Shown here piece after piece: positions 1-33,613 of a DNA stretch of 33,613 bases. Positions within the stretch are counted from its first letter, which is position 1, and the number at the start of each line of letters is the position of its first letter. A program made the translations under genes and the position numbers. Below the pieces are notes generated by a model. It saw only the letters and a list, made by a program, of their open reading frames with translations. It ran no database searches and had not been told where the DNA came from. Origin of the DNA: a virus. The stretch spans positions 1-33,613 of the IMG/VR virus record IMGVR_UViG_3300018009_000011, one strand, 5' to 3'.

Positions 1-93
1 CCCTGTTGGCGCCGCCACCCTCAAACCTGCTCGAAATATACAGCGCAGCCCTGCGTGATGCAGCTTTGATTAACGAGAAACTCCAAGAGCTGC
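1..93 (+). repeat. Left arm of long perfect inverted repeat
   Basis: All 93 bases are the exact reverse complement of 450-542, checked base by base. The match breaks at position 94 and probably continues left of the window, because position 1 still matches. The arm encodes, on the plus strand, the same peptide that the minus-strand gene at 343-594 encodes near its N-terminus. The spacer between the arms is 356 bp. Confidence 0.95.
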
Positions 94-146
94 AGGCTAA
101 TCTCGCGAAGGCGATCGCCAACGTGCCACCGCCGCCGAGCTCCTAA
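3..146 (+). CDS. Partial small protein, C-terminal variant of the 343-594 product
   Basis: The reading frame enters from the left edge and stops at TAA 144-146, giving 47 visible residues. The first 30 are identical to residues 19-48 of the 83-residue protein encoded at 343-594, because this DNA is the inverted copy of that gene. After the shared 'EKLQEL' the sequence diverges to a short tail rich in Ala and Pro that ends in 'PPPPSS'. So the two frames share an N-terminal helical segment and carry different C-termini. It is convergent with the minus-strand gene ending at 143 and overlaps it by a few bases. The function is unknown. It may be a real variant cassette, or the result of a chimeric contig end. 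Confidence 0.5.
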   Translation: MLAPPPSNLLEIYSAALRDAALINEKLQELQANLAKAIANVPPPPSS

Positions 147-346
147 TCCGGACGTGGTGTGGCCGCCTGGTTCTTCTCGCGCTGGGCGGCGAATTCGGCG
201 AGCTGGCGCAGCCCGGCCGCGGCGGCGCGCAGGTAATATGTGGCCAGGTTGCGTGGCAGTCTGTCGGGGTCGCTGTCGGATGGCCGCAGTTCGTCAGCTT
301 GCTGGGTGAGTCGACCGGCGTGGGCGGCATATTGGGCGGCCGTCAT
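143..346 (-). CDS. Small helical hypothetical protein (last gene of the minus operon)
   Basis: This is a 67-residue protein rich in Ala, Gln, Arg and Leu with predicted amphipathic helices (for example 'AAQYAAHAGRLTQQADELR') and no recognised domain. Its ATG overlaps the stop of the upstream 343-594 gene in an ATGA, so it is probably translationally coupled. It is the distal gene of the leftward early operon and lies wholly between the arms of the 93-bp inverted repeat, so an inversion there would reverse it. No function can be assigned. Confidence 0.6.
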   Translation of the reverse strand: MTAAQYAAHAGRLTQQADELRPSDSDPDRLPRNLATYYLRAAAAGLRQLAEFAAQREKNQAATPRPD

Positions 347-594
347 GGTTTCATCTCCAGGCTCTCGATCAACGCGGTGAGGCCTGCTTCCAGGCGCCGG
401 GCGGCACTTAAGGTGACCTGTAGGTCGCCATGCCGATCTGTGCTGGCCAGCAGCTCTTGGAGTTTCTCGTTAATCAAAGCTGCATCACGCAGGGCTGCGC
501 TGTATATTTCGAGCAGGTTTGAGGGTGGCGGCGCCAACAGGGCGGGCTGGGCACCCTTTGGAAAGTGAAGAGATCGGACGATGCCGGCTTTCAT
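343..594 (-). CDS. Small hypothetical protein overlapping the inverted repeat
   Basis: The product has 83 residues and is largely helical. Residues about 18-48 are encoded by the right arm of the inverted repeat and recur identically in the partial frame at 3-146. The C-terminal part ('LSAARRLEAGLTALIESL') is unique to this copy. It starts inside the stop of the 458-residue gene (ATGA overlap) and ends in an ATGA with the next gene. No known family is recognised. The conserved front with alternative back ends resembles the organisation of invertible phage cassettes, but this is inference only. Confidence 0.6.
   Translation of the reverse strand: MKAGIVRSLHFPKGAQPALLAPPPSNLLEIYSAALRDAALINEKLQELLASTDRHGDLQVTLSAARRLEAGLTALIESLEMKP
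450..542 (-). repeat. Right arm of long perfect inverted repeat
   Basis: This is the reverse complement of window positions 1-93 without a mismatch. It lies inside the 343-594 gene. Position 449 is the first mismatch on the spacer side; the outer limit cannot be seen because the left arm runs off the window. Confidence 0.95.
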
Positions 595-1967
595 GCGGTA
601 GCTCCTTTCGCGCTGCCGCGGTGGCTTTCGGTGCGGGCGAAATCTTCAGCCCAGTGGAGTATCAGTCCAAGGGATCGCGGGCCCGTTGGATCCTCCGGCG
701 ATCGCGGCGGGAGCTTGGCTATAGCGTTGCGGTCGAGGCCCTTGAAGCGAGCCGCCACATCAAGCAGGAATTTCATTACGTGCACGGTGTCGGCGCCCAC
801 CAGGGCCAGCAGGCGGCGGACCAACACTCGATCGCTTTTGCTGTCGCGGGAGATGCGCTCGCGTGAAAAATCGGCGTGCTTAAAATGCTCCTGCATGCGC
901 GCTATTTCAGAAAAGAAGAGACCCTCTGCTTTCCGTTCTTCGTCTGTCGCCAATGCTGGCAGTTCGTGGCCGTTCTTAGCCGTTGTTTGTGGCGAATTGT
1001 GGCCGTTGCCGCCGTACAGTAGCTTGTGCTCTCGCCCATCATGGTCATGCTCGCGGCCGGAGCGTGAGCCAGAGGCCTCCGGCCCCTCCGCTCGCTGGCG
1101 GTCTAAGGGGTTTCTGGTAGGGTCTGAAGGCAATAAGGATGCAGCGGTCTGTACACCCTCGATTTCGGGCTCTGTGCAGACTTTATTTCGAGTGCGTACA
1201 AACTCGAAAGAGGTCTGCACAAGGTTTTCGATGGCCGGTCCCAGCGCGCTGAGCTGGGCTTCGCGGGCGGCATACTCTTCCGGTGTCAGCCCGCGGATCG
1301 GCTGGGCCTCACGAATTTTCTCTATGCCGCGGCGCGAAAGTATGGTAGATTTTCTCTCAGTGAAACGGCGACGGATCAGCAGCGTGGCATTGGCGACGGC
1401 CAGATCCTCTGCCTCTTCCTCATTGACCCACTCCTGTCGAACCAGTTTTTGCTCGGCTGGGTCTAACTGTGTGATTCTTTTGAGGATATAGGGCGGGAAA
1501 AGGTCTGTACAGACCTTTTCGTACGCTTTTTCTTCGCCTCCGACTTCGGCGAGCGTTCTTCTAATCACCCTCCCACAGAGATAAATCCGGCGCGGCCCTT
1601 CGGCCTTCGTGCCCATGCGATAGCGGCCGCGGGCGACTCCCTTGCGCAGCGTTCGGCGCGCATCGCCTGGGTCCGTCTTCAGAATGTTGGCCAGGTTCTC
1701 CACATAGAGCGGGTTACCGTCGCCGTCGGTGGCATAGGGTGACAGGTGGCCGATGGCGATCGTTTTGGCGCACATCAGCGACCAGAAGCGGACGTCTGGG
1801 GACTCGCCTTCATCCTGCCAGGCGACAAACTGATCCTCTGGCATGGGCGCCCATTTCTTGGCGCCGATCTCTTTCATGAGCTCACTGGCGCGGCCTCCGT
1901 GGATCTTGCCAGCGTGGGGAGCGGCCGGGCGGGGTTCGGGCGCCGGCTGCGCGTTCATCGATTTCAT
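591..1967 (-). CDS. Replication-initiator-like / winged-helix phage protein
   Basis: This 458-residue protein is the largest of the leftward operon. After a Pro/Ala-rich start, residues about 57-135 ('FWSLMCAKTIAIGHL' through 'RRIYLCGRV') read like a winged helix of the kind found at the front of phage replisome organisers and plasmid Rep proteins. Residues about 150-270 are charged helices, about 275-330 form a low-complexity hydrophilic linker, and about 340-440 form a second helical domain. With a DnaA domain IV protein four genes upstream in the operon, a role in phage replication initiation or helicase loading is a reasonable inference. No catalytic motif (Walker, primase or HUH) was seen. 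The start (MKSMN) sits in an ATGA overlap with the preceding gene. Confidence 0.6.
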   Translation of the reverse strand: MKSMNAQPAPEPRPAAPHAGKIHGGRASELMKEIGAKKWAPMPEDQFVAWQDEGESPDVRFWSLMCAKTIAIGHLSPYATDGDGNPLYVENLANILKTDPGDARRTLRKGVARGRYRMGTKAEGPRRIYLCGRVIRRTLAEVGGEEKAYEKVCTDLFPPYILKRITQLDPAEQKLVRQEWVNEEEAEDLAVANATLLIRRRFTERKSTILSRRGIEKIREAQPIRGLTPEEYAAREAQLSALGPAIENLVQTSFEFVRTRNKVCTEPEIEGVQTAASLLPSDPTRNPLDRQRAEGPEASGSRSGREHDHDGREHKLLYGGNGHNSPQTTAKNGHELPALATDEERKAEGLFFSEIARMQEHFKHADFSRERISRDSKSDRVLVRRLLALVGADTVHVMKFLLDVAARFKGLDRNAIAKLPPRSPEDPTGPRSLGLILHWAEDFARTESHRGSAKGATA

Positions 1968-2299
1968 ACCTTCGACTCCTTTTGTTTTTGGCGGTAGTGT
2001 CTGGGGAAGACCATCGACAGCGGCCGCGGCGCCCAGTAGGCCTCGGCGGTGTTCTGCAGCTCATCCAGCGCGTCGCATTCGGCGCAGTCGAACCACACGG
2101 TCAGGTCGAGCGTGTCGTGCTCCCAGAGCAGATGTTTGCGCAGGCGCGCGAGCACCACCTCAGGCCGCGGCGGCGCCTGGCTCAGATCGGGGCGGGTGCG
2201 GCCGGCGAGGTAACAGGGCACCGAGCAGAAGCCTTGCGGCGGGTGCGCGCGGCTATAGCGCCAGTAGTATTCGTGGCAGTGGCGGCAGCTGGCGATCAT
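1964..2299 (-). CDS. Cysteine-rich putative zinc-binding protein
   Basis: The product has 111 residues. The N-terminus has a CxxC pair ('CRHCHEYYW') followed by 'GFCSVPCYLAGR', a CxxC...CxxxC arrangement like FCS/treble-clef fingers. A second CxxC ('FDCAEC') lies mid-protein. The spacing suggests one or two structural zinc sites, perhaps for nucleic-acid or protein contacts. It is coupled by 4-bp ATGA overlaps to both neighbours. No specific family is recognised. Confidence 0.6.
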   Translation of the reverse strand: MIASCRHCHEYYWRYSRAHPPQGFCSVPCYLAGRTRPDLSQAPPRPEVVLARLRKHLLWEHDTLDLTVWFDCAECDALDELQNTAEAYWAPRPLSMVFPRHYRQKQKESKV

Positions 2300-2544
2300 G
2301 CGGCACCGTCCATCTCTTCCGGATCTAGCAGCCCATCGCTCAATCGGGCTACCCAGGCTTCGGCTTCTTTCCAGGTGGCGCGATCCTCATCCAATCCGGG
2401 TTGATCGTCCGGGTCGCAGGCCTCGGTCTCGCCCTCGACAATCACGCTATCGATGGCGCATTCCACGTAGGTTTGCAGCTCGCCCAAGAGGCGCACGAGT
2501 TGCGCGCGGTCCGCATCGGTCAAGGTAAATTCGCCGGTGCTCAT
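2296..2544 (-). CDS. Small acidic hypothetical protein
   Basis: This 82-residue product is strongly acidic ('VEGETEACDPDDQPGLDED') and flanked by helical segments ('ADRAQLVRLLGELQTYVE' near the front, 'TWKEAEAWVARLSDGLL' near the end). It has no recognised domain. ATGA overlaps join it to the genes on both sides. Acidic small phage proteins often act as partners or inhibitors of host proteins, but nothing here shows a target. Confidence 0.55.
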   Translation of the reverse strand: MSTGEFTLTDADRAQLVRLLGELQTYVECAIDSVIVEGETEACDPDDQPGLDEDRATWKEAEAWVARLSDGLLDPEEMDGAA

Positions 2545-2789
2545 AGCTTCAGCCTCCCTTCCGGAGTGAGCAGGGCGGCATGCTTGGGGCAGTAGTCGGT
2601 GTCAGGCTCTTTGTGTGTGGCGCAGGACTGGCACAGCACGGCGTCGCACATCTTCCCCGGTCGCACCGGAAAGTCGCACAGCTTCCAGTGGTCTTTGAGC
2701 AGCCGCCGGCAGCCGACACAGTGGCGCGATCGCTGGCTGCCGGCGCGGCAGATAATGGCGACCGCTTCGCCGTTGACGACGCGAATCAT
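2541..2789 (-). CDS. Cysteine/histidine-rich zinc-finger-like protein
   Basis: This 82-residue product has two cysteine clusters: 'RHCVGCRRLL' (CxxC) with a further Cys about ten residues on, then 'MCDAVLCQSCATHKE' and 'TDYCPKH'. The cross-brace-like series of C/H pairs suggests two zinc sites. The family is not recognised. It lies between the DnaA-domain gene and the acidic gene, with ATGA overlaps on both sides, so it is probably expressed with the replication module. A DNA- or protein-binding role is inferred from the cysteines only. Confidence 0.6.
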   Translation of the reverse strand: MIRVVNGEAVAIICRAGSQRSRHCVGCRRLLKDHWKLCDFPVRPGKMCDAVLCQSCATHKEPDTDYCPKHAALLTPEGRLKL

Positions 2790-3073
2790 ACGGCCTCCGG
2801 ATCCGGCCGGCGCTTGGCGGTGCGCAGCCAGTAACGGACGGTGGAAGGGTGGCGGGCGCCCAGCAGGTGGCCGATGAATCTGATGGGCCAGCCATGGAAG
2901 CAGTGCAGGTTCATCGCAATTTCACGGCGCGCGCGGACGCAGGCTCGCTCATGCGATGGGCCGACGATATCGGCTGGCGTGATGCCGTGCCAGGCGGCGA
3001 CGTCTTCCAGCAGCGCGCGCACCCAGGAGAGACCGCGCGCGGTGGGCTCGGAGCGGCGGGGGAGCGGGCTCAT
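2786..3073 (-). CDS. Stand-alone DnaA domain IV-like DNA-binding protein
   Basis: This 95-residue protein matches the C-terminal DNA-binding domain of the replication initiator DnaA. A first helix ('LLEDVAAWHGITPADIVGP') is followed by the conserved 'RARREIAMNLHCF', then 'WPIRFIGHLLGARHPSTV' at about 62-79, corresponding to DnaA's iGr.fg.rdHsTV signature that reads the DnaA box. The AAA+ ATPase domain is absent and the length equals domain IV alone, so it can probably bind DnaA-box-like DNA but not oligomerise as an ATPase. It may mark the phage origin, compete with host DnaA or regulate transcription. It is coupled by ATGA on both sides. Confidence 0.8.
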   Translation of the reverse strand: MSPLPRRSEPTARGLSWVRALLEDVAAWHGITPADIVGPSHERACVRARREIAMNLHCFHGWPIRFIGHLLGARHPSTVRYWLRTAKRRPDPEAV

Positions 3074-3336
3074 AAAGCACCCCGTCGCAGATGAATACCA
3101 AGCGGGCAGACCATATCGCGGGGGTCTGTGCCGAACCGAAAGAAGCGGGACTTCGGGTTTGGATCGTCGAGAAATTCAATCTCGACCATGTGGAGTTCGT
3201 GAGCGGCGAGTGAAGTGGCATGCTGCTCGGCCAGCTTGGGCACCAAGCTGTGTAGCTCGTCTTCATCGAGCTCGATCAGATCCTCAAATATGCGCTGTTG
3301 GTCGGCATAGCCACGGACAGCGATCTTGATGGTCAT
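3070..3336 (-). CDS. Hypothetical phage protein (88 residues)
   Basis: The start chosen is the ATG at 3336 ('MTIKIAVRGYADQQ'), because it forms an ATGA overlap with the preceding gene like every other junction in this operon; a start 57 bases further up is open but would overlap the neighbour deeply. The protein has a beta-like front, an acidic helix ('FEDLIELDEDELHSLV') and a C-terminal segment with 'FFRFGTDPRDMVCPLG'. No family is recognised. Confidence 0.6.
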   Translation of the reverse strand: MTIKIAVRGYADQQRIFEDLIELDEDELHSLVPKLAEQHATSLAAHELHMVEIEFLDDPNPKSRFFRFGTDPRDMVCPLGIHLRRGAL

Positions 3337-3548
3337 GGCTCGGCCTTCCGTTGCGCCAGGTAGAGCGGACGTACTGCGGAGCAGGCGCTGCACTGGCAGG
3401 TCCAGTCGGGTTCGGCCAGTTTGTGTTCGCGGGCGATCAGGATGGTGACCCAGTGAATTTCGATTCCGGTCCAGTCGCTGATCTCCGCAGTGATCGGGAT
3501 GATGGGGGCCAGCCGGGGCTCCCAGAGCGTAAGCTGTTGCGCCGTCAT
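3333..3548 (-). CDS. Small hypothetical protein with CxCxxC motif
   Basis: The 71-residue product starts 'MTAQQLTLWEPRL', with a middle amphipathic region and a C-terminal 'WTCQCSACSAV' that could hold a metal. Its genes overlap ATGA-style at both ends. The front resembles short phage proteins that begin with a Gln/Leu/Trp-rich peptide, but no named family could be assigned. Confidence 0.55.
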   Translation of the reverse strand: MTAQQLTLWEPRLAPIIPITAEISDWTGIEIHWVTILIAREHKLAEPDWTCQCSACSAVRPLYLAQRKAEP

Positions 3549-3979
3549 GGCATCACCCGATCGGATTCCCCGAGGATCAGCTCGCTGTCGAGCAGCATCA
3601 GGGCCTCGCGGAGCAGCTCGGTAATCCGAGGTTCATGCGCCTCGTCGGCCCAGTCCGTCAGTAGGGCGGCCACCTCGATCGCCGCCGCATCGCAACTGGA
3701 GCACAAGTCAGGCTCGGACCAGGAACACGGCGGGTTGCAGGGCTGGTGTTCGGTGCAGTGACATACCCGGCAGCTCGCTAAGCCACTTTTGGCCTCCGGC
3801 CGTAATTGCCGGGCGATCATGGGGGTAACCGCGGCCCGACCGGCTGCGGTCAGATTAAATCGGTACTGGCCATCCTGGGTAGCCTCCGCCTCCAGGAAAC
3901 CCCCGGCGATCAAATCGGAGATTTCTGGCTCAAAACGCTGCAATTGGCTCAGCCCTAAGCCATGACAATTGGTTTCCAT
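3545..3979 (-). CDS. Winged-helix plus cysteine-cluster protein, first gene of the minus operon
   Basis: This 144-residue product has two parts. Residues 9-51 look like a winged helix or MarR-like fragment ('LSQLQRFEPEISDLIAGGFL', beta wing 'YRFNLTAAGR'). Residues 70-96 hold seven cysteines with the pattern CxxCxC-x5-C-x3-C-x7-CxxC ('CRVCHCTEHQPCNPPC', then 'WSEPDLCSSC'), a cluster seen in many small phage and plasmid proteins. Residues 100-140 form an acidic helix. The start is preceded by 'GAGAGGTG', a good ribosome site. As first gene after the control region it could be an early regulator; this is inferred from position and the HTH-like front. Confidence 0.65.
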   Translation of the reverse strand: METNCHGLGLSQLQRFEPEISDLIAGGFLEAEATQDGQYRFNLTAAGRAAVTPMIARQLRPEAKSGLASCRVCHCTEHQPCNPPCSWSEPDLCSSCDAAAIEVAALLTDWADEAHEPRITELLREALMLLDSELILGESDRVMP

Positions 3980-4000
3980 TCACACCTCTCGAAACTTTTA

Positions 4001-4044
4001 AGGTTGAAAACAGTTGAAGGTTTGCGCTTGGGAAAGGGGTTGAG
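4001..4044. promoter_or_regulatory. GTTGA repeats upstream of the minus operon
   Basis: GTTGAA occurs at 4003-4008 and 4013-4018, exactly one helical turn apart, and GTTGAG at 4039-4044. They sit 24-65 bases upstream of the first gene of the leftward operon, where its promoter should be. In minus-strand sense they read TTCAAC. A repressor or activator site is plausible. No convincing -35/-10 pair could be fixed. Confidence 0.3.
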
Positions 4045-4152
4045 CCTTAAGTAAGATTGAGGCAGGCCGTGCCCTCCGGGCGCGTGAGTAACCGGAGCCG
4101 TTACGGAAGCTGTTCTAGTCCGCCAAGATTTGAAGCAGCAACCGTCAGCGGT

Positions 4153-4262
4153 TTCGGGAAGCCGACGGAGGAGACCTTCCACGGCAACTGATGTCCCGGT
4201 CGGGACCTGCCGATGTGGCATAATCCCGACATAAGGGGTATTCCCGATCACTTTGTTCGGGA
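4153..4262. promoter_or_regulatory. Cluster of TCCCGA/TCGGGA boxes upstream of the integrase
   Basis: TTCGGGA at 4153-4159, the hairpin GTCCCG-gt-CGGGAC at 4193-4206, TCCCGA at 4224-4229 and 4242-4247, and TTCGGGA at 4256-4262 form an iterated palindromic set in 110 bp of otherwise non-coding DNA. The last two face each other as an inverted pair around 'tcactttgt'. The position immediately before the integrase suits arm-type recombinase sites, an attachment site, or an operator between the divergent operons. Nothing else recognisable was seen in 4045-4282. Confidence 0.45.
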
Positions 4263-5247
4263 GCACGCGTACCGTGCAGGACATGTCCTCCCCCAGACAT
4301 GCCCCCATCGAATTCTCCACCCCGCTGTTCGACGCGATCGATTGCCAGCGCAATCGTTATCGAACCGCCCAGCTGGCGCCAGCGACCACTCTCTCTTATG
4401 ACCGTGATTGGCGCGTCTTCGAGGCATGGTGCCGGGCCGCGAAGCGTTCGGCGCTGCCGGCGTCGCCCGACACGGTAGAGCTGTACACCACCGACCTGAT
4501 CGGACGCGGCCGCAAAGTCACCACCCTCGCTCGTCATGTCGCCGGCATCCAATATCGCACCGCTGCGCCGGCTATGCGAGCCCATGCGGCCCTGGTGTAC
4601 GCGCGATACTGGCCGGCGCGCGCCGCCTCTTGTGCCAGGTGCCCAACCAGAAGGAAGCTCTGCGCACCGCCGACCTGGCGCGCATGGTCGCCGTGACGCG
4701 AGCCGACACAGCTATCGCCGCCCGCAACCAGGCGCTGCTGCTGTTCGGCTTCGCCAGCGCTTTGCGGCGATCCAACCTGGCGGGGCTCGATCGCCAGGAC
4801 CTGTGTTTCACTGCGGAGGGCGTGCTCATCACCGTGCGCCACGAAAAGCAGGACCGGACAGGACGCCCGCGGAGCATCGCGGTGCCCTCCGGGAGACACG
4901 CCGCGACTTGCCCGGTGCGCGCGCTGCGTAAGTGGCTCGCCTGGCGCGGCGACGGCTTCGGGCCGCTTTTCTGCCGCGTGTGGCATGGGCGGGTCGACGG
5001 CCATCGCATGCTGCCAAATCGCGTCGCCCAGATTGTGCAGGAAGCCGCGGCCTCGATCGGGCTCGATCGCCGGCTCTATGGCGCCCACTCGCTGCGCGCC
5101 GGCTTCGTTACGGAAGCCCTGGAGAATGGCGCCGGCGAAATCCTGATAGCCCGGAAGACAGGGCATAAGGACTTGTCGACCTTGCGGCGCTATTTCCGAG
5201 GCAGAAGTCTGTTTCGTGCCAATGCCGGCGCAGCTCTCGGTTTGTGA
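4253..5247 (+). pseudogene. Tyrosine recombinase / phage integrase, frameshifted
   Basis: Two adjoining frames make one integrase. The N-terminal core-binding domain runs in one frame (TTG 4253 or, more likely, ATG 4283) up to 'HVAGIQY' near 4555. The rest continues in the -1 frame from 'SHRCAGYASP' to the TGA at 5245-5247. The catalytic domain is complete: Arg in 'ALRRSNLAGL', Lys in 'VRHEKQDRTG', HxxR in 'AHSLRAGFV', His in 'TGHKDLSTL', and the likely nucleophilic Tyr in 'RRYFRGRSLF', with the usual 'NAGAALGL' end. Reading back one base at about 4555 restores the family consensus, so one base is missing. No slippery heptamer is evident. It is either an inactivated gene or a sequence error. 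If active, it would integrate and excise the phage. Confidence 0.85.
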
Positions 5248-5316
5248 AGCAGGATTCGAGCGCGGGCTGCGAAATCTAGGCAACATCGGCCTCGACGCAA
5301 CGGGGCATCTGGAAGG

Positions 5317-5358
5317 GCCGCCGCTGCGTGTGCCCCCTTGTGAAGGGGGCGCGGCGGC
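5317..5358 (+). terminator. Strong GC hairpin after the integrase
   Basis: An inner perfect stem of eight pairs (GCCCCCTT-gtg-AAGGGGGC, 5332-5350) is extended by an outer GCCGCCGC/GCGGCGGC stem with a seven-base bulge. It begins 70 bases after the integrase stop. There is no T-run behind it, so it may be a factor-independent stop only in a loose sense, or an mRNA-stabilising structure. Confidence 0.4.
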
Positions 5359-5569
5359 CGGATCCAGGAAAACTCGGCCGGGGATCAACCGACCGGAAAA
5401 TAGAATACGCGAATTGAGGGCCTGTGTCCAGCGGGTTCTCCTCCGGTTTTTGCGAACATTGGGGGAAAGTCTATCGCCCCCTGCTGACGAAGACAAGCTA
5501 GCTCCATGGGTTACCATCGAAATGGTCCGCGCGAGGCTGGCGGCCGGTGTCCTCTGCCAAACACTCAGA

Positions 5570-5590
5570 GGGCGGCGAAACCGGCCGCCC
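5570..5590 (+). terminator. Hairpin GGGCGGC/GCCGCCC followed by a short T tract
   Basis: A seven-pair GC stem with a seven-base loop is followed by 'aggtttt', the best intrinsic-terminator candidate downstream of the integrase. Confidence 0.4.
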
Positions 5591-5642
5591 AGGTTTTCCA
5601 GGCGACTTGATTTCAGAGCGCCCCTGATCAATTCATGACAGG

Positions 5643-5870
5643 ATGCAGTTTGACCAATCGCCATACTTCAAGCTGAGCGTGCAGGGCTGCCGGCGCGTCG
5701 GCGCCATTGGCGGTCGTCGATCCGCTCGCAACCGAAGGCTCAAGGCTACATGCGTTTCAGACCAGGTGGCGGCGGCGGAGCCGGCGGAGGAAACGGCACG
5801 CCAGGCCATCGAGCGAATCGACGCCCTGTGTCCCTGGCTGGTCGGCTGTGAGCGCGCAGCGGTAGAGTAG
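5643..5870 (+). CDS. Possible small hypothetical protein
   Basis: The 75-residue frame starts at ATG ('MQFDQSPYFKLSV'). Only its end looks like protein: an acidic/Ala helix 'AAAEPAEETARQAIERIDAL' and 'CPWLVGCE'. The middle is Arg-rich and may be spurious. The AGG just before the ATG is too close to be a good ribosome site. An opposing minus-strand frame covers the same DNA and is no better. Confidence 0.3.
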   Translation: MQFDQSPYFKLSVQGCRRVGAIGGRRSARNRRLKATCVSDQVAAAEPAEETARQAIERIDALCPWLVGCERAAVE

Positions 5871-5944
5871 GGGTAGTCCGACCAATCCTTCCTACGCCGC
5901 GGGTCATCAGCCTGGTCAGGCAAAAAAGGGAGGGAACCCCCAAC

Positions 5945-6181
5945 GTGACAGCCCCCGCTCAGCCAGAAACTCTCTCAGGAAAGGCCGTTGCGCACGTTTT
6001 CAGTGCGATCGGCGTGATGCGTCCGGATCTTCGGAGGCATGATCGATGTACGCTGCTGCTGCGCGTCATCGATGTGATCCGAGCCCCATCGCCACCATGC
6101 ACCGCCTGTCACGGCGCCGGCATGATTCGTATGGCTCCTTTTCGGCACGTCGCGTGTCCGTTGTGTTGTTCTCCAACGTAA
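5945..6181 (+). CDS. Small protein with CxxCxGxG zinc motif
   Basis: The 78-residue frame starts at GTG, preceded by 'AAAGGGAGGGAA', a strong purine-rich ribosome site, which decides the start. The C-terminus carries 'CTACHGAGMI' and 'HVACPLCCS', i.e. a CxxCxGxG half plus a CxxC half as in DnaJ-type or zinc-ribbon proteins. The N-terminal 45 residues are helical. It opens the accessory block between the two recombinases. The function is unknown; zinc binding is inferred. Confidence 0.5.
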   Translation: MTAPAQPETLSGKAVAHVFSAIGVMRPDLRRHDRCTLLLRVIDVIRAPSPPCTACHGAGMIRMAPFRHVACPLCCSPT

Positions 6182-6254
6182 ACTTTTCGGCACCAATGTC
6201 CTGATTCGATAGAAGGCCGGGCGCCAGTTCCGCAATCCCTGCGGCGCTATCCAA
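6066..6254 (-). CDS. Doubtful minus-strand small ORF
   Basis: From a TTG, this frame reads 'MDSAAGIAELAPGLLSNQDI' and then 'AEKFTLENNTTDTRRAEKE', more protein-like than the average shadow frame. It is open upstream for about 12 more codons without an ATG. An overlapping frame supplies an ATG with 'MSDNDDD', so a one-base shift could make a single gene starting near 6293. It overlaps the better supported 5945-6181 gene on the other strand, hence the low confidence. Confidence 0.2.
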   Translation of the reverse strand: MDSAAGIAELAPGLLSNQDIGAEKFTLENNTTDTRRAEKEPYESCRRRDRRCMVAMGLGSHR

Positions 6255-6302
6255 ATCGAGGATTTCGCCAGAGGCGGAGCTCTGTCATCGTCGTTGTCAG
6301 AC

Positions 6303-6755
6303 ATGCTTCCCCCTTTGCTGCCTAACTCAGCGGACGTGTTGGACGTCAAGAAGCTGAGCACCGCGGACCTCGCCGATGAATATTCAGAGGTGAGGCTCCG
6401 AATGATGGGCTGGAAGCCCAATGTCAACCCTCACGCCGAGCGTTTCGGCGAGCTCGACGCGGAGCTGCTGCGCCGGGCCGAGAGGTACCCCCCGCATTAT
6501 ACTCTTCAGGTTCCCGGTAACAAGTTCATCGTTCCGATCTCGGCTCAGGAAAACAGAACCACAATAGTGGATCCCGCCGCGGTATACCGGTGTGTCCGCG
6601 TGCGCGGGCTCAACGTCCTGCTCGCGCACTATAAGATCACGCTGGCCTCGATTCGCAAGCTGTTCACGGAGGAGAAGCAGCTGCAGTTTCTCTCAACGGC
6701 GCGCACCGGGCCGCGCACGATCGGCGAGCCCGTACTCGCGGACGTGAAATCGTGA
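6303..6755 (+). CDS. Hypothetical phage protein (about 150 residues)
   Basis: ATG 6303 is used; a TTG three codons earlier is also open. The front is a helical 'LSTADLADEYSEVRLRM' followed by a charged helix ('RFGELDAELLRRAERYPP'). The second half has a beta-strand-rich part ('YTLQVPGNKFIVPIS') and a basic helix region ('ALASIRKLFTEEKQLQ'-like). It is coupled to the KTSC gene by a GTGA overlap. The family is unrecognised. Co-transcription with KTSC and coiled-coil genes suggests a small accessory operon, 6303-7386. Confidence 0.6.
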   Translation: MLPPLLPNSADVLDVKKLSTADLADEYSEVRLRMMGWKPNVNPHAERFGELDAELLRRAERYPPHYTLQVPGNKFIVPISAQENRTTIVDPAAVYRCVRVRGLNVLLAHYKITLASIRKLFTEEKQLQFLSTARTGPRTIGEPVLADVKS

Positions 6756-6964
6756 TCTGGCAACCGGTCACCTCGAGGATGTTTTCCGAAATAGGGCACG
6801 ATGCAGCGACCAGCACGCTGGGGCTGCGGTTCAAGAAGGGCGGGGAGTATCACTACCACGTCTTTTCGGCGGCGAAGCACCAGGCTCTAATGGCCTCCGA
6901 ATCGAAGGGCAAGCACTTCAGGGCGCATATTCTTGACCAGCACGAATTCACGAGGATTTCATAA
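6752..6964 (+). CDS. KTSC domain-containing protein
   Basis: This 70-residue protein matches the KTSC domain: 'SRMFSEIGHDAATSTLGLRF' gives the opening strands with a GxD-type turn, followed by 'GGEYHYHVFSAAKHQALMAS', then the closing 'SKGKHFRAHI'. Such domains occur alone in many phages and bacteria and their biochemical role is not established. The start is GTG in a GTGA overlap with the preceding stop, and the stop overlaps the next ATG (TAATG), so translation is coupled on both sides. Confidence 0.75.
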   Translation: MIWQPVTSRMFSEIGHDAATSTLGLRFKKGGEYHYHVFSAAKHQALMASESKGKHFRAHILDQHEFTRIS

Positions 6965-7386
6965 TGGGCGAAAACGAAAAAGGGAGATGTTCGGCAGATC
7001 GAAATCTCCGCGAGGAGCGCGGCGACCTCGAGGAAGCCAGGTTGCACCTCTCGCAGTTGGAGAAGATGGCGGCGGAGCGTGTTGAAGAGCTGTACCGGGC
7101 GAAGGGCAGGGCCATGGATACTTTGGCTCCCAGGCCATGGGTGGAAGCATCGATCGAAGAGAAGTTAGAGCGCACGCGCGAGGCAGTCAAGCAGGATCGG
7201 TCGCAGCTTCAGTATATTTACGGTCGGCTGAGCGAGTTACAGCAGCAGCTCGGGCGTCTGCTCAGTCACGATCACCTCGGCGGTCGCGTGGTCGTTCCAG
7301 CGTTCGAGGCGCCGAAGTTCGATTGTGGTTCGGCCGGGCAGCAGATCGCCGCGCGCGATCTGGATCCCAGCCAGGTCATCTTTTGA
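6964..7386 (+). CDS. Coiled-coil hypothetical protein
   Basis: The 140-residue product has two long heptad-rich segments, about 12-50 ('EERGDLEEARLHLSQLEKMA') and about 60-105 ('IEEKLERTREAVKQDRSQLQ', 'LSELQQQLGRLL'), and a short non-helical C-terminal tail. It is likely an elongated dimer. It shares an overlapping stop/start with the KTSC gene. No catalytic motif was seen and no function is assigned. Confidence 0.6.
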   Translation: MGENEKGRCSADRNLREERGDLEEARLHLSQLEKMAAERVEELYRAKGRAMDTLAPRPWVEASIEEKLERTREAVKQDRSQLQYIYGRLSELQQQLGRLLSHDHLGGRVVVPAFEAPKFDCGSAGQQIAARDLDPSQVIF

Positions 7387-7527
7387 AACCGGCGAAACTG
7401 CCATCAGTACCAAATAGTCTTGTCGCCGGCGATCGAAGCGGGCTACGTTGAAAGCTGATCGTCATTGATCGGAAACCAGGCGGCGCAACCAGCGGTCAAG
7501 GCCGTTAGATAGCCGCCTTTCTTCTTC

Positions 7528-7545
7528 TCAGCTCAATAGAGCTGA
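7528..7545. other. Perfect hairpin in the 7387-7568 gap
   Basis: TCAGCTC-aata-GAGCTGA lies in a gap of 182 bases between the coiled-coil gene and the next one. It is not followed by a T-run on the plus strand, so it is more likely an operator or RNA structure than a terminator. The rest of the gap shows no gene. Confidence 0.35.
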
Positions 7546-7568
7546 TCCCATAGGGTTTCACTCCAGTA

Positions 7569-7892
7569 GTGTCTCGACACATCCACCAGCGCTGCGTCCG
7601 GATCACAAATCCTCTGCCCGATGGCAAGACTTACACCAGCGGGCGGCGCGCCAGGCGCTATGTCGACGAGGAGCGGGCCCGGTGGACCGACGCGTCGGAG
7701 ACGGTGATCGAATTCATTATTTCCCATCGGCACTACCGCGCAGCGCGGTGGAGGCAGTGCGTCGTTACGGCGGTGATGGAGGGGGACTCGGGGATGGCCA
7801 CGTTGGCGGGAATTCGCGGGATTCCGGTGATCAACCCCATCGAGCTGATCACCGATCGTTCAAAGCGAAGGGTAAAACGGAAGGCAGCATGA
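7569..7892 (+). CDS. Hypothetical basic protein
   Basis: The 107-residue frame starts at GTG. The front ('RCVRITNPLPDGKTYTSGRR') and a helical middle ('ETVIEFIISHRHYRAARW') look protein-like, and it ends with a basic tail (RSKRRVKRKAA). Its stop overlaps the ATG of the secreted cohesin/dockerin-like gene (ATGA), implying coupled translation. No family is recognised. Confidence 0.5.
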   Translation: MSRHIHQRCVRITNPLPDGKTYTSGRRARRYVDEERARWTDASETVIEFIISHRHYRAARWRQCVVTAVMEGDSGMATLAGIRGIPVINPIELITDRSKRRVKRKAA

Positions 7893-8515
7893 AAACACTT
7901 TTGCTTATAGTGGCACTGGGCGCCGCGGCACTTAGCGGGCAGACCATCACCATCACCGGGCCGAATGCCAACGTCAAGGCGGGCTCGGCCGTCGTGTTGA
8001 CGGTGACTCTCTCCGGATCGGCGGGAGTGAACGTGCAGGCCCTGCAGTACAGCATCACCGGCTTCCAGGGCTGGACGGTGGCGGTAGCGGACGGCGCCGC
8101 GGCGACCGCCGCCAGTAAATTCAACACCTGCGCCATGGTGGGCACGGTGCTCAACTGCATCGCGGTGGGCGTGAACACGAATGTCTGGAGCGATGGAGTC
8201 ATCTCGACGCTGACACTGACGATTCCCAAGAGGGCGGCGAGCGGGACTCAGACCGATACGTTGGGCGGGTTATTGGGAGCTGTCACCGATTCGAGCGGAA
8301 ATGTGACGGGGGTGGCGATCACGGCGGGCAGCCCTTTCGCCTTAAGCATCATTAGCCCGTGCGACGGCATCACCCTGGCGCAGATGCTGCCGCCGGTGCT
8401 GGGCACCGCGGCATACAGCGCAGCGTTGGATTTGAACAGCGACGGCGTGGTGAACGTCGAGGACGCGCAGATCGTGGCGGATTATTCCGTCTCCGGCGTC
8501 TGTGCGGCTAACTGA
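7889..8515 (+). CDS. Secreted cohesin-like / dockerin-like protein
   Basis: The 208-residue product starts at the ATG that overlaps the upstream stop. Residues 1-18 are a Sec signal peptide ('MKTLLLIVALGAAALSGQ'). Residues about 20-155 form an all-beta, Gly/Thr/Ala/Val-rich domain with cohesin-like features: 'VKAGSAVVLTVTLSG', 'VNVQALQYSITGFQGWTVAV' and 'WSDGVISTLTLTIP'. Residues 181-192 are a dockerin/EF-hand calcium loop, D-x-N-x-D-G-x-x-N-x-x-D ('DLNSDGVVNVED'), as in one half of a type I dockerin. Cohesin and dockerin modules bind each other in extracellular complexes. A secreted or surface role is inferred, for example altering the cell surface of a lysogen. It is unusual in a phage. Confidence 0.7.
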   Translation: MKTLLLIVALGAAALSGQTITITGPNANVKAGSAVVLTVTLSGSAGVNVQALQYSITGFQGWTVAVADGAAATAASKFNTCAMVGTVLNCIAVGVNTNVWSDGVISTLTLTIPKRAASGTQTDTLGGLLGAVTDSSGNVTGVAITAGSPFALSIISPCDGITLAQMLPPVLGTAAYSAALDLNSDGVVNVEDAQIVADYSVSGVCAAN

Positions 8516-8903
8516 ATCCTTTATGAACGAGTTGGAGCAGACGGCGACGGGAATCGCCGACAAGGCGGCCGAGCCTGGTGCATCACCCTCCGCATCGGCC
8601 CGGCCGCAGCTCCATTCGGAGGACCGTTGCAATTTGCCGGCGGGATCGCTGTCGGTGGAGCACACCGCGCTGTCGCTGTCACTGACGACCCATGAATATG
8701 CGGTACTGATCGGGCTGGGGCGCGGGCTGGGCGACGCGCAGATCGCGTGCAAGGGCAATCTGACGTTGCGCTACGTCTCGCGTGCGGTGCGCAGGCTGCG
8801 CCACCGGTTCGGGGAGCCGGGCGAGCCCGTGAGCCGGCTGTGGCTGGCGGTGATGGGCTACCAGCTGGCGGGATGCTATGGCGCGGACCAGCGAGCGGCA
8901 TAA
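8502..8903 (+). CDS. LuxR/GerE-type helix-turn-helix protein
   Basis: The 133-residue frame begins at GTG 8502; ATG 8523 ('MNELEQTATG') is an equally possible start. Residues about 60-115 match the LuxR-type HTH: 'LTTHEYAVLIGLGRGLGDAQ' corresponds to the LT..E..vL..la.G.s...IA consensus, followed by 'LRYVSRAVRRLRHRFG' for the recognition helix and dimer helix. The N-terminal 55 residues are low-complexity and have no receiver or ligand domain. It probably regulates nearby phage genes; it follows the secreted-protein gene with a 14-base overlap. Confidence 0.65.
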   Translation: MRLTESFMNELEQTATGIADKAAEPGASPSASARPQLHSEDRCNLPAGSLSVEHTALSLSLTTHEYAVLIGLGRGLGDAQIACKGNLTLRYVSRAVRRLRHRFGEPGEPVSRLWLAVMGYQLAGCYGADQRAA

Positions 8904-9048
8904 GTTAGGGACTCTGAAAGCGGCCAGGCTGGCGGAGATCGAGCGGCGGCGCCGGTCCAAGATCGAGTTGGCCGACGCGCAGACCGTCGGGGCGTTACGG
9001 CGTTTGTTCGACGAACGGCGGCCCACGGATTATTTGCTGGACCCTTGA
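8878..9048 (+). CDS. Small basic hypothetical protein (56 residues)
   Basis: The frame starts at ATG inside the end of the HTH gene and reads 'MARTSERHKLGTLKAARLAE', then 'IERRRRSKIELADAQTVGAL', ending 'RPTDYLLDP'. It is a continuous charged helix with good heptad-like spacing, much more protein-like than the other frames here. It may be a small DNA-binding or structural helper. No family is recognised. Confidence 0.5.
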   Translation: MARTSERHKLGTLKAARLAEIERRRRSKIELADAQTVGALRRLFDERRPTDYLLDP

Positions 9049-9169
9049 TGGCGAAGGGCGGCGCCGCCGACCAGTGTATGGCGGTACGTGATACGGGATC
9101 CGGACCCAACCGGACTCACCGCCCTTCACAGCTTTCTTCCGGACGACCCTCCCAAACTTCGACAGGAAA

Positions 9170-9820
9170 ATGCGCGCGGCGATCTACGCCCGGGTGAGTA
9201 CCACGGACCAAAACTGCGGAATGCAGCTGCGGGAGCTGAGGGAATATGCCGCGCGGCAGGGTTGGGAAATTGCCGGCGAGTACGTGGATACGGGTTGGTC
9301 GGGCTCGAAGGCCAGCCGGCCCGAGCTGGACCGGTTGATGGCGGACGCGGAGGCGCGGCGGTTCGACGCGGTCATGGTTTGGAAGCTGGATCGATTTGGC
9401 CGGTCTGTTTTGAACCTGCTGGAGGGGCTGCGGAAGCTGAGGAGCTGGGAGGTCCGGTTCCTGGCGCCCTCGCAGTCGATCGACACCGATGGGGCGAATC
9501 CGACCAGCCAGCTGCTTTTGCATATTCTGGCGGCCGTTGCTGAGTTTGAGCGGGAGATGATCCGGGAGCGGGTCAAGGGGGGCATGGAAACCGCCCGGCT
9601 GAAGGGTAAGGAGTGCCACCGGCCCTGCGCAGTGTTTGACGTGGAACGGGCCATAAGTCTTTCTGCTGGCGGTCTTTCGATCCGCGCCATCGCGCCTCTG
9701 CTGGGCGTGTCGCGGTCGGTAGTGGCGCGCGCGCTGGCTGTCCCAGAAGGTCGATTAAAAGGCGCGGTTTCGGCCCAGGTTGGCGTTGTCTCAGAAGCTT
9801 CACCTTCTGGGACAGCTTAG
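9170..9820 (+). CDS. Serine recombinase (resolvase/invertase family)
   Basis: This 216-residue protein cuts and rejoins DNA through a serine-phosphate intermediate. The catalytic domain starts at the N-terminus with 'YARVSTTDQ' (Ser10 nucleophile), followed by 'VDTGWSGSKASRPEL', 'VWKLDRFGRS' and the long E-helix 'AEFEREMIRERVKGGM'. The C-terminus (about 165-190, 'GLSIRAIAPLLGVSRSVVAR') is the Hin-like HTH. At 216 residues it is slightly longer than classic resolvases/invertases (about 185-195) and far shorter than large serine integrases. AGGA spaced two bases from the ATG supports the start. It could resolve dimers, invert a segment, or replace the broken tyrosine integrase. Confidence 0.92.
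   Translation: MRAAIYARVSTTDQNCGMQLRELREYAARQGWEIAGEYVDTGWSGSKASRPELDRLMADAEARRFDAVMVWKLDRFGRSVLNLLEGLRKLRSWEVRFLAPSQSIDTDGANPTSQLLLHILAAVAEFEREMIRERVKGGMETARLKGKECHRPCAVFDVERAISLSAGGLSIRAIAPLLGVSRSVVARALAVPEGRLKGAVSAQVGVVSEASPSGTA
9737..9816. repeat. Short inverted and direct repeats at the recombinase 3' end
   Basis: GCTGTCCCAGAAGGT at 9737-9751 is perfectly inverted at 9802-9816. A third imperfect copy in direct orientation (TTGTCTCAGAAG, 9786-9797) matches 10 of 12 bases. They lie in the last codons of the recombinase gene and overlap its stop. Candidate roles are binding or crossover sites for the recombinase, or a transcription terminator (15-bp stem, 50-base loop, no clear T-run). Confidence 0.6.
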
Positions 9821-9938
9821 AAAATTAGCCAGCGGGCGCTAACAGGTTAGCTCAGCGGCGCCGGCGGGGGCCTGGAGGTGCACGGGGCTCTGCGGCCTGG
9901 CGGGGCATTCCTGGGGCCTCCTGCGGGGAAAGGACGCG

Positions 9939-10202
9939 ATGTTTGAGGACCTGTTCGGCTCGCAGGTGTTTCCTGACGCGGACCCTGCGCCTGTTCTGTT
10001 GAAGTGTCCGGTTCCGGCTTGCCCTTTGGGCGCGGCGGTCCTAGTGCACCAGGCTGAGATATCTGGCATCCAACGGGACCTGGCGGCGGTTAAGCGGGGA
10101 CTGGACCGGATCCAGTGGGCGACGATCACCGCGCTGGGCGCGCTGGTCTTAGCCTGTTTGGTCATCATTTTTCGTCTTCTCGGGGGAAAAGTCGGCACAT
10201 GA
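9939..10202 (+). CDS. Small single-span membrane protein
   Basis: The 87-residue product has one strong transmembrane segment near the C-terminus ('ITALGALVLACLVIIFRLL', about 63-81) with a basic tail, preceded by a helical segment ('AEISGIQRDLAAVKRGLDRI'). 'GGGGAAAGGA' before the ATG is a strong ribosome site. Size and topology (N-terminal helix, one span) resemble holin-like or phage superinfection proteins, but no family signature is present. It is coupled by ATGA to the methyltransferase gene. Confidence 0.6.
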   Translation: MFEDLFGSQVFPDADPAPVLLKCPVPACPLGAAVLVHQAEISGIQRDLAAVKRGLDRIQWATITALGALVLACLVIIFRLLGGKVGT

Positions 10203-11767
10203 CGCCCATTTCGAATGCGAAACACGAGCAATTCGTCCAGCTGATCATGGCGGGCGAGACGGCGACGCGTGCTTACATTCTCAGCTTCGGGGATGCTAAG
10301 GGCGCGGCGCAGTCGGCCTCGAGGCTGCTAAGGCAGGCTGAGGTGGCTGCTCGGCTGGCGGAGCTGCGGGGACAAAAGTCTACGCCGGAAGGGGGGTCAG
10401 AGGCGCCTCCACTGCTGTATCGCGTGGAGATCTGGGCGATCGGTCGGCTGATTCCGTATGCGCGCAATCCGCGAAAGAACGACGCCGCGGTGGCGCAGAT
10501 GGCAGCGTCGATCCGGGAGTTCGGGTTTAAGATTCCGATCCTGGCGCGGTCGACGGGCGATATCGTGGACGGGCATCTCCGGCTGAAGGCGGCGCAGAAG
10601 CTGGGCATGGCTGAGGTTCCGGTGCTGCTGTGCGACGAATGGTCGGACTCGCAGGTAAAGGCCTTTCGGCTGATGGTGAATCGGTCGGTGAACTGGGCGG
10701 ACTGGGACGATGATCTCCTGGCGCTGGAGCTCAAGGATTTGAAAGCGGCGGATTTCGACCTGGTGCTGACTGGTTTCACGACGCGGGAGATCGACGACCT
10801 GATTATTGAGGATCCCGACGCCGCGGCCAATACGGCGCCGCCGTTGCCGGCGGATCCGGTGTCGCGTCTGGGGGACCTATGGCTCCTGGGGCCGCATCGG
10901 GTGCTCTGCGCAGATTGTCTCGATCGCGAGGCGGTGGGGCGGCTGGTGGGCACGCTGGAGCCCGTGCTGATGGTCACCGACCCTCCCTACGGCATCGAGC
11001 TGGACAGCGAGTGGCGCGATCGCGCTGGCATCAACGTGCACGGGCCGGCCCAGGCGAGCTATATGAAGCACCGCATCGAGGGGCACACGGAGACTAAGAT
11101 CTCCGGCGATACCCGAGCGGACTGGTCGGAGGCCTTCGAGCTGGTGCCGACGCTGCAGGTGGCGTATGTGTGGCACGCGTCGGTCTTCACGCGCGACGTG
11201 CTGGCTGGCCTCGAGCGGATCGGGTTTCTCTATCCGCAGCAGATCATCTGGAACAAGGGGCGGACGGTCTTGACGCGGACCCACTATTGGTATCAGCACG
11301 AGCCCTGCTGGTACGTGCGGAAGAAGAACGCACCGTGGTTCGGCAAGCCGGGCGACAACGCCACCATTTGGACCGAGCCCTGGCCCACCTTCCTGTTCGG
11401 CCGGCCAGGAGAGAACTCGACGATCTGGGATGCGCCCTCGCCGAAGATGATCATGGGCGGGTCCAGCGAGGACAAGTTCGACCATCCAACACAGAGGCCC
11501 ATCGAGCTAATGCGGCGGCCGATCATGAACCACTTAAGCCGGGGCGGGGTGGTGTATGACCCCTTCCTGGGGTCCGGCACGACGCTGGCTGCAGCGGAGC
11601 TGACGGAGCGGGTGTGCGTGGGCATCGAGCTCGATCCCAAGTACATAGACGTGGTGGTCAAGCGGTGGGAAGGTTTCACGGGCAAGAAGGCCACGCTGGA
11701 TGGTGATGGGCGGACGTTCACCGCGATCGCGGCGGTGAGGGCGGCCGAAACGCGCGCGGCAGCATAG
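10199..11767 (+). CDS. Small-terminase-like HTH + ParB domain + DNA methyltransferase
   Basis: This 522-residue protein starts at the ATG overlapping the previous stop. Residues 8-57 ('KHEQFVQLIMAGETATRAY', 'SASRLLRQAEVAARLAELR') match the N-terminal HTH region of Terminase_2-type small terminases. Residues about 74-165 are a ParB/sulfiredoxin-type domain ('LIPYARNPRKND', 'IVDGHLRLKAA'). Residues about 225-490 are a SAM-dependent amino-methyltransferase with DPPY (261-264) before 'DPFLGSGTT' (454-462), i.e. beta-class motif order. It probably methylates A or C in phage DNA, protecting it from restriction or marking it for packaging. ParB-methyltransferases beside terminases are known; the extra HTH is the unusual part. 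A 19-residue unit is duplicated at 381-416. Confidence 0.88.
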   Translation: MTPISNAKHEQFVQLIMAGETATRAYILSFGDAKGAAQSASRLLRQAEVAARLAELRGQKSTPEGGSEAPPLLYRVEIWAIGRLIPYARNPRKNDAAVAQMAASIREFGFKIPILARSTGDIVDGHLRLKAAQKLGMAEVPVLLCDEWSDSQVKAFRLMVNRSVNWADWDDDLLALELKDLKAADFDLVLTGFTTREIDDLIIEDPDAAANTAPPLPADPVSRLGDLWLLGPHRVLCADCLDREAVGRLVGTLEPVLMVTDPPYGIELDSEWRDRAGINVHGPAQASYMKHRIEGHTETKISGDTRADWSEAFELVPTLQVAYVWHASVFTRDVLAGLERIGFLYPQQIIWNKGRTVLTRTHYWYQHEPCWYVRKKNAPWFGKPGDNATIWTEPWPTFLFGRPGENSTIWDAPSPKMIMGGSSEDKFDHPTQRPIELMRRPIMNHLSRGGVVYDPFLGSGTTLAAAELTERVCVGIELDPKYIDVVVKRWEGFTGKKATLDGDGRTFTAIAAVRAAETRAAA

Positions 11768-11768
11768 G

Positions 11769-12176
11769 ATGGCGGCCATTTCGAAGCAGCGGGCGTTCCT
11801 GAAGGCCTTCCGGATCACGGCCAGCATCACGAAGGCGGCCGAGGCGGCGAAGGTGGACCGGGCGATGCATTATCGCTGGCTCAGGGAGCTGAAGTACTCG
11901 GTGGAATTCGAGGCGGCACAGGTGGAGGCGGCCCACTTCCTGGAGGACGAGGCGGTGCGGCGGAGCACGGAGGGCGTGGTGGAGGCGGTGTTCTACCGGG
12001 GGAAGCCGTGCGGGGTGATTCGGCGGTATTCGGACGGAATGCTCCAGTTCCTGCTGCGTGGGTTCATGCCGGAGAAATATCGCGAGCGCACGAGTACGGA
12101 GCTGACGGGGCCAGGCGGCACTCCGCTGACACCGGTGAAGATCAACGTCAATTTTGTAAACGAGCCAGTCAAGTGA
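11769..12176 (+). CDS. Terminase small subunit
   Basis: This 135-residue protein matches HTH-containing phage small terminases: 'RAFLKAFRITASITKAAEAA' and 'HYRWLRELKYSVEFEAA' form the HTH. Then comes 'EDEAVRRSTEGVVEAVF', a beta hairpin with 'GVIRRYSDGMLQFLLRG' and the final 'PEKYRERTS'. In the packaging motor it recognises the pac/cos site and regulates the large subunit. It follows the methyltransferase by one base and precedes the large terminase by 370 bases, the usual order. The length is typical for this group. Confidence 0.8.
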   Translation: MAAISKQRAFLKAFRITASITKAAEAAKVDRAMHYRWLRELKYSVEFEAAQVEAAHFLEDEAVRRSTEGVVEAVFYRGKPCGVIRRYSDGMLQFLLRGFMPEKYRERTSTELTGPGGTPLTPVKINVNFVNEPVK

Positions 12177-12353
12177 TCAGGGCAGGGTTTCTTCTTCGGC
12201 TTCGATCTCTTTGGGCGTGGGTTGTGGGAGCCATGCAAGGCGGACCAGGTCCGGATTGTCGCGCACAAACTTTCGCACCAGAGGCGGATAGCGCAGGGCG
12301 AGCTGCTCGTCGGCTTCCTGCACAATCTGATCGATCGTCGGAAGCGGCGCCAT
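12177..12353 (-). CDS. Small convergent gene between the terminase subunits
   Basis: This 58-residue minus-strand protein is too short for most gene finders but clearly protein-like: 'MAPLPTIDQIVQEADEQLAL', 'RYPPLVRKFVRDNPDLVRLA', then 'WLPQPTPKEIEAEEETLP'. It has two amphipathic helices and an acidic tail. Its stop abuts the small-terminase stop tail to tail, so it occupies exactly the space between the terminase genes. No family is recognised. It could make an antisense overlap with terminase mRNA or encode a small partner or inhibitor. Confidence 0.55.
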   Translation of the reverse strand: MAPLPTIDQIVQEADEQLALRYPPLVRKFVRDNPDLVRLAWLPQPTPKEIEAEEETLP

Positions 12354-12550
12354 CGTGCACAGGATATCGCGACGATGATTGCTTCGTCATCACTGAGGCG
12401 GCGATCCTGTGTCGGCTGATCCAGGCTGGCGAGTATCTCCACGAGCTGGATCGCAGTACATGCCGGCTGCTTTTGCGGGAGATGCGTTCGGAGTCTGAGG
12501 CGGTGCGGCTGGCTAAGCGGATGGCTGCGCATTACAGGATAGTGCAGTGA
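12232..12550 (+). CDS. Possible small protein upstream of the large terminase
   Basis: Only the second half looks real: 'ITEAAILCRLIQAGEYLHEL' followed by 'STCRLLLREMRSESEAVRLA' and 'KRMAAHYRIVQ', a compact helical domain. The first half, opposite the 12177-12353 gene, is of shadow quality. No ATG, GTG or TTG lies in frame near the start of the good part, so the true start is unclear. Its stop overlaps the GTG of the large terminase. Confidence 0.35.
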
Positions 12551-13932
12551 ATGAGGATCTGGTGCGGGCGTTCAGGATCATCGCGGTCGCGGCGGCGGTG
12601 CTTCTGTATTCCATTCTGGTGTGGTGGCTGGGCGGCGTGATGGCATCGCCAGTGCAACCCGCTGAGATCTACGTGGACGCGGACTTTCCGCCGGCGTTTC
12701 AACCCTTGTTTAAGCCGGCGAGGTACAAGGTCTTTTATGGCGGCCGCGGCGGGGCGAAGAGCTGGGCGTTTGCGCGCGCGCTGCTGCTGAGGGGTATGGA
12801 GGCGGGGCCGATCCGCTGGCTGTGCGCCCGGGAGACGCAGCGTTCGATCAAAGACAGCGTCCACCAGTTATTGCGCGACCAGATCGGGGAGCTGCATCTG
12901 GGCCAGTTCTATAAGGTGCAGGCGCATCGCATCATCGGCCTCAACGGCACGGAGTTCACGTTCGCGGGCCTCCGGCTGAACATCGACAACATCAAGTCGC
13001 TGGAGAGCTATGACGGCGTATGGGTGGAGGAGGCGCGCAATCTCAGCCAGGCTTCGCTGAACAAGCTGATCCCGACGATACGCAAAACTGGCTCGGAGCT
13101 GTGGTTCAGTTTCAATCCGGAGCTGGAGGACGATCCGGTTTTTAAGTATTTCGTGCGCAACACGCCGCCCCCGGAGGCGGTGGTGGTGAAGGTCAACTGG
13201 CGCCAGAATCCCTGGTTTCCGGAGGTTCTACTCAAAGAGATGAAACACCTACGGGAGACGGATCCGGTCTTGTGCGATCACATCTACGAGGGCGCCTGCG
13301 TCTCGATGGTGGAAGGCGCCATTTACGCGCAGCAGCTCACGGAGGCAGACGCCAGCGGGCGCATCAGCCGGGTGCCATACGACGCGACCAGGCCGGTGCA
13401 CACGTTCTGGGATCTGGGCGTCGACGACGCCACGGCGATCTGGTTCGTGCAGGAGTTTCCCTTCGAACACCGGGTGATTGATTACCTGGAGTCAACGGGT
13501 AAGGGTCTGCCGTGGTATCTCAAGGAGCTACAGGCGCGGCCGTACATTTACGGCACCGACTATCTTCCGCATGACGGGCGCGCGCGGCAGCTCGGCACCG
13601 GCAAATCGGTAGAGGAGCTCATGCGGCTGGCGGGTCGTCGGGTGGCGATCGTGCCACGGCTGGCTGTCTCTGACGGCATCAATGCGGCGCGGACCATCTT
13701 CGGCCAGTGCTTCTTCGACGGCGTGAAGTGCGAGGAGGGGCTGCATGCCCTTCGGAACTACCATTACGACATTATCGAGGAGCTGGGCGTGCGGACCAAG
13801 AAGCCGGTCCATGATTGGTCGAGTCACGGTGCGGACGCGTTTCGCACTTTCGCGGTGGGTATCAGGCCGGTAAAGCGCGACCCGCCTCGAGGCCAGCAGG
13901 AGCGGCCGGCGCGCGTGAGCGTATGGAGCTGA
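12547..13932 (+). CDS. Terminase large subunit
   Basis: This packaging ATPase-nuclease has 461 residues. Walker A is 'GGRGGAKS' (65-72), Walker B 'VWVEEA' (158-163), and the coupling/N-P motif is 'FSFNPELEDDPVFKYF'. The C-terminal RNase H-like nuclease includes 'TFWDLGVDDATAIWF' and the acidic 'DWSSHGADAFRTF'. The start is uncertain. GTG 12547 has an AGGA seven bases upstream and overlaps the previous stop, but adds 31 residues with a hydrophobic span ('IIAVAAAVLLYSILVWW'). ATG 12640 ('MASPVQPAEIYVD') gives the usual large-terminase front. Together with the small subunit it pumps DNA through the portal into the procapsid. Confidence 0.93.
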   Translation: MNEDLVRAFRIIAVAAAVLLYSILVWWLGGVMASPVQPAEIYVDADFPPAFQPLFKPARYKVFYGGRGGAKSWAFARALLLRGMEAGPIRWLCARETQRSIKDSVHQLLRDQIGELHLGQFYKVQAHRIIGLNGTEFTFAGLRLNIDNIKSLESYDGVWVEEARNLSQASLNKLIPTIRKTGSELWFSFNPELEDDPVFKYFVRNTPPPEAVVVKVNWRQNPWFPEVLLKEMKHLRETDPVLCDHIYEGACVSMVEGAIYAQQLTEADASGRISRVPYDATRPVHTFWDLGVDDATAIWFVQEFPFEHRVIDYLESTGKGLPWYLKELQARPYIYGTDYLPHDGRARQLGTGKSVEELMRLAGRRVAIVPRLAVSDGINAARTIFGQCFFDGVKCEEGLHALRNYHYDIIEELGVRTKKPVHDWSSHGADAFRTFAVGIRPVKRDPPRGQQERPARVSVWS

Positions 13933-13933
13933 C

Positions 13934-14001
13934 ATGAAATATCGAGCCAGGCCGGTCATTGTCGACCATCACCATGTTCAAGGTGGTGAACGGGCGCGTG
14001 G
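13934..14001 (+). pseudogene. Probable disrupted front of a small 'MKYR...' protein
   Basis: An ATG directly after the terminase stop opens 'MKYRARPVIVD', a start common to small phage proteins. The frame then turns to low-quality sequence, while 'FKVVNGRVDVG' continues in a second frame and 'SGIVDERHEAMAAVNGW' in the third. A single ancestral gene with two frame changes (near 13968 and near 14000) is a plausible reading, but not proven. Confidence 0.3.
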
Positions 14002-14166
14002 ATGTCGGCGTCGGGCATCGTGGACGAGCGACACGAGGCGATGGCCGCGGTTAACGGCTGGTCGCGGGAGAAGCCGGAAGGCTCGGCTGGAGCTGAACAC
14101 TCAGTGGAGCCTAAACAGACAGTGGAGGAGCGCCTGGCGGCGCTGGAGGCCAAGCTCAAGGGGTGA
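14002..14166 (+). CDS. Small protein with C-terminal coiled coil
   Basis: The frame encodes 54 residues: 'MSASGIVDERHEAMAAVNGW', a polar linker, then 'QTVEERLAALEAKLKG', a short coiled-coil end frequent in small phage proteins. It may be the distal part of the disrupted frame that starts at 13934. The next gene starts four bases after its stop. Confidence 0.45.
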   Translation: MSASGIVDERHEAMAAVNGWSREKPEGSAGAEHSVEPKQTVEERLAALEAKLKG

Positions 14167-14170
14167 AATC

Positions 14171-14368
14171 ATGCCGGCGTTGATGACTTATTCCGGTCTG
14201 GGGCAGGTTCCGGTCACCGAGCAGGATGTCGTGTCTCGGATGCATGAACTGCGGGACTGGGTGCAGGAGTACATCGGGCGCGGCGACGCGGAGAATGCAG
14301 GCCACTGGGCAGCTCGGACTGCACGGTGGGGGCTCACACTTTTAAGGTTGCGGGGCGAGCTGGAGTAA
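14171..14368 (+). CDS. Small hypothetical protein (65 residues)
   Basis: ATG is chosen because 'AAGGGG' lies 8-13 bases upstream, whereas the longer open frame above it is of shadow quality. The protein reads 'MPALMTYSGLGQVPVTEQDV' and then an amphipathic helix pair ('RMHELRDWVQEYIG', 'GHWAARTARWGLTLLRLRG'). No family is recognised. It belongs to the run of small genes between the terminase and the head genes. Confidence 0.55.
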   Translation: MPALMTYSGLGQVPVTEQDVVSRMHELRDWVQEYIGRGDAENAGHWAARTARWGLTLLRLRGELE

Positions 14369-14369
14369 C

Positions 14370-14573
14370 ATGCCGGCGTTTCTTGAGAAAAAGCTGAAGC
14401 GGGAATACGGCGCCAAGAGCGCGATCCCGTTCAAGATAATGAACGCGATCGGCGCCATGCACGGTTCGAAGGAAACTCGCAAGGGCGCCCAAATGGAGGC
14501 CAAGCACGAAGAGGATAGCCGGCTGAGTCCGGCCGCCGCGGCGCGGGTGCGTCGGAAAGCCAAGCTCACTTAG
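14370..14573 (+). CDS. Small basic phage protein (67 residues)
   Basis: The product begins 'MPAFLEKKLKREYGAKSAIP' and contains 'KIMNAIGAMHGSKETRKG', a lysine-rich pattern that recurs in small phage proteins ('EKKLKREYG...iPy.iMN..G...g.KET.kG'). It is probably a conserved virion or packaging-associated protein of unknown role. It starts two bases after the previous stop. Confidence 0.65.
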   Translation: MPAFLEKKLKREYGAKSAIPFKIMNAIGAMHGSKETRKGAQMEAKHEEDSRLSPAAAARVRRKAKLT

Positions 14574-14664
14574 GATGAACGTGACCGGGTGAGCGCCTGT
14601 GGAGCCGGCCCCTTGATTTATCTAGCCCCACAAACTTCGACGCGCCCTTATCAGGACCGAACTT

Positions 14665-14701
14665 CGGAGCCTTCCCAGATGTTCTTCAGGGACAGGCTCC
14701 G
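14665..14701 (+). other. Strong stem-loop upstream of the head operon
   Basis: CGGAGCCT-TCCC pairs with GGGA-c-AGGCTCCG around a 12-base loop: twelve pairs with one bulged C. It sits in the only sizeable non-coding gap (14574-14753) between the packaging genes and the head genes, 53 bases upstream of the next ATG. Possible roles are attenuation, RNA processing or mRNA protection. No clear promoter hexamers were found in the rest of the gap. Confidence 0.6.
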
Positions 14702-14753
14702 GTATCTATTCTCACGGCTGTTTTCAGGCTACCAATCTAAATGAGGAGTTTCA

Positions 14754-14996
14754 ATGCGAAAGAAAATCGTCAAGGTCGATAAGGCGTCGTTCCATGGGCA
14801 CTTGATGCTGGAGTTCGAAGACAACACCAAGCAGACCGTGTTCCGGGGCGATCACGAGGCTCACGACCCACAGGTCGGCGACCTGTGGCCACCGGAAGGG
14901 CACGAACATTTGCCGGCTGGCGTGGCGCCCGACAGCGGCCGCCTGGTAAAGTCCGCGACTCCGGTGCCAGCGGCGAAGAAGGGAAAGAAAGGCTAA
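14754..14996 (+). CDS. Small hypothetical head-operon protein
   Basis: This 80-residue protein with 'GAGGAG' in front of the ATG is the first gene of the long rightward morphogenesis operon. The front is beta-like ('MRKKIVKVDKASFHGHLMLE', 'NTKQTVFRGDHE'), followed by 'HDPQVGDLWPPEG' and a lysine/alanine tail. The function is unknown. Confidence 0.6.
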   Translation: MRKKIVKVDKASFHGHLMLEFEDNTKQTVFRGDHEAHDPQVGDLWPPEGHEHLPAGVAPDSGRLVKSATPVPAAKKGKKG

Positions 14997-15000
14997 CCCC

Positions 15001-15297
15001 ATGAACGACGAGACGGAACCAGGGACCGCGGCAGCGGCGCCAGAGGAGGCCGGCGGGAAGCTGAAGATTCGACGTCTGTCGATCGAGCCTGGCGACAACG
15101 GTGGGCACACCGTGGAGCATGACTATAAGCGCGTGGCCGTGACGCGCAAGGGGCGCATGAACAGTGGGCTCGATTACGAGCACCCGGAATCGAAGAGTTT
15201 TCCCATCGGCCCTGGTCAGGACCAGCAGCTGCTCGATCACATCGTGGAGCATCTCGGTCTGAAGGTGGGGAAGCACGCCGGGCCCAAGGGGGCATAG
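15001..15297 (+). CDS. Small hypothetical phage protein
   Basis: The product has 98 residues: an acidic, Ala-rich N-terminus, then 'LKIRRLSIEPGDNGGHTVEH', a strand-turn-strand pattern seen in many small phage proteins (I..l.IerA.NGG..V.H), and a C-terminal helix 'QQLLDHIVEHLGLK'. The stop abuts the next ATG. Probably a conserved accessory virion protein; the role is unknown. Confidence 0.6.
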   Translation: MNDETEPGTAAAAPEEAGGKLKIRRLSIEPGDNGGHTVEHDYKRVAVTRKGRMNSGLDYEHPESKSFPIGPGQDQQLLDHIVEHLGLKVGKHAGPKGA

Positions 15298-15930
15298 ATG
15301 TCAATTCGGCAGCCAGAGGAGACGCGCGCAGTGAATCGGCTCCTGCGGAATGCTGGTCTGCCTCCGCTGGAGGCTGGCACCGGGCTGCTGGAGTGTCTCG
15401 GGCGCCTGGTGGAGGATCACGAGCATTTTCGGTCGCTGGTGATCCGCTGCGAACCGGAGGAGCGCGCGGCCATGTATGACTCGATGAAGCCATACGTGCG
15501 GTTTCGGTTGCACCCGCTGGAGTGGTATATCGCGCGCAGTAAGGAGATGGCGGACGCTGAAGGCCTCCCCACTCTGGAAGCGGACGGGTCGATCAAATGG
15601 CCAGGTCCGGATCCGAGCCAGGCGGATATTGCGGCCTCGCAGGCCTCGACCAGCGATCTGTTCGCGATTCAGAAAGATGGGAACGTCGATCTGGTCGCGG
15701 CGGGCAATGATGCGAATGTGGCGCAGAATGCGGTGAATGCTGCGTTCGCCAAGGAAGTGCTCACGTTGGTGTGCCGCGGGTGCACGAGGCAGGAGCAGTT
15801 CCTGGGCGATACCAAAGACGACGCAGTGATCAACGCCAGGCTGGCGGGCTGGGTCACGTTCGCTCGGGAGGATGGCAGTCGGTGCGACATCTGTCCGGAC
15901 TGTCCTGCCACGCGGAAGAAGATCAGCTGA
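15298..15930 (+). CDS. Hypothetical phage protein with C-terminal zinc motif
   Basis: This 210-residue protein has a helical N-terminal half ('RAVNRLLRNAGLPPLEAGTG', 'MYDSMKPYVRFRLHPLEWYI'). The C-terminal third has CxxC pairs separated by about 35 residues ('LVCRGCTRQEQF' and 'SRCDICPDCPA'), consistent with one zinc ribbon. It directly follows the previous stop and precedes the portal region. The family is not named; proteins of this layout are found beside portal genes in soil phage sequences as far as can be recalled. Confidence 0.65.
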   Translation: MSIRQPEETRAVNRLLRNAGLPPLEAGTGLLECLGRLVEDHEHFRSLVIRCEPEERAAMYDSMKPYVRFRLHPLEWYIARSKEMADAEGLPTLEADGSIKWPGPDPSQADIAASQASTSDLFAIQKDGNVDLVAAGNDANVAQNAVNAAFAKEVLTLVCRGCTRQEQFLGDTKDDAVINARLAGWVTFAREDGSRCDICPDCPATRKKIS

Positions 15931-16198
15931 TCTCGGCGCGGATGTTCGGCCAACACAAAGTCTTCGACGTGGAGCGGCCCCCTGAAGCGGAACACCGGGC
16001 TCGGCTTATTGGACACGAATGTGAACGTGCCCGGGTGGAAGGCCGCCGGGTGGAAAGCGGGCGGCATAATCGGCCGGGCGGTTCTGCACGGGACCACGAC
16101 ATGGATTGGTTTCGGGATCTCCGGGGCAGCCAGGCAGGCAGCGACGGCAGCGAAGAAGTTTCGACGGTTCAGTAGCAGCACTCCCCCACAGTAACCCA
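15931..16198. other. Ambiguous gap before the portal gene
   Basis: All three plus frames are open for long runs, with no good start or domain. On the plus strand, a TTG frame at 16009-16194 reads 'MDTNVNVPGWKAAGWKAGGI'. On the minus strand, a frame starting at 16199 contains 'LNRRNFFAAVAACLAAP', which resembles a Tat leader, but it stays open to 15669 and so runs antisense through the preceding gene. Neither is firm. Confidence 0.35.
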
Positions 16199-18400
16199 AT
16201 GGACGAAGAACTCAACAGAGCAGAAGAGAGCGAGCTCGAAGGGCCCGACCGCCAGGGCGGCGGTTCGGCTGAAGATCGCGACTCTGCCGGCGACATGGAG
16301 CTGCTGCAGGAGATCCGCGAAAACTACGAGTATGCCAACCAGTACTGGGAGGCTGCGCGTAAAGAGCGCGCGATCGACATGCGCTATTTGGCGAGCGATC
16401 CCTGGGAGAAGGCAGACAAGCAGGAGCGCGAGGACACCCATCGGCCGGCGATCAACCACGACGAGCTGAACCAGTACGTGTTCCAGTTCGTGAACAACCT
16501 CCGGCAGAATAAGCGCGGCATCAAGGTTGAGCCTCGAGGGAACGGCGCCAGCGACAAGACCGCGGAGCTGCGGCAGGATATCGTTCGCACCGTCGAGTAC
16601 CGGTCCAAGGCGCAGTCGGCGTACCTGCGCGCTGGGCAGGACATGGCGGAGGGCTCTTATGGGTTCTTCCGGGTCGCGCGCAAGTACGTGCTCTCGAATC
16701 CGGCGCCCGACGATCCGCGCGCGTGGGACCAGGAGATCTCGATCCGGACCATTCCGAATCCGGACAGCGTGCTCTATGATCCCGATTGCAAGGAGCCGGA
16801 CTGGTGTGACGCCAGTTTCTGTTTCGTCTTGGAACCGATGTCCACGGAGGCCTTCAAGCGGCGCTGGCCGCGGGCGCGGAAAACGGATTTCACCGCGCAG
16901 GACATGCAGGTCGCGAAGAACTGGATCACGGACAAAACCGTTCTCGTCGCGGAGTACTGGAAGGTCAAGGTCACCGAGACAGTAATCCGCAAAGGCGGCC
17001 GGAAGCGGCGGGGTGAGAACAAGGTCGTTCTTCAGTACATGACGAACGGGGTCGAGATTCTCGACGAAGAGGAGCAGCTCGGCGAAGAGATCCCGATTCC
17101 GGTCATGGTGGGTCTGGAGCGGTATCGCGAGGCGGAGGGCGTCGGCGTTAAACGCGAGCTCATCTCGCTGCCGCGGTTCGCGCGGGATCCGCAGATGTCA
17201 CTGGCATACCTGTGCTCTCAGGAGATGGAGGAGGCGGGGATGTCGCCGAAGACTCCCGTCATCGGCTACACCGGCCAGTTTGTGACGGACTTGGCGGCGT
17301 GGAAGACCGCGAACAAGGTACCGCACGCCTTTCTGCAGGTGGATCCGGTTGCGGATCCGCTGAACCCCACGCAGGTGCTGGGGCTCCCGCAGTGGCAGCA
17401 GTTCACTCCGAATTTCCAGGAATACGAAATCGCGAAAGACAGCTGTCGGCGGGCGATTCAGGCGGCGATGGGCATCAGCCCGCTGCCCACCGCGGCGCAG
17501 CGGAACAACGAGAAGAGCGGGATAGCACTGGAGCAGATCGCGGACAGCGAGGCGGTTGGTAGTTATCACTTCGTCGAGGGTTACGAGCGGGGTGTCGAGC
17601 GGGGGGGGCGCATCGTGGATTCGTGGATCAAGCAGATCTACGACAGCGAGGACCGGGAGATGGGTCTGCACCAGGCCGACGATAAGCGGCGCGTCGTGCG
17701 GCTGAACACGGCGGAGCCGTATGTGGACGAGAAGACCGGGAAGACCGAGCAGCATGTGATCGGCGACGAAGAGCACGATGTCACGATCTCGACCGGCCCG
17801 TCGATGCGTTCGCAGCGGGACGCGGTGGACCACTTCCTGGATTCGCTGATTCAGAATCTAAAGAACCTTCCGGTGGCGCCGGCGGCGGCCGCCAAGCTGC
17901 TTGCGCTGGCGATCCAGATGAAGGATCTAGGCCCGCAGGGCGACCAGATGGCGGAAATTATTTCGCCATCGGATACCGACTCATCGCAGCAGCTCCAGGG
18001 AATGCAGCAGCAGGCCCAGCAGCAGGCGGTGCTCCTGCAGCAGATGCAAGCCCAGCTCCAGCAGCTACAGCTCGAAAAGCAAGGGCGCGTCGTAGACAAC
18101 GAGTACCGCATTCAGCTGGAAAAGCTGAAGATCGAGGCCACCGCGGCCGCGGCGGAGATCAACACCAAGGCGCAGAACCTCGAGGAGCGAATGAAATTCG
18201 TGGAGGATCTCTGGGCGCAACTGCACGGCCAGGCGCACGACGCCGGCATGCAGGCGCAGGAGCAGGCGCACGAGCAGGGTATGGCACAGCAGCAACAGGA
18301 GGCGGCTGCAGCGGCCGCGGCGCAGGCGCCTGGGCAAGGACAGCCCCCCGGCCCGGCGAGCGCACAGCAAGGCCCCACGCCTCCGTACATCAAGCTTTAG
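16199..18400 (+). CDS. Portal protein, P22 gp1-like
   Basis: This 733-residue protein starts at 'MDEELNRAEESE'; upstream in-frame codons are basic and shadow-like. The core matches the P22-type portal family: 'RPAINHDELNQYVFQFVNNL', 'NKRGIKVEPRG', 'GSYGFFRVARKYV', 'DPDCKEPDWCDASFCF' and 'STEAFKRRWP', then 'AAMGISPLP' and 'NEKSGIALEQI'. Residues about 595-733 are Gln/Ala-rich helices ('QQLQGMQQQAQQQAVLLQQM'), equivalent to the P22 helical barrel. A dodecamer at one vertex would dock the terminase and later the gp4-like connector. The length is similar to P22 gp1 (725). Confidence 0.92.
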   Translation: MDEELNRAEESELEGPDRQGGGSAEDRDSAGDMELLQEIRENYEYANQYWEAARKERAIDMRYLASDPWEKADKQEREDTHRPAINHDELNQYVFQFVNNLRQNKRGIKVEPRGNGASDKTAELRQDIVRTVEYRSKAQSAYLRAGQDMAEGSYGFFRVARKYVLSNPAPDDPRAWDQEISIRTIPNPDSVLYDPDCKEPDWCDASFCFVLEPMSTEAFKRRWPRARKTDFTAQDMQVAKNWITDKTVLVAEYWKVKVTETVIRKGGRKRRGENKVVLQYMTNGVEILDEEEQLGEEIPIPVMVGLERYREAEGVGVKRELISLPRFARDPQMSLAYLCSQEMEEAGMSPKTPVIGYTGQFVTDLAAWKTANKVPHAFLQVDPVADPLNPTQVLGLPQWQQFTPNFQEYEIAKDSCRRAIQAAMGISPLPTAAQRNNEKSGIALEQIADSEAVGSYHFVEGYERGVERGGRIVDSWIKQIYDSEDREMGLHQADDKRRVVRLNTAEPYVDEKTGKTEQHVIGDEEHDVTISTGPSMRSQRDAVDHFLDSLIQNLKNLPVAPAAAAKLLALAIQMKDLGPQGDQMAEIISPSDTDSSQQLQGMQQQAQQQAVLLQQMQAQLQQLQLEKQGRVVDNEYRIQLEKLKIEATAAAAEINTKAQNLEERMKFVEDLWAQLHGQAHDAGMQAQEQAHEQGMAQQQQEAAAAAAAQAPGQGQPPGPASAQQGPTPPYIKL

Positions 18401-18442
18401 CAGCATCGCCGGCGCCGAGCGAATCGGGCACACAAACTCTTT

Positions 18443-19591
18443 ATGGCAACCGAAACACCGACAGAGTCAGCAGCACCGGCGGAGTCGTCGTCCGCTCCGA
18501 TTGAGATCCCTTCCGGGGAGGCCTATACCGCCTGGCGCATGACGGGCAAGCTGCCCGCCGCCAAGCCGGCCGCTCCCGCTAAGGGAACGTCGACAAACGA
18601 GGGCTCGGCCCCCTCATCAGATTCCAGCGCTGGCGGCACGCCGCCGGCGGAAAACTCTGCTCCCGCCTCGGAAGCGGGTAAACCAATTCAGGAGAAGGGC
18701 AAGCCTCGGAGTAGCGCGGACACGCGTCTCACCGAGCTGCTCAATGACTTACGCGAGGCCGGCTTGACGCCGACCGAGCTGAAGACCTTCCGGCAAACGT
18801 TCCAACGGACGCAGCCGCCAGCCGCCGCCGCTCCTGCAGCACCAGGGGCAACAGAGCAAACTGTAAAGCCGGCGCCACCTGGCGATGGGCCTCCGGTTGA
18901 GCCGAAAGAAGAGGACTTCAAAACCTTCGGGGAGTTCCGCGCTGCCGAGCGCAAGTACTACAAGGAGCTCACCGAATACACGGTGCGCCACGAATTGCAG
19001 TCAAGGGACGAGCAGCGGGCGCAGGAAGCCTCTCAGGCAACGGTGCGCGAAAAGATGGAAGAGGCCCGGGGTCGCTACGGCGACGAGGGCACAGCGACCA
19101 TCAGTGCGGCCGCGCGGGCTCTCGCAGGCAACGGTAAGGATCTGCCCGCGACGATTCCGCAGCAGGTCATCGGGTTGATTAACGATTCGCCGGTATGGCC
19201 GGATTTACTGTACACGCTGGGCGGCAAGGCCGAGGACCTGGCGGCGTTCGTGCATCTGGCGCAGACCAATCCAGGGGAGGCGATCAGGAAGATCGTCGCC
19301 ATGGAACAGCTCATCACGGTTGAGCTGGCGAAGGCTAAGAGCGGCGCTGGCGAAGGCGGCGAAGGCGGCGAGGGCACTCCTGTAGAGGGAACGCCCGGCC
19401 GCGATGCTTCCGGCAAGTTTCTCAAACCTCCTGAAAAACGACAATCCCAGGCCCCACCTCCAGCACACGAGGTGAGTGGGCGTGGCGCGGCGCCTCCGGA
19501 TGCGGAGGCGAGTGCCACCAAGAACAACGACTTTCGTGCTCTCAAGCGTATATGGGACGCCAAGGAGCTCGCGAAACGTCGCGGGAGATAA
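18443..19591 (+). CDS. Putative scaffolding protein
   Basis: This 382-residue, hydrophilic, mostly helical protein sits between portal and coat genes, where P22 has its scaffold gp8. Residues about 21-38 hold 'IPSGEAYTAWRMTGKLP', 40-95 are a Pro/Ala/Ser-rich linker, about 95-120 a helix ('RLTELLNDLREAGLTPTEL'), 150-330 long charged helices, and the basic C-terminus ('NDFRALKRIWDAKELAKRRG') is of the kind that contacts coat protein. It would direct procapsid assembly and then leave. The assignment rests on position and composition. Confidence 0.75.
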   Translation: MATETPTESAAPAESSSAPIEIPSGEAYTAWRMTGKLPAAKPAAPAKGTSTNEGSAPSSDSSAGGTPPAENSAPASEAGKPIQEKGKPRSSADTRLTELLNDLREAGLTPTELKTFRQTFQRTQPPAAAAPAAPGATEQTVKPAPPGDGPPVEPKEEDFKTFGEFRAAERKYYKELTEYTVRHELQSRDEQRAQEASQATVREKMEEARGRYGDEGTATISAAARALAGNGKDLPATIPQQVIGLINDSPVWPDLLYTLGGKAEDLAAFVHLAQTNPGEAIRKIVAMEQLITVELAKAKSGAGEGGEGGEGTPVEGTPGRDASGKFLKPPEKRQSQAPPPAHEVSGRGAAPPDAEASATKNNDFRALKRIWDAKELAKRRGR

Positions 19592-19595
19592 GTAA

Positions 19596-20849
19596 GTGCC
19601 GAATCAATACCTGAACACCAATTGGGTGTGCATGAAAATCCTCCGGCGCCTGGTCAACAGGCTGGAGGTAACGGAGTACTTCGATCGGGACTGGGAGGGC
19701 GAATTCGAGCGAGAGTTCGCGCCCGGTGCCAACATCACGGTGAAGTTCCCACAGCGGTTCACTGTGACGGACGGCATGGGTTACCAGCCGCGGCCGCTGA
19801 ACCGCATTTCCACCACGATCTCTCTGGATCAGTGGCTGCAGGTGGCGTTCGAATGGGACGACTACGAGCGCGCGGTGAAGTTGGAGCGGTCGGAGGAGGA
19901 GTTGGAGGAGAATTATTTCGATCCTGCCGGCGACGCCTTCGCGCAGGAGTACGACTCGCGTTGCGCGCAGTTTGCATATCAGAACGCCTCGCAGGTCACT
20001 GGTGTGTTGGGTACGGATCCGACGACCGTCGGTTTCTTTTATGCTGCACGGCGGCTGTTGAAAGAGATGGCATGCCCGCCTGGGAAGCGCGGGGCCATGA
20101 TCAGCTCGTCCGCGATGTACAACCTGGGCGCCGCCACGGGCGCGGGTTCGATCGTCACCATGTTCCACCCGGATGACGAAGTGACGCGCATGTTCAAAGA
20201 AGGCTCGATTGGCAAGGTTGCCGGCTTCTCGGCATTCGAATCGAATTCCCTGTGGTCGCACACGGCGGGCCACTGGGCTGGTGCGGTAACGGTTTACGGA
20301 TCCGGCCAGAGTGGCACTTCGCTGGTGATCACGGCTAGTGCCGGCGACACCTTCAAGGTGGGCGACAAGTTCAGCGTGCTGGCGGTCAACCGCGTCAATC
20401 CGATGACTAAACGATTGGCGGGGCCGGCCACAGTGCGCAGCTTCACGATCACGCAGGCTCTCACCGCGGTCGGTGGCGCCGGCGCGGACACAATTAACTT
20501 CCTGCCGCCGCTGTATGGACCGGGCAGCGATTATCAGAACGTCGACGCACTGCCGCTGACCACTGCGGCACTGACGTTGTGGCCGGGCACAAACGCTCCC
20601 AACGACAAGGTGGGAACGGTCGGGCTGGCTCTTTCTCGGTTCGCGTTCGCTCTGGTTTCCGCGAAGTTGTACCTGCCGAAGGCGGTTGAATCGGCCGGCC
20701 AGGCGCGGGATCCGGATACGAAGATCGCGATCCGCAAGGTCAAGGTATGGGATGGCATGCGGTCGATGGAGATTAATCGTATGGACTCCCTCATGGGCAC
20801 TGGCAATCTGTATCAGGATGCCGGGGCGGTGGCGCTGGCCTGCGCCTAG
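19596..20849 (+). CDS. Major capsid protein, P22 coat (gp5)-like
   Basis: This 417-residue protein starts at GTG, four bases after the scaffold stop. Typical P22-coat features are the front 'ILRRLVNRLEVTEYFDRDWE', 'GANITVKFPQRFTVTDG', 'RISTTISLDQWLQVAFEWDD', 'CPPGKRGAMISSSAMYNL', 'GKVAGFSAFESNSLW', and a C-terminal beta region ending in 'KVWDGMRSMEINRMDSLMG'. The length is close to P22 gp5 (430). It adopts the HK97 fold with an inserted domain and forms the icosahedral shell. It is the most abundant virion protein and the best marker of the lineage. Confidence 0.93.
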   Translation: MPNQYLNTNWVCMKILRRLVNRLEVTEYFDRDWEGEFEREFAPGANITVKFPQRFTVTDGMGYQPRPLNRISTTISLDQWLQVAFEWDDYERAVKLERSEEELEENYFDPAGDAFAQEYDSRCAQFAYQNASQVTGVLGTDPTTVGFFYAARRLLKEMACPPGKRGAMISSSAMYNLGAATGAGSIVTMFHPDDEVTRMFKEGSIGKVAGFSAFESNSLWSHTAGHWAGAVTVYGSGQSGTSLVITASAGDTFKVGDKFSVLAVNRVNPMTKRLAGPATVRSFTITQALTAVGGAGADTINFLPPLYGPGSDYQNVDALPLTTAALTLWPGTNAPNDKVGTVGLALSRFAFALVSAKLYLPKAVESAGQARDPDTKIAIRKVKVWDGMRSMEINRMDSLMGTGNLYQDAGAVALACA

Positions 20850-20857
20850 CGTAAGCG

Positions 20858-20881
20858 GGGGCCGGATCCGCTGGCCCCTTT
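20858..20881 (+). terminator. Terminator-like hairpin after the coat gene
   Basis: GGGGCC and GGCCCC pair around nine bases, followed by TTTCT. An alternative AGCGG/CCGCT pairing overlaps it. It begins nine bases after the coat stop and could cut coat transcripts so that the coat gene is the most highly expressed, with read-through to the tail genes. Confidence 0.5.
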
Positions 20882-20911
20882 CTCAAATTCCAAACAGGAA
20901 GACAAATCTCA

Positions 20912-21892
20912 ATGAAAAAACTCTCGCAGTACCTTATCGCCTCTTTGGTCGCGCTGATGACGCTGTGCTCGCAGGCATTCGCTCAGGCGGCCCTCACATA
21001 CACCACCACTTCCGCCGCTGTGGCGGACAGCAAGACGCAGACCATTCCTCTGGCCTCAGTCACGGGAATGACGGCGCGGACGACTCAGATCTACATCGAC
21101 AAGGAGTTGATGGACGTCAACGTCGTCAATACCGCATCTGTCTCGGTGCGCCGCGGCGCCGCCGGCACGATGGCCACCGCCCATGCTTCGGGCTCCATCG
21201 TGTATGCGGGGCCCGCAAACTATTTCAGCTCGTTCGACCGCTCGGTCGGCAGCTACTGCTCCAGCACCACGGAATTGGTGCTGCCAGTGATCAACGTCAA
21301 GAGTGGCAAGACTTTTGATTGTCAGAGGAGCGTTTGGGAAGAAGGCACCCAGGTGAACGTGGCGACGGTTTCACTGTCGCTGCGCGTCTCCCACCACATC
21401 GTAAGCATCAACTATGCCGGCGTGGTGAACACAGGGTCGGTGAGCGTGGTTGCCCAGCGCGGGCTGGCGCAGATCGGCTCGACGACCACCCTAGCGAGTG
21501 GCTATGTGTACGGTAGCGAAGGCAAGGCACGTCTGGACGGTACTATGACGGGCGGCTGGGTCTTCGGCACGATCGGTCAGTTGGATATTTCCAACGCGAC
21601 GCTGACCTCTGGGTCGCACCTCGGCGGCCTGTGGAGCGACGCCGGCGCCACCGGCCCGGCTGTGAGCTGCACGTTCTGCGATGGCCTCGTGGTCACCAAC
21701 ACGACCGCGACGACCTTCAACTCCGCCTTCTATGTGTATTCGAAGGCCGGGTATCTCTTCGACCTGTCGAACAACGGCAGCGCGTTTATCAATGGCAGCA
21801 CCGGGACCTCCGGTTCCGTGACCGGCTATCTGAAGATCAAGATCAACGGGTCGGACGCCTATATCGCGTACAAGGGCACGCCGGGTACTTAG
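20912..21892 (+). CDS. Signal-peptide-bearing putative virion/decoration protein
   Basis: This 326-residue protein has a clear Sec signal peptide, residues 1-24 ('MKKLSQYLIASLVALMTLCS', then cleavage after 'QAFA'). Residues about 35-102 form a beta module ('IPLASVTGMTARTTQIYIDK', 'SVSVRRGAAGTMATAHASG') that also occurs near the front of the tail spike at 23374. The rest is Gly/Thr/Ser-rich beta sequence ('TLASGYVYGSEGKARLDG', 'GSVTGYLKIKINGSDAYIAY'). It sits directly after the coat gene, where decoration or minor head proteins are usually encoded. The exported nature is puzzling for a virion part; alternatively it is displayed on the infected cell. 'ACAGGAAGA' precedes the ATG. Confidence 0.7.
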   Translation: MKKLSQYLIASLVALMTLCSQAFAQAALTYTTTSAAVADSKTQTIPLASVTGMTARTTQIYIDKELMDVNVVNTASVSVRRGAAGTMATAHASGSIVYAGPANYFSSFDRSVGSYCSSTTELVLPVINVKSGKTFDCQRSVWEEGTQVNVATVSLSLRVSHHIVSINYAGVVNTGSVSVVAQRGLAQIGSTTTLASGYVYGSEGKARLDGTMTGGWVFGTIGQLDISNATLTSGSHLGGLWSDAGATGPAVSCTFCDGLVVTNTTATTFNSAFYVYSKAGYLFDLSNNGSAFINGSTGTSGSVTGYLKIKINGSDAYIAYKGTPGT

Positions 21893-21900
21893 GGCGCCGC

Positions 21901-22158
21901 ATGAAGCTGTTCGTTGTATTTTTCATCCTGGGCGGGCTCCTGCTCGCCCAGGCCCCTTCTCCCACGCCGGCGCCGCCCGCTATCACCAGAGAGCAGTTAC
22001 AGGCGCGGCTGGAGGATCTCCAGCACGGGAAAGAGCAGGCCATCGCGAATGTGAACGCGTTCGTGGGAGCCATTCAGGAAACCCAGCACTGGCTGGATGA
22101 GCTGAAGGCTGCCGAAGCGAAGCCCGCAGCAGCGAAGCCCGGCCCTCCGGCCAAGTAA
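21901..22158 (+). CDS. Small secreted or lipoprotein-like coiled-coil protein
   Basis: The 85-residue product starts at ATG eight bases after the previous stop. Residues 1-17 are a signal peptide ('MKLFVVFFILGGLLLAQ'), followed by a Pro-rich linker ('PSPTPAPPA'), a coiled coil (about 28-70, 'REQLQARLEDLQHGKEQAIA', 'IQETQHWLDELK') and an Ala/Pro/Lys tail. There is no lipobox Cys. The layout (leader plus periplasmic helix) recalls spanin or Rz-like subunits, but the position in the head operon argues for another use. Confidence 0.65.
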   Translation: MKLFVVFFILGGLLLAQAPSPTPAPPAITREQLQARLEDLQHGKEQAIANVNAFVGAIQETQHWLDELKAAEAKPAAAKPGPPAK

Positions 22159-22165
22159 CCGCTCT

Positions 22166-22654
22166 ATGCCCATGAATGAAGCCGGTTCCTACCGACAAAG
22201 CAATCTCACCGCACAAGAACAGAGAGAGGCCGAGGCCGCTCTGTACGGCCTCGAGGTAAACAACAGCATGACACCGCAACCATCCACTTTTTCCCAGGAC
22301 GATATCGAGCGCATGCGCGCGATCCTGAGAGCTCACGACGCCGCCGCGGGCGGCGTAGTGAAGGAATTTGATCTCAACAAGCCGGCGCCGGTTCCTTATC
22401 GTTACCGGGAATTTCCAAAGCTGGTTTACGACCACACCAAGCGCACCCACAAGGCGGTCCACGACCGCGCGCAGGAGCAGGCGGCGCTGGAGGCCGGCTT
22501 CCAGAACGAGCCTTATCCCAGCGAGGTTGTCGAGCTGGCTCTGGATCCGGAGGACCAGAACGAGGTGAACGACCTCGAGTCCGACATCAGGGCGCGGGGT
22601 CGTTTGGAGCGCGCCAGGCCGAAGGCGAAGGGCGCGGGCGCAGTCAAGGAGTAA
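22166..22654 (+). CDS. Hypothetical head/tail-joining region protein
   Basis: This 162-residue hydrophilic protein has a helical front with 'QDDIERMRAILRAHDA'. The middle 'VPYRYREFPKLVYDHTKRTH' and 'EQAALEAGFQNEPYP' form a strand-helix pattern common in small phage proteins coded near connector genes (YPK.lY......v.s..e..al..Gw...P). The C-terminus is charged. It lies just upstream of the gp4-like gene. The role is unknown; position suggests a virion or assembly protein. Confidence 0.6.
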   Translation: MPMNEAGSYRQSNLTAQEQREAEAALYGLEVNNSMTPQPSTFSQDDIERMRAILRAHDAAAGGVVKEFDLNKPAPVPYRYREFPKLVYDHTKRTHKAVHDRAQEQAALEAGFQNEPYPSEVVELALDPEDQNEVNDLESDIRARGRLERARPKAKGAGAVKE

Positions 22655-22658
22655 GTCC

Positions 22659-23351
22659 ATGCTGGTGTCGGATCTCATCACCCAGGCCTTCCTGAACCTG
22701 GGGACCATCACCGTCCTGGAGACGATTTCGACGGGAATGCAGACGGACGCATTCCCAAAGCTCAACGCGGATGTCGATTCGCTGAGCGCGGAAGGGCTGG
22801 TGGTTCCAAATCAGGTTGAGCAGATTTTCAGCTTGATCCAGAACCTCACGGCCTACACGGTCGGCGCTGCTGGCTCCTGGCCGACGGCGTCAGGGCAGCG
22901 CGCGCTGAAGATCATTTCCTGGAGGGCGTATTACGGTAATGTGCTGCACTCCGGGGGACGCGTGCTCTCGCTGCCGGAATTCGGCGAGCAGGCGCAGCAG
23001 ATCCTGGGCGAGAATACGCCGATTCCTAAGATCCTGGGTGCAGACACCGCTTATCCGTTGATCAACGTGCGCGTGTTTCCTCCCACCGGCAGTCCGGCAG
23101 GGTACGTTGAGCTGGGGTATCTGCTGGCGATCGCAAACTTCGCGACCGTCAACGATTTGATCAGTCTGCCGCAGGGCTGGTTGCAGCTCCTGGCCTGGCG
23201 CCTGGCCAGAATACTTTACCCGCTATATCCGAGCCCCAGCAGGAAGGATCTTATCTGGGACATGGCTGATCGCGCCAAGCAGGGTCTGCTGACGGGGGCC
23301 ACTATGACCGCTCCGCAGCCCCAGCCCGCCGCTCCGCAAGGCCAGCGGTAG
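22659..23351 (+). CDS. Tail accessory factor / head-closure protein, P22 gp4-like (first copy)
   Basis: This 230-residue protein resembles P22 gp4, the ring that extends the portal and seals the filled head. Diagnostic stretches are 'VSDLITQAFLNLGTITVLET', 'FPKLNADVDSLSAEGLVV', 'NLTAYTVGAAGSWP', 'RVFPPTGSPAGYVELGYLL', 'SLPQGWLQLLAWRLARILYP' and a C-terminal helix 'DMADRAKQGLL'. P22 gp4 has 166 residues; the fit is at the fold/pattern level. A second gp4-like gene (25809) lies beyond the spike gene, so the connector may be two-layered. Confidence 0.75.
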   Translation: MLVSDLITQAFLNLGTITVLETISTGMQTDAFPKLNADVDSLSAEGLVVPNQVEQIFSLIQNLTAYTVGAAGSWPTASGQRALKIISWRAYYGNVLHSGGRVLSLPEFGEQAQQILGENTPIPKILGADTAYPLINVRVFPPTGSPAGYVELGYLLAIANFATVNDLISLPQGWLQLLAWRLARILYPLYPSPSRKDLIWDMADRAKQGLLTGATMTAPQPQPAAPQGQR

Positions 23352-23373
23352 AAGGTAAAAGGTTCACACCTCC

Positions 23374-25809
23374 ATGCTTCGATTCCTCTCTGTAATTCTC
23401 TTTGCGTGCTCCCTCTTCGGGCAGACCAGCAGCTATCCGGGGGCGATCGACAACGACAGCACGCTGTTCGTGACGGCTGACAATGTGCAGACGCAGCTCG
23501 CCGCGGCGATGGCCGTTGGGGATTCGGGGGCCTCGGTTATTTCGACCTCCGGCTTTGTCGCGAATATGCTGGTCACGGTCTGCGACACGATGGCGAACAC
23601 GGGCAAGTGCACCGCCTGGGAGGACATGCTGGTCACTTCGATTTCCGGATCGACTCTCAATGTGACGCGGGCGCAGGCGGGAACTTCAGTGCGGGCGCAC
23701 GCGATCGGGGCGTTTGTATCGGTACTCATCGATTCGGCCCACCAGAGAGCCCTAAAATCGGCAGTTCTCGCGCTGGAGACCACTCTCGGAGCGAATTTGG
23801 TCAACGCGCAGGGCTCATTCAGGAGTGCAGCAAGCTACAACTTCACAGCGCAGACTCCTGGCGGCACGCTGGTGCAGAGCGGCGCCAATCAGGCGATTAC
23901 GCTGACTCCTTGTCCGCTGGGGGTGAACGGCACCGACAAAAACCACATGGTTTATCTCTCGGGCGGCACGGGCACGGCAGAGGGCACGCCGATCACCGGG
24001 GGCACTTGTACTTCGGGCGCGGCGACCGGAACTATTACGGTAACGCCGGCGCAGGGGCACTCCGGGGCGTGGACGGTTCAGAGTGCGACGGGCGGGATCG
24101 AAGAGGCTATGTCGGCCCTGCCGGCGGCCGGCGGCACGGTGGTGCTGCCAGCGGGGAACGTGAATCTGTATGGCAACCCCGGTTTGACGCTGGGCAACGG
24201 CGTGGGCACGACGCAATCCACCGTAAACAACATTCTGCTTCTCGGGCAGGGGTTCAGCTCGGCGAATCCCTCTTTTAGCTCGGCCAGCGTCTTGACCTAT
24301 GCGGGCGTGAGCGGCGGCACGGCAGTGCGCATCCAGGGGCCGGCTAACACCATGAGGCTGCAAAATGTCACCGTCGACGGCGGGGGGCTGGCAAGTATTC
24401 TATACGACCACTTCGCCTGCGCAAACTGCGGGCTGGAGGCCGTGACGCTGCGCAACATCGCGGCCGGCGGGATCGCCCACCGCATCGACGCGGTGGCGGA
24501 CTATAACGGGAACAGCGCGCATTCCTTCTTTCGTGACGTGAATGTGACGGCGCTGGCCTCGGGGGCGTCGTGCCTTCAGATCGGCCCCACCGCGCTGAAC
24601 TACAACGCCGGCAACTTCTCGAACCTGTTTGAGAATTACAACTGCACTTACGCAAACGATGTAGCCGGCTCCTACGGCGTGCAGCTGGGGTGGGCGGACA
24701 ATAACGAGTTTCTGCACAGTTCTTTTGTCGCCAGTGCTCAGCCCGGCGCCGGATATCCGCTGGTGCACGTGCGCCAGGCCGGGACTTACAGCTGGCTGCC
24801 GAGCGAGAACGTCTTCAACCACGTAAATCTGGGCTGCGTCACCTGTCTGCCCATATACGGGAATTCGGGATCCGGCATCGGCACGATTTTTTCGGATTAT
24901 CAGGTGTTCGACAGCTCGGGGCTCCCGGCGCAGGGAGCGGTGAAAAACCTTCGCGGGCAGCTGCACAACGGTGACTGGTTCGACACGGATACCACGTCTC
25001 GATTTAATTTTCAAAACCTCCTGACGATCTACTCCGCATCAAGCTTCGCCATGCTGCGCTTTCCTGGATACACCGGCTCAACCGACGCTGGCGCCACCCT
25101 GCAGACGACCGGCACGGCGGTGGTGGGGACTAACTCGCACTTTCTCACCAAGCCCGGCAAGGGGCGGATGATCGTGCTCAGTAACGAGCTGCGCTATCTG
25201 GCCTCGGTGAGTGACGACACGCACGCCACGCTCAACCAGGCTTTCACGGACGATGCACCGGCGGGCACGAGCTACTTATATCAGGTGGGAGCCAACGGCT
25301 ATATTTACACGGACTCAGCGGCGCACCTGGGCACGCAGGACGCCTCGCCGGTGCGGATCGACCCGGGAGCAATCACCGCCATCCAGGCGCAGTACAACGC
25401 CACCAGCGGCGGCGGCGACGTGGGGGTGTCGGGAATCTTCTCGGCGACCGCGGCGGATACCGGGCTGAGCAATGGCGGCGGTAATACGCTCACCGCGGCC
25501 ATGCTCATCGGTGGCCAGATCCGGCGCACCGGCGGGGGCGCGCAGACCGACACCACCGACACGGCCGCCAACATCGTGGCCGCGATCCCTAACTGCCAGG
25601 TCGGCCAGATTTTCCAATTCGTCATTTACAACAACTCGGGCGGCCAGCACGTCCTTGGGCTGGGCTCGGGCGTTACAGCGGCGGCCGGGCTGACGCCCAC
25701 GCTGACCACCGCCAACACATACGCGCACGCCTTTCAGCTGCGCGTCACGAATGTGGGCGCTGGATCGCAGGCGGTAGCGATTTACAGCCTGGGAAGCGGG
25801 GCATACTAA
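23374..25809 (+). CDS. Tail spike-like beta-helix protein with signal peptide
   Basis: This 811-residue protein has a Sec leader at 1-17 ('MLRFLSVILFACSLFGQ'). Residues about 45-120 contain the module also found in the 20912 product ('EDMLVTSISGSTLNVTRAQA' then 'AHAIGAFVSV'). Residues about 220-560 are a right-handed beta-helix of the pectate-lyase type: 'IEEAMSALPAAGGTVVLPAG', repeated V-x-I/L-x-N turns ('LQNVTVDGGG', 'LEAVTLRNIAAGG', 'EFLHSSFVAS'). The C-terminal ~110 residues form a separate beta domain. Such proteins bind and often cut host surface polysaccharide. The signal peptide is very unusual for a spike. The gene lies between two gp4-like genes. Confidence 0.8.
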   Translation: MLRFLSVILFACSLFGQTSSYPGAIDNDSTLFVTADNVQTQLAAAMAVGDSGASVISTSGFVANMLVTVCDTMANTGKCTAWEDMLVTSISGSTLNVTRAQAGTSVRAHAIGAFVSVLIDSAHQRALKSAVLALETTLGANLVNAQGSFRSAASYNFTAQTPGGTLVQSGANQAITLTPCPLGVNGTDKNHMVYLSGGTGTAEGTPITGGTCTSGAATGTITVTPAQGHSGAWTVQSATGGIEEAMSALPAAGGTVVLPAGNVNLYGNPGLTLGNGVGTTQSTVNNILLLGQGFSSANPSFSSASVLTYAGVSGGTAVRIQGPANTMRLQNVTVDGGGLASILYDHFACANCGLEAVTLRNIAAGGIAHRIDAVADYNGNSAHSFFRDVNVTALASGASCLQIGPTALNYNAGNFSNLFENYNCTYANDVAGSYGVQLGWADNNEFLHSSFVASAQPGAGYPLVHVRQAGTYSWLPSENVFNHVNLGCVTCLPIYGNSGSGIGTIFSDYQVFDSSGLPAQGAVKNLRGQLHNGDWFDTDTTSRFNFQNLLTIYSASSFAMLRFPGYTGSTDAGATLQTTGTAVVGTNSHFLTKPGKGRMIVLSNELRYLASVSDDTHATLNQAFTDDAPAGTSYLYQVGANGYIYTDSAAHLGTQDASPVRIDPGAITAIQAQYNATSGGGDVGVSGIFSATAADTGLSNGGGNTLTAAMLIGGQIRRTGGGAQTDTTDTAANIVAAIPNCQVGQIFQFVIYNNSGGQHVLGLGSGVTAAAGLTPTLTTANTYAHAFQLRVTNVGAGSQAVAIYSLGSGAY

Positions 25810-26624
25810 TGGGACTTTTCGGGAGTGCTCTGTGGGGCGCCGGCGGCCAGCAGCAGGCCGTCGCGACGGGTGTCTCATTCAAATCTCTCGCCTATATGGC
25901 GATGCGGCTGGCGCACGTCACGAAGGTGGCGCAGATCGGTCCCAGCCCAGATCAGTTTGCGGACTGTCTGCAGGCTGCTCAGTTGATGCTCGACCAGGCC
26001 ACGATCCGCAAGCCGCTAATCTACACGATCAACATCGCGGCATATCCGCTGGTGGCGGCGACGAAGATTTACACCATCGGGCCAGGCGGCACAGGGCCGG
26101 CCTGGCTGGGCCCGAATTGGCCACTCTATATCGAGCACGCCATCCTGGTCCTGGCGAGCGGCGTTCCGGTGCGTCTGGGAATCTTCCGGGGCTCGAATGA
26201 TCAGTGGGCCCGGGTGGTAGTGCAGGACATCGCGGGCGCGCTGCCGCGCCTGCTCTATTGTGATTACAATTACCCGCTGGCGAACATCTACGTGGTGCCG
26301 CAGGACATGGGCGGCGACCAGCTGGAGCTGCACACCTGGCAGCAATTGCCGAGCCTGGTGACTATCGGCGATCTGCTGAATCTGCCGCCGGGTTACAGCG
26401 ATTGGTTCGTCAACAACCTGGCGGTGCGCCTGGCCTCGATCTGGCAGGAGCAGCTGGGGGCATTCGTTACCGACGACACCCGGACAGAGGCGCGCATGTC
26501 CACTCAAGCGCTGATGTCGCGGAATCTGCAATCGCCGACGCTGGATTCCGATGTGCCGCGGCATAGCGGCGGCGGTCGCGGCGGCGGCGGCGGATTCAAC
26601 TATTACTCGGGGATGGAGAAGTGA
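25809..26624 (+). CDS. P22 gp4-like connector protein (second copy)
   Basis: This 271-residue protein starts in a TAATG overlap with the spike gene. Gp4-family features are 'PDQFADCLQAAQLMLDQATI', 'TKIYTIGPGGTGPAW' (the YTIGPGG turn is characteristic), 'WPLYIEHAILVL', 'IYVVPQDMGGDQLELHTWQQ' and 'LPPGYSDWFVNNLAVRLAS'. The Gly-rich tail ('GGGRGGGGGFNYYSG') is extra. It is a better pattern match than the 22659 gene, so of the two it is the likelier functional gp4. The other may form a different adaptor ring. Confidence 0.78.
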   Translation: MGLFGSALWGAGGQQQAVATGVSFKSLAYMAMRLAHVTKVAQIGPSPDQFADCLQAAQLMLDQATIRKPLIYTINIAAYPLVAATKIYTIGPGGTGPAWLGPNWPLYIEHAILVLASGVPVRLGIFRGSNDQWARVVVQDIAGALPRLLYCDYNYPLANIYVVPQDMGGDQLELHTWQQLPSLVTIGDLLNLPPGYSDWFVNNLAVRLASIWQEQLGAFVTDDTRTEARMSTQALMSRNLQSPTLDSDVPRHSGGGRGGGGGFNYYSGMEK

Positions 26625-26962
26625 AGATCCGCGTTCATCGCACTCCCGAGATGAAGGCGAAGGGCGCAGTGCAGCGATTCGTCTCCAGTCAGGCCGATCT
26701 CGACCGGCTTCTCCGGCAGTTTCACCCGCGCAACCGTCAACGCATCCTTGAACGGCTGGCGCCGCACTTGGGCTTTGAGGCCGAGCCGGTTCCTGAGTGG
26801 CTGGAAGTGGAACGATTCGACCGGCCGGTATCTGAACAGCCGGTATCTGAACAGCCAGGGATGGTTGAAACCCACGCCATTCCGGATCCGGCCCAGCCGA
26901 TCGTCGAGGCTTCCAGGCCTCTTCCGGGTGCGAAGCCCTTTCGCGGCAGTCGGGCGCACTGA
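26621..26962 (+). CDS. Hypothetical protein between gp4-like and gp10-like genes
   Basis: The 113-residue product starts at GTG in a GTGA overlap. The front ('VHRTPEMKAKGAVQRFVSSQ', 'LDRLLRQFHPRNRQRILERL') is a helical basic domain. The second half is a Pro-rich linker with a duplicated 'VSEQP' coded by a 15-bp tandem repeat. No family is recognised; a tail-assembly role is inferred from position. Confidence 0.5.
   Translation: MKIRVHRTPEMKAKGAVQRFVSSQADLDRLLRQFHPRNRQRILERLAPHLGFEAEPVPEWLEVERFDRPVSEQPVSEQPGMVETHAIPDPAQPIVEASRPLPGAKPFRGSRAH
26825..26854 (+). repeat. Tandem 15-bp repeat
   Basis: CCGGTATCTGAACAG occurs twice head to tail, inside the Pro-rich linker of the 26621-26962 gene, and gives the repeated VSEQP peptide. 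The frame is kept because the unit is a multiple of three. Confidence 0.9.
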
Positions 26963-26968
26963 GTCGCC

Positions 26969-28912
26969 ATGAAGCTCCCTCTCGTCGGTCAAAGTCACCT
27001 TCTGCGTTCGCCGGCGGCTGCTTGTCAGCAGACGCAGAATTTGATGCCGCAGTTTATCGAGGACAAGAGCGAGAAGGGGAAAAATTATGGCATTCTGCTC
27101 GGCATTCCGGGGTTCCACGCCTGTATTGCAGGCCTGGGCGCGCCGGTTCGCGGGGTGTGGAACGATGGCACGCTGGTCTACGTTGTCGGCAACAACACGC
27201 TGTATCAGATCGGGATCGGCTCCTATGCGGGCGGGAATCCGTCGACGGGCGCCTGCACGGTCCTAAACTCCTATCTGCTCGACAGCACGAGCGACGGGAA
27301 TCCGGTATTCATGGCGGGGAACGGGACGCAGCTTTTCCTTGTCGCCAACGGGTACGCCTACATCGACAACGGCAGCGGGCCCGTGCGCTGCCAGTTCCAG
27401 ATCTCGGGTTACGTGAACACGAACGGGACCGATGTGGCGTGGGTGAGCGGCGACAATTTTGCGACGGCGGCCGCCGGCGACGCCATCGCGATCAACGACA
27501 CGTTTTACACCATTTCGACGGTCAACTCTCCCACCGATATCACGTTGACGGGTTCAGCCGGCGTGCAGCAGGGCGCCATGATGACGGCGGCGCTGGGCAG
27601 CTACGTCACGGCGGTGTGGGGAGCGTACCTGGACGGGTTTTTCATCGCGCAGCGTCCGGCCGGCTTTCCGATCCAGGGAGTAGTGAACACGGCGCTGAAC
27701 CAGGCGACCTGGGTTTCGGGCGCACTCTTCAATCTGCTCACGGTGGGCGAGGGCGTGATCATCGGCGGCGTCGCGTATCTCGTCACGCACATCACCTCTC
27801 CCACGGTGATGAAGCTTTACCCTTCGCCTGGCGCGCATAACGGCCTCACGCTGGATGCCGGCGTCGATCTGGGTAAACAGTTCACGATTTCGGCCGTGCT
27901 TGACGGGACGTCCTGGGATCCGCTGGATTTCGCTTCTAAAATCGGCTGTCCGGACAATCTCCAGTCGATCGCGGTGGATCACGAGCTGCTGATTTTGCTC
28001 GGCACCGAAAGCATGGAGCCCTGGCAGAACACCGGGGCCGCCCTCTTCCCTTTCCAGCGCATTCCCGGAGCGGTGAGCCGGGAGGGTTCGATGGCCCGCT
28101 ATGCGGCGACCGCCATTGCGGAGCGGGTGTTCTACCTGGGAGGCTCTCCGCGCGGCACGCCGGTGGCGTACCGGATGGACGGTTTCACGCCCGTCCGCAT
28201 TTCGACGCACGCGGAGGAGTATGCGTGGGCGCTGGGCATCGATACGCCGTCGACGGCGATCGCTTATGGTGAGGTGCACGATGGCCACCAGATGTGGGTG
28301 GTTAACTTCGCGGGCTCGCTCGGGACATGGGTCTACGACGAAACCGCGAGCGCGCAGGCAGGCGAGGCCATGTGGCATCAACGGGCCTCGTGGACAGGCA
28401 CGGCATTCGGCAGTTACACTCCGCGCTTCCACACCTTCATCCCATCCTGGGGTCCGGCCGGCATGCACATCGTGGCCGGATTCGCCGCCGGCAACGGCAA
28501 CCTATACGACCAGTCGCTGAATTATTACGACGACGCCGGCAGCTCGCAGCAGTGGCAGCGGATCCTGCCGCACCTCTACAACGCCGGCAGGCTGCAGTTC
28601 TTCGGGCGCATGACCTTGGAAATGGAAACCGGGGGCACGACCTCCGCTACGACGCAGCCGACCGTCGTTCGCGGCTATTCAGATTCGCGGGGCGCGGATT
28701 TCGCGGGCGTGACGGGCCCGGGGACTCTTCCTAATCCGGTTGCTGCGCTGATGGGGGGCTCTGGCGTGAAGGGCGCACTTACACAGCGAGTCTTTTGGCC
28801 ATCCAACGGTTCCTCTCGCGATCGGGTGTTCGCACTGGCGGGCAATAACAACGGGGTGGCGCGCACCTGTCTGATCGATCTGGATCTGGAGATGGAGTTA
28901 GAGGCGGAGTAA
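26969..28912 (+). CDS. Packaged-DNA stabilization protein, P22 gp10-like
   Basis: This 647-residue beta-rich protein has the front 'MKLPLVGQSHLLRSPAAACQ' and 'QTQNLMPQFIED', typical of the phage-stabilise family, then propeller-like repeats ('VWNDGTLVYVVGNNTLYQI', 'VTAVWGAYLDGFFIAQRPAG', 'GCPDNLQSIAVDHELLILLG', 'SREGSMARYAATAIAERVFY'). P22 gp10 has 472 residues; the longer size is accounted for by inserted beta modules. It would form the tail hub beneath the gp4 ring, where spikes and needle attach. It follows the gp4-like gene, as in P22. Confidence 0.82.
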   Translation: MKLPLVGQSHLLRSPAAACQQTQNLMPQFIEDKSEKGKNYGILLGIPGFHACIAGLGAPVRGVWNDGTLVYVVGNNTLYQIGIGSYAGGNPSTGACTVLNSYLLDSTSDGNPVFMAGNGTQLFLVANGYAYIDNGSGPVRCQFQISGYVNTNGTDVAWVSGDNFATAAAGDAIAINDTFYTISTVNSPTDITLTGSAGVQQGAMMTAALGSYVTAVWGAYLDGFFIAQRPAGFPIQGVVNTALNQATWVSGALFNLLTVGEGVIIGGVAYLVTHITSPTVMKLYPSPGAHNGLTLDAGVDLGKQFTISAVLDGTSWDPLDFASKIGCPDNLQSIAVDHELLILLGTESMEPWQNTGAALFPFQRIPGAVSREGSMARYAATAIAERVFYLGGSPRGTPVAYRMDGFTPVRISTHAEEYAWALGIDTPSTAIAYGEVHDGHQMWVVNFAGSLGTWVYDETASAQAGEAMWHQRASWTGTAFGSYTPRFHTFIPSWGPAGMHIVAGFAAGNGNLYDQSLNYYDDAGSSQQWQRILPHLYNAGRLQFFGRMTLEMETGGTTSATTQPTVVRGYSDSRGADFAGVTGPGTLPNPVAALMGGSGVKGALTQRVFWPSNGSSRDRVFALAGNNNGVARTCLIDLDLEMELEAE

Positions 28913-29940
28913 TGCAGCAGGTTGTCGTTCCACCCGATCGCCAGGCACTCCTTAGTAAAGACCTCAGTGCGCTGGCTGCGCGTCCCTGGTATCTCTTCTT
29001 TCAGGCCATCGAGCAGGCCGCGCAGACGGCGTCTGGGATCGTGCAGTACGACGCGCGGGCCCAGCGTCTAGCTCTCAACACTTCGCTGCTGGTCGACGGG
29101 TCGCTGTTTCTAGAGGAGGACACCGGGCTGGTTTACCAGTGGCGGGAACAAACGATGCAGTGGGCCTATGTCCTGGGCACGATGGTCGGGACATTTGCGG
29201 CGCGCCTCACGGGGCTCGCGACGGTCGACACCGGAGTCTTGTATGAGACCACTGACACCTTTCAGCTGTACCAGTGGAACGGATCGGCGTGGAAGCTATT
29301 CACGCAGATGTATTCGCGCACCCAGGCGCAGCTCGCGACCTTCGCGGGTACGTTGGGAGCGTCCGACGCCGGCTTACTGGTGGACGTGAGTGATTATGGC
29401 CACGTCTTGCAGTGGACGGGGTCGGCGTGGTCCTGGGGCCCGGGCGAGCAGGGAAGCGGCATGCTGCAGGCCTTCGCGGTGGCGCCCACGGGGCCGGGCT
29501 GGCACGCGTGCGATGGGACCGTCGGTGTCACCTACCTAAAGGCGGATGGGACGACTGGCACGCTCACGGTTCCGAACACGGCGGCGACCGCGGCCTATAT
29601 GAAGGCCGGCGGCGCGTATGCCGCCGCCATATCGGCCGCCACCGTTCCGACCATCAGCCAGCCGACCTTCGCCGGCGCGGCCATGGGCACGCACGCGCAC
29701 GAGGTACCCATCGGAGTGGCGGGCACTTCTCTGGTCAGTTTTGGGAATCTTTTCGGTGTCGGGCCTTCCCGCACCGACGTGGGCTATGCGGTCATGACCG
29801 CGAATTCCACGCCGCAAACCACCTCTTACTCAAACACTACCAGCGCGGGCACTCCGGCTGGCACGGTATCGCAGCCCGCCGCCACGCTGCCGGCGGATCC
29901 GGTGGCGAATTTTGAAGCTCTGTTGTATTTCCGTCAGTGA
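28912..29940 (+). CDS. Tail needle/fibre-like protein with collar-type C-terminus
   Basis: The 342-residue product occupies the P22 needle (gp26) position. It has a helical front ('DLSALAARPWYLFFQAIEQA'). Three repeats with a 'DTG(V)L.. YQW.G.aW' pattern cover about 65-185 ('DTGLVYQW', 'DTGVLYETTDTFQLYQWNGS', 'DAGLLVDVSDYGHVLQWTGS'). The C-terminal region ('QAFAVAPTGPGWHACDG', 'GTLTVPNTAATAAYMKAGG') resembles phage tail-collar domains. Its ATG overlaps the gp10-like stop. Adhesion or plugging at the tail tip is inferred. Confidence 0.65.
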   Translation: MQQVVVPPDRQALLSKDLSALAARPWYLFFQAIEQAAQTASGIVQYDARAQRLALNTSLLVDGSLFLEEDTGLVYQWREQTMQWAYVLGTMVGTFAARLTGLATVDTGVLYETTDTFQLYQWNGSAWKLFTQMYSRTQAQLATFAGTLGASDAGLLVDVSDYGHVLQWTGSAWSWGPGEQGSGMLQAFAVAPTGPGWHACDGTVGVTYLKADGTTGTLTVPNTAATAAYMKAGGAYAAAISAATVPTISQPTFAGAAMGTHAHEVPIGVAGTSLVSFGNLFGVGPSRTDVGYAVMTANSTPQTTSYSNTTSAGTPAGTVSQPAATLPADPVANFEALLYFRQ

Positions 29941-30413
29941 CGTCCTTTAAGCGCACCTCCGATTTGGCGCTGGTCCGGCACATTCTAACGGAGCCGGAGG
30001 CTTATGCGAGCTCGGGTGATGACTACGTGCAGGAGCGGAGCTGGTTCCGGGTGAACGAGGACCCGCGCATCTGGTATGTGCTGCCGGTTTTCGACGAGGC
30101 GTTGGTGCTGGGCTTGATCATGTTTCTACCGCGATCCTGTGTGCTCTGGGAGGTTCACCTGGTGCTGCTGCGGGTGCGGCATCGGCCGCGGGGGCGGTTT
30201 ATTCTGGCGGGCGCGCTGCGCTGGATGTTCGAGGAGTCGAGCGCGCTGCGCATCATCGCCGAGGTGCCGGCATGTAACCGGCTGGCAGTTCGCCTGGCCA
30301 GCCAGGTGATGACGGGGTTCGGGGTCAACCCGCACGCGTTTATGAAGGGCGGAGTCATGCAGGACCTGGTGCAATTTGGCGTCGACAAGGGAGAATTATG
30401 CCCAGTCTTATAA
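29937..30413 (+). CDS. GNAT-like / DUF2824-type phage protein (gp14 position)
   Basis: This 158-residue protein starts at GTG in a GTGA overlap. It follows the GNAT fold pattern: 'ALVRHILTEPEAYASS', a strand with 'RIWYVLPVFDEALVLGLIMF', 'VLWEVHLVLLRVRHRPRGRF', then a helix ('LAGALRWMFEESSALRIIAE') and 'CNRLAVRLASQVMTGFGV'. P22-like phages encode a GNAT-like protein of similar size (gp14, DUF2824) between needle and ejection genes, matching this place. The acetyl-CoA loop is degenerate, so a structural or assembly role is likelier than catalysis. Confidence 0.65.
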   Translation: MTSFKRTSDLALVRHILTEPEAYASSGDDYVQERSWFRVNEDPRIWYVLPVFDEALVLGLIMFLPRSCVLWEVHLVLLRVRHRPRGRFILAGALRWMFEESSALRIIAEVPACNRLAVRLASQVMTGFGVNPHAFMKGGVMQDLVQFGVDKGELCPVL

Positions 30414-31453
30414 CCGGAATCATCGGGGGGGTGCAGGGCGCGTCCGCAGCTCACAATGCGGCCGCGGCGCAGGCGGCTGGCTACGGCCAGGCGGCCACGT
30501 CAGTCAACAACGCGGTCAGCAACGCCAATCCGCTGATCACCGGCGCGGCGAACCTCGCGGGGGCGAATGTCAACGCCGCGGCGGAGGGCGCCGGCACGGG
30601 CGCGGTGAACGCCGGCGAGGCCGCCGCCAGTGGGGTGAATAATGCAGCAGTCCAGGCCAACACCGGGCTGAGTCCATACACAACCACGGGCTCGACGGCC
30701 ACAGGGGGCCTGAATAACCTGATCGCCGCCGGCGGATTCCAGTTCAATCCATCGAACCTCCAGAACACGCCCGGCTATCAGTTCACGCAGCAGCAGGGGC
30801 TGAAGGGCATCACCAATAACGCCTCGGCGACGGGCCTGCTGGGCTCGGGTTCGACGGTGAAGGCGGCCGCAAACTATACCTCTAATCTGGCGTCCACCAC
30901 CTACAACCAGCAGTACCAGAACGCCCTCCAGGGCTATAACGCGAATCTGAACACCATGCTGCCGGCGGCCTCGATGGGGCTGACGGCGGCCAACACTCAG
31001 GGCGCCAACCTCATCAACGCGGGAATGTACGGTGGGTCCACGAATCTGGGCGCCAGCGAGTACGCAGGCTCGACGGGCCTGGCCGGCGCGCAGTATGCCG
31101 GCACGGCGGGGATGAGCGCGGCCAACACGAGCGCGCAAAACCTCATCAACGCGGGTGTCTACCAGGGGAATACGCAAATCGGAGCGGGCAACGCCACGGC
31201 ACAGGGCGATATCGGCGCGGCGAATCAGTGGAATTCGATGCTGGGTTCGATCGGCACCGCGGCCAACACGGCACTCGGCATGGGCTTCGCGCCCGGGGGC
31301 GGCGGGAGCTGGTCGCCGAGCAACATCGGCACGAATTTCGGCAACATGATGGGCGCTGCCAATTACGGCAGCACCAATCCTTACACCATGCCGAGCAGCC
31401 CGTATGGCGGAATCTACGGCGTGGCTCCCGGTAGCTACGGGACAGGAGTTTAG
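30398..31453 (+). CDS. DNA ejection (internal virion) protein, gp7-like
   Basis: This 351-residue Ala/Asn/Gly-rich protein overlaps the previous gene by 16 bases. Residues 113-178 hold the conserved ejection-protein module: 'FQFNPSNLQNTPGYQFTQQQ', 'ASATGLLGSGSTVKAAANY', 'YNQQYQNALQGY'. A 23-residue unit ('AANTQGANLINAGMYGGSTN') at 197-219 recurs at 241-263 with a 44-residue period. N-terminal 'MPSLITGIIGGVQGASAA' looks membrane-active. Such proteins are packed in the head and leave with the DNA to build a channel across the envelope. Confidence 0.75.
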   Translation: MPSLITGIIGGVQGASAAHNAAAAQAAGYGQAATSVNNAVSNANPLITGAANLAGANVNAAAEGAGTGAVNAGEAAASGVNNAAVQANTGLSPYTTTGSTATGGLNNLIAAGGFQFNPSNLQNTPGYQFTQQQGLKGITNNASATGLLGSGSTVKAAANYTSNLASTTYNQQYQNALQGYNANLNTMLPAASMGLTAANTQGANLINAGMYGGSTNLGASEYAGSTGLAGAQYAGTAGMSAANTSAQNLINAGVYQGNTQIGAGNATAQGDIGAANQWNSMLGSIGTAANTALGMGFAPGGGGSWSPSNIGTNFGNMMGAANYGSTNPYTMPSSPYGGIYGVAPGSYGTGV

Positions 31454-31455
31454 CG

Positions 31456-33408
31456 ATGGGTGGGTTCAACACTTCGGTTGCGCCGCCGTCTCCGGTGGCG
31501 CTGGATATCAAGCCTCCGGTTTCGACCTCCCCTCTGGACGCGGTTGCGCAGATGCAGGAATTCCGCATGCGCAACCAGGCCATGCAGACCGGGCAGCTTC
31601 AGCAGCAAGAAATCCAGATGAACCTGGCGCAGCGGAAGGCGATCAACGACGCCTACCAGGCGGCCTTCACGCCCCAGCCGGACGGGTCGATGCAGCTCGA
31701 CAAGGACAAGCTCACCAGTGCCCTGGCCACGGCGGGCCATGGCGAGGCAATCCCAGGAATCATGGAGGGCTGGACAAAATACCAGCAGTCGCTGGGCACG
31801 CTGCAGGAGACGAACCAGAAGGTAGCGGCCGCGGAGCAGGACGCCGCAGGCAATCTTGGGGCGACGGTCCAGGCGGCGAAAAACGACCCGACGCTGTTTC
31901 ACTCGCTGCTGACGGACGCGATCAACCGTAAAATTCTGCAGCCGGCGCACTATGCGCCGATGGACCAGGCGCTGCAGCAGTCGCTGCAGCAGGATCCCAC
32001 CGGCGAGCAGGCGCGTGCGCTGGTGGGGCAGTGGACTGCTCAGATGGTGAGTGGGTCGCCGAAACAGCAGGAGCTCGCTAACGCGCGGACTTCGGCGGAG
32101 GCGGCCGCCAGCCGGGCTACTTCGGCGGCGACGACCGCCACCACTGAATCGCAGAAGTGGGCGCTGGAGCTGGCTGGGCGGACGGTGCCGAACAACCAGG
32201 CGGACTGGACGACCTGGCGTAACAATCTGCCGCCGGCTCTCGCGGGCGGCATCTCGTCGATGTACTCACCCACCGAGGCGGCACGGGTGCAGAAGATGGC
32301 CGTGCCTGTTCAGCAGCAGCCCGAATTCGACATCAACACCTACAAGGCGCGGATGGGGCTGATCGGCAACGGGGAGTATGACCAGTTCCTCTCGCGGTAC
32401 GCACAATCGCTCGGCAAGACGCCGGCGACGCTGACTCCGCAGGAGGGCATGGCCAGCTTCCAGCAGTTCGCGAGGTACAAACAGGATCCGGAGATGCTCT
32501 CTCTCGCGATGTCGCAGAAGAGGATCTCGGAGACCGTGGCGCAGCTGCAAATGAACCAGATGCCCAACGAGGCCGATATCCAGAACATGGCGCAGATGGT
32601 CGTCGATCACACCATCGCGCCGTCGCAGTTCCAGGAGCTGCGGAGCGGGCGCATGGGCGCGGGCGGCGTGAAGATCATGTCTGCGGTCAAGGCGATAGAT
32701 CCGACCTTCGATATGCAGAAGGCGGACATGGAATATCGCGCGATGGGAAAGACGGAGGACGACTTCACCAGTGGCAAGGAAGCCACGCTAGTGCGGTCTA
32801 ACAACAACGCGATCCAGCACCTGGCGCTGCTCGACAAGGCGCGCATTGCGATGAACAACGGGAATCTGCCGGCGCTGAACGCGATCGCGAATTGGTTTGG
32901 AATTCAGACCGGTAGCGACAAGGCCACGGTCTTCGATCACATCGCGTCCAGGGTCGGCGACGAAGTGTCCAAGGCCTTTATCCCTGGCGGGGGGTCTGCC
33001 GGCGAGCGCACCGCGGCGGCCGCCAGCTATCAGCACGGCATGGGAGACCAGCAGATCTCCAGCAACATTCGGGCAGACATCGCCCTGATGGACTCGCAGC
33101 AGCGCAACCTTGTGGACCAGTACCAGCGGGGCACATACAACAAGGGTGCGCAGCAGCTGTTCACCCCAGAGGCGATGGCGGCGCGGGATAGCATCCTGGG
33201 CCCGGGCGCGCGACCTGGTGCTGGGCGCCCTGGCGGCCAGCCGGGCGCCGGCCAACGTGGCGGGGCGGGCGGGGCGCCCCCACTTCCTAAAACTCTGGGC
33301 GCCGCTGACGTTGGGAAGTTCTACACCAATGCGCAGGGCCAGCAGATCCGCGTGAGTGCGGTGAATCCGCAGGACCCGACGCAGTTCAAATTCGACGTTG
33401 TGAAGTAA
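31456..33408 (+). CDS. Large internal virion / ejection protein, gp20- or gp16-like
   Basis: This 650-residue Gln/Ala-rich helical protein has the front 'PLDAVAQMQEFRMRNQAMQT' and 'QQQEIQMNLAQRKAINDAYQ' (typical of phage internal proteins), a middle set of alpha-helices, 'SNNNAIQHLALLDKARIAMN', a Gly/Pro linker at about 585-620 ('GARPGAGRPGGQPGAGQRGG') and a short C-terminal beta part ('ADVGKFYTNAQGQQIRVSAV'). It starts two bases after the gp7-like stop. It is expected in the virion core and released on DNA entry. No lytic-transglycosylase motif was seen here. Confidence 0.68.
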   Translation: MGGFNTSVAPPSPVALDIKPPVSTSPLDAVAQMQEFRMRNQAMQTGQLQQQEIQMNLAQRKAINDAYQAAFTPQPDGSMQLDKDKLTSALATAGHGEAIPGIMEGWTKYQQSLGTLQETNQKVAAAEQDAAGNLGATVQAAKNDPTLFHSLLTDAINRKILQPAHYAPMDQALQQSLQQDPTGEQARALVGQWTAQMVSGSPKQQELANARTSAEAAASRATSAATTATTESQKWALELAGRTVPNNQADWTTWRNNLPPALAGGISSMYSPTEAARVQKMAVPVQQQPEFDINTYKARMGLIGNGEYDQFLSRYAQSLGKTPATLTPQEGMASFQQFARYKQDPEMLSLAMSQKRISETVAQLQMNQMPNEADIQNMAQMVVDHTIAPSQFQELRSGRMGAGGVKIMSAVKAIDPTFDMQKADMEYRAMGKTEDDFTSGKEATLVRSNNNAIQHLALLDKARIAMNNGNLPALNAIANWFGIQTGSDKATVFDHIASRVGDEVSKAFIPGGGSAGERTAAAASYQHGMGDQQISSNIRADIALMDSQQRNLVDQYQRGTYNKGAQQLFTPEAMAARDSILGPGARPGAGRPGGQPGAGQRGGAGGAPPLPKTLGAADVGKFYTNAQGQQIRVSAVNPQDPTQFKFDVVK

Positions 33409-33412
33409 ACCA

Positions 33413-33613
33413 ATGGCAGATCAGTGGGCGAGCACGGACGATCAGGCGCCGGGGGCCGGCGCCGGCGCCGGCGGCTGGCAGAGCACGGCAGACCATGCAC
33501 CGGCGCTGCCGTACACCAACGTCCAGCCATTTAAGCCCCAGCAGGGCTCTGCACTCCAGCGATTCGGCGGCGCCATCCTGGAAGGCGCCGAAGGGGTCGG
33601 GAAAATTGCCGGC
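33413..33613 (+). CDS. Partial gene cut by the right window edge
   Basis: Sixty-seven residues are visible from ATG. The start 'MADQWASTDDQAPGAGAGAG' is followed by polar sequence ('HAPALPYTNVQPFKPQQGSA') and a helix ('LQRFGGAILEGAEGVGKIAG'). The (GA) run is coded by a GGCGCC repeat. It is probably another large ejection protein, given the operon order; there is too little to be sure. Confidence 0.6.
   Translation, partial: MADQWASTDDQAPGAGAGAGGWQSTADHAPALPYTNVQPFKPQQGSALQRFGGAILEGAEGVGKIAG

Follow-up and report, generated by a model that had tools for sequence, protein, structure and literature searches.

The receptor-binding appendages of the podophage described here are probably exported by the Sec pathway, oxidised in the periplasm, and joined at lysis to particles assembled in the cytoplasm. 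On balance, such two-compartment virions, in which cytoplasmic particles would be completed by periplasmic Sec appendages as the cell lyses, appear to recur among phages of Acidobacteriota. Textbook tailed-phage assembly is wholly cytoplasmic and therefore has no structural disulfides, and no description of exported tailed-phage appendages was found in the open-access literature. In the proposed mechanism, podophages of soil Acidobacteriota would synthesise both kinds of appendage, capsid spikes as well as tail spikes, as preproteins of the Sec pathway, from which signal peptidase I would cut the leader to expose a glutamine that host glutaminyl cyclase would probably convert to pyroglutamate. 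The periplasm would be where the mature appendage proteins acquire their fold and their disulfides, and the cytoplasm where heads and tails are assembled as usual; holin and lysis enzymes would then mix both compartments, so that the appendages could dock on finished particles via their usual attachment domains. If this is true, Sec routing would allow phages oxidised, more stable adhesins, and the completion of the particle would be tied to lysis.

The window, that is, the whole stretch of DNA analysed, is the entire virus record of 33.6 kb (33,613 nucleotides). Its relevant features are given below, where form A denotes the type of protein encoded in the slot after the coat gene of this phage, and form B the type found in that slot in other relatives.

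19596 to 20849, plus strand: major capsid protein of the P22 coat family (PF11651, 2.2e-16; phrog_283, 4.4e-51).
20912 to 21892, plus strand: form A protein, with a leader at 20912 to 20983, the codon of the +1 Gln at 20984, and an N-domain.
21901 to 22158, plus strand: protein of 85 aa with a leader, a Pro-rich part and a likely coiled coil, directly 3' of form A.
23374 to 25809, plus strand: spike of 811 aa, with a leader at 23374 to 23421 and a form-A-like N-domain at about residues 38 to 117.
25357 to 25806, plus strand: capsid-spike-type domain inside the 23374 protein (phrog_673, 1e-11, and the form-B HMM).
7889 to 8515, plus strand: predicted exported protein with a cohesin-like and dockerin-like C-terminus (weak Pfam matches).

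As read from the DNA, with arrows marking the cut, the leaders and the residues that follow them are MKKLSQYLIASLVALMTLCSQAFA↓QAALT for 20912 (predicted site AFA↓Q), MKLFVVFFILGGLLLA↓QAPSP for 21901 (LLA↓Q), MLRFLSVILFACSLFG↓QTSSY for 23374 (LFG↓Q) and MKTLLLIVALGAAALSG↓QTITI for 7889 (LSG↓Q). All four have the n-h-c organisation of typical signal peptides, and all four place Gln at the predicted +1 position. The sequence-only reading had described normal Sec signals on these genes, and the description holds for signal peptidase I substrates, with small residues at -3 and -1 and conservation in orthologues; the common +1 Gln, the position of 20912 in a capsid-spike slot and the capsid-spike domain at the end of the 23374 protein go beyond it.

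Leaders were called with a home-made rule-based predictor, and start codons were partly chosen by the same rule; the cut sites of 23374 and 7889 were set by eye and by analogy because the predictor cuts a few residues off. The mechanical open reading frames of 21901 and 7889 begin upstream, at 21631 and 7682, and the ATG of 7889 overlaps the stop codon of the upstream gene. A purine-rich, RBS-like stretch lies upstream of three of the four genes, the exception being 21901, and all four leaders were confirmed as true gene starts. No internal start codon near the cleavage site that would give a leaderless product is present in the four window genes, which rules out internal-start artefacts. High-GC genomes do produce hydrophobic starts by chance, and 25 of 995 minus-strand ORFs scored positive as controls; at this rate, three leaders among about 14 virion genes have p ~0.005, and the 26 leaders in 26 genes of the relatives' slot, if independent, ~1e-42. 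The stricter pattern of a leader with Gln at +1 occurs in 41 plus-strand ORFs and in 0 of 1331 minus-strand ORFs. The reading of the leaders as chance hydrophobic N-termini is refuted by their conservation, and its probability is negligible.

The coat gene served as the anchor for a comparison of the slot that follows it. Coat relatives numbered 63 in viral_contigs and 7 in genome contigs, and 49 non-redundant loci were compared, with the window belonging to form A. The slot holds form A in 26 loci and form B in 14, never both, and the state changes at least six times on the maximum-likelihood coat tree, with at least three changes forced by well-supported branches. This repeated exchange in one slot argues that forms A and B do comparable jobs. 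From sequence evidence, we infer virion presence, joining at lysis, export, cleavage, pyroglutamate and disulfides, of which export and disulfides have good support. It had been considered earlier that the leaders might be absent in relatives; they are kept in all 26 form-A genes. A credible leader is found in none of the 14 form-B genes, where L024 alone gives a weak rule call, at threshold. The 25 form-A proteins aligned are 23–32% identical to the window protein, with Q25, C116 and C137 among the invariant positions, and tblastn retrieved no homologue of 20912 from phage records, in which near-identical DNA to the window was also without a match. Full-length form A is present in 1 of 297 Acidobacteriota genomes and is therefore not a common host protein. 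In five loci (L039, L040, L042, L043 and L044), extra genes of ~160–190 aa lie between the coat and slot genes, and those of L040 and L042–L044 resemble homing-endonuclease-type proteins (GRLTV...CxCG).

The leaders of form A diverge faster than the domain that follows them (mean pairwise identity 26% versus 47%), with leader properties kept, and the site [AGS]↓Q is retained in 25 of 25 proteins (-1 is A in 20, G in 4 and S in 1; -3 is mostly A, S, L or V). Cysteine never occupies +1 in form A, where Gln stands instead, ruling out lipoprotein signals. These features bear on the suggestion that the leaders are uncleaved hydrophobic anchors, held in the membrane or capsid without release. Hydrophobic stretches would be compatible with anchoring, as would the modelling of the 20912 leader as a helix, but an anchor would hardly keep its cleavage site while its sequence drifts, the leaders match host leader usage, and homologous domains exist without such a segment. 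Anchoring, one of three options raised by the sequence-only reading, is disfavoured because the +1 Gln is invariant, there is no lipobox, and homologous tailspike N-domains work leaderless from Met1; it appears extremely unlikely. Addition after lysis, another of the three, is the best fit, given that modules for virion attachment are present in the mature proteins or are replaced by them, and display on the infected cell may be an alternative for the exported proteins.

Form B has the fold expected of a capsid spike. The AlphaFold model of the form-B protein of L008 (pLDDT 86.5) was searched against the PDB with Foldseek and gave a single significant match, to the Pseudomonas phage Pa223 capsid spike (PDB 9ny6; E 5e-5; VIA Z 10.1 over 108 residues), followed by tailspike and baseplate-fibre domains. 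Its family, phrog_673 (e.g., L008:10022-10444), carries the label "head scaffolding", which is probably wrong, as the modelled fold is that of a capsid spike. The likeness to the Pa223 spike extends to the C-terminal domain family of the 23374 protein; however, form B is leaderless with almost no Cys, and form A is a different, putatively exported protein in that slot. The form-A N-domain matches a tail protein family (phrog_1101) and tail-tip proteins in the PDB (8vjh, 1.5e-10; 8rk3, 2e-4). The AlphaFold model of 20912 (mean pLDDT 54), in which only the helical leader and the N-domain are well modelled, was left out of the fold search owing to its low confidence beyond them, so the likeness of form A to the capsid spike is one of slot exchange, not of fold. 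The two types of module meet in the 23374 protein, in which the form-A N-domain HMM scores 3e-7, a middle region read earlier as a putative beta-helix follows, and the form-B HMM scores 1e-21 at the C-terminus; this predicted exported protein therefore bears both a capsid-spike-type domain and a form-A-like N-domain. No relative of 23374 was confirmed in viral_contigs, and L007 contains one partial homologue, also leadered.

The cysteine content of these proteins points to an oxidising compartment. The 20912 protein has two invariant cysteines (C116 and C137), followed by a swappable C-terminal module; throughout form A, one Cys pair is invariant and the other pairs lie in such modules, one type of which has its pair either wholly present or wholly absent. 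Mature form-A proteins contain 2, 4 or 6 Cys, an even number in 25 of 25, and the same parity holds for 16 of 16 leader-plus-Gln proteins that have two or more Cys and do not belong to form A, whereas even counts occur in 15 of 43 coat, 16 of 31 portal and 10 of 19 terminase proteins of the same loci; kinship inflates these parity counts, and the contrast with equally related controls holds. Form B mostly has zero Cys. The odd-numbered exceptions are the mature 23374 protein, with 11, and gp16 of the cultured phage Tunturi_1, with 1. From the even Cys counts together with the leaders, we infer periplasmic disulfides. The pairing also bears on a dual use of the proteins, in which part would stay in the cytoplasm and assemble there and the rest would be exported. 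Heterologous proteins are often exported inefficiently, which would favour such a split, but Cys pairing implies an oxidised functional form and 27 of 28 genes have no ATG near the site, making dual use very unlikely.

The same combination of leader and Cys pair is seen in a second type of appendage. The tail-fibre family TF of the relatives has a leader in 7 of 7 members and a Cys pair in 6 of 7. In ten further podophages, with other or unrecorded hosts, the tail spike or fibre starts with a homologous N-domain (Xanthomonas, with the PBR31 tail spike, Vibrio, Thalassomonas, Pseudoalteromonas, Rhodoferax and environmental records); unlike the TF fibres, these domains, including that of PBR31, begin at Met1, with a leader in 0 of 10 and no Cys at the TF pair positions. 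Within this N-domain comparison, the acidobacterial group is the only one to combine the leader with the Cys pair. Counting against the export reading, the window genome also encodes, at 28912, a collar-like fibre that has no leader and was recognised by eye. Tunturi_1, a cultured Tunturiibacter podophage, has five leadered genes in its virion operon (gp12, gp13, gp14, annotated as tail spike, gp16, and gp17, annotated as virion protein), four of them with Gln at +1. The stretches scanned in two other acidobacterial phages, Tunturi_3 and Tunturi_4, contain no leadered virion genes, and export is therefore optional rather than obligatory for the host group. The suspicion that the leaders form a system rather than an accident is thus borne out by the TF fibres, other acidobacterial phages and Tunturi_1. 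No mention of virion proteomics of Tunturi phages was found in the literature, and the cultured Tunturi_1 makes the claim directly testable.

The main rival to joining at lysis is a role outside the particle, in which proteins built from virion modules would be exported to the periplasm, cell surface or medium to mask receptors, exclude superinfection or degrade slime. Leaders and even Cys counts show export only, the C-termini are modular and adhesin-like, the family can be temperate, as the Acidicapsa provirus described below indicates, and spikes are known to be active when free of the virion. Signal-peptide genes among virion genes also occur in phage lambda, with Lom, and for other late-region proteins that are exported; Lom is an outer-membrane protein, not part of the particle, and has no virion-attachment domain. 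The exported proteins considered here, however, keep such domains, which makes this role less likely; moreover, the form-A gene lies within the head operon and exchanges with a capsid-spike-like gene in the same slot, and nearly all annotated large fibre candidates of Tunturi_1 are leadered. A role outside the particle is accordingly judged unlikely, and joining at lysis is preferred. Virion proteins with cleaved Sec leaders are known in the coat proteins of filamentous phages, which differ in being assembled at the membrane by extrusion and are not tailed dsDNA phages released by lysis. The head filament of phiCbK was rejected as a precedent, no signal peptide having been reported for it.

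The coat matches point to a host among Acidobacteriota. Six of the seven matches in genomes are in acidobacterial records, and one of them belongs to a provirus that lies within an Acidicapsa dinghuensis scaffold of 1.16 Mb; together with a serine-recombinase-like gene with a resolvase-type N-terminus, recognised by eye at 9170–9820 of the window, this relative suggests a temperate lifestyle. In the Acidicapsa genome (G001), Gln stands at or near +1 in 37–49% of predicted signal peptides versus 3.8% Gln overall, a figure from the home-made predictor and one genome. Glutaminyl cyclase (PF05096) is present in this genome (6e-94) and in 15 of 60 Acidobacteriota genomes, and a Q-rule in Acidobacteriota is possible on these grounds. 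The Q-rule states that Bacteroidetes proteins cut by signal peptidase I have Gln as their +1 residue, and was described in a paper that does not name Acidobacteria (PMC5837995), and genes of Porphyromonas gingivalis phages, of unknown function, obey it (PMC10367356). Such systems have in common with the window phage the +1 Gln signal peptides, phage genes fitted to host export, and glutaminyl cyclase. They differ in phylum, which here is Acidobacteriota, and, relative to the P. gingivalis phage genes, in that the proteins here resemble capsid spikes and tail spikes and have paired Cys. A signature of leader, Gln and paired Cys would find exported virion parts in genomes, pointing to acidobacterial hosts, and also offers orphan spike genes for annotation.

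The remaining leadered genes are less closely tied to the slot. A homologue of 21901 with a leader (49% identity) occupies the same relative position in an otherwise unrelated phage (L002, 7464–7802), where, as in the window, it follows the C-module of 20912. Both L002 and L003 contain runs of leader-plus-Gln genes that include this C-module; a P22-type coat gene was not recognised in either, and they may be fragments. The 7889 gene, which had been grouped with the virion genes, proved to lie in the early region, outside the virion operon, and to encode a cohesin/dockerin-like protein of 208 aa with 4 Cys. Its Pfam matches (PF00963, 0.0012; PF00404, 0.0085) score below gathering (19.5 versus 24.1 bits and 16.7 versus 22.9 bits, respectively), and no homologue was found in the relatives' loci. 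It is best seen as a separate, putatively exported accessory gene outside the proposed mechanism. At the start of the contig, positions 1–97 and 446–542 of the window form a 97-nt inverted repeat that is 99% complementary; it may have arisen in assembly or may represent a structure of the genome terminus.
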